From Cohnella sp. OV330 (GTDB lineage: Bacteria; Bacillota; Bacilli; Paenibacillales; Paenibacillaceae), in the NCBI RefSeq assembly GCF_900112065.1, contig NZ_FOKE01000013.1, positions 186,001 through 250,000 on the forward strand: DNA of 64,000 nucleotides. Direction: 5' to 3'. Positions 1 through 64,000 of the stretch are shown here, piece by piece. Made by a program: the position numbers and the translations under genes. The notes below the pieces were generated by a model. The model did not search any database. It was not told the DNA's origin and saw only the letters and a program-made list of their open reading frames with translations. Each line of letters starts with the position of its first letter. Position 1 is the stretch's first letter.

Positions 1-1
1 G

Positions 2-2683
2 CATGCGGATCAGAACGCTTTCGTCATTAAAGCGTTCGGAGAGGACCTCACCGTTGACGGCGGGTTCTATGACGCATACAATTCCGACCATAACGGGAAT
101 TATACCAGGCAGACGTTTGCCAAAAACGCTATCACGTACGACAACAAAAAAGGCCAAAAAGTCTTTGACATGACAGCTTCCGGTCAAATTACGGGTTTCG
201 CGTCGAATAAGGACTTCGATGCGGCTGTCGGAGACGCTACCCAGGCTTACAACACGGATCCAAGCAACAACGGACTTGATCTGGCTCAGCGAAGCGTCAT
301 CTACGTGAAGCCTGGCGCCTTTGTGATCGTCGATAATCTGGATGCGCGCGCGCAAGGCGGCTCCAGCTTTGAATACTGGCTTCACGCCGACCGAAGCATG
401 ACGCAGGATGCGGAAAATAATGCGGTCACGATCGTACAAAACAAAGCGGCTCTGGACGTGAAGCTATACGCTCCGGGGTTAACGGCGATCCCCGTCACCG
501 ACAAGTATCTGGACGCCGATGGCGTTGAGCATCCGCCTCTTGCAAAATCTCAATGGGCGGACGTCAAACGGCTTCATGGCGGGTTTGCGACGCCAAAAAC
601 GGAGTATGCGACGATCGTTTCTACCTATGTGCCCTATCAGGTCGGCACCACGCCGCAGCATATTGTCTCCGAGGATCACGGCACCTATAGAAAGCTGCAC
701 TTCTCCGACGGAACGGACGTTTATGTACGTACCGCGCAAAGCGGCGTCGTAGACACCGGCACCATGCAATTCGACGGCATCGCGGCTACGATAAAAGGAG
801 AGTCCATACTACTGGTCGGCGGTACCCGATTGGTCATGAACGGAGTGACGAGGATCAGCAGCACGCAGGCGGCGACGGTCGCGCTCTCCGGTGAAGAGCT
901 GTCGATCACAAGTACGCAAGAGGCCCAAGTCAGCCTGCATAAATCGGACGTGACGACCGTGCTCGACGAAAAGTACCGCAGTCTTCCGAAGGGCGGCAGC
1001 GTCACGGAAGCCGTGTACGCGCGTGGCGTTCACTGGGATTCGGTAGGCAGCACCTTAACGCTGAATGTCGAGCCCGGCCAACACCACCTCCTTCTCGACG
1101 ATGTCCCTGCGCCGGCTCCGATGGCTCCTATCTCCTATCCCATCGAGATTGACGGCAAGGCGTCGACGGTCACGCTGTCCGTGTATGGCGACGGACGAGG
1201 CGGCAGCGCCGCTTGGGGGTCGCTCTCGAACGCGGCTGGTCTGTACAAGGTTCTCGAGGCCCCGCCGGGCTTATACTTCGACAAGCTCACGATGGCGCAG
1301 CCGACCATCTTCTTGGGCGCGAACGCCCGTATTATTCTTCCTGATGTTTCCGGCACCTTGAAGCTGCGCAGCGTAGGGTCGGGCGAGACCACGCCAACGA
1401 CCGCGACGCAAGATTATGACGCCGTCAAGGAAGGCATGGATGTGTTCGCGGAAGCCGAGAGCTTCGTAGAGACCGATGGAGGCTCGTTTAACGTATACAG
1501 CTCGCGGCCTTGGCTGTCGGGCGGCAAGGGCGTCAGCAACTGGGCGACGCTCGGTCAAAATATTACGTGGAATCTGGACGTTCCCGAGGCCGGCACCTAC
1601 GATCTCGTCGTCAAATACGCCGCTTGGGAAGCGACCAGCGGTCTCCCCACGCGCCTCATTCAGCTAGGCGACCAATTCTATACGGCGGAAGCGGAGACCA
1701 CATTTGATTGGGGGACGCAGCCGGAATATTGGAAAGCCCTCACCGTTCACTCGGGCACAGTTCTGCCTGCCGGTCCGGTACAGCTCAAAATGTGGAATAT
1801 CAGAGGTCCCATGAACATGGACTGGATCGGCTTGGTCAAGACCGATGCGGCCGCCGAACCGACCGTCAAGGCGAGCCCGAGCGCAAGCGCGATAGCACCG
1901 GGTCAGCCGCTCGACGTCGGGCTCACGCTGGAACGGTCCGAACCGGCGGCTGGCATAGATCTGACGCTGTCCTACGATCCGGCTAAGTTTTCCTATAACG
2001 GATATGCAAAGGATTATGAGCAGCAGGCGGTGATCGTAACGAACGACGAAGCGTCAGGCATGCTGCGCATTCTGTCCGGACGCATCGGTAGCGGCATGCT
2101 TCCGGCAGACGTGCCCTTCCTGACGCTCCGCTTCCTGGCGAAGGCGGACGCGGCTGCAGGGGCGGCGAGCTTCACGACGTCAGCCGGATCAGCTTCTTCG
2201 GAATCCGGCGTGATCGAATCGTTGTCAGGCAGCACGGCGCAGGTCAGCATTTCGGAAAAAGCGTCCCTAGGAGAGTTAATCGCCCAAGCGGAAGCGACTC
2301 GCGACCAGGCTGTCGCGGGGACGATCACCGGTACCTTCTTCGGCTCCGTGCTGGCCGGGTTGAAGTCGGTGCTGTCCTCGGCCATCGATGCCGCTAAAGC
2401 GGTGTTTAATCAGGCTGACGCGCCAGAGATACAGGTGCAAGCGGCGAGAACGAACCTGTCTGCTGCGATCGCGGAATTCGAGTCCCATCGGATTACGGCG
2501 ATGACGGGCAATATGGACGATAACCCGATCTTTAATATTGCCGATTTCGTAAGGGTATCCACCTATTACGGAAAAGATTCTTCCAGCTCGGATTGGGCGG
2601 AAGCGAGTCTTGCGGATATCACTAGAGACAGCGTCGTCGATATTGAAGATTTAGCGTTCATCGCTTTCCGGATTATCGGGTAA
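2..2683 (+). CDS. Heparinase II/III-like polysaccharide lyase with cohesin, FIVAR-like and dockerin modules (5' truncated)
   Basis: The reading frame is open from base 2, so the N-terminus lies outside the window. The visible part starts inside the heparinase II/III signature (HADQN..F, then a GE-L-VDGGFYD motif), matching the two complete paralogues in this window at 13.3 and 28.4 kb. A CBM35/golvesin-like carbohydrate-binding domain follows (nt about 1430-1850, starting FAEAESF), then a cohesin-like domain (nt about 1860-2260), a helical FIVAR-like segment (nt about 2260-2500) and a C-terminal dockerin (nt 2505-2680). The dockerin has two 12-residue calcium-loop candidates with ligands N-D-N-N-D and D-T-D-D-D at positions 1, 3, 5, 9 and 12. 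Secreted extracellular enzyme by family. The substrate is unknown: heparinase II/III-fold lyases act on uronate-containing polysaccharides. The cohesin and dockerin suggest surface assembly together with the next gene. Confidence 0.8.
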
Positions 2684-2776
2684 CTGCTGGCGTTTTGACG
2701 CGGCGCCTCCTTGCTCTTGCGGGGGGCGCTGCTTTCCAAGTTGAACGGTAACCATTGAGATTCTGGAGGACCCCAA

Positions 2777-4462
2777 ATGAAAAACGGCTTTTACAAGCGC
2801 GCAGCGGGCCTGCTACTCTTCATTTGCTTGTTAGGTTCGGCCTCAGGGCTGCAGAACGCGATCGCCGCAGAAGGAGCGACCACGTTCGATATTCGCGTAA
2901 ATAAAGCTTCGGCGGAAGTTGGCGATAGCTTCGTCGTTACCATCGACGGCGTGAACCTCGACCGGTTGTACGCTTATGAATTGACGCTCGAACTGCCCGC
3001 AAACGCTACATTCGAGCGATCGAAAACGAAGGATTACCTACCCGACGGATTATCGGTTTACCACCAAGAAGGGCATACCCTTCGCTACGGATCGACGAAG
3101 TCCGGCCAAGCCGCCGGGGAAAACGGTACGAAGACACTAGCCGCGTTGACTTTGCTGGCGAATGCCTCCGGCATCGCGGAAATCCAATTGGTCAGCGTCA
3201 AAACGCTCGATCCCGAATTGCGCGCAACGCTCCATACGGTGAACAAAAAGATCAGCGTTCAGGTCCGTTCGAACAGCGCTCCCAATGAGGGAACCAACAA
3301 CGGAACAGAAAATTCAGCGGTTCCCCGCACGATCACCGCAGCGGACGGCAGCGGTCAGGTTGAATCAGGCCGGATCGTCGTCTCTTCGGACGGTCCCGTA
3401 CAAGCCCCCCTGGCGCTGCTTCAAGCCTGGGCCAAGCAAAACTCGGCTGCCGTACTCGAGCTTCAAGCGGGCAAGATAACCTACTCGCTTCCGTTAAGCG
3501 AGTTGTCTTCGCCCGGACTGCTGGCGCTGCTCGGGGCCGATGCGAGTCAAGCGGTCATCAAAATCTCTATTACCGAAGCAAGCGGCATGCAAAAGGATCT
3601 GGCGAAAATCGGCGCGGCGGACCTTGGCTCCAAACTATTGATCGATCCGGTGGAATTCGAGGTCACTGCCGTCAGGCCGGACGGAAAGTCCGTACGGCTA
3701 TCCAGCTTCTCAGCCTATGTCCACCGCTCCTTCCAGCTCGAATTCGACGTCGATCCCTCCCAAACGACCGGCGTATATCTGGATGAAGCAACCGGACAAC
3801 TGCTACCGGTACCGACTTTACTTCGTGTCGTGAACGGAAACGTCGTTGCCGATCTGTTCAGAAAAGGCAACAGCGCGTACGCGCTCGTTCAAACGAATAA
3901 GCGCTTTGCCGATCTGGAGGGTCACTGGAGCCAAACGACTGTAGAAACGATGGCCAACAAGCTGCTGGTCAAGGGAATATCGGAGCAAAGCTTCGCTCCC
4001 AACAAACCGGTGACGCGAGCTGAGTTTGCGACTTTACTGATGAGAGCGCTGACCCTGGAGGCCGTGGCAGGTCAGGCATCGTTTAAAGGCATTCAAGGAA
4101 AGTGGTACGAGAGCGCCGTTCAATCGGCCGCGAACGCCGGTCTGATGAACGGCGATCCGGACGGGAGCTTCCGGCCCAATGCGCAGATAACCAGGCAGGA
4201 ATTGGCGGTTGTGCTGAAACGTGCGGCCGGCTATGCCGGAAAATCGGTTGAACGCACGGACCAAAACCAGTCTCGTGCGCCATTCGCCGACCAAGCGGCG
4301 ATAGCGTACTGGGCACGGGCTGATATAGCCGACGTCGCGGCCGCAGGGATCATGGAAGGGGACGCGTCGAGCACCTTCAGACCCGAAGCGCCTGCTTCCA
4401 GAGCCGAAGCAGCAGCCGTTCTAAAGCGATTGTTAGTTTACGCCAAGATGTTCAGCGAATAA
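2777..4462 (+). CDS. SLH-domain surface protein with N-terminal cohesin-like domain
   Basis: A 561-residue secreted protein. The signal peptide spans about residues 1-31 (KR, hydrophobic core, cleavage near AIAAEG). Residues about 34-155 form a cohesin-like beta-sandwich (VGDSF-V-I-G-NL pattern). A middle domain (about 200-370) resembles the pre-SLH domain of the protein at 41077-42768. Three SLH domains occupy about 375-561 (W-x-FAPN/FRPN-x-TRAE motifs); SLH domains bind pyruvylated secondary cell-wall polymer. The start ATG is preceded by GGAGG at 7-nt spacing. It follows the dockerin-bearing lyase after 93 bp with no clear terminator between, so co-transcription is likely. Inference: it anchors the dockerin-bearing enzyme, or related enzymes, to the cell wall. 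Confidence 0.8.
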   Translation: MKNGFYKRAAGLLLFICLLGSASGLQNAIAAEGATTFDIRVNKASAEVGDSFVVTIDGVNLDRLYAYELTLELPANATFERSKTKDYLPDGLSVYHQEGHTLRYGSTKSGQAAGENGTKTLAALTLLANASGIAEIQLVSVKTLDPELRATLHTVNKKISVQVRSNSAPNEGTNNGTENSAVPRTITAADGSGQVESGRIVVSSDGPVQAPLALLQAWAKQNSAAVLELQAGKITYSLPLSELSSPGLLALLGADASQAVIKISITEASGMQKDLAKIGAADLGSKLLIDPVEFEVTAVRPDGKSVRLSSFSAYVHRSFQLEFDVDPSQTTGVYLDEATGQLLPVPTLLRVVNGNVVADLFRKGNSAYALVQTNKRFADLEGHWSQTTVETMANKLLVKGISEQSFAPNKPVTRAEFATLLMRALTLEAVAGQASFKGIQGKWYESAVQSAANAGLMNGDPDGSFRPNAQITRQELAVVLKRAAGYAGKSVERTDQNQSRAPFADQAAIAYWARADIADVAAAGIMEGDASSTFRPEAPASRAEAAAVLKRLLVYAKMFSE

Positions 4463-4549
4463 AGCAAGGTAGCTGCCCGCAGCCAAGGCGCCACGACATG
4501 GGGCACCGTACGCGCCTCCCCGTCTTCAAAGTTTAATTTCGTTTGAAAA

Positions 4550-4579
4550 CGCGCCTTGCATCCGCGGATGCAAGGCGCG
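4550..4579. terminator. Perfect 30-bp palindrome, probably a bidirectional terminator
   Basis: A perfect 15-bp inverted repeat (CGCGCCTTGCATCCG and its complement). It is followed by TTTTC on the reverse strand and TTCGTT on the forward strand. It could end the SLH gene from the left and the kinase/regulator operon from the right. It resembles the terminator at 18405 in carrying a central TGCATCC/GGATGCA or GGCATCC/GGATGCC core and in standing just before aldo/keto reductase sequence. Confidence 0.6.
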
Positions 4580-4582
4580 TTC

Positions 4583-4741
4583 GTTCTGCAGTTCAAATGC
4601 GGCATCCGCAAGGGCGCGTTCGACCTTTCCAAGGAACATATCCCGAACTCGGTCGACGGCATTCTGAAGCGCCTGAAGACTGACTACCTGGACATCCTGC
4701 TTCTTCACCGCCCGGATGCGCCGGTCGAGCTCGAGGAAGTA
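4583..4741 (+). pseudogene. Aldo/keto reductase remnant
   Basis: About 159 bp that align without gaps at roughly 90% identity to 18791-18949 inside the intact aldo/keto reductase gene. The translated core retains K-CGIRKGAFD, the KTDYLDILLLHRPD strand and its catalytic His. Homology begins at a CTGCAG/TTGCAG position right after the palindrome and stops abruptly at GAGGAAGT, after which the frame closes within nine codons. There is no N-terminal Rossmann/TIM-barrel start, so it cannot be functional. It marks a duplication or recombination scar between the lyase loci. Confidence 0.8.
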
Positions 4742-4761
4742 GACACACCGAGCACCTTACA

Positions 4762-6558
4762 CTAACTCTCCACAGCGGGTAGTCGGACGATGACCGTCGT
4801 CCCTTCGCCGAGCGCGCTTTGAAAAGCAAGACCGTATTTATCGCCGTAGTGAATTTGCAATCGCTCGTTGATGTTCTTCAAGCCATAACCCGACTCGCGG
4901 GAAGCAGGCGTTTCCCCGGATAGAATGCGGCCCGCCGTCTCCTCGCTCATGCCGACGCCGTCATCCTGCACATAGAGGACGATAAGGTCGGCGATTTGCT
5001 CGCCGCGGATCATGATCGTTCCCGTCTCGTCCTCCTTTTCGAGGATGCCATGGATAATCGCGTTTTCAACGATCGGCTGCAGCGCGATTTTGAGGATTGG
5101 ATGGTCCAGCAGCGAATCGGGCACGTCGATATCCAGCCGGATACCATCTTGGAACCGCATATTTTGAATTTGCACATAAGCTTGCACATGCGCGAGCTCG
5201 CTGCGGATCGTCACCGTGTCCTCGCCTTTGCTCAGGCTGAGCTTGTAGAACCGGGACAAGGCGCGCGCGACCTCTCCGATCTCCGGCGCGGCATGCTTCA
5301 CCGACATCCAGTTGATCAAGTCGAGCGTATTGTACAGAAAATGAGGGTTAATCTGCGCTTGCAGCGCTCTCAGCTCCAGTGTCTTGATCTCCTTTCCCAG
5401 GCGGTATCGCTCGTCAATGCTGCTTCCGATCGTGCTCAGCATGTGCTGAAAATTCCGGACCAGCTCTCCGATCTCGTCCTGGCTGCTCGGAATGCTCGTC
5501 ATCTCATAATTCCCGCGTACGACCTTGCGCATCTGATGGATGAGCGCCTTGATTCGCTTGACGGCCGACGATGCCGCCAGGAACGACAATGGCAGCGCGA
5601 TCATGGCAATGATCAGGAACACGGCGATCATCGGCTTCCTCGATTTGTTGCTAAGGCTCATAATGTCGCTGTAGGGCGTGATCAGCATCAGCGTCCAGTC
5701 CGAATCCTCGACCTCCTGGGCGCCGACCAGCCACTTTTCCTCGTTATAATCGAGCGTTTTCAGGATGCCGTTGCTCAGATTATCCTTTGCGAAGGCGGGC
5801 AGAACGGATAGGGCGGTATCGGAGATGCCGAGATTCTGCCCGGTGCCGGCCGTGCCGACGATCTCGCTGCGGCTGTTGATCAAGGCGGCGGTCGTATCGG
5901 GCGTATAAATCGTCTGATCCAGAATCAATTGGATCTGTGATTGCGGAATGCCGAGCTCTGCGACCCCGATGCTCTGGTGGAGGTCGAGATGGCTTGGGAT
6001 ATTGCGAAGCACGTGCATAAAATCGTCTTCGCCGGCGTCCGTCTCCTTAAAGTAGCGCTTGTCGAACCATTCGATATGCGTCGTGCTCAGTAAGCTGAAC
6101 CAGGGGGCATCGTCGTATCGACTCAAATCTTTAAGCTCATTGCTCTCCGCAAATGAGGCAAGCCCTTGCTTCATATAAATTCGCACGTAGCTGATATCCG
6201 GATTGTTCTTGGCGAGCAGAAACTGGGCGTTTAGCTTATCCGCGTCGATGATCCACCGCCCGATATCGTTAACATAACGCTCGGAGTTCACTTGAATCAA
6301 TTCCTGGATATCCTCGTTCAACACGAGCATGTTCAGCGTATTTACGGCCGACTTCGTCTTGAATTCTAGATAGGAATTGGTCTGCTTCAGCACCTGGCGC
6401 GCCGAATAGATCATTTCCTTTTCATTTTCTTTCCCCGTTACGAACGTATTGACAAGCAGAAAGACGACGAGAGGAATGAGGATAAGCCCCAGGTAAGATA
6501 GAAACAATTTGTATTTAATGCTCAGGTTGCCGATACCCTCGATCCAGGGCCGGATCAT
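4762..6558 (-). CDS. YesM-type sensor histidine kinase
   Basis: A 598-residue membrane kinase. TM1 is about residues 19-41, the extracellular dCache-like sensor about 42-307, TM2 about 308-331, and a HAMP domain about 332-383. The His-kinase family 7 phosphoacceptor is H406 in the motif INPHFLYNTL, and a C-terminal HATPase carries N-box ENAIIHG, G1 DDGVGM and G2 GYGLKNINERL. It overlaps the next gene (response regulator, 6555-7658) by 4 bp (ATGA), so the pair is translationally coupled. By family it senses an extracellular saccharide or binding-protein signal and phosphorylates its AraC-type partner to control adjacent sugar uptake. The start at 6558 is fixed by the ATGA overlap and the MIRPWIEG N-terminus. 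Confidence 0.92.
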   Translation of the reverse strand: MIRPWIEGIGNLSIKYKLFLSYLGLILIPLVVFLLVNTFVTGKENEKEMIYSARQVLKQTNSYLEFKTKSAVNTLNMLVLNEDIQELIQVNSERYVNDIGRWIIDADKLNAQFLLAKNNPDISYVRIYMKQGLASFAESNELKDLSRYDDAPWFSLLSTTHIEWFDKRYFKETDAGEDDFMHVLRNIPSHLDLHQSIGVAELGIPQSQIQLILDQTIYTPDTTAALINSRSEIVGTAGTGQNLGISDTALSVLPAFAKDNLSNGILKTLDYNEEKWLVGAQEVEDSDWTLMLITPYSDIMSLSNKSRKPMIAVFLIIAMIALPLSFLAASSAVKRIKALIHQMRKVVRGNYEMTSIPSSQDEIGELVRNFQHMLSTIGSSIDERYRLGKEIKTLELRALQAQINPHFLYNTLDLINWMSVKHAAPEIGEVARALSRFYKLSLSKGEDTVTIRSELAHVQAYVQIQNMRFQDGIRLDIDVPDSLLDHPILKIALQPIVENAIIHGILEKEDETGTIMIRGEQIADLIVLYVQDDGVGMSEETAGRILSGETPASRESGYGLKNINERLQIHYGDKYGLAFQSALGEGTTVIVRLPAVES

Positions 6559-7658
6559 AGATAGTACTTCTCCATATACCTGGCAGGCGTAACGCCCGTA
6601 TGCTTCTTGAACAGCGTCGTAAAGTAATTGGCGTCCGTATAGCCGAGCGCCTGGGCGATCTCGTATTGCTTCAGCCGGCCCTCCCTGAGCAGCTGCTTGG
6701 CTTTTTCCATGCGGACTTCGGTAATGTAGGCATTAACGGTCGTACCGGCGTGTTTCTTGAAAAAGGCGCACAGGTAGGTGTGGCTGAAGTGGACATGATT
6801 AGCGATGGACTGGGTCGAGAGCGCCGGATCCGCATAATGCTCCCTGATATAGTTGGTGATGAGATACAATTTCCGGCCGGTCGAATCCTTTTCTGCAATG
6901 GCGCTGAAATGGCGCTCGATATCTTCAATAACGCTGTCGGCCAACTCGAGGAGCGTGCAGGCCGCTTCGACCCGCTGCCAGGCCAGGTGAGAGCGGCTGT
7001 CGTGATCGGGGCCTGGAGAGGTGCCCAGATCTCTGGCCGTGTCGCCGACGATTTGAAGCATTTGATAGAACAACGATTTTACGCGATTCGTATCGGGATC
7101 CTGTGAATAACCGGCCGCCTGTGCGGTTTCGCGCACGAGCGCGATTGCTTTATCCCGGTCGTCGGCATGCAGGTATTGTCGGAGACGAACGCCGACGGAT
7201 GCATCGACGAGGAGCGCTTTATCGACCTGTTTTTCGAAGCCTAGGTAAAATCGCTTTGACGCTGCGAGACGGGAAGCTTGTCGGCTTCTGCTTTCTGTAA
7301 TCGCTTTCATGATGACGGCTTCGATCTCTTTTACGTCAAGCGGCTTCTCGATATAACTGACCGCTTTCAGATGAATCGCTTCTTTTAAATATTCTTTGTC
7401 CGCATACCCGCTCAGGAAAATAATCTGGCAGTCGGGAGATAGCTCCCGGATCTTGGCCGCAAGCTCGATTCCGTTCATTTTGGGCATACGGATGTCGGTC
7501 AACAGAAGGTCCGGCATCTCCCGCAACGCCATCTCAAGTGCCGCCAGACCGTTTTTGGCGGTCTCTACCGACCCGACTCCCATTGCACGCCAAGATACGA
7601 ATTCGCGCAAGCTGTCCCGCGTATTTTTCTCGTCGTCGACGATGAGCGCTTTGATCAT
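6555..7658 (-). CDS. YesN-type response regulator, AraC family
   Basis: 367 residues. The N-terminal receiver domain has the acidic pair D8/D9, phosphoacceptor D55 (LLLTDIRMP) and conserved K105. A central linker of about 140 residues follows, then a C-terminal AraC/XylS double helix-turn-helix (about residues 265-365) including the hallmark ALGYTDANYFTTLFKKHTG. It is first in the kinase operon and divergent from the ABC permease operon starting at 7840. Expected role: on phosphorylation it binds upstream of the transporter and lyase genes. The 34-bp box shared by those two upstream regions (7758 and 11499) is the obvious candidate site. Confidence 0.92.
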   Translation of the reverse strand: MIKALIVDDEKNTRDSLREFVSWRAMGVGSVETAKNGLAALEMALREMPDLLLTDIRMPKMNGIELAAKIRELSPDCQIIFLSGYADKEYLKEAIHLKAVSYIEKPLDVKEIEAVIMKAITESRSRQASRLAASKRFYLGFEKQVDKALLVDASVGVRLRQYLHADDRDKAIALVRETAQAAGYSQDPDTNRVKSLFYQMLQIVGDTARDLGTSPGPDHDSRSHLAWQRVEAACTLLELADSVIEDIERHFSAIAEKDSTGRKLYLITNYIREHYADPALSTQSIANHVHFSHTYLCAFFKKHAGTTVNAYITEVRMEKAKQLLREGRLKQYEIAQALGYTDANYFTTLFKKHTGVTPARYMEKYYL

Positions 7659-7757
7659 GCCCGTCTCTTCCTCTCGTGCGCGATAAAGACTGCATTTTTA
7701 TCCAGTGTAGCAGACAGGCGCTTGCAAGAGAATGAGCGTCCGGCAACATCGTAATAT

Positions 7758-7791
7758 AACCAAGCAAATCACAAATTCATGTCGTATATTT
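7758..7791 (+). promoter_or_regulatory. 34-bp shared upstream box, copy 1 (putative response-regulator site)
   Basis: Aligned without gaps to 11499-11532 it matches at roughly 28 of 34 positions, including AACCAAG at the left end and TGTCGTATATTT at the right end. This copy lies 48 bp before the permease ATG. The rest of the two upstream regions does not align. The conserved TATATT could be a -10 element. Confidence 0.6.
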
Positions 7792-7839
7792 CTTCGACGC
7801 GTCCCTTTACGATTACATTATCAAATGCGGCGGGAGAGG

Positions 7840-8760
7840 ATGGATGAATTGAAAACGCTTTATGACATTCGTAAGCACAAAGTACTGTACATGATGTTTT
7901 TGCCGATTGCGATTTATTTCTTGGTCTTCTCCTACTTTCCGATGGCGGGCATTATCATTGCCTTCAAAGACTACAACTACGCGGGTGGAATCTGGGGAAG
8001 CGCCTGGAGCGGATGGGACAACTTCGCCTACTTCTTCAAATCGGGGAAGGCCTGGCTCGTCACCAGAAATACAATCGGTTACAATGTCGTATTTCTGGCC
8101 TGTTACACGTTCTTCTCGGTCGCGGTCGCGATTTTTATCGCCGAGATGCGGAGCAAGTGGTTCAAAAAAACCGCGCAATCGTTCATGCTGCTGCCGTACT
8201 TCGTCTCCTGGGTCATCGTAGCGGCGTTCGTCTACAACCTGTTTAATTACGAGTTCGGCGTCGTCAACACGGTCATCGGGTGGTTCGGCGGCGAACCCAT
8301 CGACATATACGGATCCCCCAGGTACTGGTACTTCCTGCTGCCGATCTTCTACGTGTGGAAATGGGTCGGATTCGGCAGCATCCTGTATTTGGCCGCCATC
8401 ATGGGCATCGATCAGGAATGCTACGAAGCGGCTGTTATCGACGGCGCGACTGTATTCAAAAAAATCTATTACATCACCATTCCGCTGCTCATGCCGACGA
8501 TGATCATCCTCGTACTTCTCGGTCTGGGGAGAGTGCTTCGCGGAGAATTCGATATGTTCTACCAACTGATCGGGAACAACTCGATGCTGATGGACGCGAC
8601 GGACATCGTGGACACGCTCGTATTCCGGTCGCTTGTCGGGACGCCTGACTTCGGACTCGCTTCGGCAGCAGGCTTCTATCAATCCGTCCTTTGCTTCGTC
8701 ATCATTCTAGCCGTAAACGGTGCAGTGAAATTGTACAACAAAGAATACTCGCTATTTTAA
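7840..8760 (+). CDS. Carbohydrate ABC transporter permease, LplB/YtcQ-partner family
   Basis: About 306 residues, six predicted transmembrane helices, MetI-type fold. The N-terminal block KVLYMMFLPIAIYFLVFSY and the EAA loop (EAAVIDGATVFKK..ITIPLL) are typical of LplB-like permeases. The frame is open upstream to 7732 without a usable ribosome-binding site. GGGAGAGG abuts the ATG at 7840 with no gap and lies 8 nt before an in-frame TTG at 7849, so TTG may be the true start. It forms a heterodimer with the next permease. No ATPase gene is present, and members of this family usually share an MsmX-like ATPase encoded elsewhere. The substrate is probably the oligosaccharide released by the neighbouring lyase. 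Confidence 0.9.
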   Translation: MDELKTLYDIRKHKVLYMMFLPIAIYFLVFSYFPMAGIIIAFKDYNYAGGIWGSAWSGWDNFAYFFKSGKAWLVTRNTIGYNVVFLACYTFFSVAVAIFIAEMRSKWFKKTAQSFMLLPYFVSWVIVAAFVYNLFNYEFGVVNTVIGWFGGEPIDIYGSPRYWYFLLPIFYVWKWVGFGSILYLAAIMGIDQECYEAAVIDGATVFKKIYYITIPLLMPTMIILVLLGLGRVLRGEFDMFYQLIGNNSMLMDATDIVDTLVFRSLVGTPDFGLASAAGFYQSVLCFVIILAVNGAVKLYNKEYSLF

Positions 8761-8788
8761 ACCAACCGGATCGTTCGGAGGCATGGCC

Positions 8789-9673
8789 ATGAAGATCAAG
8801 CATACGCTGGACATCAAAATTTTTAATGCGATCTCTTATACGGTCGTTGGGTTTTTAGGCATCGTGACGCTGCTGCCTTTCGTCGTCCTGCTGGCAAGCT
8901 CATTCTCCTCGGAGGCTTCCATTATTCGAGAGGGCTACTCGCTGATTCCAAGAGACTTCTCGCTGCAAGCCTACAGCCTCGTGTTCAAGGAGCCCGACGA
9001 GATCCTGCGCGCTTACGCAATGACGATCTCGCTGACGATGATCGGAACGGTGGTCGCCTTGTTCTTCTCGGCGATGACCGCCTACGTGCTGTACCGAAAA
9101 GAAGTGAAGCATCGCAACAAGCTATCCTTTTTCCTGTACTTCACGACCTTGTTCAATGGCGGACTCGCTTCTTTTTATATCACGGTCAACAACCACCTGC
9201 ATCTCAAAAATACGTTTCTCGTGCTGCTGCTCGTGCACATGTTCAGCGTCGTTTACATTCTGATGCTCAGAAGCTTTATGCAAGGCTCGCTGCACGATTC
9301 CATTCTGGAGTCGGCCAAGATCGACGGAGCCGGGGATTTCATGATGTTCGTGCGCATCGTGCTGCCTCTGATGAAGCCTGCGCTGGCAACCATCGGCCTG
9401 TTCACGGCGCTCGGATATTGGAACGATTGGTGGACGCCCATGCTGTTCATCGAGAATGACAAGCTGTTCCCGCTGCAGTACGTCTTGTATCGCGTGCTGT
9501 CGAACGTCGAGATGGCAGCGAGCATCATCAAGGCGCCGATCGCGGTGGAGCTGCCCAAAGAGACGTTGAAGCTGGCGCTGACCGTCGTGTCCACCGGGCC
9601 GATCGTCCTGCTGTATCCGTTCATGCAAAAGTACTTTGTCAAAGGCATAACGGTCGGTGCCGTCAAAGGTTGA
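8789..9673 (+). CDS. Carbohydrate ABC transporter permease, YtcP family
   Basis: About 294 residues with six transmembrane helices and the EAA loop ESAKIDGAGDFMMF..IVLPLM. The C-terminus (KYFVKGITVGAVKG) is a hallmark of YtcP-type permeases. Two in-frame ATGs exist at 8783 and 8789; GGAGG at 8777-8781 has 7-nt spacing to 8789 but only 1 nt to 8783, so 8789 is preferred. The gene follows the first permease after 28 bp and precedes the binding lipoprotein, forming the usual permease-permease-binding protein operon. Confidence 0.9.
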   Translation: MKIKHTLDIKIFNAISYTVVGFLGIVTLLPFVVLLASSFSSEASIIREGYSLIPRDFSLQAYSLVFKEPDEILRAYAMTISLTMIGTVVALFFSAMTAYVLYRKEVKHRNKLSFFLYFTTLFNGGLASFYITVNNHLHLKNTFLVLLLVHMFSVVYILMLRSFMQGSLHDSILESAKIDGAGDFMMFVRIVLPLMKPALATIGLFTALGYWNDWWTPMLFIENDKLFPLQYVLYRVLSNVEMAASIIKAPIAVELPKETLKLALTVVSTGPIVLLYPFMQKYFVKGITVGAVKG

Positions 9674-9792
9674 ACCAAGGGTGCGGGAGCGGGCAAACCA
9701 TGGTGTCCGGCTCTTGACATACAGCCTGCACAGTCGACAAGATTGGTAGGCCAAGCTCTGGAGAAAAAAAGATATTCTTGGGAGGGTATTGG

Positions 9793-11421
9793 ATGGCTGG
9801 AACAAGAAAGAAAATGGGACACTTCACCCTGCTCGCGGTGCTGCTCGCTTCGATGCTGGCCGGGTGCAGCAAAAACAACGAAACGCCATCGGCAAGCGGG
9901 AGCTCTTCAGCGGCGCCAACAAAAGCAGTTGCTACGGAATCCGCGTCAGCGACTTCATCGGCTTCCGAGCCGGCGATCGACACGTCGAAGGAAGTGAACC
10001 TGAAAGGCTATCTAATCGGCGAAGCGCCGAAGGGATTGCCCGAAGTGGTGACCGAGCTGAATTCCCGGCTCAAGCAGGACATTAACGCGACACTCGAAAT
10101 CGATTACGTCGGGTATAGCGACATGAGCACCAAATATCCGCTGATTTTGACGAACAGCGGCGGGACAGACTGGATTTATTCCGCCAACTGGCTGAATTAT
10201 GTTCAACACGCTTCCAAAGGCGCGTTTATGGAGCTGACGGAAGAGATGATCAAGAAGTATATGCCGACCTATTATGAGTCGATCGACAAGGAAGCGTTCA
10301 AGGCGGCATCCGTCAACGGCAAGCTGTATATGGTGCCGGCCCCGGCGCGGTCGCCCAGCATTCCTGTGGCCGTCATTCGCGGAGATCTGAGAAAGAAATA
10401 TGGTATAGCGGAGATTAAAAGGCTGTCCGATCTCGCTCCCTACTTCGAGGCGATCAAGAAGAACGAACCTGATATGATTCCTGCAGCGCTCAGCTCAAAC
10501 GCATCGGACTTGACCATGATGTACTCGCTGATGGCCGATCAAGGTCAAGCGCCCATCCAACTGATTAACGGTTACGGCTTGGCTTATTTCATGGAGGATC
10601 CGACGGCAAAACTGATGGCTTTCGATGAAGAGCCGCTCAAATCGAAGCTGCTGCAAGCCGCAGGTACGATGAAGGAATGGTACGATGCCGGTTATATCAA
10701 CCGCAATTATTTTTCGAACAAAGTGAACAGCCTTGACGCCTTCGACCAAGGCAAGTCGAGCATCGGGTTCGCCAATACGATCTCGGTTCGCAGATACCTG
10801 GATACGGGCAAGGAAAAGGGATACGACATCGAACTGATTCCTTTAGTAGACGGCGAAGGCAAGACGATGGCGCCTGAATGGACATCCGGCGGCATCTCCA
10901 TACCGGCGGGTGCCAAAAATCCGGAGCGTACGCTTATGGCCATGGATCGCATCATCTCCCACCAAGACTATAATTATCTTGTTTACTTCGGGATTGAAGG
11001 CAAGAATTATGTACTGAACAGCGAGGGCAAGCTTGAGCTTCCTCCGGGCGTAACTTCGAAGACGAACACCTATCCTCCAGACGCGGCCGGGTTCTGGTTC
11101 ACCGACCTGCGCCAATTCCCGGCATATGCGTCCTGGAGCGACCAGTACATTCAACTGCTTAAGGATATACAGGATCATATGCTTTACGATGGTCCATTAA
11201 CCGGAATGAACTTTAACTTCGAGTCCCTGAAGGCCGAAGTTGCCGCATTAACCACCGTCCGTACGCAATATTTGCTGCCGCTGACGATGGGATCGGTCAA
11301 GGACGTAAATGAAGCGCTCAATACGTTCATGGAGAAGGCTAAGGTAGCAGGCTTCCAGAAGATCAGGGACGAAGCGCAAAAGCAAATCGACGCATACGTA
11401 CAAACCAAATCGTCCAAATGA
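9793..11421 (+). CDS. Extracellular sugar-binding lipoprotein (ABC importer)
   Basis: 542 residues. The lipoprotein signal ends in a lipobox L-A-G-C (about residue 26), followed by a low-complexity Ser/Ala/Thr linker and a bacterial extracellular solute-binding domain (family 1, LplA/YtcQ-like length). The start ATG 9793 has GGAGGG at 6-nt spacing; an upstream in-frame TTG at 9778 lacks a site. It lies about 120 bp after the second permease. Expected role: captures the saccharide outside the membrane and delivers it to the two permeases, possibly also informing the sensor kinase at 4762-6558. Confidence 0.9.
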   Translation: MAGTRKKMGHFTLLAVLLASMLAGCSKNNETPSASGSSSAAPTKAVATESASATSSASEPAIDTSKEVNLKGYLIGEAPKGLPEVVTELNSRLKQDINATLEIDYVGYSDMSTKYPLILTNSGGTDWIYSANWLNYVQHASKGAFMELTEEMIKKYMPTYYESIDKEAFKAASVNGKLYMVPAPARSPSIPVAVIRGDLRKKYGIAEIKRLSDLAPYFEAIKKNEPDMIPAALSSNASDLTMMYSLMADQGQAPIQLINGYGLAYFMEDPTAKLMAFDEEPLKSKLLQAAGTMKEWYDAGYINRNYFSNKVNSLDAFDQGKSSIGFANTISVRRYLDTGKEKGYDIELIPLVDGEGKTMAPEWTSGGISIPAGAKNPERTLMAMDRIISHQDYNYLVYFGIEGKNYVLNSEGKLELPPGVTSKTNTYPPDAAGFWFTDLRQFPAYASWSDQYIQLLKDIQDHMLYDGPLTGMNFNFESLKAEVAALTTVRTQYLLPLTMGSVKDVNEALNTFMEKAKVAGFQKIRDEAQKQIDAYVQTKSSK

Positions 11422-11429
11422 ACGCCAAG

Positions 11430-11467
11430 CCCGTCAGGCAGCATGCGATGCTGCTTGACGGGTTTTT
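11430..11467 (+). terminator. Rho-independent terminator after the binding-protein gene
   Basis: Stem CCCGTCAGGCAGCAT / ATGCTGCTTGACGGG with a three-base loop and one G-T type mismatch, followed by TTTTT. It starts 9 bp after the stop codon and separates the transporter operon from the lyase gene. Confidence 0.9.
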
Positions 11468-11498
11468 AACAGAAAGGCGGGCGTCAACTCCATAATCC

Positions 11499-11532
11499 AA
11501 CCAAGAAAATCTTAATTCTGTGTCGTATATTT
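11499..11532 (+). promoter_or_regulatory. 34-bp shared upstream box, copy 2
   Basis: Matches 7758-7791 in the same orientation without gaps. It lies just after the terminator and 161 bp before the lyase start, so the lyase has its own regulated promoter. The conserved right end TGTCGTATATTT is identical in both copies. Confidence 0.6.
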
Positions 11533-11693
11533 ATAAATTCGCCATCGGTAGAATGAGTTTGGAAACGCCGCAGGACAACAATTTGAAAGCGCTATTGTCG
11601 GGCAAGGAGGTGATGCGAACGTCGGAAGATTGGAGTTGGCAAGGAATAGCTGGCTGCAAGAAACCGCAACAAAATCGACAAGGGAGCTGATCG

Positions 11694-14600
11694 TTGAAGA
11701 TGATGGGTCAAGCGACGAAAAGAAGAATCGCGGTAACAATGGTGTTCGTATGGGTACTCGGCTGCTTCGCCAATTTCCCGTTCGCCAAGCTGCCTGCCGC
11801 TGCGGCCGCTGCTGCATGGCCGACAGAACTGATGTCCGGCAACAACCTGCCGTTCCGGCCCGCCGACGGGCTCGTCACGACGCAGAATCCGCCGGACTTC
11901 AGCTGGCCGGCGGTTCCCGAATCGGATCAGTATCAGCTGCAGGTGGGCCGCAGCGCGTCCGTCGCCGATGCGGTGTACGATCAGACGCTGGAAGACAACT
12001 TTTACAACTTCCCTCATATTTTTGGCACCGGTACATGGTACTGGCATGTCCGCTATCATACGGACGCCGATGGCTGGTCCGAATGGGGCGACGCCCGCAG
12101 ATTCCGGATCGAAGAGGATTACGTGGAATTCCGCGTTCCCTCTGTCGAATCGCTGATCGACAAGATCGGCACCACGCACCCGCGCATCTGGACCAACCCG
12201 ACGACGCTTGACGAATTCAAGGCGTTGAGCACGACGCCGGGTCAGTCGCAGACCTTTTACCAGTCCGTCTACAATGGCGTGAACAAGGACGTAGCATGCA
12301 CGCCGACGACAGCGGAACCGAATAAATGCAAATTCGTCGAACCGATCTGGACCGCGACGACTAATGACCGAACGTCGCAGGAATACATCGACGCGACGAC
12401 TGCGATCCGCAAGTATACGGAGCCGCTGATGAGCAGGATGCTGAACGCGGCCTTCGTCTATTTGCTTACGGATAACGCCGAGGTTGGACAGTACGCGAAG
12501 GCAAGACTGCTTGAAGTCGCCGCCTGGGATCCGTCCGGGGCGACGAGCTACGAGCACCAGGATCAGGTGTTCCGCCTCATCGCGCTCAACAGCGCGATGG
12601 CTTACGACTGGCTGTACGGCATCCTCAGCCCGACCGAGAAGCAGGCGGTTCAGGATATGATCGACGTCCGCGCCTCTAAGATGGTGAGCGAGCTCGTCGA
12701 CGCGCATCCGATCCAGAACAGCCCGTTCAACTCGCACGGCTGGACGGCGTTCGGATACATCGGCGTCATCGCCACCGCGATGCTGGGGGATCTCGAAGAC
12801 GCAGACGACTGGTTCCGCAAGGTCGTGCCCGCCTATATCAACCTCCTGCCCCCTTGGGGCGGAGAGAATGGCGGCTGGTCCCAGGGAACCGGCTACTGGC
12901 AGTGGTCCAGTCTATATTCCAAAGAATTCACGGACGTTCTGCTGAGCGCCAGCGGCTTCAACCTGTACGACAAAGCCTACTCGCGCAACGAAGGCTTATA
13001 TCCGATGTATGCATTCCCCAAAGGGTCCCCGAAGGGCATCTTCGGACACGACAGCCAATACGTGCCCCACAATCCCAGCACGACCATCTACAACCGTCTC
13101 GCGCAGCTGTATCAGGACCCCCGGCTGCAATGGGCGGCCCAGACGATCGGCTCGCCCATGAACGGTCAGCTTTACAACTATTTCTACGGAGACGACGATC
13201 TGGAGATGAGGCCGCCAGTGGACCTGCCGGACGCCAGATGGTTCCAGGACATCGGACTCGTGACGATGCACTCGGAGCTGTACGATCCGGACCGCGTGTC
13301 CCTCTACTTCAAGTCCAGTCCGTACGGCTCCTACAACCATAGCTTGGCGGATCAGAACAGCTTCATTCTGAACGCCTTCGGCGAATCGCTGGCCGTCGAG
13401 GCCGGCTTCTACGATTCTTACGGGAGCGTCCACGACAAGTACTTCGCGAAGCAAACTTTGGCCGCGAACGCGATCACGATCGACGGCAAACAAGGGCAAG
13501 CCTACGACAGTCTGGACGCGGATGGCAAGATCGTGAGCTTCGTCACGCACCCGGACTTCGACGCCACGACCGGTGCAGCCGCGCCTGCCTATGCAGGCAA
13601 GCTGACCGAAGCGAACCGCAGCATCGTGTACGTCCGGCCGGACGCCTTCGTCGTAATAGACAAGCTGAAGACGGCGAATCCGGCGGGTTCGAAGTTCGAA
13701 TGGCGCCTGCACGCCGACGACGAGCTCGTCATCGACGAGGACCAAGCCGGCGCGACGATCCGGAAACGCGACGCCGCGCTGAAAGTTCGCATTCAGGCGC
13801 CCGCCGGGCTGACCGCGACGCTTGAAGACGAGTACCTCGATGAAGAAGGCATCGTGCGGAATCCGTCCGCAGCTTCAGCCTTCGCGAACGAAAGGCAGCT
13901 GCATGCAGCCTTTATCACGCCGCAGACGCCCGCCACGACCTTCGTCTCCACGATGGAGGCTTACAAGGAAGGCACAGAACCGGCAGAGGTCACGTCGGAA
14001 AATCACGGTACCTACGAGAAGCTTACGTTCGAAGACGGCTCCGTCGTGTATGTCCGGCTTGCGGAGAGCGGCCAAATCGACGCCGGCAGCGTTAAGTTCG
14101 ACGGCACGGCCGTCGCGGTGAAGGGCGATACGGTTCTGCTCGTGGACGGCACGAAGCTGGTCAAGGACGGGGTCACCGTCATTCAGAACGACCAGCCGGC
14201 AACGGTCGTATATGGCGGGGACCAACTGTCCGTATCCGGTCCGTCGGATACGCAAGTGAGACTTCTTGCGCCGGACATCGTGCGTCTGCGCGAGGCGGAC
14301 ACCGGTACGGACATTCCGCAGGGCGGCACCGTCTCGGAGGCGGTTGGCCTGCGCGGCGCGCAATGGGATAAATCCGGAGACACGATCACCCTTCATGTCG
14401 AAAAGGGCCATCGCGCCTTCAAGCTGGACGACGCGCCGATGCCGCACCCGATGGCGCCGATCGCCGTGACGACCGAGATCGACGGGGTGCAGGCACAAAA
14501 GACGCTGCAAGTGTACACCGATACGGAAGGCGTGCCCGTCGCCTGGGGCAAGCTCGGCAATACGGCCGGTCTGTACCACGTGACGGAAGCGCCGGCGGGA

Positions 14601-17600
14601 TTTGTATTCGACCGGCACGGCTCGCCCAAGGACGTCTACCTGGAAGACAATGCGTCCTTCATCATTCGCGGTCCCGTCGGGCCCGTGAAGCTCACCAAGG
14701 TCGGCGGAGACGACGTCGCGCCTTCCGAGGTTTGGACGGATCCCGAGGCGGCGAGGAACAAGCTGTCCTTCGATTGGGTGGAAGCCGAATCGTATACGCA
14801 CGCCGATGCAGGCGTGACCACGTACACGACCCGTCCATTCTTGTCGGGCGGCAAGGGCGTCGGCACTTGGAGCGTGGTAGGCCAGCAGATTGACTGGACC
14901 TTGAACGTGCCCAAGGCGGGCACCTACGATCTGGTGCTTAAATATGTGGCGGGCTTCAATCTAACCGCCGGCCAGACCATCACGACCCGCAGCATGATGA
15001 TCGGCGGCGAGGCGACGGCGTTCGAGGCTCCGACGACGCTGGATGCGAGCGGAAAGCCGGATTATGGCACGCTGCCCGAGTATTGGCGCGGGCTCCGGGT
15101 CAAGCTCGGCAAGCAGCTCCCTGCAGGTCCGGTCGACATCTCCATGTGGTACGACGTCGGCGCGATGAACCTGGACTGGATCGGCCTCATCGAACGCAAG
15201 GACGACGAAGAGCGCCCGGCGAAGCCCGGCGGTCTCCATGTCGTCTCGCAGACGGACACGTCGGCGACGGTCGCTTGGAGCGCTTCGACGGATAACGTCG
15301 CCGTCGACGGATACGCCGTGTACGTAGACGGCGTCATGAAAAAGACCTTGCCGGCCGGTACGCTGACCGCGACGATCGACGGGCTCGCCGCCGGTAAGAC
15401 GTACGCCTTCAAGGTGGAGGCGACGGACACGAGCGGCAACCGTTCGCAGCCCAGCGAAGCGCTGAGCGTGACGATGGGAGACGACACGGCGCCTTCATGG
15501 GGCGAAGCCGCGCTGCGGCCCGTTCACCTGTTCCCGAACGCGGTCCGGCTGGCCTGGGATCCCGCGGCGGACAACTCGGGCGCGGTGGCCGCGTACGAGA
15601 TCTACCGGCAGGACGCGGGGCAGTCGGCCTCTACGAAGATCGCTACCGTAAGCGGCAGCACGTATGGCTACGACGCGATCGGGTTGCAGGCGGGAAGCGG
15701 ATATACGTTCCAAGTGCAAGCGCTGGACGCGCAAGACAATAGGACGACGGACGGTCCGAGCTTGGCGGTCACGCTGCCGCAAGCAGGCGGATCCGGCGAC
15801 TACTACGAATCGTTCGACGACAAGCCGATCGGCGATATGTTAAGCGGCAGCGGCTGGACGGTGGAGAAGAGAGCCGAGACGTCGGTCGCGATCGAAGCGC
15901 TGCCGGACGCAGGCGGTCAGGCGCTGGCGCTGACGGATCAATACCCGACGTCTACCGTTGCGAACGAAAGTCCGGTCGCGCTGCGGTCGAACGCAGGGAT
16001 CGACGGCAAGGTCGCGTTCGAGACCAAGTTCATGTACAAGAAGGTGGACGCCAACAGCATCGGCAACTTCGAGCTGTGGCTGCGCGGCAACGGCAAGGAC
16101 GTCGCGCGGTTCAACGGCTTCTCGGACGGCACGGTCGGCTATTGGACCATGGCGGGCGGCACGCTCAAAAATGTCAGGATCCCGGGGCCTTCGCTCTTCC
16201 TGTTGCCGAACGACAAATGGATCACGCTCCGCGTCGATCTGGATACGGCGACCAGGAAGTTCGACGTCACGTTCCAGACGGACGCGCTCAAGGACTATTC
16301 AGGATCCTCTCCTGCCGCTCCGGCAACATTGGACCGGACGACCGGCACCTATAAAGTCAGCGGCATTCCTTTCTACAACAACAATGCGACGACGACCGCC
16401 ATCGATGCGTTCCGCTTCAGCACGTTCGCGTCGACGAGCAAGTTCCTAATCGATTACGTGACCTTGTACAAGGACGTGCCGGTAGACGCGACGGCTCCGG
16501 CTTGGGAGGAGACGGCCGCGCTCCGCGCGAATCAGCTGTTCCCGACGACGGCCAGACTGGATTGGGATCCGGCAACGGACGATTCGGGCAGCGTGCACGC
16601 GTATTCGATCTATCGCAAGGAAGCCGCGCAGTCTAACTTCACGAAGGTCGCTTCGGTGAGCGGCAGCACGTACGGCTACGACATGACCGGTCTGCAGGCG
16701 GGCGGCACCTATACATTCCAAGTGCAGGCCACGGATGCGAAGGGCAACGACTCGATCGACGGCCCGACCGTGACCGCGACGCTGCCTGCCGCGACGGCGG
16801 GCGGCGACTACTATGATTCGTTCGACGACAAGCCTATCGGGAACATGACGAGCGGCGGCGGCTGGACGGTGAGCATAAGAGACGGAACGTCGGTCGCGAT
16901 CGAAGCGCTGCCGGGCGCGGGGGGCAACGGGCTCCGGCTGACCGACAACTATGCGCCGTCGAATACGGATACGACGGAAAGTCCAGTGGCGCTCCGGTCG
17001 AACGCGGCGCTCGCCGGCAAGCTGACGTTCGAGACGAGGTTCATGTTCGGCAAAGTGAACAGCGACATCGGCAACTTCGAGCTGTGGCTGCGCGGCGGCG
17101 GCAAGGACGTCGTGCGCTTCAACGCCTTCTCGGACGGCACGTTCGGATACTGGAAGCCGAACGGCACAACGACGGCCGCGGTCAAGATTCCGAAGGCCGC
17201 CGGCATCCAGCTGCCGCGCGATAAGTGGGTCACGCTTCGGTTCGATCTGGATACGGAATCGAAGACGTACGACGTCACCGTGCAGACGGAGGCGCTCCAA
17301 GGTTACGCAGGCACGGTGGATGCGCCGGGCACGGTGGACGCTGCCGCCGGCATCTATCGCGCGACTGGCATTCCGTTCTACAACGGCACGGCGTCCTCGG
17401 TCGACGCCTTCCGGTTCAGCTCCTTCAGGTTCACCGGTATGTACACGCTCGACTACGTGACGCTATACAAGAAGGCCGAGACGCAAGCAGACGCCGTCAA
17501 GGTCTCGCTGAAGGACAGCGCCGGCCAGCCGCTTAGCGGGGCCGTCGTGTCGTACTATGACGGCGGCTGGAAGGACTTCGGCGTCACGGACGCCTCGGGC

Positions 17601-18389
17601 TCGGTCAGCAGGTCCCTGCCGGACAAGAGCTATTCCTTCGCGGTGTCGTACGAAGGCACCCGCGGCCAGAAGGAACAGAACACCGGAGATAACGCGAACG
17701 TCGTCTTCCAGACGAAGAGCGTCAAGGTGCAGCTCAAAAACAGCGCGGGCCAGCCGCTCGGGGGCAGCGCTACGGTCAGCTATTATGCGGACGGCTGGCG
17801 GTCGTTCGGCACGACGAGCGGCGGCGAGGCCGGCAAGGAGCTGCTGCCAGGCAACTACACGTTCAACCTGTCGTACGCCGGCGCCTACCAGAGCAAAGTT
17901 CAGGATGTCGGCAGCGAGTCGAACGTCGTCTTCCAGACGAAGAGTGTCAATGTGCGGCTGGAAGACAGTGAAGGCGATCCGCTGGACGGCGGCGAAGCAA
18001 GCTACTACATGGACGGCTGGCACACGTTCGGCGCATTGACCGGCGGCGAAGCGACCAAGGAGCTGCTGCCCGTGAACTATACGTTCAGCGTATCGTACGA
18101 GGGCGCAAACTTGAGCAAACAGCAGAACGTCGCGGCGAATGCGACCGTCGTTTTTCAGACGTCGAACGTCGCGGTCCGGCTTGAGGACGGCCAAGGGAAT
18201 CCGATCGCAAGCGGCGAGGCCAGCTTCTACGCGGGCGGCTGGCGAACCTTCGGCACGACGAATGCCGAAGGCGAAGCGCGTAAGAAGCTGCTGCCCGGCA
18301 ACTACACGTTCGCGATGACTTATGACGGCAAGATTAAATCGCTCACGCAGGATACGTCGGTCTCGCCTACGGTCGTCTTCAAGGTTTAA
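11694..18389 (+). CDS. Giant modular heparinase II/III-like polysaccharide lyase
   Basis: 2231 residues, secreted (signal peptide about 1-38). N-terminal DUF4962-like segment about 41-150 (begins [13 protein letters not shown]). The alpha-toroid and heparinase II/III beta region run to about 1000, with motifs [22 protein letters not shown] and, near residue 541, [10 protein letters not shown] where the His and upstream Tyr are the likely catalytic set. CBM35/golvesin-like domain about 1030-1165; FN3 about 1172-1260; then two copies of an FN3 plus LamG-like module (about 1262-1597 and 1598-1933); then four C-terminal repeats of about 75 residues with a SYY-DGW--FG core. The TTG start at 11694 has GGGAG at 7-nt spacing. 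There is no SLH or sortase signal, so the enzyme is secreted or held by its binding modules. The substrate is not deducible. Confidence 0.9.
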
Positions 18390-18404
18390 CCTTCTTTGAA
18401 AAGG

Positions 18405-18435
18405 GCCTGGCATCCATGGATGCCAGGCTCTTTTT
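18405..18435 (+). terminator. Rho-independent terminator after the lyase
   Basis: Perfect stem GCCTGGCATCCA / TGGATGCCAGGC followed by seven T residues, 15 bp after the lyase stop codon. Confidence 0.95.
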
Positions 18436-18562
18436 TTCGCTCCATGACGCGCTTTTTGCGTAGCACGACTATTGTAAACGCGTGTTCGCCTAGCGCTCTT
18501 CGCGCGAAAGCGTTATGATAGTGCCGTAAACGATACTTAAACCAAGGCAGGAGGCATTCGAA

Positions 18563-19480
18563 GTGAGAACGATTCAATTGGGGACAAGCTCGCTCGAGGT
18601 ACCCGTAATCGCGGTCGGCTGCATGCGCATTAATTCGCTGGAGAAGGCGGAGGCCGAGCGCTTCGTGCAAGCGTCCCTCGAGGCGGGCGCGAACTTTTTC
18701 GATCATGCCGACATCTATGGCGGCGGAGCTTGCGAAGAAATTTTTGCCGACGCCATCCATATGAACGACGATATTCGCGAGAAAATCATTTTGCAGTCCA
18801 AATGCGGCATCCGCAAGGGCGCGTTCGACTTTTCCAAGGACCATATCCTGACCTCGGTCGACGGCATTCTGAAGCGCCTGAAGACCGACTACCTGGACAT
18901 CCTGCTGCTCCACCGCCCCGACGCGCTCGTCGAGCCCGAGGAAGTCGCCGAAGCGTTCGATAAGCTGGAGAGCTCCGGGAAGGTCCGTCACTTCGGCGTC
19001 TCCAACCAGAAGCCGATGCAGATCGAGCTGCTCAAGAAGCACGTCAAGCAGCCGCTCGTGGCGAACCAGCTGCAGCTGAGCATCACGAACGCCAACATGA
19101 TCTCGAACGGCGTCAACGTGAACATGGAAAACGAGTCCGCGATCGACCGCGACGGCAGCATCCTGGACTATTGCCGCCTGAACGACATTACCGTTCAGCC
19201 TTGGTCGCCGTTCCAGTACGGATTCTTCAAGGGCGTGTTCCTGGACAACGAAGAGTTCCCGGAGCTGAACGCGAAGATCGACGAGATCGCCAAGAAGTAC
19301 GAGGTCAGCAACACGACGATCGCGATCGCCTGGCTGCTCCGTCATCCGGCGCGCATGCAGCCGGTCACCGGCACGATGAACATCGAGCGTATCCGCGACT
19401 GCGTCAAGGCGAGCGACGTTCATCTGACGCGCGAAGAGTGGTATGAGATTTACCGCGCGGCGGGCAATATTCTGCCTTAA
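18563..19480 (+). CDS. Aldo/keto reductase
   Basis: 305 residues, full length for an NADPH-dependent aldo/keto reductase of the YdhF type. The catalytic tetrad is visible: Asp and Tyr in DHADIYGGG, Lys in LQSKCGIRKG and His in LLLHRPDAL. The GTG start at 18563 has GGAGG at 8-nt spacing. It is monocistronic, bounded by terminators on both sides. The natural substrate is unknown, probably a sugar-derived or small aldehyde. A 159-bp fragment of a close relative survives at 4583-4741. Confidence 0.9.
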   Translation: MRTIQLGTSSLEVPVIAVGCMRINSLEKAEAERFVQASLEAGANFFDHADIYGGGACEEIFADAIHMNDDIREKIILQSKCGIRKGAFDFSKDHILTSVDGILKRLKTDYLDILLLHRPDALVEPEEVAEAFDKLESSGKVRHFGVSNQKPMQIELLKKHVKQPLVANQLQLSITNANMISNGVNVNMENESAIDRDGSILDYCRLNDITVQPWSPFQYGFFKGVFLDNEEFPELNAKIDEIAKKYEVSNTTIAIAWLLRHPARMQPVTGTMNIERIRDCVKASDVHLTREEWYEIYRAAGNILP

Positions 19481-19496
19481 TCGCCGCCTGCGTGCT

Positions 19497-19526
19497 GCCC
19501 CGGTCCTGACGGATCGGGGCTTTTTT
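19497..19526 (+). terminator. Rho-independent terminator after the aldo/keto reductase
   Basis: Stem GCCCCGGTCC / GGATCGGGGC with a TGAC-type loop and a run of six T. Confidence 0.9.
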
Positions 19527-19542
19527 GCGCATCCAACCGCGG

Positions 19543-19575
19543 AAAAACGGCCGCCGGCACAGAGCCCGGCGGCCG
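19543..19575 (-). terminator. Rho-independent terminator for the ArsR/AHSA1 operon
   Basis: On the reverse strand a GC-rich stem (CGGCCGCCGG paired with CCGGCGGCCG) is followed by TTTTT, starting 14 bp after the stop codon of the AHSA1-type gene. Confidence 0.85.
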
Positions 19576-19588
19576 TACTCGTATGTGC

Positions 19589-20104
19589 TTACTTGACTTC
19601 GTTCAGGCGCTCCTCGAGACGATCCCACGTCTCGGAGATGCCCTGCAGCATGCCCATGTCCATGACGGTCTTGAGCGCTTCCGCGGACGCGTATTCGCTG
19701 CGGCTGACGAGCTTCGTACGGCCGCCCTCGTCGATGAACTCCATCGTGACCAAAGTCGACGGCAACGCTTCGTTCGAACCGCCTTCGGCATCCGAGAAGT
19801 AATCGGTATAGACGATCTTCTCCCCGTCTACCATTTCCTTATAGATGGCTTTGCCCCAAGATTCCATGCCGTAAAACTGGCCTTGGTTCTCATCGATACA
19901 CTTCATGCAGTAGTGCCAAACGCCACCCGGCCGGAAGTCGACGTTGCATACTGGAAGCTCCCAGCCCCGCGGTCCCCACCAGCGCTTCAGATGCTCGGCT
20001 TCCTTGAACATTTTGAACACGAGCTCGCGCGGCGCGTCGAATACGCGCTCCAGCACCAGCACCCGATCTCCTTCTACTCTCGAAGCCATGGCATTATTAG
20101 ACAT
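19589..20104 (-). CDS. SRPBCC-fold protein of the AHSA1 family
   Basis: 171 residues with the START/AHSA1-like pattern: the N-terminal VLERVFDAPRELVFKMF strand-helix, then RWWGPRGW, and the C-terminal amphipathic helix GISETWDRLEERL. Such proteins bind small hydrophobic ligands; the biochemical role is usually unassigned. The start ATG has GGAGG at 8-nt spacing. It lies downstream of an ArsR-type repressor gene, a very common pairing in which the repressor controls the pair. Confidence 0.88.
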   Translation of the reverse strand: MSNNAMASRVEGDRVLVLERVFDAPRELVFKMFKEAEHLKRWWGPRGWELPVCNVDFRPGGVWHYCMKCIDENQGQFYGMESWGKAIYKEMVDGEKIVYTDYFSDAEGGSNEALPSTLVTMEFIDEGGRTKLVSRSEYASAEALKTVMDMGMLQGISETWDRLEERLNEVK

Positions 20105-20130
20105 TGTAAATTCCTCCTCGATTCCATTCG

Positions 20131-20496
20131 TTATTTAGGTTCTTCCGTTCGTTCGGTTCGTTCCTTGTCCTGCAATTCCCGCAAGTAATCGTCCAGCTTG
20201 TCGTACCGCTCTTCCATCATGCGGCGGAAGGTGCCCAGCCACGTATCCATCGCTCGGAACGGTTCGGGCCGCAGCTTGTAAATCCGCCGGTTGGCGTCAG
20301 CCTTCGCTTCTACGACCCCGGCCTCCCCCAGCACCTTCAGATGCTTGGAGGCTTGGGGCTGCCGCATGCCCAGCCGTTCGGCGATCTCCCCTACCGTGAG
20401 GGGGCCGTCGCGCAGCAGCTCGACGATGTGCATGCGGTTCGGTTCGGCCAGCGCGCCGAGCGCCGCCATGTCCATGCCCGGTCGATGTCCCGACAT
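20131..20496 (-). CDS. ArsR-family winged-helix transcriptional repressor
   Basis: About 121 residues. The winged helix (residues about 10-80) has the recognition helix region MRQPQASKHLKVLGEAG. No cysteine metal-binding motif is visible, so it is probably not a metal sensor; this subtype usually sits before AHSA1-like genes. ATG 20496 has GAGGTG at about 7-nt spacing; a GTG at 20505 lies inside that site. It is first gene of the operon with the AHSA1 protein and is probably autoregulated through the inverted repeat at 20589-20610. Confidence 0.88.
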   Translation of the reverse strand: MSGHRPGMDMAALGALAEPNRMHIVELLRDGPLTVGEIAERLGMRQPQASKHLKVLGEAGVVEAKADANRRIYKLRPEPFRAMDTWLGTFRRMMEERYDKLDDYLRELQDKERTERTEEPK

Positions 20497-20572
20497 GTCG
20501 TTCACCTCTTCAGCGTGTGATCTCCCGGGAGTCTCATCTCCTTCGTCTTCAGGTTATCTTCCTGATGAGTTA

Positions 20573-20610
20573 AATATACACCACCAGGAATATTCCTGTA
20601 AAGGAATATT
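20573..20610 (-). promoter_or_regulatory. arsR promoter with operator centred on the -35 element
   Basis: Reverse-strand promoter TTTACA (20597-20602), 18-bp spacer, TATATT (20573-20578). The -35 hexamer is flanked exactly by a perfect inverted repeat, AATATTCC and GGAATATT (20589-20596 and 20603-20610). Position and symmetry are what an autorepressing dimeric winged-helix protein would need. Confidence 0.7.
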
Positions 20611-20622
20611 TAAAAGAAATTT

Positions 20623-20645
20623 AAAGCCGCCCTGTGCGGCGGCTT
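20623..20645 (-). terminator. Probable terminator after ridA
   Basis: Stem AAGCCGCC with a short bulge pairing GGCGGCTT. On the reverse strand it is followed by a T-rich stretch (TTTAAATTTCTTTT), 43 bp after the ridA stop. Confidence 0.6.
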
Positions 20646-20687
20646 CGTGCGCGGCAAAGCGCGGGGGTTGCGGGCGCTAGATAACGC

Positions 20688-21071
20688 TTAACCGCGGTGC
20701 GCGACGCAGTCGATCTCGACGAGCGCGTTTTTCGGCAGCTTGCCGACCTGGACCGTAGCGCGGGCAGGCAGCACGCCACCGTCGAAGTAGCTCGCGTAGA
20801 TCTCGTTGACCTTCGCGAAGTCGTCCATGCTGTCCAGGAAGATCGTCGTCTTCACGACGTCGCCGAGCGAGAGGCCGGCTTCTTCGACGACAGCCTTCAG
20901 GTTTTGCAGCACGCGATGGGTCTGCGCTTCGATGCCGCCCTCGACGATCGCGCCGGTGGCCGGGTCGAGCGGGATCTGGCCGGACGCGAACAGGAAGCCT
21001 CCTGCGAGCACGGCTTGGGAGTACGGCCCGATCGCGGCTGGCGCCTGGGCGGTTGATACAGCTTGGTTCAT
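20688..21071 (-). CDS. ridA: RidA family enamine/imine deaminase
   Basis: 127 residues, the normal RidA (YjgF/YER057c/UK114) length. Signature features are present: IGPYSQAVLAGG near the N-terminus, the GQIPLDP loop and the C-terminal RATVQVGKLPKNALVEIDCVA with the Arg that binds the carboxylate. The family hydrolyses reactive 2-aminoacrylate-type enamines to keto acids. ATG 21071 has GAGGAGG about 10 nt upstream; the upstream in-frame extension has no site and is not conserved in the family. Monocistronic. Confidence 0.93.
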   Translation of the reverse strand: MNQAVSTAQAPAAIGPYSQAVLAGGFLFASGQIPLDPATGAIVEGGIEAQTHRVLQNLKAVVEEAGLSLGDVVKTTIFLDSMDDFAKVNEIYASYFDGGVLPARATVQVGKLPKNALVEIDCVAHRG

Positions 21072-21198
21072 TAGCGGGATGCCTCCTCGATACTTCGTTA
21101 AGTGAGCGCCTTCGGCTGCCTGCGGACGTTCCGCTCGGGAGCGGCGCATGCTCTCCCTTCCATCCTATATGCCCGGCGTGCTTCGCGCAACCTCAGTG

Positions 21199-21499
21199 GT
21201 GCATGTCCTCCATATTGGCTGGCCCGCGGTCTGGCTGGGGCAAAGGGGTGTTGGACAGCGCCACATCTCGGGGACGCGGCGCCAGCCGAGTTGAAGAGAC
21301 GCTCTACAGCGTCACATCGCTTGGCCTCGGCACCAGACGAGGCAAAGAGGCGCTCTACAGCGCCACATCACTAGGCCCTGGCACCAGACGAGGCAAAGAG
21401 GCGCTCTACAGCGCTACATCGCTGGACCGCGGCGCCAGCCGAGGCAAAGAGGCACTCTACAGCGTCACATCGCTAGGCCCCCCGCACCCGCCGAGGCGG
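21199..21499. repeat. 51-bp tandem repeat block
   Basis: This 541-bp gap (21072-21612) holds about five and a half head-to-tail units with an exact 51-bp period; unit starts align at 21250, 21301, 21352, 21403 and 21454. The core is CTCTACAGCG-YACATC, then a variable part and CCAGACGAGGCAAAGAGG. Units at 21301 and 21352 contain a small hairpin (GACGCT-ctac-AGCGTC and GGCGCT-ctac-AGCGCC) with a compensatory base-pair change. The block can be read as a 17-residue repeat in an open frame, but with no ribosome-binding site or recognisable domain, so it is more likely non-coding. Confidence 0.85.
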
Positions 21500-21533
21500 A
21501 TTTTGCTGGGCATATCGGCTCTGCCGCATAAAG

Positions 21534-21556
21534 AAGCCGCCTATTGAAGGCGGCTT
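21534..21556 (-). terminator. Probable terminator after the M14 peptidase gene
   Basis: Stem AAGCCGCC / GGCGGCTT with a 7-base loop, followed on the reverse strand by CTTTAT, about 57 bp past the stop codon. Confidence 0.55.
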
Positions 21557-21612
21557 GTTAGAAAATAGTCCCTTATGCTGCTCACGTTCGCACCTAGCTG
21601 CGCATGCTTGCT

Positions 21613-22641
21613 TTACGCCCGTGCCCGCTCCTCGAGCGCGAACCGGAACATCTGCTCGAACAGGAGGAAGTGGCAGTCGAGGATCTCGTCCGGCGTGAAG
21701 CGGAGTCCCGGCCCGTCGATGCCCATGTTGGACTCGTACGTCATGCTGAGGCCCCCGCATACTTGATGGACCGCGGTGGTCAGGTTGAACGACGGATAAG
21801 GGTACGTTTCCCCATCCTGCACCATCTGCTCGACCACGTCGAACGGCAGCCCCCGCACGCGGTGCGCCTCCGCCATCCGGAGGTTGAACGCCTGCTGTCT
21901 GCGCTTGACGTCGACCGGCAGATAAGGGATCCACGGGAAATGAACCGCCGTGTCGGCGCCCCCGTGAAGCGACATGTGGAAATCGACCGCCTCGCGGTCC
22001 GCCAGCCCGAGCAGCGCGGCCGACTCCTTCGCCATCGGCGCGAAGAAGTTGTCGTGCATCATATTGACGCCGTCGTCGTTGAAGTAAGAGCCGAGGAACG
22101 CCGAGGCTTCCTTGATCGGATGAACCGCCTTGCAATCCGGCCACCGGCAGAGGGAGCCGTCCTTCCAAGAGCCCTGCATATAATAAACGAACTGCTCGTA
22201 CGGCACGCCGATCAGCGAATCGACCGGCAGACGCGCCCGGCCGTCGGGATTCATGCAGGGAATGAGCAAGAGACGGAAGCGGCTCGCGTTTTCATAAAGG
22301 TAATCGTACCGCCTTCCCCGGTAATCCTCGCCGGTCTCGAGCAGACGGATCAGGTTCATGACGCCGACGATGCCCTCGAGCTCTCCGCCGTGCACGCCGC
22401 CGACGATGAGGAGCACGGGTCTCGCGTCCTCGCCCTTGTTCGCGTACTTCGACGGATCCCGCGCGCCGCAGGCCGAGCTGTAGTTCGCCTGCCGGCCAAA
22501 ATCCTGCTTGTCGCCGTACTCGGCCAGATAGACGTCGCGGCCGCCCGCGGACGACGTCAGCACGCTCGCTTTGCCGAGGTTCAGATTCGCCATCGCGTCC
22601 TCGATATCCGTCAGCTTCCCTTTCCAGAACGTTGCCTCCAA
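21613..22641 (-). CDS. M14-family zinc carboxypeptidase
   Basis: 342 residues. Zinc-site pattern HGGE (in GGVHGGELEG) with a later His in FHMSLHGG, substrate-carboxylate region NPDGRARLP, and a C-terminal catalytic Glu in LSMTYESNMG. No signal peptide is visible, so it is probably cytoplasmic. The TTG start at 22641 has AGGAGG at 8-nt spacing. It lies 107 bp after the sugar-binding lipoprotein gene in the lyase cluster. A peptidase beside a polysaccharide lyase suggests a peptide-linked glycan, but this is inference; the relatives are broadly annotated only as M14 peptidases. Confidence 0.85.
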   Translation of the reverse strand: MEATFWKGKLTDIEDAMANLNLGKASVLTSSAGGRDVYLAEYGDKQDFGRQANYSSACGARDPSKYANKGEDARPVLLIVGGVHGGELEGIVGVMNLIRLLETGEDYRGRRYDYLYENASRFRLLLIPCMNPDGRARLPVDSLIGVPYEQFVYYMQGSWKDGSLCRWPDCKAVHPIKEASAFLGSYFNDDGVNMMHDNFFAPMAKESAALLGLADREAVDFHMSLHGGADTAVHFPWIPYLPVDVKRRQQAFNLRMAEAHRVRGLPFDVVEQMVQDGETYPYPSFNLTTAVHQVCGGLSMTYESNMGIDGPGLRFTPDEILDCHFLLFEQMFRFALEERARA

Positions 22642-22748
22642 GATCGATTCCTCCTGCGACCGTTGTCGTAAGCGCTGTTTTGGTCTTCTGTATTATGCAG
22701 GCGCACCGGGGAAGGCGCTATCCATTTTCCGCTTCATTTTTGAACTTT

Positions 22749-24326
22749 TCAGCGATGGCCGTTTTTTAGACGGTCCAGGCCGACCTGGTACGCGTCGATG
22801 AGCTTCTGGGCGCCCAGATTGAACAGTCCCTCCAGAAAGCCGTCCCATTCGGACATCGGCGTCTCGCCCATAACGAACTTGACGACCGACGTCTCGTAAT
22901 ACTTGTTGACCGCCTCCTCCGTGAGCACGATCGCGCTGCGCTCCTCGGGGGTGAGCGGCGGCAGCGCGTTCGTGACCGGATACTGGTACTTCTCCGCTTC
23001 GGCGTAGGCGTACCGCTCGTTGTCGCTCATAAGCGACTTGGTCGCCTCGAAGTCGGCGCGTCCGTAGGCGCCCGTCGTGAATACGCCCAGCTCCTTGCGC
23101 AGATCGTTCGGCTCCTCGAACCGCGGCAGAAACTTGCGCTTGCCGTCCACGATCTCGTAAGTCTCGCCCTCCTTGCCCCAGCTCAGCAGATCCTTGCCTT
23201 CGTCCGAGTAAATGAAGTCCAGGTAACGCAGCGCGGCGTCCAGATGCTTGGTCCGGGAAGATACGGCGAAGCCGTATTCCTCATAGGCGGCGTTCGGAAT
23301 ATAGGCCCTGTCGCCATAGCCGACCGGCGGCGCCATGAATTTCAGGTGCGCGCCGCCCTTCAACTGCGCGTTCATGATCTCGATCTGGCCGATGAATTGG
23401 ATCGTCATGAACGACTTGCCCGTCGCCATGAACTGCGTCCACGCCTTGTAGTCGATCGAGAGCCAATCCGGCGGCGTCAGGCCCTCCTCGTAGAACCGGT
23501 TCAGGTCTGCCACCAGCTTCTTGAAGCCGGGATCGGTTACGCCGTATTTGATCTTGCCCGTCGACGCGTCTTCGTAAAAGAAGGGATAGACGCCGTACGC
23601 CGGCGCGAAGTACTTGAGCGTATTGACGCCGTGACGGAAGGCGAACGGATAGCTGTCGGGATACAGCGCCTTGAGCTTCTTGGCCGTATCATACATCTCG
23701 TCCCACGTCTTGGGCGCCTCGAGTCCGTGCTTTTTGAAGATATCTTCGCGGTAAAAGTAGACGGTCTGGATACCCGGTCCCAGCCCGTCGTTCAGCACGT
23801 TGTAGATCTCGCCACCGGGAGCGGCGATGCGCGCGGCGATGTCCGGCCGCGAAGCGAGGAACGCCTTCAGATGCGGCATTCTGTCCATATACTTGGACAG
23901 ATCGAGAAACGCGCCCTGCGGACCGTACTTCGGGACGTCCGTCGGGAAGACGGACATCAGGTCCGGCATGTCGCCCGAAGCGATGGCGAGCGCGAGCGAT
24001 TCGGGACCGGTCTGCAGCTCCTGCTTGATCGTGATGTTCGTCTTCTCTTTGATCCACTTCCATACGGCCCAGTCTTCCTTGACGGGAGCGGCGGACGTAG
24101 CGTCCGTCAGCAGGCGCAGCGTCGACGGATCGGAGGACGAAGCGGAAGAATCGGACGAGGAGCCGAAGCTCGGCGACGAACCGCCCGTGGCCGCCAAGCT
24201 CGAGCCGGCATCCGAGCCGTCGACGCCGCTGCCCGAGCAAGCGGAGAGAAGCGCGGTTATGACCGCCAGAGCGGCCGCAGCGGGAATGGCGCGCTTGCCG
24301 ATTTTCGGCTTGCGGATTGACGACAA
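22749..24326 (-). CDS. Orphan extracellular sugar-binding lipoprotein
   Basis: About 525 residues: N-terminal lipoprotein signal (KRAIPAAAALAVITALLSAC, lipobox L-S-A-C), Ser-rich linker, then an extracellular solute-binding domain family 1 (LplA/YtcQ-like). A TTG start at 24326 gives a normal signal peptide, with GAAAGGA about 13 nt upstream. A longer start at 24374 would fall inside the T-run of the terminator hairpin and is unlikely. No permease genes adjoin it, so it must use permeases from elsewhere, perhaps those at 7840-9673, or act as a sensor component. Downstream of the second giant lyase. Confidence 0.88.
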   Translation of the reverse strand: MSSIRKPKIGKRAIPAAAALAVITALLSACSGSGVDGSDAGSSLAATGGSSPSFGSSSDSSASSSDPSTLRLLTDATSAAPVKEDWAVWKWIKEKTNITIKQELQTGPESLALAIASGDMPDLMSVFPTDVPKYGPQGAFLDLSKYMDRMPHLKAFLASRPDIAARIAAPGGEIYNVLNDGLGPGIQTVYFYREDIFKKHGLEAPKTWDEMYDTAKKLKALYPDSYPFAFRHGVNTLKYFAPAYGVYPFFYEDASTGKIKYGVTDPGFKKLVADLNRFYEEGLTPPDWLSIDYKAWTQFMATGKSFMTIQFIGQIEIMNAQLKGGAHLKFMAPPVGYGDRAYIPNAAYEEYGFAVSSRTKHLDAALRYLDFIYSDEGKDLLSWGKEGETYEIVDGKRKFLPRFEEPNDLRKELGVFTTGAYGRADFEATKSLMSDNERYAYAEAEKYQYPVTNALPPLTPEERSAIVLTEEAVNKYYETSVVKFVMGETPMSEWDGFLEGLFNLGAQKLIDAYQVGLDRLKNGHR

Positions 24327-24372
24327 AGGTAACGCACCGTCCTTTCTCGATCGTATTTTTGGCGCCGCAGCC

Positions 24373-24420
24373 AAAATCGGGAGAGCCCTCGGCGGCGCAG
24401 CGCCGCTCCGGGCTTCCCGA
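24373..24420 (-). terminator. Hairpin between the lyase and the binding-protein gene
   Basis: Reverse strand: long stem built from TCGGGA..TCCCGA, AGCCC..GGGCT and GCGGCGC..GCGCCGC, followed by TTTT. It starts about 39 bp after the lyase stop and may lower read-through to the lipoprotein gene. Confidence 0.65.
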
Positions 24421-24458
24421 TTCGAGGATTGGTCGAAGCGAGTTGTCGTGGACTATAG

Positions 24459-27400
24459 CTACAGCGGCACCTCTGGCTCGTCCGCAATATCGAATGCGCC
24501 GCTGTCGGCTGCACCGCCGTGAGTACCGTTGAACGTATAAGTTACCGGCAGCAGCTCCTTGTGCGCGATTCCGGCTGCGTCCGTCGTGCCGAAGGTCCGC
24601 CAGCCGCTGGCGTAGAAGCTGATCTGACCGCCTTCGACCGGATTCCCCTGGCCATCCTTAAGGCTAACCGCGACGTTCACGGTCGCGAAGACGACGTTCG
24701 CGTCAGTCCCGGCATTCTGCGGCTTGCTCAGATTCGCGCCTTCGTACGACACGTTAAATGTATAGTTTACGGGCAGCAGCTCCTTGGACGCTTCGCCGCC
24801 GGTCACGGTGCCGAACGAATGCCAGCCGTCCATGTAGTAGCTCGCTGCGCCGCCGTCCAAAGGATCGCCCTTGCTATCCTCGAGCCTAACTTTGACGCTC
24901 GCGGTTTGGAAGACGACGACGGGGTCGGCGCCGATGTCCTGCGCCTTGCTCTGGTAAGCGCCTGCGTACGTCATGTTGAACGTATAATTGCCGGGCAGCA
25001 GCTCTTTGCGGGCCTCGCCGCCGTTCGCGGCGCCGAAGGTGCGCCAGCCGTCCGCGTAGTAGCTGACGTCGCCGCCTTCCAGCGGCTGGCCCTGGCTGTC
25101 CTTGAGACGTACCTTCGCCGCGACGGTCTGGAAAACGATCGTGGCGTCGCTCCCCGTATTTTGGGCCATATTCTGACGAGTGCCCTCGTAGGACATCGCG
25201 AACGTATAATTGCCGCTCGGCAGCGCCTTGCTGACCTTGCCCGAAGCGTCCGTGACGCCGAACGGCTTCCACCCGCCGTCGTAGTAGCTTACCGTGCCGC
25301 CCGCGAGCGGCTGTCCGGCGCTGTCTCGCAGCCGCACGGTCGCGACCTGCGCGGCCTGCGCGGCCGGGACTGCGTCCGTCTTGTACATCGTCGCATAATC
25401 GAACTGATAGACGCCCGTAAAACGCCCAGGCTTGAAGACGAACGCATTCAGCTGGGAGACAGCCGCGTTGTTGTAGAAGTTGATGCCGGTCAGGCGATAG
25501 ATCCCGGCTTTCTTATCCACCGTGCCCGGCGCGCCCGTGCCCGCATAGCTCTTCCAGGCGTCCGCCTGCATCGAGATATCGTACTTTTTGGCGTCCAGGT
25601 CCACATCGAAGCGCAGCGTGATCCATTGGTCGCGCGGCAGCGTCAGGTCGGTCACGAACTTAACGGCGGTGTTCGTGCCGCCCTCGGTCTTCCAGTATCC
25701 GAACGTCCCGTCGGAGAAAGTCAGGAACCGAGCGACATCTATATCGGATCCGCCGAGATTCAGGTCGAAGTTCCCGAAGTCGGTCGTCAGCTTGCTGTAC
25801 TTGAACCGGGTCTCGAACGTGACCTTGCCGCCCAACGGGGTCGTTTTCTTCAGCACGATCGGGCTGTACCCGTATTCGTCGGCCGCCGTATTATAGTTGT
25901 CCGTCACTTTAAGCGCCTTGCCGCCGAGATCCGCCAGCGCCGCCGTCTCCACGGTCGTAGTCGCGCCCGCCTTGTGCGTGATCGTCCAGCCGTTGCCGGT
26001 AGACACCGGACCCGTCGTCCACTCGTCGAAGGTCTCATAGTACTCGCCGCCCGCATTCGCGGCCGGCAGCGTCAGCGTCATCGCCGGGCCGTCCTCCGAC
26101 TCGTTGCCGAGCGCATCCTTCGCTTCGACCTTGAATGCGTAGGCGCCGCCCGCCTGTAGGCCGATCGCGTCGTACGTGACGCCGACGACCGAGGCGATCT
26201 TGGTCAACGCGCCGCCCGGCAGCTCCTGCCGGTAGACCGAATAGCTCGCCGCGGGGCCGGATTCGTCGATGGCGGGATCCCACGCCAGCTTCACCGCGTT
26301 CGCAAACGCGTGCTCGGCACGGAGCGCGGCGGTCTCGCTCCAAACGGGCGGCGTCATGTCCGTCATCGTCACGCTGACGGCGGCGCTAGCTAGCGACCGG
26401 TTGCCGCTCGTATCAATGGCGCGCACGGTCAAAGCGTAGGTCTGGCCCGCCGTCAGGCCGTCGACCGTGGCGGTCAGCATGCCGGCCGGCACGGTCTTCT
26501 TTTGCACGCCGTTGACATAGACGGCGTAGCTGTCGATGCCGGCGTTGTCGGTCGAGGCGGTCCAGCCGATCGTCGCCGTCGCGGCCGTCTGCGATAGAAG
26601 CTGCACGCCGCCCGGCGCGCTCGGCAGCGTCTCGTCGTCGCGGACCTCGACGAGCCCGATCCAGTCGAGGTTCAAGCCGCCGGCTTCATGCCACATCGTA
26701 ATATCTACGGGACCTGCCGCGAGCTGCTGTCCGGTATGAATCCGCAGCCCCTTCCAATTTTCGGGGAGCGACCCCCAATCGACGGTTTTCGGCGCCTCGA
26801 AGTAATAAGCCCCATCGCCGACCTTCGCGTAACGTCCCGCTCCCACGCCGGGCGCGATCTGATCGCCGGTCGCGTATTTGACGACGAGATCGTACGTGCC
26901 GGCCTTAGGTACGTTTAACGTCCACTTCGCCCATTGTCCGCGCTGGCTCCAGTCTCCCAGGCCGGTGCCTCCCGACAGGAATGCGCGCGTCGTGTATTTC
27001 AGGAACGACTTGCCTCCGAAAGCGTTGAAGGCCTCGGCTTCCTGCCAGAGAATCGGGAAGGTGTCGCGCTTCGCGTCCGGATCGTTCCACAGGTTCGCCG
27101 CGGTCGCTCCGCCGCCCCCCACCGAGCTGAGCTTCAGCGTCCCACTCGTATCCCCGTTCACGAGGATCGCGGCATTGTCCTCGAGATACGTGCTGCCCGG
27201 CTTGCCGTGTCTGGCGAACATAAACCCGGCCGGCGCTTCCTCCACCGTATACAGGCCGGATGGATTGCTCAGCTTGCCCCAGGCAACCGGCTGTCCTTCG
27301 GTGTCGCTATGCCGCTCCAACGTCACCGTGCCCGGCACGCCGTCGATCTCGGTCTCTAGCGTCACCGGCGTCATCGCCTCAGGCACCGGCGCATCGTTCA

Positions 27401-30104
27401 GCTTGAACGCCCGCTGTCCGCGTTCAACGCGAATGTTCAGCGTATCGCCCGCCATCGCCCAGTGCACGCCGCGTTGGTCCATGGCCGCCTGTACGGCGCC
27501 GCCCTGCAGAATCTCCGCGCCGGTCTCCTCCGCGCGGAGCGCCGTCGTGCCCGGCGCATGCACGGCCACCTGCATATCGGCAAGCCCCGATACGGACAAC
27601 CGGTCGCCTCCGTAGACGATCGTCGCCGGCCGATCGCTCTCGATGACCGTGACGCCGTCTACCGTCAGCTTCGTGCCGCCGACGAGCAGCGCTGTGTCGC
27701 CCTTGATCGCGGCCGCCGTCCCGTTGAACTGGACGTCGCCCGCGTCGATCTCGCCGGTGCCCGTCAGGCGCACGTAGACGACGGATTCGTCGGCGAAGGT
27801 AAGCTTGATATAATCGCCGTGATTCTCGGCGTCGACCGTGTGAGGCGCGCCGCTGCGCTCGTAGGCTTCCATCGTGGACACGATGGTCGTCGCGTTCGTC
27901 TTCGGCGTGACGAACGCCGTATGCTTCTGCGCTTCGGTCGCGTACTTGCCCGTAGGCTGGTGCGCAAGGCCGTCCTGCCCGATGAACTGGTCTTCGATCG
28001 GCTGCGCCGTCAAGCCGGACGGCGTATACAGCTTGACCTTGAGGCCTGCGCCGCCCTTCAGGATCGTCGCGCCGGATTGGTCGCCGTCGATCTGCAGGTC
28101 GTCCTCGGCGTGCAGCCGCCACTCGAACTTGGCGCCCGCCGGATCGGCCGTCGCCAGCTTGTCGACGACGACGAACGTCGACGGCCGCACGTAGATGATG
28201 CTGCGGTCAGCCTGCGTGAGCACGCCCGCGTAGGCCTTGGATGCATCGCCGCTCGTCGCGTCGAAGTCGGGATGCGCGACGAAGCCCGTGATCTTGCCGT
28301 CGGCGTCGATGCTATTGATGGGCTGACCCTTTTTGCCGTCGTACGTGATCGCGTTCGAGGCGAGCGTCTGCTTGCCGTAATTCTTGTCGTGGTCGGTAAA
28401 GTATTCGTCGTAAAAGCCGCTCTCGATCACCAGCGATTCGCCGAACGCCTTCACCACGAAACTGTTCTGGTCCGCATGGCTATGGTTAAAGCTGCCGAAG
28501 GGACTGGACTTGAAGAACAGGGAGACGCGCTTCGGATCGTAAAGCTCGGAGTGCATGGCGACGACGCCGATGTCCTCGAACCACTTGGCGTCCGGCAGAT
28601 CCACCGGCGGCATCTCGCCCAGATCGTCGTCTCCGTAGAAATAGTTGGCGAGCTCGTCGCCGATGGGCGAACCGATCGCCTCCGCCTCCCACTTGAGCCT
28701 CGAGTCGCCATAGATCTGCGAGAGACGGTTCAAGATGGTTACGCTAGGGTAGCCCGGATAGTCCTCGCTGCCGTCGCCGAACACGCCGCCCGGGCTGCTG
28801 TGCGGGAAGGCGTAGAGCGGGTACAGCCCCTCGTTTCGAGAATAGGCCTTGTCGTAAAGGTTGAAGCCGCCCGCGCTCAGCAGGACGTCCATGAACTCCT
28901 TGCTGAACAGGGACGACCACTGCCAGTAGCCCGTGCCCTGCGACCAGCCGCCGTCTTCGCCGCCCCAGGGAGGCAGAAGGTTGATGAAGGCGGGCACGAT
29001 CTGGCGGAACCACTGCTCCGCGGCCGGCTCGTCGTGCAGCAGCGCCGTCGCGATGACGCCCATGTAGCCGAAGGCCGTCCATCCATGCGAATCGTACGGG
29101 TTTTTCCAGATCGTGTGGGTGTCGATCAAGTCGCTCACCATCGTATTCGTCCGCTCGACGATCATATTCCGCACGGTCTGCCGCTCCGTCTCGGACAGCA
29201 GATCGTAGATCCAGTCGTAGGCCGTCGCAGACTTGAGCGCGATGTAACGGTGAACCTGATCGTTGATGACGTAGCTGGTATCGCCGTCCGGATCCCAACT
29301 CGCGATGCTGAGCAGCCTCTCCTTGGCGTCCGCGCCCGCGTCCGCCCGGCCCGTCACGAGGTAGATGAAGGCCGCGTCCAGCATCTTGCTCACGATGGCA
29401 TCGGATTCCGCGCGGAATTTGGACAGCGCTTCAATGTACGCCGTATCCCGCGGGTGGGACGAATCGAACGGAAAGTCCGGCTGGGCCGGCGGACTCAGCG
29501 GAATGTTGGCTTCGACCGTCACCAGCTTCTTGTCGTAGGTCTCTTTGCCGATACCCGTCTTCAAATCTTGGAACTCGTCCAGCGTATCGTCGGTCGTCCA
29601 GATCCGCGGGTGGCCCGTCGTAACCTGTTCGATGATATCCTCGATGGGAGGTACGGGGAACGGCATGTTCTGCTCCTCTATGCGGAACCTTCTGACGTCG
29701 CTCCATTCCGACCAGCCGTCCGCCGGCTTGTGATACTTGACGCGCCAATACCAGGTGCCGGCATCGAACGCGTGCGGGAAATTATAGTAGTTGACCGTCA
29801 ACGCGTCATTTTCATAGACGACGTCGGCCACCGAGCTGCTGCGGCTGACCTGCAGGTCGTAGCCATCCGCGCCCGGGACCGCCGGCCAGTGAAAGTCCGG
29901 CGGATTCTGCGTCGTGACGAGTCCGTCGCTTGGTCCGAACGGCATATTGGTGCCGTCGAGCACGGACGCGGGCCACCCCGTGGCGGCTGCGGCAGGCTGG
30001 ACAAAAGGCCATCCGCCCAGGCAGCCGAGCAGCATCGCAAGCGCCATCGCGCCGGCGATCCTTCTTCTGAAGCGCCGTCCCATGAGCTGTGCTTGAAACA
30101 TCAA
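24459..30104 (-). CDS. Second giant modular heparinase II/III-like polysaccharide lyase
   Basis: 1881 residues and the same order as the protein at 11694: signal peptide (about 1-41), DUF4962-like N-terminus beginning [18 protein letters not shown], heparinase II/III body with [23 protein letters not shown] and [10 protein letters not shown], a CBM35/golvesin-like domain ([10 protein letters not shown]), FN3, then only one FN3 plus LamG-like module, and four C-terminal repeats of about 75 residues. The fourth repeat is diverged at its end but of normal length. The start is TTG 30104 or ATG 30101, with AAGGAG 7-10 nt upstream. It heads a reverse-strand cluster with the lipoprotein and M14 peptidase. 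The substrate is unknown. Confidence 0.9.
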
Positions 30105-30358
30105 CCATCATCTCCTTTGTTTATGTATTCGCTTACATTTTAGGGCAGGCTTCGCTCGCCGGTAAATCGGCTGAATTGTCGCACCATCGACTTCTTCTCG
30201 ATTTTCCGGTAAAAGTATTAGGCAATTGAAAAAAGCCCAGGGTGACTTGGGGTGGCGGAGCGAGAGTAGACCGTGGCGCGTTCCTGTGGGGGTTTACGGC
30301 GGCGTGGGCTAGGCGTGAACGTGCGTGAACGTGAGCTCGTTCTTGGACGGGCTGCGCA

Positions 30359-30537
30359 GCGGACCTGGTTCCGTTATTCTAGCGTGTCATGCGAACATCG
30401 AGGTGCTCGCGGACCGCGGTTCCGCTATTTCCTCCGGATGAGGCTCGAAACGCCGCTTTTACACGAAATAGCGTCACCTGTGTCCGATAACTCTCCAAAA
30501 CGCCGTTGTTGGCGCAAATAACGGATCCTGGGTCCGC
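30359..30537. repeat. Dispersed four-arm intergenic repeat, copy A
   Basis: Four about 22-bp arms: two forward (30359, GCGGACCTGGTTCCGTTATT; 30409) and two inverted (30464; 30515, reading AAATAACGGATCCTGGGTCCG and close variants). Forward arms are 50 bp apart and inverted arms 51 bp apart, with 55 bp between the inner ones. The same plan recurs at 54990-55168. It occupies most of the 563-bp gap 30105-30667; outside it I see only the upstream region of the lyase and a small hairpin. Confidence 0.75.
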
Positions 30538-30614
30538 GCGCGGGAGGCGAGCCTCCTGTGCCAGTACGTCATTGCGTGCAACTACAACTCAATCGGCTTG
30601 ATGCCAAGCAACGA

Positions 30615-30646
30615 CAGCCCTGGACTGAAAATAAAGTCCTGGGCTG
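30615..30646 (-). terminator. Hairpin downstream of the monooxygenase gene
   Basis: Stem CAGCCCTGGACT / AGTCCTGGGCTG (two mismatches) around an A/T-rich loop, 21 bp past the stop codon. No T-run follows on the reverse strand, so termination is uncertain. Confidence 0.4.
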
Positions 30647-30667
30647 CCGCTATCATATAAATTGAAC

Positions 30668-30997
30668 TTATTCGGTTTTTTCAAATCCATAATCCCGTTC
30701 GACCTTACAAATTCTTGTTTTATAAGTGAGGTACCAATCAGATATACCCTTGCGTTGGGCGAGTAAATGTCGTTCGTTTTGTTTCCATTTTTGTATCGCT
30801 TCTAACGACTCCCAATAAGATACAGTAATGCCTACGCCTTCTCTAGCGCTCTCCACGCCTAGAAATCCAGGTTGGACGGACGCGAGTTTTTCCATTTCAT
30901 CTGCCATTTCCGCATATCCGTTATCCCCATCCGTTCGTTCGGACGTAAAAATCACTGCATAATAGGGCGGTTCCGGGGTATTGACGATTCCGCTCAT
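30668..30997 (-). CDS. Antibiotic-biosynthesis-monooxygenase-domain protein
   Basis: 109 residues with the ferredoxin-like ABM fold pattern: YAVIFTSERTDGDNGYAEMADEMEKLA, then FLGVESAREGVGITVSYWESLEAIQKWKQNERH. Close relatives are small dimeric proteins, some heme- or quinone-reactive; this exact role is not known. ATG 30997 has GGAGG at 7-nt spacing. Last gene of the operon FAD oxidoreductase - ECF41 sigma factor - ABM protein, only 11 bp after the sigma gene, so it is likely an ECF41 target. Confidence 0.88.
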   Translation of the reverse strand: MSGIVNTPEPPYYAVIFTSERTDGDNGYAEMADEMEKLASVQPGFLGVESAREGVGITVSYWESLEAIQKWKQNERHLLAQRKGISDWYLTYKTRICKVERDYGFEKTE

Positions 30998-31008
30998 GTC
31001 AGTACCTC

Positions 31009-31872
31009 CTATAGGTGTCTTAACTTTTCCGGATTGGCGACCGTATAGATCGCTTCGATCTTCTGATTTTTATAAGCAAAAGAATAAACGTATTTCACCT
31101 CATCGCCCAGACGTATAAGGATTCCGGGGAGCCCATTCACCGGAAGGAACGAGAACGTCAATTTACCCGCATGCATGAGGATCGCGTTTTGATGCAGCTT
31201 CAGCACGTTCTCGAATCCGACGACAGGCACTTGCGCCGCTCTTACTTTGCCTCCGCCGTCCGAGTAGAGCACGACGTTTTCGCTTACCAGTTCAAGAAGC
31301 TTCGTCGTATTTCCTTGCAGCAGCGAATTCACGAACTCTTTGATCTTATCCTCCGCAACGGAAACCGACGGCTGCTTATCCGGGTCGAAATGGATGCTTT
31401 TTTTGGCGCGGTGGAATATTTGCCGGCAATTCACGCTGCTTTTCCCGACGATATCGGCAATCTCGTCAAACGAATAATGAAAAATCTCTCGAAGAAGAAA
31501 AACCGCCCTTTCCGTTGCGCTCAATTGCTGCAGAAGCAGAAGATAAGCCGTGGAAATCGACTCCGACCGCAAATATCGATTAGATGGATCGATGTCCGAA
31601 GCCCCCTTTTCGAGCAGGGGCTCCGGAAGCCATGGGCCGACGTACATTTCCCGCTTTCTGGCCGACGAGCGCAGAAGATCAAGACAACGATTCGTTACGA
31701 TTTTATATAGGAATGCCCGTTCGTTATGGATTGTCCCGGCGTCGTTCATTCCGTCATAGCTCAAAAAAGCATCCTGTACGATATCTTCCGCATCCATGAC
31801 GCTGCCGAGCATTCGATAGGCTAACGAAAACAGCTCCGTCTTATGACGATTATATAACTCCTCTGTGTTCAT
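31009..31872 (-). CDS. ECF41-type RNA polymerase sigma factor (SigJ-like)
   Basis: About 287 residues: sigma-2 (RHKTELFSLAYRMLG..DAEDIVQD), sigma-4 (LSATERAVFLLREIFHYSFDEIADIVGKSS) and a C-terminal SnoaL/NTF2-like extension. All three family signatures are present: WLPEP in the inter-domain linker, DGGGK in the extension and NPEKL at the end. In this family the extension regulates the sigma factor and no separate anti-sigma is needed. ATG 31872 is preferred (AGGAGAGG about 10 nt upstream); an ATG at 31881 is possible. The gene overlaps the preceding FAD oxidoreductase by 23 bp, so it is co-transcribed and probably positively autoregulated. Confidence 0.92.
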   Translation of the reverse strand: MNTEELYNRHKTELFSLAYRMLGSVMDAEDIVQDAFLSYDGMNDAGTIHNERAFLYKIVTNRCLDLLRSSARKREMYVGPWLPEPLLEKGASDIDPSNRYLRSESISTAYLLLLQQLSATERAVFLLREIFHYSFDEIADIVGKSSVNCRQIFHRAKKSIHFDPDKQPSVSVAEDKIKEFVNSLLQGNTTKLLELVSENVVLYSDGGGKVRAAQVPVVGFENVLKLHQNAILMHAGKLTFSFLPVNGLPGILIRLGDEVKYVYSFAYKNQKIEAIYTVANPEKLRHL

Positions 31873-33151
31873 TAAAGCCATTCCTCTCCTTACGCTCAAG
31901 GGAGAGCATGTGTTGTACGGCTCTTCTGGCGCTTGCCGTCGCGGCATCGACCAATACTTCACCGTGCGACGCCCATTCTCCTGCTACATATAATCCTTGT
32001 ATTTCCGGAACGGCGGGTCCGGGATTCTCATGACGTTTCAGATGCATAAAGTCGTGACAAACGGTCATTTTCGGAAGGTATTGCTTGACGATCAATTCTT
32101 CCCGCCATCCCGGCTGCATCAAATCCAGCACGCCCTCCAGTTCTTGCAAATCTTTATCCGGGTCCGATTCTTTCCCTTGGTACTTAATGAGCGATATGAC
32201 TTGGGCGCCATCGTCGCTTAGATAAGCCGCACGCGAATAATTGCTAAAGAGCACGGTCTGATCGATCCCGTAAGCAAATTGTTGTTTGGGCTCGGGAAGT
32301 CGCTTCAAAGCCACATCCAAGCAGGCCGCGTTGACCTCAATCGCTTGTTGTTTCCAGGTATGAAGGGAGGTTTTTTCCGCAAAAGGCACCAACTCATTGG
32401 CGATAGCAGGCGATGTGGCAAGGATAACATGGTCCGTATCGATTTTCGTTCCGTCTTCGCAGAGAACCTGCCGCACGATCCCGCCACGGGTATCGATGGA
32501 CGAGACTTTGGTATTTGTTAAAAATCGCACGCTCAGGTCGGATGCCTTTTTGCGCAATTCCTCGATCAATTCTCCCCAGCCGCGATCCAGGTACAACGCG
32601 CCGTTAAGGGCATTCTGCAGCTGTTTCAATGCAGGACCCGCGGCCGGCAAATCCGGTCCGACTACATAACTGGCGGCACGAAGCAACGAATAAAAAATAT
32701 TGCGCACCATGGGATCTTGCAAATTCCCTTCGACCCACTCGCGGATACTGATCCGGTCAAAATGACGCGTATCCGCTTTTTTAACTTTCATAAGGCAGGA
32801 AGCAAACTCCATCTTTCCTTTCCAAGACAACAGCGGGGTCGTAAACAAGGATTTCATATCCGAAGGCAAGGCGCTCAATTTCCCTTTCCAAATGCCGTAA
32901 GCGAACGAGGAAGGCCGCTTTCCTTGCAAGGTCAGCCCCAATTCCCGGAAAGTCGCATACGCATCTCCCTTATACAAGGAATGCGCGCCCAAATTGAAGT
33001 AGGCTCCTTTTTTCTTATTGGAAATGGCTCGGCCGCCTAAGCGATTCTGTTTTTCAATGACCACCGTTTGTTTCCCGGCTTTGGCTGCATAAATAGCAGC
33101 GGTTAAACCCGCAATCCCTCCGCCAACCACGACCACGTCAACCTTTTGCAT
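31850..33151 (-). CDS. FAD-dependent oxidoreductase (phytoene desaturase/amine oxidase-like)
   Basis: 433 residues. The N-terminal dinucleotide-binding motif VVVGGGIAGLTAA is followed by VIEKQNRLGGRA, and the C-terminal FAD-contact motif is GLYVAGEWASHGEVLVDAA. The fold belongs to the protoporphyrinogen oxidase/phytoene desaturase superfamily; the substrate is unknown. First gene of the ECF41 operon, with the ECF41-type promoter at 33184-33210 placing the transcript start about 25 nt before the ATG. Oxidoreductases are one of the standard partners of ECF41 sigma factors. Confidence 0.9.
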   Translation of the reverse strand: MQKVDVVVVGGGIAGLTAAIYAAKAGKQTVVIEKQNRLGGRAISNKKKGAYFNLGAHSLYKGDAYATFRELGLTLQGKRPSSFAYGIWKGKLSALPSDMKSLFTTPLLSWKGKMEFASCLMKVKKADTRHFDRISIREWVEGNLQDPMVRNIFYSLLRAASYVVGPDLPAAGPALKQLQNALNGALYLDRGWGELIEELRKKASDLSVRFLTNTKVSSIDTRGGIVRQVLCEDGTKIDTDHVILATSPAIANELVPFAEKTSLHTWKQQAIEVNAACLDVALKRLPEPKQQFAYGIDQTVLFSNYSRAAYLSDDGAQVISLIKYQGKESDPDKDLQELEGVLDLMQPGWREELIVKQYLPKMTVCHDFMHLKRHENPGPAVPEIQGLYVAGEWASHGEVLVDAATASARRAVQHMLSLERKERNGFNEHRGVI

Positions 33152-33183
33152 CGCTCATCATCCCTTCGCAATTTTACCCGTAT

Positions 33184-33210
33184 GACGGGGAAGGGATTTG
33201 AAGTGTGACA
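33184..33210 (-). promoter_or_regulatory. ECF41-type promoter for the oxidoreductase operon
   Basis: Reverse strand TGTCACA (33204-33210), 16-bp spacer, CGTC (33184-33187). This is the promoter form known for ECF41 sigma factors and is found again at 54389-54415 before the other ECF41-linked gene. Confidence 0.8.
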
Positions 33211-33218
33211 GGATACGC

Positions 33219-33257
33219 AAAAAAAAGGGAGCAGTTACCGCGGCGGCGAACTGCTCC
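33219..33257 (-). terminator. Rho-independent terminator
   Basis: Reverse strand stem GGAGCAGTT / AACTGCTCC with a 12-base GC-rich loop, followed by eight T. It ends transcription arriving from the siderophore-binding gene before the ECF41 promoter. Confidence 0.85.
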
Positions 33258-33398
33258 TGGATTACTCGAATAACATCTTAACAAGGCGGTTGAAGCGCTG
33301 TATGCGAGCCGTCTCGCTATTATGCCGTAACCTCGGCGCCGTCCGCTTGCCCTTTTCGTCGATTTATGCACAAGATTCGCGCAGACGTTGCCGCACGA

Positions 33399-33422
33399 CA
33401 AAAAGAGGACGCTCTCGCGTCC
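33399..33422 (-). terminator. Rho-independent terminator directly after the siderophore-binding gene
   Basis: Reverse strand GGACGC-gaga-GCGTCC followed by TCTTTTTG, 22 bp after the stop codon. Confidence 0.8.
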
Positions 33423-33444
33423 CCATTCGCCGGTGCATGGGCGT

Positions 33445-34437
33445 TTAGGCCTTGCCCAGGATTCCTTCTTTGAAAATGTTCAACAGATATTCGAGCGTCG
33501 TCGGATCGCTGTAGCTGGAAGCTTCGGTATCGATCTCGATGACATGGCCCGCCTTGACGGCCGGCATGTTCTTCCAGGTGTCCGTGTTCAGGGCGCCGTT
33601 GTCTCCGGTCGCGCTCCTGCTGAGGATGATATAATCGCCGGCGTACTCCGGCAGCACTTCGGTCGACAGCGTGTAATAGCCCGGGCCGAGCGCGTCCTTC
33701 TTGACCTTCTCCGGCATGCCGAGCCCCATCGCCTGGTACACGATCTCCGTGCCGCGGGCCCAGTTGTTGCCGAAAACGTAGAACTGCTTGTCGAACAATT
33801 CGAATACCGTCACGGTGACGTCCGCGCCCGCCTTCGCCTTGATCTCGGCGCCGATATCGGCTGCGCGCTTCGAGAAGTCGTCGGCCCAAGCCTGCGCTTC
33901 CTGCTCCTTGTTCAAGAGCTTGCCGATCTCGATCTGCTGCTTCAGGTAGTCGAGCTTGCCCCACGTGTAGACGACGGTCGGCGCGATTTCCTTGAGCTTG
34001 TCGATGTTTTTCTCGGTGCTGCCGACGATGATGAGGTCGGGGTTCAACTCAATGATCTTCTCCAGATTCTCGGCGGAGACGATCTCGACGCCCTGCACCT
34101 TATCTTTGAAAAGCGGGTTGCCTGCCGTCCATTGGTCGACGCCGACGAGCGTGCCGCCCAGCGAGAGGACGTTGGGCGCGCTGCTCAGCGCGATGATGCG
34201 CTTGGGCGCGGCGGGGACTTCGACCGGTCCGTTCTCGGATTCGTAGGCGATCGTGCCGGAGGCGTCGGCGCTCGCGGATGCGCCGGCCGACGGCGATGCC
34301 GATGCGCTCGCGGACGGCGAGGCGGATTCGCCCGCGCTCTGCGACGCGCCTGCGTTATTGTTGTTCGCGTTGTTGCCGCACGCGCTCACGACCAGCGCGA
34401 GCAGCAGAAACAACGGGGCCCACATTTTCTTTTTCAT
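33445..34437 (-). CDS. Iron(III)-siderophore-binding lipoprotein (FecB/FepB family)
   Basis: About 330 residues. Lipoprotein signal MKKKMWAPLFLLLALVVSAC with lipobox, Ala/Ser-rich linker, then a periplasmic-binding-protein type III domain (KRIIALSSAPNVLSLGGTLVGVDQW, later NLEKIIELNPDLIIVGS). It binds ferric siderophore outside the membrane for an ABC importer. The start is ATG 34437; an upstream in-frame ATG at 34467 would add a charged leader before the signal. A Fur-box-like sequence lies 33 bp upstream. No permease or ATPase genes adjoin, so partners are encoded elsewhere. Confidence 0.9.
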   Translation of the reverse strand: MKKKMWAPLFLLLALVVSACGNNANNNNAGASQSAGESASPSASASASPSAGASASADASGTIAYESENGPVEVPAAPKRIIALSSAPNVLSLGGTLVGVDQWTAGNPLFKDKVQGVEIVSAENLEKIIELNPDLIIVGSTEKNIDKLKEIAPTVVYTWGKLDYLKQQIEIGKLLNKEQEAQAWADDFSKRAADIGAEIKAKAGADVTVTVFELFDKQFYVFGNNWARGTEIVYQAMGLGMPEKVKKDALGPGYYTLSTEVLPEYAGDYIILSRSATGDNGALNTDTWKNMPAVKAGHVIEIDTEASSYSDPTTLEYLLNIFKEGILGKA

Positions 34438-34469
34438 TGTTGGTTCGACTCTCCCTTTTCCGTTCATTC

Positions 34470-34488
34470 GATAATGATTATCAGTATC
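34470..34488 (-). promoter_or_regulatory. Fur box
   Basis: GATAATGATTATCAGTATC matches 17 of 19 positions of the classical Fur consensus and sits just upstream of the siderophore-binding lipoprotein, so iron repression is expected. Confidence 0.8.
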
Positions 34489-34542
34489 ACTGATCTAACT
34501 ATAGAGATGCCTTCCGTCAAAGTCAATACGGGCGCGGGGCAA

Positions 34543-35082
34543 CTACTCGCCCCAAACGCTGCGTGTCTCAAAATAGTCATAATCTTGCCCATCGGATAGC
34601 CTGCGCCGGTCGACCGGCCGGAATCCGGCCTTCAGCAGCACGCCGCGGGAAGCGCCGTTCATGGGCTTCACGATGGCAGCCACCCGTTCAAGTTCGGTAT
34701 GCCGGAATATAAATGCCCGTATGGCTTGGACCGCACTCGTCGCATAACCGCGGCCGCGATAGTCTTTGGAGACGGCATACGCCACCTCGCGGTCCGCCGG
34801 ATCCAGAAGATCGTTCGGAAATACGCCGCACCAGCCGATCAGCCGTTCGTCCGCCTTGTGCTCGATCGCGAGCAGGATGCGCACGTCCGCCGGATCGAAG
34901 CGGCCGTAGCTGCCGATGACGAACGACAGGAAATCTGCCAGCTGTGCCTCGGTCATCGCCCAATCGGGCAGGAGATCGGTAATCTCGGTCTGCATGGTGA
35001 GCGCGCGCAGCGCGTCCAGATCCTGCGGCGCGAACGCGCGGAGGCGGATCGAATCGGTTTCTATCGTAAAGGAAAGCGTCAT
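34543..35082 (-). CDS. GNAT-family N-acetyltransferase (RimJ/RimL type)
   Basis: About 179 residues: N-terminal TDSIRLRAFAPQDLDALRAL, central YAVSKDYRGRGYATSAVQAI (acetyl-CoA pyrophosphate loop R-G-R-G-Y-A) and C-terminal NGASRGVLLKAGFRP. This is the typical protein-acetylating or small-molecule-acetylating GNAT form. ATG 35082 has GAGGTG at about 9 nt; the upstream open frame has no site. Monocistronic. The 276-bp gap after it toward 35358 shows no gene or clear signal. Confidence 0.88.
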   Translation of the reverse strand: MTLSFTIETDSIRLRAFAPQDLDALRALTMQTEITDLLPDWAMTEAQLADFLSFVIGSYGRFDPADVRILLAIEHKADERLIGWCGVFPNDLLDPADREVAYAVSKDYRGRGYATSAVQAIRAFIFRHTELERVAAIVKPMNGASRGVLLKAGFRPVDRRRLSDGQDYDYFETRSVWGE

Positions 35083-35358
35083 TTGGAAAGCACCTCGTCG
35101 GTTTATTGGTATTCGGCATTCGGCGCAAATCAAAAAGCGAAGCGCCTTAAAGAAAGGCACTCCGCAAGTATCGTTTGCATACTTGTCTTGAAGTCCCTTG
35201 TAACGGCTCATGAAGACGCACGTATCCCGTCTATGAAATCACGAGATTTTTTGCGCGTGCTTCGTCCATTACAAGGAAACTGGCATAAAGGATAAATGCT
35301 CCTTCCGCATACAACCTGAGTTCAGGATAAAACGTACTGCGTCCGTTGTAAAGAAGGA

Positions 35359-36540
35359 TCAGGCCGCTTCCGGCGTCGGAAGCGCTTGGGCCTTGGGCTT
35401 CATCCGCTTCCAGCCGGATCCGATCAGCAGCAGCAGGAATCCGCCTCCGACGTTCCACAGAACGGCCGCATTCGAGGACGCCGCGTCCCAACCGCCGAAA
35501 TACATGACTTCCCGCAGCCCGACGGCGGCGAAGCGCAGCGGCGTCCAGGCGTAGATCCAGTCGCGGGATGCCGCCGACAGGAACTCCGGCGCCATGTTCA
35601 GCATCGGCATCGAGAAAAACATCAGCAGCACGAGAATCGCCATCGCGGGCATCCCGAACCAGTTGAGCAGCGCGGATTGTACCATATAGAAGGCTGCGCC
35701 GGCGAGCCATAGGAACAGCCAAGTCTGCGTCGCCTCGGCCAGCTCCATGCCGTACCAAGCGGTCGCTTCCCAGACGAGGAAGGCGGAAGCGATCCCGGCA
35801 AGCAGGATGCCCGCGACGGGCTGCCAGACGATCGCGGTCGGTCTGCGCGAGCCGACCTTCATGGCGGCGCCGCCTGCGAAGAACAGGATTAGCGCCGATA
35901 CCAGGCTGCCCATCCACATGATCTGCGTGAGCAGGCCCGGCGCGTTGCCGGTCGCGTTGTACGCGCCTACCGCGTGAACGGTCTCTTCCTGTACGACGAT
36001 GGGGGACAACAGCGCCGCTGCGGTAGCCACGGACACCTGCTGCGTCTGCGCGCCGATCCGCTCGAGCATCGACTTCGACAGCTCCGCGCCGGCGAGCCGC
36101 ATCGCCTGCGCGAGCCCCTGCTTTACGACCGTGGAGGCCTGCGCGTTCAGCCCCTCGTTCGCGACGATCTTCACCGTCGCCGGCTTCGGCGCGGCACTGG
36201 CCAAGGAGGCGACGCCGGCGCTGAGGTCCGCCGGCACGATCAATGCGCCGTAGTATTGCCGGTCGTCCATCCCCTTGCGGGCCTCGGCCTCGGAGCCGAC
36301 GACCGTCCAGGCGATCGGCATCTGCGCGTTCGACGTCAGCTTCTCCTTCAGCATCTCCCCGACCGCCAGCGATTCGCCGCCCGGCAGCGACGCCGGCTGA
36401 TCGAGCATCACGAGCGCGACCGGCACCTCCTTCGGCTTCGCCCCGAGCACCGAGCCCATCATCGCCGCCCCGAATACGACCAGCACGATCAACACGATCA
36501 ACGTGCCGATCCATACGATTTTTTGCTTGAATATCGTCAT
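35359..36540 (-). CDS. YhgE/Pip-type membrane protein (ABC-2-like export permease)
   Basis: 393 residues. TM1 about 8-30, a large extracellular segment about 31-205, and five further helices near 210-230, 240-262, 270-292, 300-320 and 352-376, matching the phage-infection-protein/DUF3533/ABC-2 permease superfamily. The extracellular part has the typical VPVALVMLDQPA start. It is divergent from a TetR regulator with a shared control region at 36541-36718. By analogy it is an efflux or secretion component kept silent by that regulator; the substrate is unknown. Confidence 0.85.
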   Translation of the reverse strand: MTIFKQKIVWIGTLIVLIVLVVFGAAMMGSVLGAKPKEVPVALVMLDQPASLPGGESLAVGEMLKEKLTSNAQMPIAWTVVGSEAEARKGMDDRQYYGALIVPADLSAGVASLASAAPKPATVKIVANEGLNAQASTVVKQGLAQAMRLAGAELSKSMLERIGAQTQQVSVATAAALLSPIVVQEETVHAVGAYNATGNAPGLLTQIMWMGSLVSALILFFAGGAAMKVGSRRPTAIVWQPVAGILLAGIASAFLVWEATAWYGMELAEATQTWLFLWLAGAAFYMVQSALLNWFGMPAMAILVLLMFFSMPMLNMAPEFLSAASRDWIYAWTPLRFAAVGLREVMYFGGWDAASSNAAVLWNVGGGFLLLLIGSGWKRMKPKAQALPTPEAA

Positions 36541-36570
36541 ATCTCTATTCGCTCCTCTTGTCCGCGTTAT

Positions 36571-36611
36571 TGAACATATTGTTGATTAACGTCCACATTG
36601 TTCATTATAAT
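36571..36611 (+). promoter_or_regulatory. TetR-gene promoter with near-palindromic operator
   Basis: TTGATT (36582-36587), 18-bp spacer, TATAAT (36606-36611). The -35 overlaps the near-palindrome TGAACATATTGTTGA (36571-36585), and TGTTCA follows the spacer at 36598-36603. It is the probable TetR target controlling both divergent genes. Confidence 0.55.
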
Positions 36612-36718
36612 GACGAGACAGCGGCGTTCAATCGTCAATATGCGATTGCGATGTTCATAAATCAGCAGATCGATAGCCGGCTGTTGAATAACGCAGAAAA
36701 AGAGGCGGAGGCACGGCG

Positions 36719-37324
36719 ATGACGGATAAATTGGACAGGCGAAAAGCGCGGACCCGACAGCTCCTCCACGACGCGCTCATGGCGCTGCTTCAAGAAAAGA
36801 GCGCCGAATCGATCACGGTCACGGACGTCACAGGCCGCGCGGACGTCAACCGAGGCACGTTTTACTTGCACTATCGGGACGTCGGGGATATGGTGCAGCA
36901 GCTGAAGGACGAAGTGATGACCGGCGTGCGCGCCCGCGTCGAGAAGCTCGACATCTCGGCGGCCATGCAGTATATCGATCGGGACGAGCCCTATCCGGTT
37001 AGCGTCTCGATTTTTGAGGAGATCGCGAAGCATGGGGAATTTCTGCGCATCATGCTCGGCGAGAAAGGCGATCTCTCGTTTGCGAGGCAGCTTCGGGAGC
37101 TGTTCGCCAGCCGCGTTCATGCCAAACTGAGTACGCTGTCGCCGAACGAGAGCGCCGTGCCGCTCGACTATCTCATCTCCTACATCGCCTCCGCCAACTT
37201 CGGCATCGTGACCCACTGGCTGGACACCGGCCGGCAGCTTACGCCCGCGCAGATGGCCAAGGTTATGATCAGCTTGATGAACTACGGCCCGCTCGTATCG
37301 AGCGGGATCCGGAAGAGGCTATAA
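36719..37324 (+). CDS. TetR/AcrR-family transcriptional regulator
   Basis: 201 residues. The N-terminal helix-turn-helix is about residues 8-55 (RQLLHDALMALLQEKSAESITVTDVTGRADVNRGTFYLHYRD). The C-terminal helical domain belongs to the TetR group with a YLISYIASANFGIVTHWL segment. The start ATG has GGAGG at 8-nt spacing. Divergent from the YhgE/Pip membrane protein, its likely target. Confidence 0.92.
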   Translation: MTDKLDRRKARTRQLLHDALMALLQEKSAESITVTDVTGRADVNRGTFYLHYRDVGDMVQQLKDEVMTGVRARVEKLDISAAMQYIDRDEPYPVSVSIFEEIAKHGEFLRIMLGEKGDLSFARQLRELFASRVHAKLSTLSPNESAVPLDYLISYIASANFGIVTHWLDTGRQLTPAQMAKVMISLMNYGPLVSSGIRKRL

Positions 37325-37327
37325 TAA

Positions 37328-37355
37328 AGAACGGTCAAAGAAGCTTGACCGTTCT
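37328..37355. terminator. Bidirectional terminator overlapping the end of the acetyltransferase gene
   Basis: AGAACGGTCAA / TTGACCGTTCT with a 6-base loop. It stands between convergent genes and overlaps the last codons of the reverse-strand gene; T-rich sequence follows on the reverse strand (TTTATTAT). Confidence 0.65.
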
Positions 37356-38213
37356 CCAAAGCACTTCTTTTTGCACACCCGGGCAGGAAACATGCCTGGC
37401 CAAAAAACGGACCATATCTGCGTTGCGCGCTTCGACGAACAGGAGCCATTCTGAGAATGCCGGATCGCGGATCAAGCGCCGTCCCCCTTCGGCCGCCAAA
37501 GCGATGCCGCGCCCCATCCGCTGATGCCGGGGATGCACGAACATCGTTTTGAACAGCATCGTTCGGGTGTCAAACGGCTCGAAGATCATCCATCCGACGA
37601 CCGCTCCGCCATAGCGCAGGAGCAGGCTGCGTTCCTTATCAATCAGGTTTTCATCCGCAAACGGCGAGTAGTCTGGCGTATACCAAACGCCCTCTCCTTG
37701 CCGTACTTCCTCGTACTCCTGCGTCGTCAACGTCGTGAAGGGTCTGACCGCAAACACATCCGGCAGCCGTAATCGATAGACCCACGGCATCTCCGGATGA
37801 AGCCCCGTCGAGCCGCCCCAAATTTGAATGCCGTGTCGCGGTTTGCCAAATCCGCATGCCTTTAAAAAAGCGGCCTCTACCGTGTCAGGATCGGCGCCTC
37901 CGAGATATTCGGCTCCGATTGCGCGCGTTCCCGTCTGCCTCAGCGCCGTCTCGATCTCGCCGAATAGCGCACGCCCCACGCCCTGGCGACGCTCCGGCTC
38001 GGATACGGTCAGCGCGAGCAAGCCCGCCGTATCGGATGCCTCACGCCGCTCGGCAATCGCCACTCCGACCGGCTCGGCTCCCCGACGGGCTCCCAGCGCC
38101 AGGAACGAAGCCGGAAGCCGCTGCTGCAACACATGGCTTAACACAGGGGGGATCAGGCCTGTGTAAACACCTGGCACTGCGTCCTGAATCGCCTCAATCT
38201 CCAGGGCTTCCAT
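37335..38213 (-). CDS. Tandem-GNAT acetyltransferase
   Basis: 292 residues with two GNAT domains. The first (about 1-140) carries LTVSEPERRQGVGRALF and the second (about 150-292) carries MFVHPRHQRMGRGIALA. Both acetyl-CoA loops (R-x-G-V-G and R-M-G-R-G) look intact. The ATG at 38213 follows the stop of the upstream SLH gene by one base and has no good ribosome-binding site, implying translational coupling. The substrate is unknown. Confidence 0.82.
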   Translation of the reverse strand: MEALEIEAIQDAVPGVYTGLIPPVLSHVLQQRLPASFLALGARRGAEPVGVAIAERREASDTAGLLALTVSEPERRQGVGRALFGEIETALRQTGTRAIGAEYLGGADPDTVEAAFLKACGFGKPRHGIQIWGGSTGLHPEMPWVYRLRLPDVFAVRPFTTLTTQEYEEVRQGEGVWYTPDYSPFADENLIDKERSLLLRYGGAVVGWMIFEPFDTRTMLFKTMFVHPRHQRMGRGIALAAEGGRRLIRDPAFSEWLLFVEARNADMVRFLARHVSCPGVQKEVLWRTVKLL

Positions 38214-38214
38214 C

Positions 38215-40899
38215 TCAGTATTGCGGTACGTCTATCGTTGAATCGACGGAAAGTGCGTTCCCGGCATGGTCTGTAATGCCAGTCGCGACAATCCTGAATT
38301 TGCTGGACGATTGAGGCACAAATAAAGCTTTTGCTCCATCTCTCAACGTAATGATAATGCGCTTATCGACGAATTCGACAGAATACTGAGTATCCACAGT
38401 TAATGGCTCGAAATCGACGGCATTGCCGCTCTGAGAAAACTGTACCTGCAAACTATATCCCATTATTGATGTCGTCAACAATTCGTTTGCCGTTAGCGTG
38501 AACTGATCGTTGCCGTAGACACTGCTGCTCAACGTCGGAACCGTCTCGTCCATAACGATCGGCAGCGTCACCTGGCTGACCTCCTCGTTACCCTGCTTGA
38601 CATGGAATACAAGGGCAGCCTCCGTGCTTTCGGTGGCGGCGTCTAACGGGTGAATGGTAATCCCGGAAGAGTCCGGAGTGAGCTCCACAAGCGGAGATGT
38701 GGATTCAACCGTGATGGTGCCCACCACGCCGCTTCCGCTCTCCGTTACGGTAAACTGTTTATTGACGGTATCGTATTCGATCGTCTCGGATACCGCGCCG
38801 CGTTTGATTTGCAAATAATTTTTAATACTGCGCTTATTGTATTGCTCATAACTGTCGGTAGACAGAAACGTATCTCCGGTCGTGCCGGTTCTGCCGCTGT
38901 TGAGGTAGAAAGGACGCCCCTCCAAGGAGGCCTTCAGCGAAGGCGAGCTAACGTCCTCAAACGCCGTAATTGCATCCTGCAGTGCCGCCTTCGCGCTGTC
39001 GATCTCCGACTGTATTACTCCAGCCTTCGCCTTTACTTCTTCCGCAGCTTGGATCGCGTCGTTCAGCGCGTCGATAGCGCTCTGCGGATATTGACCTTCT
39101 TCGGTGCCGGCCACCGCCGCATCGACAAGGTCCCAGGCGTCAGCGATCGCTGCAGCCAGCTGCGTAAGATCGATATGGACGGCAGTCTTCTTAAATGCAT
39201 CGATCGCTTCCTGCAGGGTTGCAGTTGCGCCGTTGATCTCTGCCTGCGTGGCTTCGGCGTCTCCCTTCACTACTGCTGCTGTCTCGATCGCATCGTTCAA
39301 CACATCGATCGCGCTCTGCGGGTACTGGCCTTCCGCGCCGCCGGCCACTGCCGCGTGAGCGACGCCCGAGGCTTCTTCGATCGCCGCATCTAACCGTGCT
39401 GTACCGACGTGCACGACTGCAACCTTAAATGTATGGATCGCCGTCCGAAGCGAAGCGGCTGCGCCGTCGATCTCAGCCTGCGCTGCACCTGCGCTGGCCT
39501 TCGTCTCTTTTGCAGTCGCGATCGCGACATTCAGCGCGTCTATCGCGCTCTGCTGATACTGGCCTTCCGCGCCGCCGGCCACCGCTGCATCGGCAAGGCT
39601 CGAAGCTTCTTCGATCGCCGCATCCAGTGTTCGCGTGTCCGCGACAATCGGAGCGCTGTTAGATACCGAGGCGGACGGCTTGGACACCGGTACGCCGCTT
39701 GCCGAGACGATGCTGCCGATCTGCGCTTGAACCTGACCCGGATTCGTAACGATATCCGTCAGCGCGACGCCATCCGGCAGGACCAGGCGGGTAATACGCA
39801 CATCGCTGCCGAGGGTCAACTTGGCTTTTGAATTGGTAACCTCGATCTCGCCATAGGAACCTTTGCCGGACAGCGTCACCGTCTGCCCCGTAAGCTTCAG
39901 ATGGTCAACGATCGCATCGACGGATACGTTAGCCGCTTGATTTTGCAATGTCAGGTTCGTGACCGATCCGCCGCTGATCGCTACATAGTCGCCCGATATC
40001 TTCAACGTCGCTCCCGCGGGCATCCCTGTCGTATCCAGCTTAACCGAAGACCCCGCCTTCCCTGCAGCGACGATCTCCAGCTCCGACAGATCGTTCAAGC
40101 TCCGAACGGCAGATTTGAACCTAAGCACCGCGCCTTGAAGCGCCTCTATGTTGCCGTCGCCTAGCAGAAGACGCTTCAACGCGTCCGATACGAGCAATGG
40201 CGTCCCGTTAATCGTTATTACATCCCCGTCTACCTTGGTTACGGTTGCCGTTTGCTCTTTTTCCGGGAAAATATCGACCAGAAACTGTGCAATATCCGCT
40301 CTTGCGACTTCCTGCCGCGGTTCGAAGCCGTTCGTCTGCGGGGTCATCAGCCCAAGCCGGAGCGCGGTTTGCACGGACGCTGAGGCCCAGCCGCTCGCCT
40401 CGGCGGCAAGCGCGGGGTCCGTCTCAAGTCCGCCGGTCGTATTCTGGCCGTTGACGGCACGTACGAATACGGACGCCAGCTCCTGCCGGGTAATCTTGCG
40501 ATTCGGCTCGAAGCCGGCATTCGATCCGTTCATGAGACCGGCCTTGCGGACCGCCTCAATATAACCGACGCTCCAACTGTCGGAGGCTACATCCTTGAAG
40601 GTTGATCCGGCATTCGTATCTACCGAAAGCTTCAGTGCTTTGGCCAGCAGCACGGCCAACTGCGTCCGTGTCAACGACTCGTCCGGCTTGAACTCCCCGT
40701 TCGGATAACCGCTGATCAGCCCTAGCGAGACCGCTTGGTTGATGGCTGCCTGTCGGTCGGCCGGGACCGGACCGATATCTTTAAACGAAGTTTGCTCCGA
40801 GGATACCGAAGGGGCGGCGAGTACGTTCCTGGCCCCGAAAGTTGTTGTAGCGATCATGCTTGCCAGTAAAACTGCTTTCCAGTTGGTTGCCAGTTTAAT
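38215..40899 (-). CDS. SLH-domain surface protein with three FIVAR repeats
   Basis: About 894 residues. After the signal peptide (NWKAVLLASMIATTTFGARNVLAAP) come three N-terminal SLH domains (about residues 37-225), a beta-rich region about 230-410, three tandem FIVAR-type three-helix repeats of about 74 residues (each starting L-A-IEEA or close), then a beta-rich C-terminal region of about 250 residues. The frame is open upstream to 40995, but the promoter at 40931-40975 would start the transcript near 40924, downstream of every ATG/GTG/TTG in frame; AGAGG lies 5 nt before ATT 40899, making ATT (or CTG 40893) the likely start. Surface-anchored to wall polymer. Confidence 0.82.
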   Translation of the reverse strand: MKLATNWKAVLLASMIATTTFGARNVLAAPSVSSEQTSFKDIGPVPADRQAAINQAVSLGLISGYPNGEFKPDESLTRTQLAVLLAKALKLSVDTNAGSTFKDVASDSWSVGYIEAVRKAGLMNGSNAGFEPNRKITRQELASVFVRAVNGQNTTGGLETDPALAAEASGWASASVQTALRLGLMTPQTNGFEPRQEVARADIAQFLVDIFPEKEQTATVTKVDGDVITINGTPLLVSDALKRLLLGDGNIEALQGAVLRFKSAVRSLNDLSELEIVAAGKAGSSVKLDTTGMPAGATLKISGDYVAISGGSVTNLTLQNQAANVSVDAIVDHLKLTGQTVTLSGKGSYGEIEVTNSKAKLTLGSDVRITRLVLPDGVALTDIVTNPGQVQAQIGSIVSASGVPVSKPSASVSNSAPIVADTRTLDAAIEEASSLADAAVAGGAEGQYQQSAIDALNVAIATAKETKASAGAAQAEIDGAAASLRTAIHTFKVAVVHVGTARLDAAIEEASGVAHAAVAGGAEGQYPQSAIDVLNDAIETAAVVKGDAEATQAEINGATATLQEAIDAFKKTAVHIDLTQLAAAIADAWDLVDAAVAGTEEGQYPQSAIDALNDAIQAAEEVKAKAGVIQSEIDSAKAALQDAITAFEDVSSPSLKASLEGRPFYLNSGRTGTTGDTFLSTDSYEQYNKRSIKNYLQIKRGAVSETIEYDTVNKQFTVTESGSGVVGTITVESTSPLVELTPDSSGITIHPLDAATESTEAALVFHVKQGNEEVSQVTLPIVMDETVPTLSSSVYGNDQFTLTANELLTTSIMGYSLQVQFSQSGNAVDFEPLTVDTQYSVEFVDKRIIITLRDGAKALFVPQSSSKFRIVATGITDHAGNALSVDSTIDVPQY

Positions 40900-40930
40900 C
40901 CCATCCTCTTGGTTGAAAAGTCTTAAGGTC

Positions 40931-40975
40931 AGTATAATCTTCGTCGATGACGGTAAAATGACAGATTTCGATGAA
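40931..40975 (-). promoter_or_regulatory. Conserved surface-regulon promoter, copy 1
   Basis: Reverse strand, numbering the element 1-45 from 40975: TTCATCGAA at 1-9, TGTCATTT at 13-20, CCGTCAT at 23-29, TATACT at 40-45 (40931-40936). No -35 consensus. The spacing is identical in copies 45283-45327 and 48417-48461. Confidence 0.8.
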
Positions 40976-41000
40976 TTACGACACAATGTGTGCAAACCGA

Positions 41001-41031
41001 AGAACCGCCAGGAGAAACTCCCGACGGTTCT
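41001..41031 (-). terminator. Hairpin after the SLH gene
   Basis: AGAACCGTC..GGCGGTTCT-type stem with an internal GGGAG..CTCC pairing, 46 bp after the stop codon. It is followed by a short T-containing stretch (TCTTCGGTTTG) on the reverse strand. Confidence 0.5.
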
Positions 41032-41076
41032 TTGGCCTTTCTTTTCATAGCCATGCGCCGCGATCGGAGGGATAGA

Positions 41077-42768
41077 TCAGTCGATCAGGTCCGCATACTG
41101 CATGAACCTCTTCAACATAACGGCCGCTTGCGCGCGGCTCGCCTGCGCCGAAGGCACGAACGTGTCGGTCGTCATGCCGGTGATGATGCCGGCATCGACG
41201 GCTTGCGCCACGGATACGCGGGCCCAGCTGCCGATCGCGGACTTGTCCTTAAAGGCGTTCAGCGAGGCTTCCGAAGACGCTGCCGTCGAAGCGGAGCCTT
41301 GCGCGTACGCGACGGCTCTCGTGATCATGATCGCCATCTGCTCGCGGGTGATCGTAGCGCCTGGCTTGAAGCTGCCGTCCTCGAAGCCTTCGACCAGCTT
41401 CGCCTTTACGGCTGCGCCAGTCGCGCCTGCGTACCATGCGCCGGATGCGACATCCTTGAAGCCGGCAGCGCCGGAAGCGTCCGGCGTGAGGCCCAGCGCA
41501 CGGACGAGCAGCGCCGCGAACTCGGCGCGCGTGATGCTGCTGTTCGGCGCGAACTTCGTGTCGGACACGCCGTTGACGACTAGCTTGGAGGCGAGCAGCT
41601 CGATGTCTGCTTTTGCCCAATGCGTGCTCAGGTCGGAGAAAGCTTTGGTAGCCGTCAACACCGTATAGATGCTGTTGCCGTTGCGCTTGAACGTAATCTT
41701 GACAGTGCCATCCTCTTGCTTCGTGAATAGTGCAGGCACGAAGGTAAGGGCGCCCGTCTGCGGATCGTATAGCGCGACGGTCGAATGCGAAGCGTCAATC
41801 GTGCCGGAAGCGACGACCGTACGCGACACATAGGTCGAGCCGAATTCATTCAGCTCGGAAGTCTTGCCGCCGCCGGAAGCGACGATCGAGAATTCGATCG
41901 CGCCGCCCTGCTGCGAGGCGCCGATACCAGCCGCGCTAGCCTTAATCTTGGCGTTGATGTCATCCGCGGACGGGACGATATTGACTTGAATGCTGATGCT
42001 TCCCGGCTCAGCGCCGAGGCTCGCCGCGATCGCGTCGAAGTTCAGCACGCCGAGCGGCAGCGAATATTCGCCTTCGCCGGTTTGCAGCGATACGATCGCA
42101 CCCAACGAGGCGGCGTCCTTCAGGACGGAGAACGGCAGGTTAAACTGCACGGCATCGCCCTGCTTGCCCTCATAGGCAATGTATACGACAGGTGCTGCGC
42201 CCTTGTTGTCCTGCTGCGCAGCCTTTTTCAGCGCGTCGGCGAGCGATGCGCCGTCTTGCGTGATGACGGTCGTCGAGCGGCCGTTGACGTCTACCGTCGA
42301 AGTCTTGTTCTTGCTCGTGTCGACCACGACCGGTACAGCGCCGCCTACCGGCGTGATGACCTTGCCCGGCGTCGGAGGAGGCGTCGGCGTCGACACCGAC
42401 CCGCTCGGAGGCGGCGTGACTATCTTCGCCGTCACCTTAAAAGTCTTGCTGGCTACCTCGCTGCCTTGCCCCGCAACCACGGTATAGGTACCAGCGGGTT
42501 CGCCAGATCCGATCGTGAACGGCGCAGCGAACTGACCTGCGGTCACTGGCACGATATCGAAGTACACGACGCTGGTGTCCGGCCGCAGCACTTTGACGAT
42601 GACCTCATCCAACGAGGTATCGCCTTTAATATCGACTTGATCACCCGCCGTAACGTCCGCTACGCCCTGCAGCGAGACGCCCGAGCTCTCGGCATAAGCC
42701 GCCGCGGACGGCACGAAGGCCAGGCATAGCGTCAGAATCATGAATATACGAAGCATGTGCGATTTCAC
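41077..42768 (-). CDS. SLH-domain surface protein with Ig-like N-terminus
   Basis: 563 residues. Signal peptide about 1-25 (LRIFMILTLCLAFVPSAAAYA), an Ig-like/MG2-type domain about 28-118 (sentence-like V-AGDQVDIKGDTSLDEVIVKV), a Pro/Thr linker, a middle domain about 150-370 related to that of the protein at 2777, and three C-terminal SLH domains (about 375-563; FAPNSSITRAEFAALL, FKPGATITREQMAIMI, FVPSAQASRAQAAVML). The start is GTG 42768, only 19 bp after the preceding 813-residue surface protein, so the two form one transcription unit from the promoter at 45283. Confidence 0.85.
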   Translation of the reverse strand: MKSHMLRIFMILTLCLAFVPSAAAYAESSGVSLQGVADVTAGDQVDIKGDTSLDEVIVKVLRPDTSVVYFDIVPVTAGQFAAPFTIGSGEPAGTYTVVAGQGSEVASKTFKVTAKIVTPPPSGSVSTPTPPPTPGKVITPVGGAVPVVVDTSKNKTSTVDVNGRSTTVITQDGASLADALKKAAQQDNKGAAPVVYIAYEGKQGDAVQFNLPFSVLKDAASLGAIVSLQTGEGEYSLPLGVLNFDAIAASLGAEPGSISIQVNIVPSADDINAKIKASAAGIGASQQGGAIEFSIVASGGGKTSELNEFGSTYVSRTVVASGTIDASHSTVALYDPQTGALTFVPALFTKQEDGTVKITFKRNGNSIYTVLTATKAFSDLSTHWAKADIELLASKLVVNGVSDTKFAPNSSITRAEFAALLVRALGLTPDASGAAGFKDVASGAWYAGATGAAVKAKLVEGFEDGSFKPGATITREQMAIMITRAVAYAQGSASTAASSEASLNAFKDKSAIGSWARVSVAQAVDAGIITGMTTDTFVPSAQASRAQAAVMLKRFMQYADLID

Positions 42769-42787
42769 TGCTTGTTTCCCCGCTCCC

Positions 42788-45229
42788 TTAAGGTCTGTTG
42801 TTGTTATTATATTGCGACAGCATCATTGCTTCGTCGATCTCCGTCTGCGTCTTGATCGTGCCAAGATTCAGTCCGAGGTTCAGCGTATCGCTGTCGAAGC
42901 TGCTGACTAAGAAGGCCTTGACCGTATAGTTTTTTGTGGCTGCGTCGTTAACGCTGAAGTTCGCCGAATAAGTACCTGTGCCGATTGCCAGCTCCGCTGC
43001 CGCGATGCTCACCGGCGTATTACCGTCGAACAGCTCGAACACGACGGCTTGCGTACCTGTGTTGCCGCCTGACTCGGATGACTTCAACAAATTAACGTAA
43101 TTGTTATTACTATTGCTATTGCCATAAGCCTGATTGTAAATAAACACTTTTGCCGTAATGCCGCTCGTCTTCGTGATCGACGGAGGCGTCATATAGAAGA
43201 TATCGGACGACTTAAAGGTCCCGCCGCTATACGTTTGCGTTTGATAGCCGTCCGCTTCGACGCTCACGTAGTAGTAATGATCCTTCAAGAAGACGCCCTT
43301 ACGAATCGTTAACTTGCCGTCTTCAACGCCATACTCCGTTCCCGTCAACTCTCTATAACTGCAAGTGTTGTAGTCCCAGACCGTAACGCTAAGGATGTGG
43401 CCGATCCATTCGGCATTCTGGTCAAGCTTCAGTACGGTATCCGCATCTGCGAACAAATAACCCGTAATCCGGGGAGCAGCAGCGACGATCGTCGTCACGA
43501 GCTCATCGTTCGATACATAGCCATGAGAATCCGTTAAGGAGTTCGCATCAATCTTAACTTGAATGGTGCCCGCCGTGATTCGGTTCTTCAAGAAGATCCC
43601 GATCTGGTTGCTTTGTACGACAATTCTATCGTCGGCGGACAGCTTCGTGAATGTCTTGCCGTTGTCCGTCGAGATCGAGATTTTGTCCTGCAGGTGGGTG
43701 CCCACTTCGTCCAAAGTCAAGTCAGTCAACTTATTAGAATAAATGGCATCGAGTTCCAGGCCTACAAAGCGTCCATTCAAATCTACGGTGCCGCCGTACA
43801 AACCGATGGAGCTATGGTCGTTAATGTCAAACCAAGCCGAGTTGAACGAATCATTTGAATGATTGCCAGAGAGATCGGCGATTTGGCTAAGAGAGAAATA
43901 ATAGTAATGTACCTCACTATCGCGCGTCTCGAAATGGATCGTCACCGATGAACCCGACACAGTCACTGTCGCACCCGGAGGCAGCCCATGTACATAGTCA
44001 CCGCTAATCGAATCATACCAGTTAACATTGCTTTTGAACGCCTCGAGATCGTCGATCGCTACATTTTCGTTAAATTGCAAGGTCAGGTCCTTGAGATCTT
44101 TTGATACGACATAGTCCACAAGCTCAGGAGGAGTCAGATCGCTGTCATCATTTAATTTAAAATACGACGAAGAGATTTTACTCGAAAAGTAATTGCCTTC
44201 CGCGTCCTGCAGCGTAGAACCTTGAATGACGATTTGGTTCGTCTCGATTGTCAGCGGAGTTGCGAATTTGACGATCAGCTGATTATCTTTCAGCGTCACC
44301 TTATCGCCTTCTTCTAGGTTCCTTCTCTGAGTGACATCTTGATTAATTTGTTGCACATATATTCTCGAATTCAAATCGGTTGCGTCATAGTCCGGCGTGG
44401 GATAAATGTTGCGGTCGAACGTGACCGTAACCTCTTGATCGTTGTCGCTGAGCTCCACGCTCTTAATTGCCGGAGGGCTCACGGCAAGGGCCAACTCCGG
44501 TGTGACATTGCCTGCCGTATCCTCGAGCAAACCGGCTGCGAGTTTAATCTTAGTCTTAGGGCCGGAGACAAGTGCTACATTTTGATTAGAGTATATTTGC
44601 AAATAATTGCTTTCCCAATCCAAACTTACTACGCCGTCAAGCAATGGAGAGAAATGCTCTCCATCCTGCGCGATTTGAATTTGGCTTTGGAGATAAGACG
44701 CTTCGTCCTCGATGCTATCCGGGTATACGACGACGAAGTCTTCGTCGAAGTATAGCTTCACACCCTCACTGTAGCTCTCCGCTCCCACGAATTCCGGAGG
44801 CGTGATATCTCGACCCACGATCGAATTCAGTTCAATCGAACTCCCGTATGTGGCTTCCTGGTCCATCAGCCATAGCGCATCTGCCTCAATCCGAACGGCG
44901 TTGGACTTGCCGACCAACTCCGTATCCAGCGTCAAAACGAGCTGGCGCCGTTTATTGCTATCATACTGGACCGAATCCTTGTCGCCGAGCGGCGTTGGCT
45001 CATTGGTACCCGTCAATTGAAGCGAGATCGCGTTCTTCAATTCATCCGAGTTTCCCGCCGGCTCTATGTCACTGTCAAAACTGAGAGTAATCGTCTTGAA
45101 ATCCTCGCTGACGGAAGCTGTCGCATTTAGCGTCGCGGGCGTAATCGGCTCCGCACTCGCCGCAGGCGCGTACGAGAACGCCGCGAAGACCAACATCGCC
45201 AGCATCAAAAATACTGAAACTTTTTTCAT
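42788..45229 (-). CDS. Secreted multi-domain Ig-like surface protein
   Basis: 813 residues. Signal peptide about 1-26 (VFLMLAMLVFAAFSYAPAASA). Several SwmB/Ig-like beta-sandwich repeats of about 110 residues follow (each with T-P-ELV or T-P-EFV junctions near 145, 260 and 375), then a region resembling the hemoblobin-interacting domain (about 600-680) and a final beta domain. There is no SLH or LPXTG motif, so attachment may depend on the SLH protein encoded directly downstream. The base composition is visibly more A/T-rich than the flanking genes and the residue use is Asn/Ser/Tyr-rich, suggesting a different origin or relaxed selection. Function unknown. Confidence 0.8.
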   Translation of the reverse strand: MKKVSVFLMLAMLVFAAFSYAPAASAEPITPATLNATASVSEDFKTITLSFDSDIEPAGNSDELKNAISLQLTGTNEPTPLGDKDSVQYDSNKRRQLVLTLDTELVGKSNAVRIEADALWLMDQEATYGSSIELNSIVGRDITPPEFVGAESYSEGVKLYFDEDFVVVYPDSIEDEASYLQSQIQIAQDGEHFSPLLDGVVSLDWESNYLQIYSNQNVALVSGPKTKIKLAAGLLEDTAGNVTPELALAVSPPAIKSVELSDNDQEVTVTFDRNIYPTPDYDATDLNSRIYVQQINQDVTQRRNLEEGDKVTLKDNQLIVKFATPLTIETNQIVIQGSTLQDAEGNYFSSKISSSYFKLNDDSDLTPPELVDYVVSKDLKDLTLQFNENVAIDDLEAFKSNVNWYDSISGDYVHGLPPGATVTVSGSSVTIHFETRDSEVHYYYFSLSQIADLSGNHSNDSFNSAWFDINDHSSIGLYGGTVDLNGRFVGLELDAIYSNKLTDLTLDEVGTHLQDKISISTDNGKTFTKLSADDRIVVQSNQIGIFLKNRITAGTIQVKIDANSLTDSHGYVSNDELVTTIVAAAPRITGYLFADADTVLKLDQNAEWIGHILSVTVWDYNTCSYRELTGTEYGVEDGKLTIRKGVFLKDHYYYVSVEADGYQTQTYSGGTFKSSDIFYMTPPSITKTSGITAKVFIYNQAYGNSNSNNNYVNLLKSSESGGNTGTQAVVFELFDGNTPVSIAAAELAIGTGTYSANFSVNDAATKNYTVKAFLVSSFDSDTLNLGLNLGTIKTQTEIDEAMMLSQYNNNNRP

Positions 45230-45282
45230 TCTTCTTTTGTCACTCCTATATGTTTTTAGTGATTCTTTTTGCCTACTATGTC

Positions 45283-45327
45283 AGTATAAATGACGCCAAT
45301 GACGGCAAAATGACAAACTTCGACGAA
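45283..45327 (-). promoter_or_regulatory. Conserved surface-regulon promoter, copy 2
   Basis: Reverse strand, element positions from 45327: TTCGTCGAA 1-9, TGTCATTT 13-20, CCGTCAT 23-29, a further GTCATT at 34-39, TATACT 40-45 (45283-45288). The expected transcript start is about 47 nt before the ATG at 45229. Confidence 0.82.
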
Positions 45328-45350
45328 AGTCCATTCCCGCCGCGCATGCG

Positions 45351-45383
45351 AAAAAAGACTCATCCCGAGTGGGAACGAGTCTT
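45351..45383 (-). terminator. Rho-independent terminator after the response regulator
   Basis: Reverse strand stem AAGACTC-G-TTCCC / GGGAT-GAGTCTT with a 4-base loop and six T, about 32 bp after the stop codon. Confidence 0.9.
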
Positions 45384-45414
45384 CCGGCCAGCTTCCTCTA
45401 TTGATCTATCTCTT

Positions 45415-46557
45415 CTATTCGGCGGCTTCCAGCTGCGTCAGCAGCTGTCCGTACAGCTTAGTCACCTCTGTCGATGGCCGGACGCCCAGCTCTTCCTGAA
45501 GCGTGTCCGAAAACTTCGCGTACAACCGGGTCAGCGCTTCTCGATTGTGCTGCAGGGCCAGCGCCCTCATATATAGCTTGACCGTATCCTCGTCGAGCTC
45601 GTTGTATGCCGTGAGCTTGGCAAGCAGGCGGATCGCGGCCTGGATATCCCCCCGGTCCAACAACGCCTGGCCAAGACGAAGGGTGAACGACGCGTACATT
45701 TGGGAAATTCGTTCGACCTCGCTCCACGCCCACGGATAGGCGAGATCCCCGAACAGCTGGCCTACGTAGGCACGCTCCAGCTCGATCGCCCGGTCCAGGT
45801 TGGACGCATCCACCCCCGCCATTTCCCTACAGCCCTCTTCGAAGCGATGGAGGTCGACCTCCGCCAGCGTCAGATTCAGCGCATAGTGATTGGCGTTCGA
45901 ATACAGGCTTCCCTTCATGCCGATCGCTTCGAGCAGCTTGCGGAGCTGATAGGCCGTCGTGTTCAAGTAGACCTCCGCGTTCTTGCGGGGCATGCCGCCG
46001 AAGATGTCCTCGATCAGCCGCGCCCTGGAGACGAGGCTCCCGCGCTGCAGCACCAGATAGGCGCACAGCTCCGCGCTCTTGCTGGATCTCCACTTGACGA
46101 GCTCGCCCTGCGCGCCGCGGATCTCCATGCGCCCGAGACAGTTCACTCGCACTTGCGGCTCGGGTATTGCCGGACTTTCCGCGCTTCCCTTGCCTTCGCT
46201 CGCTTCTGCCATCGCCCTTCGGACGGTATGGTGCAGCCGCTCCTGAACGACAGGCTTCACCATAAAGTCATAGGCATAGACGTCGAACGCGGCCAGCGCG
46301 AATTCGGTATGCGAGGTCACGAAGACGAGCTTGACGTCCCTGTCGCTGGCCCGAAGGCGCTGGGCGAAGGCCATGCCGCTCTCCTTGGGCATGTTGATGT
46401 CGATGAAGATCAGGTCGACCGCGTTGCCCCTCAAATATGCCTCGGCCGATGCGGTGTCCGCGAAGCTGCCGACGACTTCGACGCCGTCGATTTTAGCCAG
46501 CATCCGCTTCATGATCAGGTGCATCGCCTTTTCGTCGTCTACGATCAGGACCTTCAT
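45415..46557 (-). CDS. Response regulator with winged-helix and BTAD domains
   Basis: 380 residues. The receiver domain 1-115 has D7/D8, phosphoacceptor D53 (LIFIDINMP), Thr/Ser in FVTSH and Lys in FMVKP. An OmpR-like winged helix is about 140-230 (VRVNCLGRMEIRG, then WRSSKSAELCAYLVLQRG), and a C-terminal bacterial transcriptional activation domain of helical repeats about 235-380. SARP-like proteins with this winged helix bind direct repeats overlapping the -35 region, exactly what the three promoters at 40931, 45283 and 48417 offer. ATG 46557 overlaps the kinase stop by 4 bp (ATGA); the open frame upstream of it is the kinase gene's shadow. Confidence 0.92.
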   Translation of the reverse strand: MKVLIVDDEKAMHLIMKRMLAKIDGVEVVGSFADTASAEAYLRGNAVDLIFIDINMPKESGMAFAQRLRASDRDVKLVFVTSHTEFALAAFDVYAYDFMVKPVVQERLHHTVRRAMAEASEGKGSAESPAIPEPQVRVNCLGRMEIRGAQGELVKWRSSKSAELCAYLVLQRGSLVSRARLIEDIFGGMPRKNAEVYLNTTAYQLRKLLEAIGMKGSLYSNANHYALNLTLAEVDLHRFEEGCREMAGVDASNLDRAIELERAYVGQLFGDLAYPWAWSEVERISQMYASFTLRLGQALLDRGDIQAAIRLLAKLTAYNELDEDTVKLYMRALALQHNREALTRLYAKFSDTLQEELGVRPSTEVTKLYGQLLTQLEAAE

Positions 46558-48362
46558 CCGATCTCCCTCTCCGCCATCAGGTCGTCGCCGAATGCGACGT
46601 CCGCCTGCGCGGCCGGCACCGTGAAATAGAATACGCTGCCCTGCCCGGGCGTGCTTTCGAACCAGAGCTCTCCTCCGTTCAGCCGCACGAACTCCTTGCA
46701 GAGCGCGAGCCCCAGCCCGACGCCTCGCTCGCCCGCCGTTCCTTCGGTAGAGACGACGTTGTCCTCCCGCAGCAGCGTATACAGCCGCTCCTCGGGCACG
46801 CCCGTGCCCGAATCGCTGACGCTGACGGTGAACGCGTCTCCCGACCGCGATGCCCGCACCTGGATGTCGCCGCCGAGCTCGGTGAATTTGATGGCATTGG
46901 ACAGCAGATTGCGGAGCACCAGGTCGAGCATCTCCTTGTCCGCGTACACGAACGCGTCCGACTGGACGTCGGATGCGATCCGGATGCCTTTGCCGTCGCT
47001 GCGGCCTTGCAGAAGCCGGACATTCCGCTGCACGGAGTGGGACAGGCTCTGGACGATCGGTACGAAGACCATGCCGCTCCGCTGACTGCGGAACCATTCG
47101 AGCAAGCTCTCGACGAGCGCAAAGGTGCTGTATACCTGGCGGCTCATCTCTTGCACGATCTCCTCATGGTCCTCTCCGCAGGCGGACGCCTCCTCCTCCA
47201 GCAGCTCGGTCAGATTCAGAAGCACCGCCATCGGATCCCGGATATCGTGCGCGATCACGTTGAACATCTGATCCTTGAAGGCGTTCAGCTCGCGAAGCTG
47301 CCTGGCGTTCTCGAGCAGCCGCTCCTCGGATCGCACCGCGTCCGTCACGTCGCGCAGCAGCAGCATCTTGCCCGTCGGTCTGGAACGGAAATCGGCGATG
47401 AGCGAGAGCTGGACTTTATAATAACGGTCCGCGGCCTCGTCCTTAAGAAGCTCCTGATCTTCGGAGCCAGGCGCACGGTCGATTCGCCGGAGAAGCTCGT
47501 GATTGGCCGCGAAAACGGCCGATGCCGGCTGGCCGATGCCGTTTTTGCGGCCCAGGCCTTGAATCGTGCGCCCGGCCGATTGATTGAAGCCGGTGATGTT
47601 GTGCTCCAGATCCAGCAGCACGACGGCGTCCTGCATGGATTCGAACACCTTCTGCAGCGCCATCGGCGCGAGCCGGAGCAGATTGAACTGGTAGATGCCG
47701 AACAGGAAAAAGATGCCCGAGAGGACGAAGCCGAACGGAGAAATATCGAACGGCGTGGGCAGCACCTCGCTGAGATAGACGAGCGTAAAGCTATAAGGGG
47801 CTAGCGAGCCTACCAGCATGAGCGCGACATGCTTTTTCATGGACGGCGCGGACTTGAAGTACATGCGCAGGAGGAGGACGGTCCCGACGAGGATGAGCAC
47901 GTATGCATACACCGCGTGCATGTAATAGAGCGGACCCCGGACGATCCGGGCCAGCGGGAAGCCCTCGGAGTCGTCGAGCGTGAGGCTTTTGTAAAAAAGA
48001 TGATGCCATTCGTTCGTATTGTGGGCGATGAACGTCACGACGGGAATGACCATCGCGGCGGCGACGGTCCATTTGCGTATGTAGGCCTGCTTGCCCGTAT
48101 ATTGGAGCACCATGACGATCCAGAATACGGTTCCGAACGGGATGCCGATATACTCGATGCGCAGCCAGAAGCGTATAGTCTCCAGCGACGTACTGACGAG
48201 TTCGAATGCGTAGCCGAGCGTGTAGAACGCGGTGCTCAAAATGCATAGGCCATAGCTGACCGCGATCGGCAGCTCTCTTCTTTTCCAGCACAGATAGACG
48301 ACCACCGCGGAGCAGCCGGTAGCCGCGATCAGCAAGGCGGACAAATATAAATTGAAGTTCAT
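46554..48362 (-). CDS. 7TM-sensor histidine kinase
   Basis: 602 residues. Seven transmembrane helices in residues 1-225 (histidine-kinase N-terminal 7TM type), a PAS-like domain about 235-345, a HisKA domain with phosphoacceptor H372 (NVIAHDIRDPMAVL), and HATPase_c with N-box NLLSNAIKF, G1 DSGTGVPEE and G2 GERGVGLGLALCKEF. Partner of the BTAD response regulator by 4-bp overlap. Its promoter carries the same element as two surface-protein units, indicating autoregulation. The signal is unknown; the 7TM sensor suggests a membrane or small lipophilic cue. Confidence 0.92.
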   Translation of the reverse strand: MNFNLYLSALLIAATGCSAVVVYLCWKRRELPIAVSYGLCILSTAFYTLGYAFELVSTSLETIRFWLRIEYIGIPFGTVFWIVMVLQYTGKQAYIRKWTVAAAMVIPVVTFIAHNTNEWHHLFYKSLTLDDSEGFPLARIVRGPLYYMHAVYAYVLILVGTVLLLRMYFKSAPSMKKHVALMLVGSLAPYSFTLVYLSEVLPTPFDISPFGFVLSGIFFLFGIYQFNLLRLAPMALQKVFESMQDAVVLLDLEHNITGFNQSAGRTIQGLGRKNGIGQPASAVFAANHELLRRIDRAPGSEDQELLKDEAADRYYKVQLSLIADFRSRPTGKMLLLRDVTDAVRSEERLLENARQLRELNAFKDQMFNVIAHDIRDPMAVLLNLTELLEEEASACGEDHEEIVQEMSRQVYSTFALVESLLEWFRSQRSGMVFVPIVQSLSHSVQRNVRLLQGRSDGKGIRIASDVQSDAFVYADKEMLDLVLRNLLSNAIKFTELGGDIQVRASRSGDAFTVSVSDSGTGVPEERLYTLLREDNVVSTEGTAGERGVGLGLALCKEFVRLNGGELWFESTPGQGSVFYFTVPAAQADVAFGDDLMAEREIG

Positions 48363-48416
48363 AAAAGAGGAGGCTCCTCATGGTGCTAGGCTGGAAATGC
48401 GTTCATTCGCTTCTAC

Positions 48417-48461
48417 AGTATACACCCCTTTAATGACGGAGAAATGACAAATTTCGACGAA
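48417..48461 (-). promoter_or_regulatory. Conserved surface-regulon promoter, copy 3 (kinase/regulator operon)
   Basis: Reverse strand, element positions from 48461: TTCGTCGAA 1-9, TGTCATTT 13-20, CCGTCATT 23-30, TATACT 40-45 (48417-48422). The spacing is the same as in the other two copies. Confidence 0.82.
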
Positions 48462-48471
48462 AACAGACGGC

Positions 48472-48499
48472 GCCGTATTTTCCTTTAAGAAAATACGGC
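48472..48499 (-). terminator. Hairpin after the NAD(P)-binding reductase gene
   Basis: GCCGTATTTTC / GAAAATACGGC, 11 bp perfect stem with a 6-base loop, about 19 bp past the stop codon. A weak T-run makes termination plausible but unproven. Confidence 0.5.
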
Positions 48500-48517
48500 A
48501 CCGACGTCCGGCCTATG

Positions 48518-49159
48518 TTATTCCGCTTCGCCCACGACGGTGAAGCGCTCGCCTTCATGCGCGGGCTGCTCGATCTCGTCCACGATCGCGATCGCATAAT
48601 CGGCGTAGCTCACGTAGCTATCGCCCTTCGCGTTGACGAGGAGTTGATCCCGTCCTTTGCGGTAAGCGCCGGTACGCTTGCCCGCCGGATCGAAAAACGC
48701 GGACGGGCTGACGAACGTCCAGCGGATGCCGGTCGCGGCCTGAAGTTCCTGCAGATTCTGCGCCTGGCTCGACGCGGTCGCCTTGAACATCTCGGGGAAG
48801 TCGGGCGTATCGACGACGCGGAGCGTCTTGGCTTCGTCTACGAACAGGCTGCCGGCGCCGCCTACGACGATGAGGCGAGCGTTTGACGCGCCCCGGAGCG
48901 CGGCGATCAGCGCCCGTCCGGCTTCGGCATGCAGATGCGCTTGGTCCAGCGGCGCGCCGAACGCGTTCACGATCACGTCGAACGCTTGCAGGTCGCTTGC
49001 TTGCAGATCGAAGATGTCCTTCTTGAGCACCGGCCAGCCCTTGTCCGCCACCTTGGACGCGGTGCGGACGATCGCCGTCACCGCGTGACCTCGCGCCGCC
49101 GCTTCCGTGGCGATTGCTTCGCCTGCCTTGCCGCTTGCGCCGATAATTCCGATTTTCAT
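48518..49159 (-). CDS. NAD(P)-binding reductase (YwnB-like, atypical SDR)
   Basis: 213 residues. N-terminal Rossmann motif GIIGASGKAGEAIA, then VNAFGAP and the NmrA/SDR_a5-like core VVGGAGSLFVDE. It resembles Bacillus YwnB. ATG 49159 has GGAGG at about 10 nt (AGGAGGATACGTTC). It follows an Rrf2-type regulator gene, and an operator copy (49235-49257) lies in the gap between them, so it is likely the regulated partner. Probable role: quinone or flavin reduction or redox sensing; the substrate is not known. Confidence 0.88.
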   Translation of the reverse strand: MKIGIIGASGKAGEAIATEAAARGHAVTAIVRTASKVADKGWPVLKKDIFDLQASDLQAFDVIVNAFGAPLDQAHLHAEAGRALIAALRGASNARLIVVGGAGSLFVDEAKTLRVVDTPDFPEMFKATASSQAQNLQELQAATGIRWTFVSPSAFFDPAGKRTGAYRKGRDQLLVNAKGDSYVSYADYAIAIVDEIEQPAHEGERFTVVGEAE

Positions 49160-49234
49160 GAACGTATCCTCCTCAACGATGATGGGTTCTTTTGCAAATG
49201 GATATTGCTTATGCGCCGAACTGGGGTGAAATTC

Positions 49235-49257
49235 GTTGAAACCATGACGGTTACAAC
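49235..49257 (-). promoter_or_regulatory. Putative Rrf2 operator, copy before the reductase
   Basis: GTTGAAA, 9-bp spacer, TTACAAC: a 7-9-7 inverted repeat with one mismatch, the same design as at 49741-49763. Confidence 0.65.
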
Positions 49258-49275
49258 AAGTGCAGAGAAAAGCGC

Positions 49276-49725
49276 TTAGCCGTTCGCGGCACGCTTTTCT
49301 TCGATCTCCCGCGCCAGCACGTCGACGAGCTCTCTCATCGTCACGGCGGCCAGCACGCCCTCCATCGCCGCCTGCGCCTTGAACATCATCAGGCGAAGGA
49401 CCTGCTCGATGTTGGCGCCGACCGGACAAGCCGGATTCGGCTGTTCGTGCACATGGAACAAGTTGCCTTCTTCCACCACGTCGACCGCGCGATACACGTC
49501 GAGCAGCGTGATCTCGTCCAGCTCCCGAGCCAGCGTAGCGCCGCCGCTCCCGGCTTTGACGTTGGCAAGTCCCGCCTTTTTCAGATGACCCAGCACCCGG
49601 CGGATGACGACCGGATTCGTCCCGACGCTGCCGGCCAGCCATTCCGACGTATGGTGATCCTGCGGCCGAATCGCTAGCAGGGACAAGATATGCACGCCGA
49701 TGGAAAATCTGCTGCTGATTTGCAT
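49276..49725 (-). CDS. Rrf2-family transcriptional regulator (YwnA-like)
   Basis: 149 residues. The winged helix (about 1-80; SRFSIGVHILSLLAIRP, then SEWLAGSVGTNPVVIRRVLGHLKKAGL) is followed by a C-terminal dimerisation helix. The three-cysteine iron-sulfur cluster of IscR/NsrR is absent (only one Cys, in PACPVG), as in YwnA-type members. ATG 49725 has AAAGGGTG at about 7 nt. The operator 49741-49763 lies immediately upstream, implying autoregulation. Confidence 0.9.
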   Translation of the reverse strand: MQISSRFSIGVHILSLLAIRPQDHHTSEWLAGSVGTNPVVIRRVLGHLKKAGLANVKAGSGGATLARELDEITLLDVYRAVDVVEEGNLFHVHEQPNPACPVGANIEQVLRLMMFKAQAAMEGVLAAVTMRELVDVLAREIEEKRAANG

Positions 49726-49740
49726 AAGCAACACCCTTTC

Positions 49741-49763
49741 GTTGTAAAAATTATAGTTACAAC
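49741..49763 (-). promoter_or_regulatory. Putative Rrf2 operator, autoregulatory copy
   Basis: Perfect inverted repeat GTTGTAA, 9-bp A/T-rich spacer, TTACAAC, 15 bp upstream of the Rrf2 start codon. A second copy precedes the reductase gene. Confidence 0.7.
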
Positions 49764-49826
49764 TCATGAGGGATGTCAAGGCTTGCGTTCCGGAGTCGAA
49801 TAGACATTGCTATAGGATTCCGTTAG

Positions 49827-49860
49827 AAAGGGAAGCCCATTCCTTGCTTGGCTTCCCTTT
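49827..49860. terminator. Terminator hairpin after the epimerase-like gene
   Basis: AAAGGGAAGCC / GGCTTCCCTTT, 11-bp perfect stem with a 12-base loop. It ends in TTT on both strands, 19 bp past the stop codon of the reverse-strand gene. Confidence 0.65.
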
Positions 49861-49879
49861 GTTTCATGCCTGCATCCCG

Positions 49880-50908
49880 CTATTCCGCAAGCGACCGTCT
49901 AACCGACGAAGCCGCTTCGTCCAGCGCGGCGACGACCTGGTCGCACCAACCATCGAATGCCGGATCCTCACGCTGCAGCTCAGGGTGCGCCAGAATGTGC
50001 GCCACGGTCCGCTTGATCCCTTGATCGAAGCGCGTCTCGGCCGCGAAGCCGGGGACCAGCCGCTTCAGCTTGGCGTTGTCGAAGACGACGGAGTTCGCCT
50101 TGTCCCCGATCAGCCCGCCCGTAAAATCTTCGCGACTGCAAGCCGCCAGAAATTCAGAAGGCGCATGCACCGCCCGCAGCGGGACGCCGAGCGCGTCCGC
50201 GATGGCCGCATAGATCTGGTTCCAGGTCAGCGACTCGTCCGAAGTGATCTGGACCGACTCGCCGATCGCGTGCAGATTGCCCATCAGCCCGATGAATCCT
50301 TTCGCGAAATCTTCATTATGCGTCATCGTCCACAAGGAGGTGCCGTCGCCGTGAATAAGGACGGGCTTGCCTTCGAGCATCCGCTTGGCCACCTGCCACG
50401 AGCCCTTGCTGCCATGCACGCCCAGCGGTATCGAGCGCTCGTCGTACGTGTGGCTTGGCCGCACGATCGTGATCGGGAAGCGCTGCTCGCGATACTGCTT
50501 CATCAAATATTCCTCGCAGGCGATCTTGTTCCTCGAATATTCCCAATACGGATTGGCGAGCGGCGTGCTCTCCGTGATCCGGTAGTCGGACAGCGGTTTC
50601 TGGTAGGCGGAGGCGGAGCTGATGAAAATGAACTGCTTGGTTTTCCCCGCGAAAAGACGGTAATCCCGCTCGAGTTGGGCAGGCACGAAGGCGATAAAAT
50701 CCGCCACCACGTCGAAAGACAAGTCCCGGATCAGCTCCGCTACGCGCGTTTCGTCGTTGATATCCGCCTCGAGCGTCTTGACGTTCGCGGGCAGCTCCGC
50801 GTTGCGCGAGCCTCGGTTCAGCAAATACAGCTCGCAGCCTTGCGCCGCCAGTTGTCTCGTGATCGCCGCGCTGATCGTACCCGTGCCGCCGATAAATAAC
50901 GCCTTCAT
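49880..50908 (-). CDS. NAD-dependent epimerase/dehydratase-family protein
   Basis: 342 residues, extended SDR fold. The N-terminal motif FIGGTGTISAAITRQL binds the nucleotide, followed by FISSASAYQKPLSDY, and YSRNK-ACEEYL supplies the Tyr-x-x-x-Lys pair. Probably acts on a nucleotide sugar or related compound. ATG 50908 has GGAGGTG at 7 nt. Monocistronic. Confidence 0.88.
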   Translation of the reverse strand: MKALFIGGTGTISAAITRQLAAQGCELYLLNRGSRNAELPANVKTLEADINDETRVAELIRDLSFDVVADFIAFVPAQLERDYRLFAGKTKQFIFISSASAYQKPLSDYRITESTPLANPYWEYSRNKIACEEYLMKQYREQRFPITIVRPSHTYDERSIPLGVHGSKGSWQVAKRMLEGKPVLIHGDGTSLWTMTHNEDFAKGFIGLMGNLHAIGESVQITSDESLTWNQIYAAIADALGVPLRAVHAPSEFLAACSREDFTGGLIGDKANSVVFDNAKLKRLVPGFAAETRFDQGIKRTVAHILAHPELQREDPAFDGWCDQVVAALDEAASSVRRSLAE

Positions 50909-50979
50909 CAAAAAGCACCTCCGCAAAGTGAATTGGAGCAAGCGATAATATTCGTCCCTACCTATATTCGCTGCCGGGA

Positions 50980-51205
50980 AAGCCGGTCCTGTCGCCGGGC
51001 GCCCGAAAAATCGGGCGGACCGCCGCCGTAGTCACAATCCTGACGGTCGAGGTCACCAGCTTGGTAGCCGGCAAGCCATTGGCGCTCCTACAATGGGTTC
51101 ACGGTGCGGCCGTCACCGACAGCGGACCGCCCGCTTAAAGGAAGGAGGCGTCTATCGCAGCAAGGAGGAACGGGCACGAACGACTCCAATATTCCACGAT
51201 ACGGA
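50980..51205 (+). promoter_or_regulatory. Structured leader upstream of the GH87-type gene
   Basis: The 307-bp gap 50909-51215 starts with an A/T-rich promoter-like stretch (GATAATATT, CTATATT near 50943-50969) and then a GC-rich leader able to form several hairpins: GGTCC..GGACC enclosing GCCCGA..TCGGGC (50983-51022), CCATT..AATGG (51077-51096), CGGTG..CACCG (51102-51118), and a closing GGGCGG..CCGCCC pair (51013-51131). It could be a riboswitch-like or attenuating leader; I cannot assign a class. Confidence 0.35.
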
Positions 51206-51215
51206 GGTTATGAAA

Positions 51216-54200
51216 ATGTTAAACATGCTATGGCTTAAAAAAGCGGCGGCCAGCGTACTTGCTTTTACGCTGATCGCCGCGCTGGCGCCGCAGTTCCCGC
51301 GTACGAATGTCGCATCCGCCGCCCCCGTCGTGTACGAGGCGGAATCCGCCGCCAAGTCAGGCGGTGCCGTTACGGCGGCGGACCACGTGGGCTACAGCGG
51401 TACCGGCTTCGTCGGCGGCTATACGGATGCCAACAAGGGCGGCGCAGCGACGTCTTTTTCTGTAAGCGCTTCATCATCCGGCAGCTATACTGCGTCTTTG
51501 CGCTACGCGAACGGCACAGGCTCGGCGCAGACGCTGAGCCTGTACGTAAACGGCGCCAAGCTGAAGCAAGTGTCGCTGCCGGCGACGGCGAATTGGGACA
51601 CGTGGGCGACCGCGACGGAGACCGTGACGCTAGCGTCCGGCGCCAACACGATCGCGTATAAATACGATACGACCGATACCGGCAACGTTAATCTCGACAG
51701 CCTGACGATCGACGTCTCTCTGGGCGCGAACTTGGCATTGGGCAAGACCGTTACCGCCAACAATACCTTCAGCGGATTTCCTGCCTCGAACGCCGTGGAC
51801 GGCAATGCCTCCACCTACTATGAGGGTGCGGCAGGCGCCTATCCGAACACGCTGACCGTCGACCTCGGCAGCGCCCAAAACGTCGGCACGGTCGTCCTTA
51901 AGTTGCCGGCCTCCTGGGGCTCGCGCTCGCAGACGCTCTCCGTGTCCGGCAGCGCGGACAACGCGAGCTTCAGCACGCTGAAGGCTTCGCAATCGTATGC
52001 GTTCAATCCCGGCTCCAACAACTCGGTGAGCCTCTCGTTCACTGTGGCTTCAGCCCGATACGTCAGGCTGAGCTTCACGGCGAACACGGGCTCCACCGGA
52101 GGGCAGGTCGCCGAATTCGAGGTGTACGGGTCCGGCACCGCGCCGACGCCAACGCCGACGGCCACGCCTACCGCGACGCCGACTGCGACGCCTACCGCCA
52201 CTCCAACCGCCACGCCGACCCCGACGCCGCCGCCTAGCGGCACCTATGAAGCCGAGTCGGCCGTCCGATCGGGCGGCACGGTCGTGGCGACCGACCATAC
52301 GGGCTACAGCGGCTCGGGCTTCGTAGGCGGCTTCACCGACGCCAATAAAGGCAACGCGGCGCTCCAGTTTAACGTGAATGTCGCTGCGGCAGGCAACTAC
52401 ACTTTAAGCCTCCGCTACGCCAACGGCTCCACCGTGACGCAGACGCTCAGCCTTTACGCGAACGGCACGAAACTGACGCAGGCGGCGCTGCCCGCAACGA
52501 CCAACTGGGACACCTGGTCCGTCAAGACGGACAGCGTCTCCCTGAACGCCGGCAGCAATACGATCATGTACAAATACGATACGACGGACACAGGAAACGT
52601 CAACCTCGACAGCATCCAGCTGGCTGTCGTCGTCGCGACGCCAACCCCAACGCCTACGCCGACGCCGCCGGTCGGCACGTATGGCGCGACGATGCCTTAC
52701 GACACGTACGAAGCAGAGAACATGACGTACACCGGCGCCGTCGTCGGCCCGAACACGACGTTCGGCAACATCGCCTCCGAGGCTTCAGGACGCAAGGCCG
52801 TCCGGCTCACTTCTACGGGCCAATACGTGCAATTCACGCTGGCCAAGGCCGCCAAAGGGCTCACGCTGCGCTACTCCATCCCGGACAACGCTGCCGGCAC
52901 CGGCATCGACTCGGCGATCAGCCTTTACGCCGGCGGTACGCTGATCAAGGACATCCCGCTGACGTCCAGATTCAGCTGGATCTACGGCTCATGGGGAACG
53001 GAGGGCGGCCAGATCCGCTGGTCCAACAATCCGAACGCCTCGCCCAACACGCCGCACCATATGTACGACGAAGTCGCCGTCGTGCTGGACCAGCAGTATC
53101 CGGCGGGCACGGTCATCAAACTGCAGCGCAATGCGGCCAATCTGAACTTCAGCTCCGTCGCGAACGTCACCGTCGACCTTGTCGAGGCGGAGCCCATTCC
53201 GGCTGCGCTGACCATGCCGGCCAACTATGCGTCCATCGCCAGCTACGGCGCGGTCGCGAATGACGGCGCGGACGATACGACCGCGATTAACAACGCCATT
53301 AACGCAGTCAAAAATTCGGGCGGTTCGCTCAAGGGCATCTGGATACCCTCGGGCACCTTCAACCTGAACAACGGCGATCGCGGCGCCGGCTTCGACGGTT
53401 CGGGCACGCGGCTATATCTGGACAACGGTATCTCGATCAAAGGCGCGGGTATCTGGTACTCGACGCTCGCGGGCAACTATGCAGGCATCTTCATGCGAGC
53501 CGGCAACGTCACGCTGTCGGACTTCAAGATAAGCGCGAACGACGTAATACGCGACGACTACAACGGCGTGACGGCCGTCGAAGGCGTCGGGACTAATTCC
53601 ACGCTGACTAATCTGTGGATCGAGCATGCCAAGGTCGGCTTCTGGCTAACGGATCAGACAAACGGCGCGACGATCTCGAACTCCCGCGTACGGCAAGTGT
53701 GGGCGGACGGCATGAATCTGCACCGGGGTACGTCCAATACGACCGTCACCAACAACTCGGTCCGGGGCAGCGGCGACGATGGGCTCGCGATGTGGTCGGA
53801 CGTATACCTGGATACGAACAATACGTTTAGCTACAACACGGTCCAAATCCCGACGCTGGCGAACAACATCGCGATTTACGGCGGCCAGGGCAATAAGGTC
53901 ATCGGGAATCTGCTGACGGACACGGTGGTAAACGGCTCCGGCATCTCCTTCGGCACGAACTTCGACCCGCCGTCGATGACGGGCACGCTGACGATTCAGA
54001 ACAACATGCTGCTGCGGACCGGCTCCCTGCACAAAGACTACGGCTATCAAATCGGCGGCATCTGGGCATACTGGCTGAACAATAACGGCAGAGCGCAAAA
54101 CCTGACCGTGACCGTATCGGGCAACACGATTCAGGACAGCACCTATTCCGGCATCTTCATCGAAGAGCCGGCGCCGAATATCTCCGTTGCGTACTCGGGC

Positions 54201-54359
54201 AACACTGTTACTAACGCCGGCACGTATGGCGTCTATATCCGGGGCACGGCGACGGGCAGCTCGACCTTAACGAACAACACGGTGAACGGCGCGCCTTCGG
54301 GCAAGTTCCTGAATACATCCTCCAGTTTCACGGTGTCGGGGTCGGGGAACAACTGGTAA
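51216..54359 (+). CDS. Modular GH87-type alpha-1,3-glucanase (parallel beta-helix)
   Basis: About 1047 residues, secreted (signal peptide LKKAAASVLAFTLIAALAPQ). Order: CBM35/6-like domain (VYEAESAAKSGGAV), discoidin/CBM32-like domain (NLALGKTVTANNTFSGF), Thr-Pro-Ala-rich linker, second CBM35/6-like domain, short Thr-Pro linker, an uncharacterised beta domain, then a right-handed beta-helix beginning SIASYGAVANDGADDTTAI. Catalytic-site motifs ADGMNLHRG and GSGDDGLAMWS are those of GH87. This discoidin-CBM-linker-catalytic plan matches known Paenibacillus/Bacillus circulans alpha-1,3-glucanases. ATG 51216 has GGAGG at 8-nt spacing; ATG 51210 is too close. Attacks fungal alpha-1,3-glucan or mutan, by inference. 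Confidence 0.82.
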   Translation: MLNMLWLKKAAASVLAFTLIAALAPQFPRTNVASAAPVVYEAESAAKSGGAVTAADHVGYSGTGFVGGYTDANKGGAATSFSVSASSSGSYTASLRYANGTGSAQTLSLYVNGAKLKQVSLPATANWDTWATATETVTLASGANTIAYKYDTTDTGNVNLDSLTIDVSLGANLALGKTVTANNTFSGFPASNAVDGNASTYYEGAAGAYPNTLTVDLGSAQNVGTVVLKLPASWGSRSQTLSVSGSADNASFSTLKASQSYAFNPGSNNSVSLSFTVASARYVRLSFTANTGSTGGQVAEFEVYGSGTAPTPTPTATPTATPTATPTATPTATPTPTPPPSGTYEAESAVRSGGTVVATDHTGYSGSGFVGGFTDANKGNAALQFNVNVAAAGNYTLSLRYANGSTVTQTLSLYANGTKLTQAALPATTNWDTWSVKTDSVSLNAGSNTIMYKYDTTDTGNVNLDSIQLAVVVATPTPTPTPTPPVGTYGATMPYDTYEAENMTYTGAVVGPNTTFGNIASEASGRKAVRLTSTGQYVQFTLAKAAKGLTLRYSIPDNAAGTGIDSAISLYAGGTLIKDIPLTSRFSWIYGSWGTEGGQIRWSNNPNASPNTPHHMYDEVAVVLDQQYPAGTVIKLQRNAANLNFSSVANVTVDLVEAEPIPAALTMPANYASIASYGAVANDGADDTTAINNAINAVKNSGGSLKGIWIPSGTFNLNNGDRGAGFDGSGTRLYLDNGISIKGAGIWYSTLAGNYAGIFMRAGNVTLSDFKISANDVIRDDYNGVTAVEGVGTNSTLTNLWIEHAKVGFWLTDQTNGATISNSRVRQVWADGMNLHRGTSNTTVTNNSVRGSGDDGLAMWSDVYLDTNNTFSYNTVQIPTLANNIAIYGGQGNKVIGNLLTDTVVNGSGISFGTNFDPPSMTGTLTIQNNMLLRTGSLHKDYGYQIGGIWAYWLNNNGRAQNLTVTVSGNTIQDSTYSGIFIEEPAPNISVAYSGNTVTNAGTYGVYIRGTATGSSTLTNNTVNGAPSGKFLNTSSSFTVSGSGNNW

Positions 54360-54388
54360 CCGAATCGGGAAAACAAATTCGGTCCTCC

Positions 54389-54415
54389 TGTCACAAATCC
54401 GCCCGCCTCGTTGTC
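54389..54415 (+). promoter_or_regulatory. ECF41-type promoter for the carboxymuconolactone decarboxylase gene
   Basis: TGTCACA (54389-54395), 16-bp spacer, TGTC (54412-54415): one mismatch from the ECF41 form seen at 33184-33210. It lies 46 bp before the ATG at 54461. Confidence 0.75.
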
Positions 54416-54460
54416 TTAGATAGCAGGAACGACAAATACGAGTTAAATGGAGGAATCGAC

Positions 54461-54925
54461 ATGCAATTGCGAATGAACTATATGACGGCGAACCAGGCCG
54501 CTTTCCAGGCGCTGCTGAAGCTGGAGGACTCGGTCAAAAAGCTGGGCCTCGAGCCCGTGCTCTACGAGCTGATCAAGATTCGGGCGTCGCAGATCAACGG
54601 ATGCGCCTTCTGCGTCGACATGCATACGGCCGACCTGCGCAAAATGGGCGAATCCGAACGGCGGATCAACCTGATCGCCGTATGGCGCGAGGCCCCGCAG
54701 TTCACCGCGAAGGAACGGGCCGCGCTCGCCCTGGCGGAAGCGGTCGTGCGCATCGCCGACGCCGGCGTGCCGCAGGATATCTACGACGAGGCGCGCCGGC
54801 ACTTCAGCGAGAGCGAGTACGTCGCGATCGTGATGGCGGTCAACGCGATCGGCAGTTGGAACCGCATCGCGATCTCGACGGGCATGTTCCCGGGCTGCTT
54901 CGACAAGGAGACGGCGCAGGCGTAA
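54461..54925 (+). CDS. Carboxymuconolactone decarboxylase-family (AhpD-like) protein
   Basis: 154 residues, all-helical. The active-site motif INGCAFCVDMHTADL has the C-x-x-C redox pair and the His typical of AhpD-like peroxidatic members. ATG has GGAGG at about 6 nt. A carboxymuconolactone decarboxylase gene is the classic partner of ECF41 sigma factors, and such a sigma gene follows at 55344 after a 418-bp gap. Probable role: thiol-dependent peroxide reduction or similar stress defence. Confidence 0.92.
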   Translation: MQLRMNYMTANQAAFQALLKLEDSVKKLGLEPVLYELIKIRASQINGCAFCVDMHTADLRKMGESERRINLIAVWREAPQFTAKERAALALAEAVVRIADAGVPQDIYDEARRHFSESEYVAIVMAVNAIGSWNRIAISTGMFPGCFDKETAQA

Positions 54926-54989
54926 ATTTCTGAGTAAAGAAGCGGATTGCGGATGTCTTTGACAGTCCAGGCGGCACGTGCCAAAACGG

Positions 54990-55168
54990 GCGGACTCTGG
55001 TTCCGTTATTTCGCAAAGTCGTGTGGATTTGCGTAGGTTGCCGGACCGTGGTTCCGTTATGGCTGCTTCCGCAGGCTATAAAACCCGGTTTTTCGTGAAA
55101 TAGCGGATTCTGTGTCCGAAACGAGCCGTATTCGCTCCTTTTGACGTGAACAGCGGATCTAAGGTCCG
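54990..55168. repeat. Dispersed four-arm intergenic repeat, copy B
   Basis: Forward arms at 54990 (GCGGACTCTGGTTCCGTTAT) and 55041; inverted arms at 55097 (GAAATAGCGGATTCTGTGTC) and 55148. Spacings are 51, 56 and 51 bp, matching copy A at 30359 arm for arm while the sequence between arms is unrelated. It fills the gap 54926-55343 together with a palindromic terminator. Confidence 0.75.
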
Positions 55169-55232
55169 TCTCGCCCTCTCGCCCCTCCCGCAGCAGGTTA
55201 GACCGTCAGAGGCCGGCATCGCCTCCTCATTC

Positions 55233-55262
55233 AACAAAGCCACCCGGCCGGGTGGCTTTGTT
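55233..55262. terminator. Perfect 30-bp palindromic terminator
   Basis: AACAAAGCCACCCGG and its exact complement, with TTTGTT at the 3' side on either strand. It separates the decarboxylase gene from the sigma gene. Confidence 0.75.
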
Positions 55263-55343
55263 GGCGTCGCGGGATGAAGTTGGATAAAATGAAGGCAACA
55301 TATAAGGATAAGGGAAAGCAACTAAGAAACGGAGGCGGGCTCC

Positions 55344-56243
55344 TTGAATACCAGCGACGCGACGCAAGACGTCGAACGGCTCTACCGCGAATACAAGCCT
55401 CTGCTGACCTCGATCGCCTACCGCATGCTCGGCTCGATGAGCGAAGCGGAAGATGCCGTGCAGGACGTATTCGTCGCCGTCAGCCGGCTGAACGGCGGCG
55501 AGGAGATCGAGCATCCGAAGGCCTATCTCGTCAAAATGACGACGAACCGCGCGCTCAACATGATGAAGGCCGCGCCTCGCCGACGGGAGAGCTACCCGGG
55601 GCCATGGCTGCCCGAGCCGATCATTGAGCTGGACGACAAGGAGCAGCCTCTGGAGCAGATGCTTCGGCATGAGCGGCTCGGCTACGCGATGCTCGTGCTG
55701 CTGCAGACGTGCACGCCGCCCGAACGGGCCGTGTTCGTACTGCGCGAGTCGTTCGGCTACGACTACGCCGAGATCGCGGCCATGCTCGACAAGAGCGAAG
55801 CCGCCTGCCGCAAGATCTTCAGCCGCGCCTCCGCCAAGATCGGCCACTTGCAGCCGACGGAGCACGAGGACGCGCCGGAACCCGAGATGGATCGCTTCGT
55901 CCGTTCGTTCGAGGAAGCGCTCGCGTCCGGACGCCCGGATGCGTTCGTCCATCTGCTCGCCGAGGACGCCGTACTGCTGAGCGACGGCGGCGGCATCGTG
56001 CGCGCGGCGATCAACCCGATCGAAGGCCCGGCGCGCATCGTCGCCTTCTTTGCCGGCATTGCCAACAAGGGCTCGCTCGACGGCCGCTGGCGGCGCGTGC
56101 GGATCAGCGGGCAGCCCGGCCTCCTGCTGGAGCGGGATCGCCTGACGCCGGTTGCCTATACGCTCGAGCCCGACGGTCGCGGGGGGATTCGCGCGATTTA
56201 TATGGTGTCCAACCCGGAGAAGCTGACGCGAATCTCGCGCTAA
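55344..56243 (+). CDS. ECF41-type RNA polymerase sigma factor (SigJ-like), second copy
   Basis: 299 residues: sigma-2 (LYREYKPLLTSIAYRMLGSMSEAEDAVQDVF), sigma-4 (CTPPERAVFVLRESFGYDYAEIAAMLDKSEAACRKIF) and a SnoaL/NTF2-like extension. The family marks WLPEP, DGGGI and NPEKL are all present. The TTG start at 55344 has GGAGG at 8-nt spacing. It controls, by family precedent, the carboxymuconolactone decarboxylase gene upstream, whose promoter has the ECF41 form. Distinct from, and not closely similar to, the sigma factor at 31009. Confidence 0.92.
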   Translation: MNTSDATQDVERLYREYKPLLTSIAYRMLGSMSEAEDAVQDVFVAVSRLNGGEEIEHPKAYLVKMTTNRALNMMKAAPRRRESYPGPWLPEPIIELDDKEQPLEQMLRHERLGYAMLVLLQTCTPPERAVFVLRESFGYDYAEIAAMLDKSEAACRKIFSRASAKIGHLQPTEHEDAPEPEMDRFVRSFEEALASGRPDAFVHLLAEDAVLLSDGGGIVRAAINPIEGPARIVAFFAGIANKGSLDGRWRRVRISGQPGLLLERDRLTPVAYTLEPDGRGGIRAIYMVSNPEKLTRISR

Positions 56244-56250
56244 AAATGCG

Positions 56251-56279
56251 AAGAGCCGTCCCGGAGGACGGCTCTTTGT
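56251..56279 (+). terminator. Rho-independent terminator after the sigma gene
   Basis: AAGAGCCGTCC / GGACGGCTCTT with a 4-base loop and TTGTCTTG following, 7 bp after the stop codon. It probably also serves the convergent GH35 gene. Confidence 0.85.
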
Positions 56280-56311
56280 CTTGTTAGGAGAGCGCCATGC
56301 TTTTCGACGGG

Positions 56312-58129
56312 TCAGCCTCCGGCTCCGACGTCCGGTTCATCCGCGAACCGAACGGTCGGACGGTTCACCCCGTGCAGCTCGAATACGACGATCTCGTTCT
56401 CTCCTTTGCGGAGCAAAGGTCCGGGGACGTACAGCCGGCGCTGCGGCCCGAGGCTCCAGTATCTCCCGAGATTGAAGCCGTTCACGAATACGACGCCCTT
56501 CGTCCATCCGTCCAGCTCCAGGAACGTATCGGCCGGTTCCTCCACTTTCAGCTTGCCGCAGTAAAAAGCGGGGTCGCCTTCCGGGGCTTCGAACGCCGAA
56601 TTGGCCCGTCCTCCGGACTCCGGCGCCGCTTGTGTCCCTGGCGCGAAGACCAGTCCCGACAGATCGTCCAGCGGCAAAGCGCGAAGCTCCCAATGATACA
56701 GGAACTGATTGCCCAGCCGGATGCCTTCGGTGACGCCCTTCGGATCGCGCATCAGCGGCCCGTAATTAATGCGCCCCATGTTCTCCACCAAAATGTCTAG
56801 CCGGACGCCTTCGGGCGGAATGTCGAAGCGGATCGGCGGATGCGTCCTGCCGCTGTCCGCCCGTTCGACGACGCCCAGGCAGCGCCCGTCCACGAACACC
56901 AGCGCGCGGTCGCGCACCTCTTGAATCACAAGCTCGTTATCCGGACGCGGGCCTGTGACATGCGTTGAATACAGGATGAAGCCGCTCGACTGCCCGACGT
57001 TCTCCATCGGCTCCGGCGTCGTCCGCTTCATCGGCGCAGACAGCGCGTCCAGCGAACCGAACAGCGATGCCCTCTCTGCCAAGATGAGCTCGCCATAGTC
57101 CCGGCTTGGGATCCGGGCGGGCAGCGGGTCGTCGGGCAGCGTCATATGCTCGGACAGCACGCGCCGGACCGCCTCGTATTTGACCGTCGGACGGCCGGAT
57201 TCGGACAGCAGCGCGTCGTAATCGTAGCTCGTGACGGTAGGCGCATAAGCGCCGCCATGGTTAGCCCCGCTCCAGAAGCCGAAGTTCGTGCCGCCGTGGA
57301 ACATGTAGAAGTTCAAGGAAGCCCCTTGCCGCAGGATCGCGTCCAGCTCCTGCGCCAGATTGTCCGCATCCCGGACATGATGTTTTTCTCCCCAGTGGTC
57401 GAACCAGCCGTTCCAAAATTCCATCACCATGAGCGGGCCGACGGGCTGATAGCGCCGCAGCTGCTTGAAAGCCTCCTCCGACCGGGAGCCGAAGTTCACC
57501 GTCGCCAGCGCTTCCGGCACCATGCCGCCCTGAAGCATGAAGTCGGCTTCGCCGTCGGACGTGAACAGCAGCACGTCCATCCCTCTGGCGCGCATCGCGT
57601 CCCGCAAGTACGCGAGGTACGCGGTATCGTTGCCGTAGCTGCCGTATTCGTTTTCGATCTGCAGCGCGATGATCGGTCCTCCGTTCGTGCACAGCAGCGG
57701 GCGCAGCATCGGCAGCAGCCGGTCGTAATACGCGTCGATCCGCCGCAAGTACGGCTCGTTGTAGCAGCGCAGGCGAATTCCCGGCTCCGCGAGCAGCCAA
57801 GCCGGCAGCCCGCCGAACTCCCATTCGGCGCAGATGTAGGGGCTCGGCCGGACGATGACGTGCAGCCCCAAGCTTCCGGCCAGCCGGACGAAGGCGGCTA
57901 CGTCGGCGATGCCGGCGAAGTCGAACTCGCCGGGGCGCGGCTCGTGCAGGTTCCACGGCACGTACGTCTCCACCGTGTTGAGGCCGAGCGCCCTCAGCTT
58001 CAGCAGCCGGTCCTCCCAGTACTCGGGCACGGTGCGGAAGTAATGAATCGCGCCAGACAGGATCCGTACCGGCTCGCCGTCGAGCACGAATCGATCGCCT
58101 TGCGCCTCGAACGTTTTCCTTGCTGTCAT
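56312..58129 (-). CDS. GH35 beta-galactosidase
   Basis: 605 residues, no signal peptide, so cytoplasmic. GH35 TIM barrel with the acid/base Glu in GGPIIALQIENEYGSYG (E161 by this start) and the nucleophile Glu in PLMVMEFWNGWFDHWG (E237), followed by C-terminal beta-sandwich domains. It removes terminal beta-linked galactose from oligosaccharides. ATG 58129 lies 4 bp after the stop of the fucosidase gene, with AGGAGAGGGG about 9 nt upstream; a longer frame from 58153 overlaps the fucosidase gene and is less likely. Last gene of the glycan operon. Confidence 0.92.
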   Translation of the reverse strand: MTARKTFEAQGDRFVLDGEPVRILSGAIHYFRTVPEYWEDRLLKLRALGLNTVETYVPWNLHEPRPGEFDFAGIADVAAFVRLAGSLGLHVIVRPSPYICAEWEFGGLPAWLLAEPGIRLRCYNEPYLRRIDAYYDRLLPMLRPLLCTNGGPIIALQIENEYGSYGNDTAYLAYLRDAMRARGMDVLLFTSDGEADFMLQGGMVPEALATVNFGSRSEEAFKQLRRYQPVGPLMVMEFWNGWFDHWGEKHHVRDADNLAQELDAILRQGASLNFYMFHGGTNFGFWSGANHGGAYAPTVTSYDYDALLSESGRPTVKYEAVRRVLSEHMTLPDDPLPARIPSRDYGELILAERASLFGSLDALSAPMKRTTPEPMENVGQSSGFILYSTHVTGPRPDNELVIQEVRDRALVFVDGRCLGVVERADSGRTHPPIRFDIPPEGVRLDILVENMGRINYGPLMRDPKGVTEGIRLGNQFLYHWELRALPLDDLSGLVFAPGTQAAPESGGRANSAFEAPEGDPAFYCGKLKVEEPADTFLELDGWTKGVVFVNGFNLGRYWSLGPQRRLYVPGPLLRKGENEIVVFELHGVNRPTVRFADEPDVGAGG

Positions 58130-58133
58130 CGGC

Positions 58134-59399
58134 TTATCCCCTCTCCTCGGCATATAGGCGCATCGCCCGCACGATCGGTACGCCTTCGCTCTCCAGCACG
58201 CGCAGGCGGACGGCCTCCGCCTTCACCTGCGGCAGCCGGTCGATCTTCTTGTGACCGACCGCGCTGCCGCGGGCGATCTCCGTCCATTGCCCGTTCGCCA
58301 GCGCGTCCGCCGCATATGCGCGGATGCGCTCCCCGTGCCGGATGTCCTCCATCAGCACGAGATGCGAGAGCGCCGTCTCCCGGTCCAGCCGTACGGTCAG
58401 CTCGTATCCCTCGCCTGCCGTCTGACCCGCAGTATGCCCGAATCGCCGCCGCACCTCGTCGCCGAACTCGAGCACGCGGCGGACATCCGCCTCCGGCAGA
58501 AGTCCCCGATCGTCCGGCGATACGTTGAGCAGCAGATTGCAGCCGTGCCCGACCGAACGATAATAAATATCCATCAGCTCATCGAGCGCGAGCAGCCGGT
58601 CTTCGGCATCCGGATGCCAGAACCACTGTCTCTTGCGGATCGGCACGTCGCACTCGGCCGGAATCCACCGGGGCGTATCCTCCAGCCAATCGGCCCCGGC
58701 ATCGGTGAACATGCTTAGCCGCGCCGCCTCGGCCGTATTCCAGCAAGGGTACGGCGCGACGCCGTCTTCATTGCCCACCCAGCGGATGGTCGGGGCGCCC
58801 ATGTTGAACACCATCGCCTCCGGCTGATATTCGCGGACTAGCTCCATGATGCGCGCCCAATCGTACGCGCGGCCCTCCGAGCCGGCGCCGTCGAACCATA
58901 CCTCGGCCAGCGGCCCGTACCCGGTCAGCAGCTCCGTCAGCTGGACGGCATAGAAGTCGTCGTAGGCCGCGGGGTCCGCGTAGCAAGGTTCGTGCCGATC
59001 CCACGGGGACAAATATAGGCCGAAGCCGATACTCTCCTCCCGGCACGCCTCCGCGCATTCCCGCACGACGTCGCCCCGGCCGTCCCGCCACGGGCTCGAA
59101 GCGACGGAGTAGTCCGTCGTCGCCGTCGGCCACAGGCAGAAGCCGTCGTGGTGCTTCGCCGTCAGGACGAAGTACTTCATGCCGGCCTGCTTCGCCGTCC
59201 GTACCCACTGCCGCGCGTCGAGCGCCGTCGGCCTGAACTTTTCCGCCGGATCGTCGCCCTCTCCCCACTCTTGATCGCAGAACGTATTCATCCCGAAGTG
59301 GCAGAACATGCCCATCTCCATGTCCTGCCAGGCCAGCTGCGCCTCGCTCGGCAGCGGGCCTTTATATTGGTCAGCCGCGTTCGGCTCCCTCGCGTTCAT
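58134..59399 (-). CDS. GH29 alpha-L-fucosidase
   Basis: 421 residues, no signal peptide. GH29 signature: WQDMEMGMFCHFGMNTF, TAKHHDGFCLWPT with the substrate-binding His pair, and nucleophile D170 in LAEVWFDGAG. GH29 enzymes release alpha-L-fucose. ATG has GGAGG at 8 nt. Third gene in the operon phosphoesterase, Gfo/Idh/MocA oxidoreductase, fucosidase, beta-galactosidase; only 13 bp follow the oxidoreductase stop. Fucosylated galactosides are the implied substrate. Confidence 0.92.
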   Translation of the reverse strand: MNAREPNAADQYKGPLPSEAQLAWQDMEMGMFCHFGMNTFCDQEWGEGDDPAEKFRPTALDARQWVRTAKQAGMKYFVLTAKHHDGFCLWPTATTDYSVASSPWRDGRGDVVRECAEACREESIGFGLYLSPWDRHEPCYADPAAYDDFYAVQLTELLTGYGPLAEVWFDGAGSEGRAYDWARIMELVREYQPEAMVFNMGAPTIRWVGNEDGVAPYPCWNTAEAARLSMFTDAGADWLEDTPRWIPAECDVPIRKRQWFWHPDAEDRLLALDELMDIYYRSVGHGCNLLLNVSPDDRGLLPEADVRRVLEFGDEVRRRFGHTAGQTAGEGYELTVRLDRETALSHLVLMEDIRHGERIRAYAADALANGQWTEIARGSAVGHKKIDRLPQVKAEAVRLRVLESEGVPIVRAMRLYAEERG

Positions 59400-59412
59400 C
59401 CCATCGTCCTCC

Positions 59413-60681
59413 TCATCCTTGCAATCCCTTGACGAACGCGGCCGGCTCGACCACGATGCCTTCCGATCGCGATTTTTCCGCCGCGAAGGCCATCAGGTGG
59501 CTCTGAACCGACTGCTGCGCCGATGTGCGGCCGCCGCCCGAGCCCCCGCCTTCGCCGACCAGCTTGACGAAATCCTTCATCAGCCGCTCGTCTCCGCCGC
59601 CGTGACCGACATGGCCGCCCGATTGGCCCCAGGAGATTCGCTCCGTCTTCCCGGTGCCGAAGTGCAGCACCTCGATCGCGTCCTCCTCCATCGTGCCTCG
59701 GATCTCGCCTTTCGTGCCCATCAGCTTGATGCTGCGCCCGATGTCCCGCGTGAAGGCGCTCATCGTGAAGGCGGCGGTCGCGCCGCCCGCGAATTCCAGA
59801 TTGACGACCTGGCGGTCGACGACATCGTTGTCGCAGCGATAGACGCAGCGGCCGTAAGGACCTTCGAGCAGCGCGCGATACCGCGCCTCGTAGCTCGGAT
59901 CGTCGCTGATGGCGGAGGTCGGCCAATCCGTGTTGTCCGTCAAATACTGCCTAGGGGCGTAGTAGAGGCATTCGTCCGCGGCCGGGCAGCCGTCCAGGCA
60001 GCGCTGCGGCGCGCCCGCCGGGGCATGCTCGGGCCGGAAGTGCCCAAGCGAGCCGAAGGAAGAGACGCGCACGCAATCCGTCCCGGCCAGCCACAGCAGG
60101 ATGTCCAGATCGTGGCTGGCCTTCGCCAGAATCATCGGACTGGCATCCGCCGTCCGGCTCCAATTGCCTCGCACGAAGCTGTGCGCCTGGTGCCAGTAGC
60201 CGACATTCTCGTTGTGCACGATGTTCGTCAGCGTGCCGATCCGCCCCTCGTCCAGCAAAGCCTTGATCGTGGAGAAAAAATCGGTGTACCGCAGCACGTG
60301 GCAGATCGAGAAGATCCGTCCGGCGCTCGCGGCGGCTTCCCCAAGCCGCAGGCACTCCCCGGCATCGGGCGACATGGGCTTCTCCAGCAGGACGTGGTAT
60401 CCCGCGGCCAGCGCCTTCATCGCCTGCTCGTAATGCTGCTTGTCCTGCGTGCAGATCAGCACGGCGTCCGCGAGCTTCGGGCGCGCGAGCAGCTCGTCCG
60501 CGCGCTCGAAGCACAGATCGGGCGCGATGGCGTGCGCTTGCCCGACCTGGTTCCTTCGCACGGCGTTCGGCTCGGCGACGGCGACGACCTGCATCGCCTC
60601 CGGATGGCCGATCGCGTACGACGCATAGTAAATTCCTCGCAGCCCGGCGCCGATCAATGCAACCTTTACCTTCGCTTTCAT
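59413..60681 (-). CDS. Gfo/Idh/MocA-family oxidoreductase
   Basis: 422 residues. The N-terminal Rossmann fold starts VALIGAGLRGIYYASYA. The conserved EKPM motif (HVLLEKPMSPDAGE) supplies the catalytic Lys, and a C-terminal alpha/beta domain with a Cys-rich loop (CLDGCPAADECLYY) may bind a metal. NAD-dependent sugar or inositol oxidoreductases of this family often sit in glycan operons. It overlaps the preceding phosphoesterase by 4 bp (ATGA). The sugar substrate is unknown, possibly a fucose or galactose derivative. Confidence 0.9.
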   Translation of the reverse strand: MKAKVKVALIGAGLRGIYYASYAIGHPEAMQVVAVAEPNAVRRNQVGQAHAIAPDLCFERADELLARPKLADAVLICTQDKQHYEQAMKALAAGYHVLLEKPMSPDAGECLRLGEAAASAGRIFSICHVLRYTDFFSTIKALLDEGRIGTLTNIVHNENVGYWHQAHSFVRGNWSRTADASPMILAKASHDLDILLWLAGTDCVRVSSFGSLGHFRPEHAPAGAPQRCLDGCPAADECLYYAPRQYLTDNTDWPTSAISDDPSYEARYRALLEGPYGRCVYRCDNDVVDRQVVNLEFAGGATAAFTMSAFTRDIGRSIKLMGTKGEIRGTMEEDAIEVLHFGTGKTERISWGQSGGHVGHGGGDERLMKDFVKLVGEGGGSGGGRTSAQQSVQSHLMAFAAEKSRSEGIVVEPAAFVKGLQG

Positions 60682-61676
60682 CCTTGAGACTCACTCCCTG
60701 CCTTCTTATATTTATCCGTGCCCATTGCGCCGACCTTCGGCGTCCGGCCCGTCGGTTCATGTCTCGGCTGCGCCTTCAGCACGGAGCCGTCCGCGAGCCG
60801 AAGCCATGTGTCGAAGCTGCGTTCGCCCTCACGGAGTTCGATGACCCGTGCGCCCGGAAGGAAGGGTCGATCCAGATAGGCGTTTCGCGTCGTTCGACCG
60901 TAGCAGAGCCGGATGCCATGCCACTCGCCCCAGTAATCTTGCGCATGGTCGTGCCCGACGAACGTCCCCATGACGTCGCCCTGCTCGATCATCGCCGCGA
61001 ACATGCCGGAATTGATCCAAGGCGCGCAGCAGAAGTCCGCGTGGCGCTCTCCGTAGCAGACGCCGAAGTCCCATACGTCGTTGTATTCCGGAAGCGGGAT
61101 ATGGAAAAACGCGAGAGCCGGCAGCGGGACGCCGCCGTTGTCGACGGCAAGCCGGTGGGACGTATTCGCATACCATTCGATCTGATCGCGGCGAATCCAA
61201 TCGTAGAAGCCCATCCGGCTGTATTCGAGCGGCGAGTAGCTTCCGGAATCGAGGAAATACAAGGCGGCCGCCGCCCCGCGCTCCCGCCCTTCCACCGTCA
61301 GCGCGTAATTGCCGGCGCCGTGCACGCCCGGCGCGTCCGGCTTGGCCGCATTGTGCGGGTACGTCAGTTGGAGCGCGTGCAGTTGCTCCCGCGTGACCGT
61401 CCCCTCCGAATCGTGATTGCCGAAGACGGCCGCCCAGGCCGTCCGCGTCCGTTCGGGCACCTCGCAGGCGCGCCGGAACGCAGCCGCGGGATCGGCATGT
61501 CCGGCCGAAGCGATCACATCGCCCGTATAGACGACCAGGTCCGGCTTCTCCGCCTCGATGATTTCAAGCATCATCCCGGTCATCCGCGTTTCTTCCTCGT
61601 CCGGATTCGCGAACTCGGGATCGGTGAATTGTACGATCCGGAACGTTCCGTCCGCTTTGAATCGCATCGATTTCAT
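60678..61676 (-). CDS. Calcineurin-like metallophosphoesterase
   Basis: About 332 residues. Metallophosphoesterase motifs in order: FTDPEF (first Asp), YTGDV, FGNHDSEG, FHIPLPEY, and GHDHAQDY. Two-metal phosphatase fold, similar to Icc/PA-phosphatase-like secreted or cytoplasmic enzymes; no signal peptide is visible. Start taken at ATG 61676, with GGAGGTG 11-12 nt upstream; a GTG at 61703 precedes that site. First gene of the glycan operon, divergent from the ABC importer at 61907. Confidence 0.85.
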   Translation of the reverse strand: MKSMRFKADGTFRIVQFTDPEFANPDEEETRMTGMMLEIIEAEKPDLVVYTGDVIASAGHADPAAAFRRACEVPERTRTAWAAVFGNHDSEGTVTREQLHALQLTYPHNAAKPDAPGVHGAGNYALTVEGRERGAAAALYFLDSGSYSPLEYSRMGFYDWIRRDQIEWYANTSHRLAVDNGGVPLPALAFFHIPLPEYNDVWDFGVCYGERHADFCCAPWINSGMFAAMIEQGDVMGTFVGHDHAQDYWGEWHGIRLCYGRTTRNAYLDRPFLPGARVIELREGERSFDTWLRLADGSVLKAQPRHEPTGRTPKVGAMGTDKYKKAGSESQG

Positions 61677-61849
61677 ATAAGCAAAGGCCACCTCCGCAAT
61701 CACTTAACTGTACTTCCGGCGACCGTTCGCGGTCCGCCGGCCTTGGCTACGCCACTAGCATATGAGCCCCTATCAGCCGCGTCAATACGCGGCCCCGCCG
61801 TTCGCGCAACAAGTCACGAGCGTGCCAAGATCAAGTCATCATCCTAGTA

Positions 61850-61877
61850 GTGACGCCGATCGGCCCCTTGCTATAAT
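61850..61877 (+). promoter_or_regulatory. Promoter for the ABC importer operon
   Basis: GTGACG (61850-61855), 16-bp spacer, TATAAT (61872-61877), 29 bp before the first start codon. Confidence 0.5.
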
Positions 61878-61906
61878 CGAGTCACCGCAACGGACGCACA
61901 GAAAGG

Positions 61907-62905
61907 ATGAGCCATTTGGCAGCGCTACCAACGATAGAACACACCGCATCGCAAGCAGAGCTTCGCCGAGCCGTGCCCGCGTCCCGAACACGGACATTAT
62001 GGAGGCAGATCAAGAAGTACAAAGCTCTGCTGCTCATGACGCTGCCCGGCGTCGTCTACTTGATCGTCAACAACTACATTCCGATGTACGGCGTCATACT
62101 CGCTTTTAAAAACCTGAACTACGTGCAGGGCATCTGGGGCAGCCCCTTCGTCGGATTCGACAACTTCAAGTTCCTGTTCCAGTCTCCGGACGCCTTCCTG
62201 ATCACGCGCAATACGATCGCTTACAACGTCGCGTTTATCGTCTTCAATCTGATCCTGGCGCTGCTGACCGCGCTGCTCATCAACGAGATCAAGGACAAAT
62301 TCGTCGCCCGCTTCTACCAAAGCACCTTCCTGCTGCCCCACATCATCTCGATGGTCGTGGTCGCCTATCTGGTATACAGCTTCCTCAACACGGACAGCGG
62401 CCTCGTGAACCGGCAGATCGTCAAATGGTTCGGCACGGACGCGATCTCCTGGTATACCGAGTCCCGCTATTGGCCCTACGTTCTCGTGATCGTCAACGCA
62501 TGGAAAAACGTAGGCTACCTGTCCATCATCTACTTTGCCGCCATCATCGGCATCGACAAGGAGTATTACGAGGCGGCGACGATCGACGGCGCCAGCAAGT
62601 GGAGACAGATGACCCGGATCACGCTGCCGCTCATCTCGCCGGTCATCGTCGTCATGACGTTGCTCGCTATCAGCTCCATCATGCGTTCGGACTTCGGCCT
62701 GTTCTACCAAGTGCCGATGAATTCGGGACCGCTGCTGCCGACGACCAATACGATCGATACCTTCGTCTACCGGGCGATGGTCGGGTTCGGCGATATCGGA
62801 ATGTCCGCCGCGGCCGGCTTGTACCAGTCCGTCGTCTGCTTTTTCCTGATCCTCGCAGCCAACCTGCTCGTCCGTCGAGTCAGCAAGCAAGACGCCCTAT
62901 TCTAA
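61907..62905 (+). CDS. Carbohydrate ABC transporter permease, LplB-like
   Basis: About 332 residues with six transmembrane helices and the EAA loop EAATIDGASKWRQM..ITLPLI. N-terminal block MTLPGVVYLIVNNYIPMYG is typical. GAAAGG directly abuts the ATG at 61907 with no gap, while the in-frame TTG at 61916 has it at 8 nt; the latter may be the real start, as at the other permease (7840/7849). It pairs with the next permease. No ATPase gene is present. Confidence 0.9.
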   Translation: MSHLAALPTIEHTASQAELRRAVPASRTRTLWRQIKKYKALLLMTLPGVVYLIVNNYIPMYGVILAFKNLNYVQGIWGSPFVGFDNFKFLFQSPDAFLITRNTIAYNVAFIVFNLILALLTALLINEIKDKFVARFYQSTFLLPHIISMVVVAYLVYSFLNTDSGLVNRQIVKWFGTDAISWYTESRYWPYVLVIVNAWKNVGYLSIIYFAAIIGIDKEYYEAATIDGASKWRQMTRITLPLISPVIVVMTLLAISSIMRSDFGLFYQVPMNSGPLLPTTNTIDTFVYRAMVGFGDIGMSAAAGLYQSVVCFFLILAANLLVRRVSKQDALF

Positions 62906-62927
62906 ACGAGAGGAGGCACGACGCCGC

Positions 62928-63818
62928 ATGCCGATTGCCAGCCGTATACGCATTCCGTTCATTCACCTGTTTTTCGTGTTGTTCGCCATTGCATCGCTCT
63001 TGCCGTTCGTCCTCGTCTTCATCGTATCGATTACCGACGAGCAGTCGATCGCCCGGCACGGCTACTCTTTGTTCCCGAGCAAGATTAAATTTGCCGCCTA
63101 CAACTTCCTGTTCAACGACTTCGCGCAGATTGCCCGGTCTTATGGCGTTACCATCGTCTGCACCTTCATAGGCACGATTCTGAGCGTGCTGATCACGGCC
63201 CTGTTCGCCTATCCGCTGTCGCGACCCGGACTTCCGCTGAAGCGAACGCTGAGCTTCTTCCTGTTCTTCACGATGCTGTTCAGCGGCGGCATGGCGCCTT
63301 GGTATATCACCTACGTCACGATGTTCGGGATGAAAAACACGCTGATGTCCATGATCGTCCCGAACCTGCTGCTGAGCGCGTTCAACGTCCTGCTGATGCG
63401 CAGCTTTTTCGCCAATACGATACCCGAGTCGATCGTCGAATCGGGCACGATCGACGGGGCGAGCGAATGGAAGATCTTCCTGAAGCTGATCGTGCCGCTG
63501 TCGGCTCCGATCGTCGCGACGATCGCCCTCTTCAATCTGCTGTCATACTGGAACGATTGGTACAACTGCATGCTGTTCATCGACAAGGCGGGACTTATGA
63601 ACATCCAGTATCTGATGACGAAGATGCTGCTGAACGTCCAGTTCCTGATCGAAAAGTCGAGCTCCTCGAGCAATGCGACAGAACTGCTGTCCAAGATGCC
63701 GACCGAGACCATTCGCATGGCTCTCGCCATCATCGGCATCGCGCCTCTCTTGGTCGCGTATCCGTTCTTCCAGCGGTACTACATCAGCGGCATTACCAGC
63801 GGCGCGGTCAAGGGTTAA
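62928..63818 (+). CDS. Carbohydrate ABC transporter permease, YtcP family
   Basis: 296 residues, six helices, EAA loop ESGTIDGASEWKIF..IVPLSA, and the YYISGITSGAVKG C-terminus shared with the permease at 8789. ATG 62928 has GAGGAGG at about 11 nt. Follows the first permease by 22 bp and is followed by a binding lipoprotein. Confidence 0.9.
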   Translation: MPIASRIRIPFIHLFFVLFAIASLLPFVLVFIVSITDEQSIARHGYSLFPSKIKFAAYNFLFNDFAQIARSYGVTIVCTFIGTILSVLITALFAYPLSRPGLPLKRTLSFFLFFTMLFSGGMAPWYITYVTMFGMKNTLMSMIVPNLLLSAFNVLLMRSFFANTIPESIVESGTIDGASEWKIFLKLIVPLSAPIVATIALFNLLSYWNDWYNCMLFIDKAGLMNIQYLMTKMLLNVQFLIEKSSSSSNATELLSKMPTETIRMALAIIGIAPLLVAYPFFQRYYISGITSGAVKG

Positions 63819-63893
63819 TTCCCATCGATCTAGCCGTTGTCAAAGATTCATAGATCCTTAATATTAGAAGGTAGAGAAGGGAATGGGACAAAG

Positions 63894-64000
63894 ATGAAGA
63901 AATCTCAAGCAGTCATCGCCCTCTTGACGGGAGGAGCGCTGCTCCTGTCCGCGTGCGGCAACAATTCCGGCAACGGCAACAACGCCGCAAGCTCGCCATC
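63894..64000 (+). CDS. Sugar-binding lipoprotein (3' end outside window)
   Basis: Only 35 codons are visible: MKKSQAVIALLTGGALLLSAC, i.e. a lipoprotein signal with lipobox L-S-A-C, then a Gly/Asn-rich linker. Position after two permeases makes it the solute-binding component of this importer. GGGAATGGG lies about 7 nt before the ATG. Confidence 0.85.
   Translation, partial: MKKSQAVIALLTGGALLLSACGNNSGNGNNAASSP

Follow-up and report, generated by a model that had tools for sequence, protein, structure and literature searches.

Response regulators of the OmpR/PhoB type are associated with direct repeats that lie close to the -35 position at intervals of about 11 bp. For the SARP activator AfsR, PMC10936776 places the repeats 11 bp apart, with 8 bp between the 3' repeat and the -10 element and with the upstream repeat over the -35 position. 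AfsR and other Streptomyces SARPs are represented by PDB 8hvr and 8k60; the classical Streptomyces SARP has no receiver and activates an antibiotic biosynthetic cluster. EmbR of Mycobacterium tuberculosis (PDB 2fez) carries a C-terminal FHA domain. The nearest tested role that we found for an SLH surface protein of the kind considered here comes from a related genus: according to PMC3776848, knockout of SlhA in Paenibacillus alvei abolished swarming and impaired biofilm formation. SlhA is not known to belong to the regulon described below. In a literature search, with subscription journals mostly outside its range, none of the matches listed dealt with a response regulator of the BTAD kind that governs SLH genes.

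The window analysed here, 64,000 nucleotides of Cohnella sp. OV330 (contig NZ_FOKE01000013.1, positions 186,001 to 250,000), contains a kinase-regulator pair that very probably switches on the three look-alike promoters among which it is encoded. In many relatives of this bacterium, cell-surface proteins are probably under the control of the same switch and DNA code. The features of the locus are:

48417..48461, reverse strand: promoter/operator of the kinase-regulator operon, with GTCGAA, GTCATT and GTCATT and the -10 TATACT at 48417-48422
46554..48362, reverse strand: histidine kinase, 602 aa (Pfam HisKA_7TM, HisKA, HATPase_c and a weak PAS_4 under the cut-off)
45415..46557, reverse strand: response regulator, 380 aa (Pfam receiver, OmpR-type winged helix just under the cut-off, BTAD)
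45283..45327, reverse strand: promoter/operator of the Ig-like plus SLH operon, with three half-sites and the -10 TATACT at 45283-45288
42788..45229, reverse strand: secreted PF07550 (Shr-like HID) protein, 813 aa, the operon's first gene
41077..42768, reverse strand: SLH protein, 563 aa, the operon's second gene, after a 19 bp gap
40931..40975, reverse strand: promoter/operator of the SLH-FIVAR gene, with ATCGAA, GTCATT and GTCATC and the -10 TATACT at 40931-40936
38215..40899, reverse strand: SLH plus FIVAR surface protein (Pfam), with a putative start at CTG 40893 or ATT 40899
37335..38213, reverse strand: GNAT acetyltransferase, one base after the SLH-FIVAR gene

Pfam agrees with the gene assignments of the earlier note (SLH-FIVAR, Ig-like plus SLH, kinase/regulator), its Ig-like protein being PF07550. 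The kinase, with HisKA and HATPase domains, adjoins a receiver regulator with a phospho-acceptor Asp, as in a two-component system, and the receiver residues D7, D8, D53, T81 and K101 are invariant in 24 aligned sequences. Receiver and winged helix are shared with OmpR/PhoB-type response regulators, but here a BTAD domain follows the OmpR-type winged helix, as in the SARP domain, and the fold matches that of AfsR. Compared with AfsR and the other Streptomyces SARPs, the window regulator adds an N-terminal phospho-receiver and a partner 7TM kinase, its promoters have a third half-site and the half-site GTCATT, and its targets are SLH and Ig-like surface genes rather than antibiotic genes; from EmbR it differs in having an N-terminal receiver in place of the C-terminal FHA domain. 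Because it carries a receiver and its targets are mostly surface and signalling genes, we refer to a SARP-type output domain and not to a classical Streptomyces SARP. We take the system to be one of Bacillota, unlike the Streptomyces SARPs.

The SLH-FIVAR frame holds no ATG, GTG or TTG from the -10 to the signal peptide, and judging by eye (window 40891-40899) translation probably starts at the CTG or the ATT listed above; in L102 the aligned codon is TTG. A GNAT gene also follows the SLH-FIVAR gene immediately in L101 and L102 and is possibly a member of its operon. In some relatives a gene is split between frames (the regulator in L100, the kinase in L103 and L108), as a frameshift or a draft error would cause.

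Read on the reverse strand, the three 45-mers are TTCATCGAAATCTGTCATTTTACCGTCATCGACGAAGATTATACT (40931-40975), TTCGTCGAAGTTTGTCATTTTGCCGTCATTGGCGTCATTTATACT (45283-45327) and TTCGTCGAAATTTGTCATTTCTCCGTCATTAAAGGGGTGTATACT (48417-48461). The earlier note had given them one architecture, and the sequences at these coordinates bear this out: 31/45 columns are the same in all three, and half-sites led by GTC or ATC stand at positions 4, 14 and 25. It was also right that a consensus -35 is lacking, since TTGACA is matched at 2/6 positions at most by any hexamer 16-18 bp ahead of TATACT (3-4/6 at 15 bp). Three points need qualifying. The repeat interval of about 11 bp applies to the inner pair of half-sites, the outer spacing being 10; the block TTCRTCGAA is present in the window promoters, but its outer TTC is not kept across genera in the site profile described below; and two of the three half-sites are strongly conserved in that profile, the third being auxiliary. 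The SLH-FIVAR promoter has the lowest matrix score (42 vs 50 and 66).

The core TGTCATTTNNCCGTCAT, with up to two mismatches allowed, matches three times in the window, each time exactly, whereas shuffled windows gave a mean of 0.11 and none of 100 reached three. Across the whole genome (7,466,843 bases) it is exact only at these three sites, with seven extra matches at two mismatches and three matches for the pattern read backward; core plus -10, at up to three mismatches, finds the window's three sites alone and nothing backward. The earlier note had counted many genome matches unrelated to envelope genes as evidence against itself, and no such flood appeared: the genome's full sites number three, all at the locus. 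In the five closest loci (the window and L100-L103) the sites before the kinase gene and the Ig-like gene are present in 5/5, and that before the SLH-FIVAR gene in 3/5. We rejected the palindrome TTCGTCGAA as a separate inverted-repeat site, as the cross-genus conservation falls on GTCGAAGTT.

The direct repeats, 11 bp apart and with the 3' one 8 bp from the -10, stand in the register described for AfsR. While a site that overlaps the -35 position could also serve a repressor released upon kinase activity, the lack of a consensus -35 in all three promoters leaves little basal promoter to repress, and the geometry equals that given for the activator AfsR; we hold repression to be very unlikely.

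In the order, TGTCATTTNNCNGTCATT-N9-TANNNT with one mismatch allowed occurs in 50/392 genomes and 9/49 genera, compared with 6/392 genomes for the backward-read control. A profile was built from 109 distinct sites, collected with a pattern of fixed spacing and without the chance-like loci L179, L201 and L229. Its two GTCATT half-sites are near-invariant and are accompanied by a -10 TATACT; the GTCGAA upstream of them is weaker. When the spacing was not imposed, 54 loci fetched by the regulator held 46 distinct GTCATT pairs no more than 20 bp apart; 41 of the 46 were spaced 11 bp, and in 35 of these 41 TATANT followed the hexamer at 9 bp (the heptamer at 8 bp). Reversed sequence held three GTCATT pairs, none at 11 bp. 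The weight matrix gave one match of at least 2 bits in its backward control, and over 2.79 Mb of reversed sequence no match reached 8 bits. Relatives of the regulator occur in Cohnella (at 93, 86, 75 and 61% identity, with one 44% paralog), in many Paenibacillus and, at full length, in Psychrobacillus antarcticus. In this last species (L278:9200-10347) the gene behind the conserved site encodes an HD-domain protein and not an SLH protein.

This conservation bears on the idea that duplication of a single promoter gave rise to all three, which would then resemble each other through descent and have no common regulator. All three do lie on one strand within 7.6 kb; however, 14/45 columns differ among them, yet the repeats are kept in 9/49 genera and are also found at places remote from the locus. 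Having weighed duplication, we judge it extremely improbable.

Each of 115 sites (at most two mismatches) was classed by the longest ORF whose start lay no more than 450 bp away, with 13 sites in regulator-less genomes kept apart; the genome sets and positions behind the target and co-occurrence tallies were compiled by hand. In regulator-bearing genomes, 92/102 sites head SLH (51), Ig-like (24), receiver/regulator (11) or kinase (6) genes. The ten sites without a recognised target count against control by the kinase-regulator pair: seven have no ORF of 250 aa and three precede other genes, namely a MalT-like LuxR regulator of ~860 aa adjoining two regulator copies (L164:4779-7404), a repetitive protein that looks secreted by eye (L163) and a 383-aa protein (L224). 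Thirty-five of the 102 sites are remote from the regulator gene, that is, more than ~25 kb away or on another contig, although in draft assemblies another contig may still be close by; 22 of these head SLH genes, five receivers, two other genes and six none, so that 27/35 have recognised targets. The regulon is not every SLH gene of the genome, a reading we rejected because the genome has at least 150 SLH domain matches (150 of 198 candidates scored) against two SLH-bearing targets. Autoregulation, as proposed in the earlier note, fits the window and L100-L103, where a site heads the kinase gene, but such sites number six in total, and direct autoregulation is not general because in other lineages the kinase-regulator genes sit behind a regulated SLH gene or have no site.

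Does the motif follow the regulator? Relatives with E <=1e-105, our measure of regulator presence, occur in 47/392 order genomes; both motif and regulator are present in 37, the motif only in 13, the regulator only in 10 and neither in 332 (p 1.1e-31, although such p values overstate independence because the genomes are kin, and many sites adjoin the regulator gene). Among the 37 genomes of the genus, with up to two mismatches allowed, the corresponding counts are 9, 1, 0 and 27; seven further genomes have three-mismatch matches, which we took as chance, the backward pattern giving five such sites in four genomes. Inspection of the loci in the ten genomes that had the regulator only, by the strict pattern, revealed variant GTCATT-type sites (type A) in seven genomes, a site of the second type described below (type B) in G148, a weak intermediate site in G128 and none in G106.

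Ten of the 13 motif-only genomes belong to one lineage with a kept promoter, and the other three look like chance. In these ten related genomes (L187, L188, L190, L191, L194, L197-L200 and L203) the SLH, kinase and regulator genes behind the promoter are gone and both flanking genes remain. Mean ungapped identity among the operon-less promoters is 0.87 in the motif, 0.77 downstream and 0.51 upstream, the last lowered by gaps, and changes at fixed motif positions (by eye) are seen in 4/10 of them vs 1/7 operon-bearing relatives. By eye, a stem-loop with a T run lies shortly downstream, and a short transcript could persist because of it. The operon-less promoters could be decaying relics or the source of such a transcript.

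TGTCAT repeats 11 bp apart resemble a Pho box, and for that reason another OmpR/PhoB-type regulator, PhoB/PhoP-like for example, could read the sites; direct repeats of this type spaced one helical turn, and a site kept in ten regulator-less genomes, would both suit it. Against such a reader, most targets are SLH surface genes or belong to the system itself, and the motif follows the presence of the BTAD regulator, with a half-site that shifts with the regulator clade. Nor does the locus look like a Pho regulon, given the BTAD domain and three regulated operons that are not phosphate genes. We weighed such a reader, the Pho box included, and consider it improbable.

The shift of the half-site is seen in paralogous kinase-regulator pairs, whose regulators are 39-47% identical to the window regulator. 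In an inspection of 23 paralog loci, the motif at the same position and with the same geometry was TCTTTCATTATTCTTTTATT-N9-TAGACT or near variants, the half-site being CTTTYATT compared with GTCATT in the window regulator's clade. The Cohnella sp. OV330 genome itself holds such a pair (G000:C22:302954-306015, L114; genes C22:303078-306015, regulator C22:303078-304211), with a CTTTYATT repeat promoter that heads the gene of a very long SLH protein. In a tree of 89 regulators, the window regulator's clade has 50 rows, 44 of them with a site, and all 44 are GTCATT, a count that is not unbiased because the motif was why many of the loci were fetched; the other six have no site in the locus but have sites elsewhere in their genomes. 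Clade B, fetched by protein, has 18 rows, of which eight have a site, all CTTTYATT, and ten do not. A third clade, of eight rows, has mixed half-site types. Across the 59 tree rows that we labelled A or B by hand, the half-site changes in three steps. In this labelling, two-mismatch B matches in L189, L192, L193, L195, L196, L202, L204, L230, L241 and L242 were taken as chance, L058 (two mismatches, but at the customary position after the regulator gene) as B, and L056, L057 and L248 (one mismatch) as A.

Within the genus, the B motif occurs in 21/37 genomes (none for the backward pattern), and B regulators and B sites co-occur as 19/2/3/13 (both, one or the other alone, neither). The first genes behind B sites (20 loci, with 1.5 kb behind each site) include six SLH genes, and the majority of the rest seem by eye to encode secreted proteins. 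Clades A and B differ at winged-helix positions such as 157, 192, 196 and 208.

The paralogs also speak to the view that an alternative sigma factor recognises the conserved block, which would then not be an operator. A fixed distance to a conserved -10 and an absent -35 are what that view would expect. The block, however, repeats directly at an interval of one helical turn, TATACT is an ordinary kind of -10, and the paralogous regulator's promoters keep the layout in other letters; we weighed an alternative sigma factor and find it highly improbable.

A further comparison is offered by regulators with another output domain. In four Paenibacillus loci (L282, L284-L286) the kinase is 59% and the receiver 59-64% identical to the window proteins, and the output is a LuxR-type HTH. 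An Ig-like plus SLH operon lies behind the pair in three of the four, and in L284 genes for a 587-aa and an SLH protein. Receiver-LuxR regulators occur in four more loci (L279, L280, L283 and L287), and GTCATT-N5-GTCATT is found in 0/8 of the LuxR-type loci (L279, L280, L282-L287). Because these relatives are without the motif, it tracks the SARP-type output domain and not the kinase or the targets; in the exception, L104, an A site heads a receiver-LuxR gene that adjoins a full SARP-type regulator. L282 and L284-L286 instead have a common block, AACTATAACTTTAGTTACA, ahead of the first gene after the regulator, and this block is probably the site of the LuxR-type regulator; ACTTTAGTTACA occurs in L280 too. 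The co-occurrence, the remote SLH sites, the clade-specific half-site and the missing motif in LuxR-type loci thus favour the local regulator as reader, as the earlier note had suggested.

We consider the following scheme well supported and very likely to be correct as a whole, though we infer its phosphorylation, binding, activation and transcript-start steps, as well as the signal and the physiological role, for which the adhesion proposed in the earlier note is a conjecture. The 7TM histidine kinase would sense a signal and phosphorylate the receiver-winged helix-BTAD regulator, which would dimerise side by side on the two 11-bp direct repeats. With the -10 set at -12..-7, the GTCATT repeats would lie at -38..-33 and -27..-22, standing in for the missing -35. 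By analogy with AfsR, the regulator may recruit RNA polymerase to the TATACT -10, and its side-by-side dimer may contact sigma region 4 and the alpha CTD. It would thereby turn on (rather than repress) its own operon, the Ig-like/SLH operon and the SLH-FIVAR surface protein. A further protomer probably occupies the third half-site, the degenerate GTCGAA that lies 10 bp upstream, and this would strengthen the structural-gene promoters.

Such a system would supply a readable DNA code for a regulon of 9/49 genera in the order sample. Two paralogs that use different codes within the same genome could serve as a ready system for protein-DNA specificity, the relatives present a natural output-domain swap, and SARP promoter geometry is apparently used outside actinobacteria.

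Promoters differ by target class. With one lineage's 17 sites, which lack the third half-site, set apart and kinship ignored, the mean match of this half-site to GTCGAA is 5.24/6 in 68 SLH/Ig promoters, 6/6 in the six kinase promoters and 1.82 in the 11 receiver/regulator promoters, four of which match at 4 or 5. It is tempting to speculate, with some doubt on our part, that the family is an insulated set of two-component systems with SARP-type output, in which each surface-protein set has its half-site code (GTCATT or CTTTYATT), promoter architecture sets the order of action and receiver-only proteins are phosphate sinks. Were this true, three half-sites at structural and kinase promoters, and two at most receiver-only promoters, would set that order, and the induced sinks would brake or sharpen the response. 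The receiver-only genes with their simpler promoters would, on this hypothesis, form a feedback class.

The 11 receiver/regulator targets comprise nine receivers of 114-126 aa, one 200-aa receiver-LuxR protein and one 323-aa regulator. Motif-headed receiver-only proteins of 114-126 aa are found in L111, L168, L169, L173, L177, L184, L210, L213, L225 and L276, at 56-66% identity to the regulator's receiver. Where seen, most keep the phospho-acceptor residues: six retain Asp, Thr and Lys, and in the L169 protein Asn replaces the first acidic residue.
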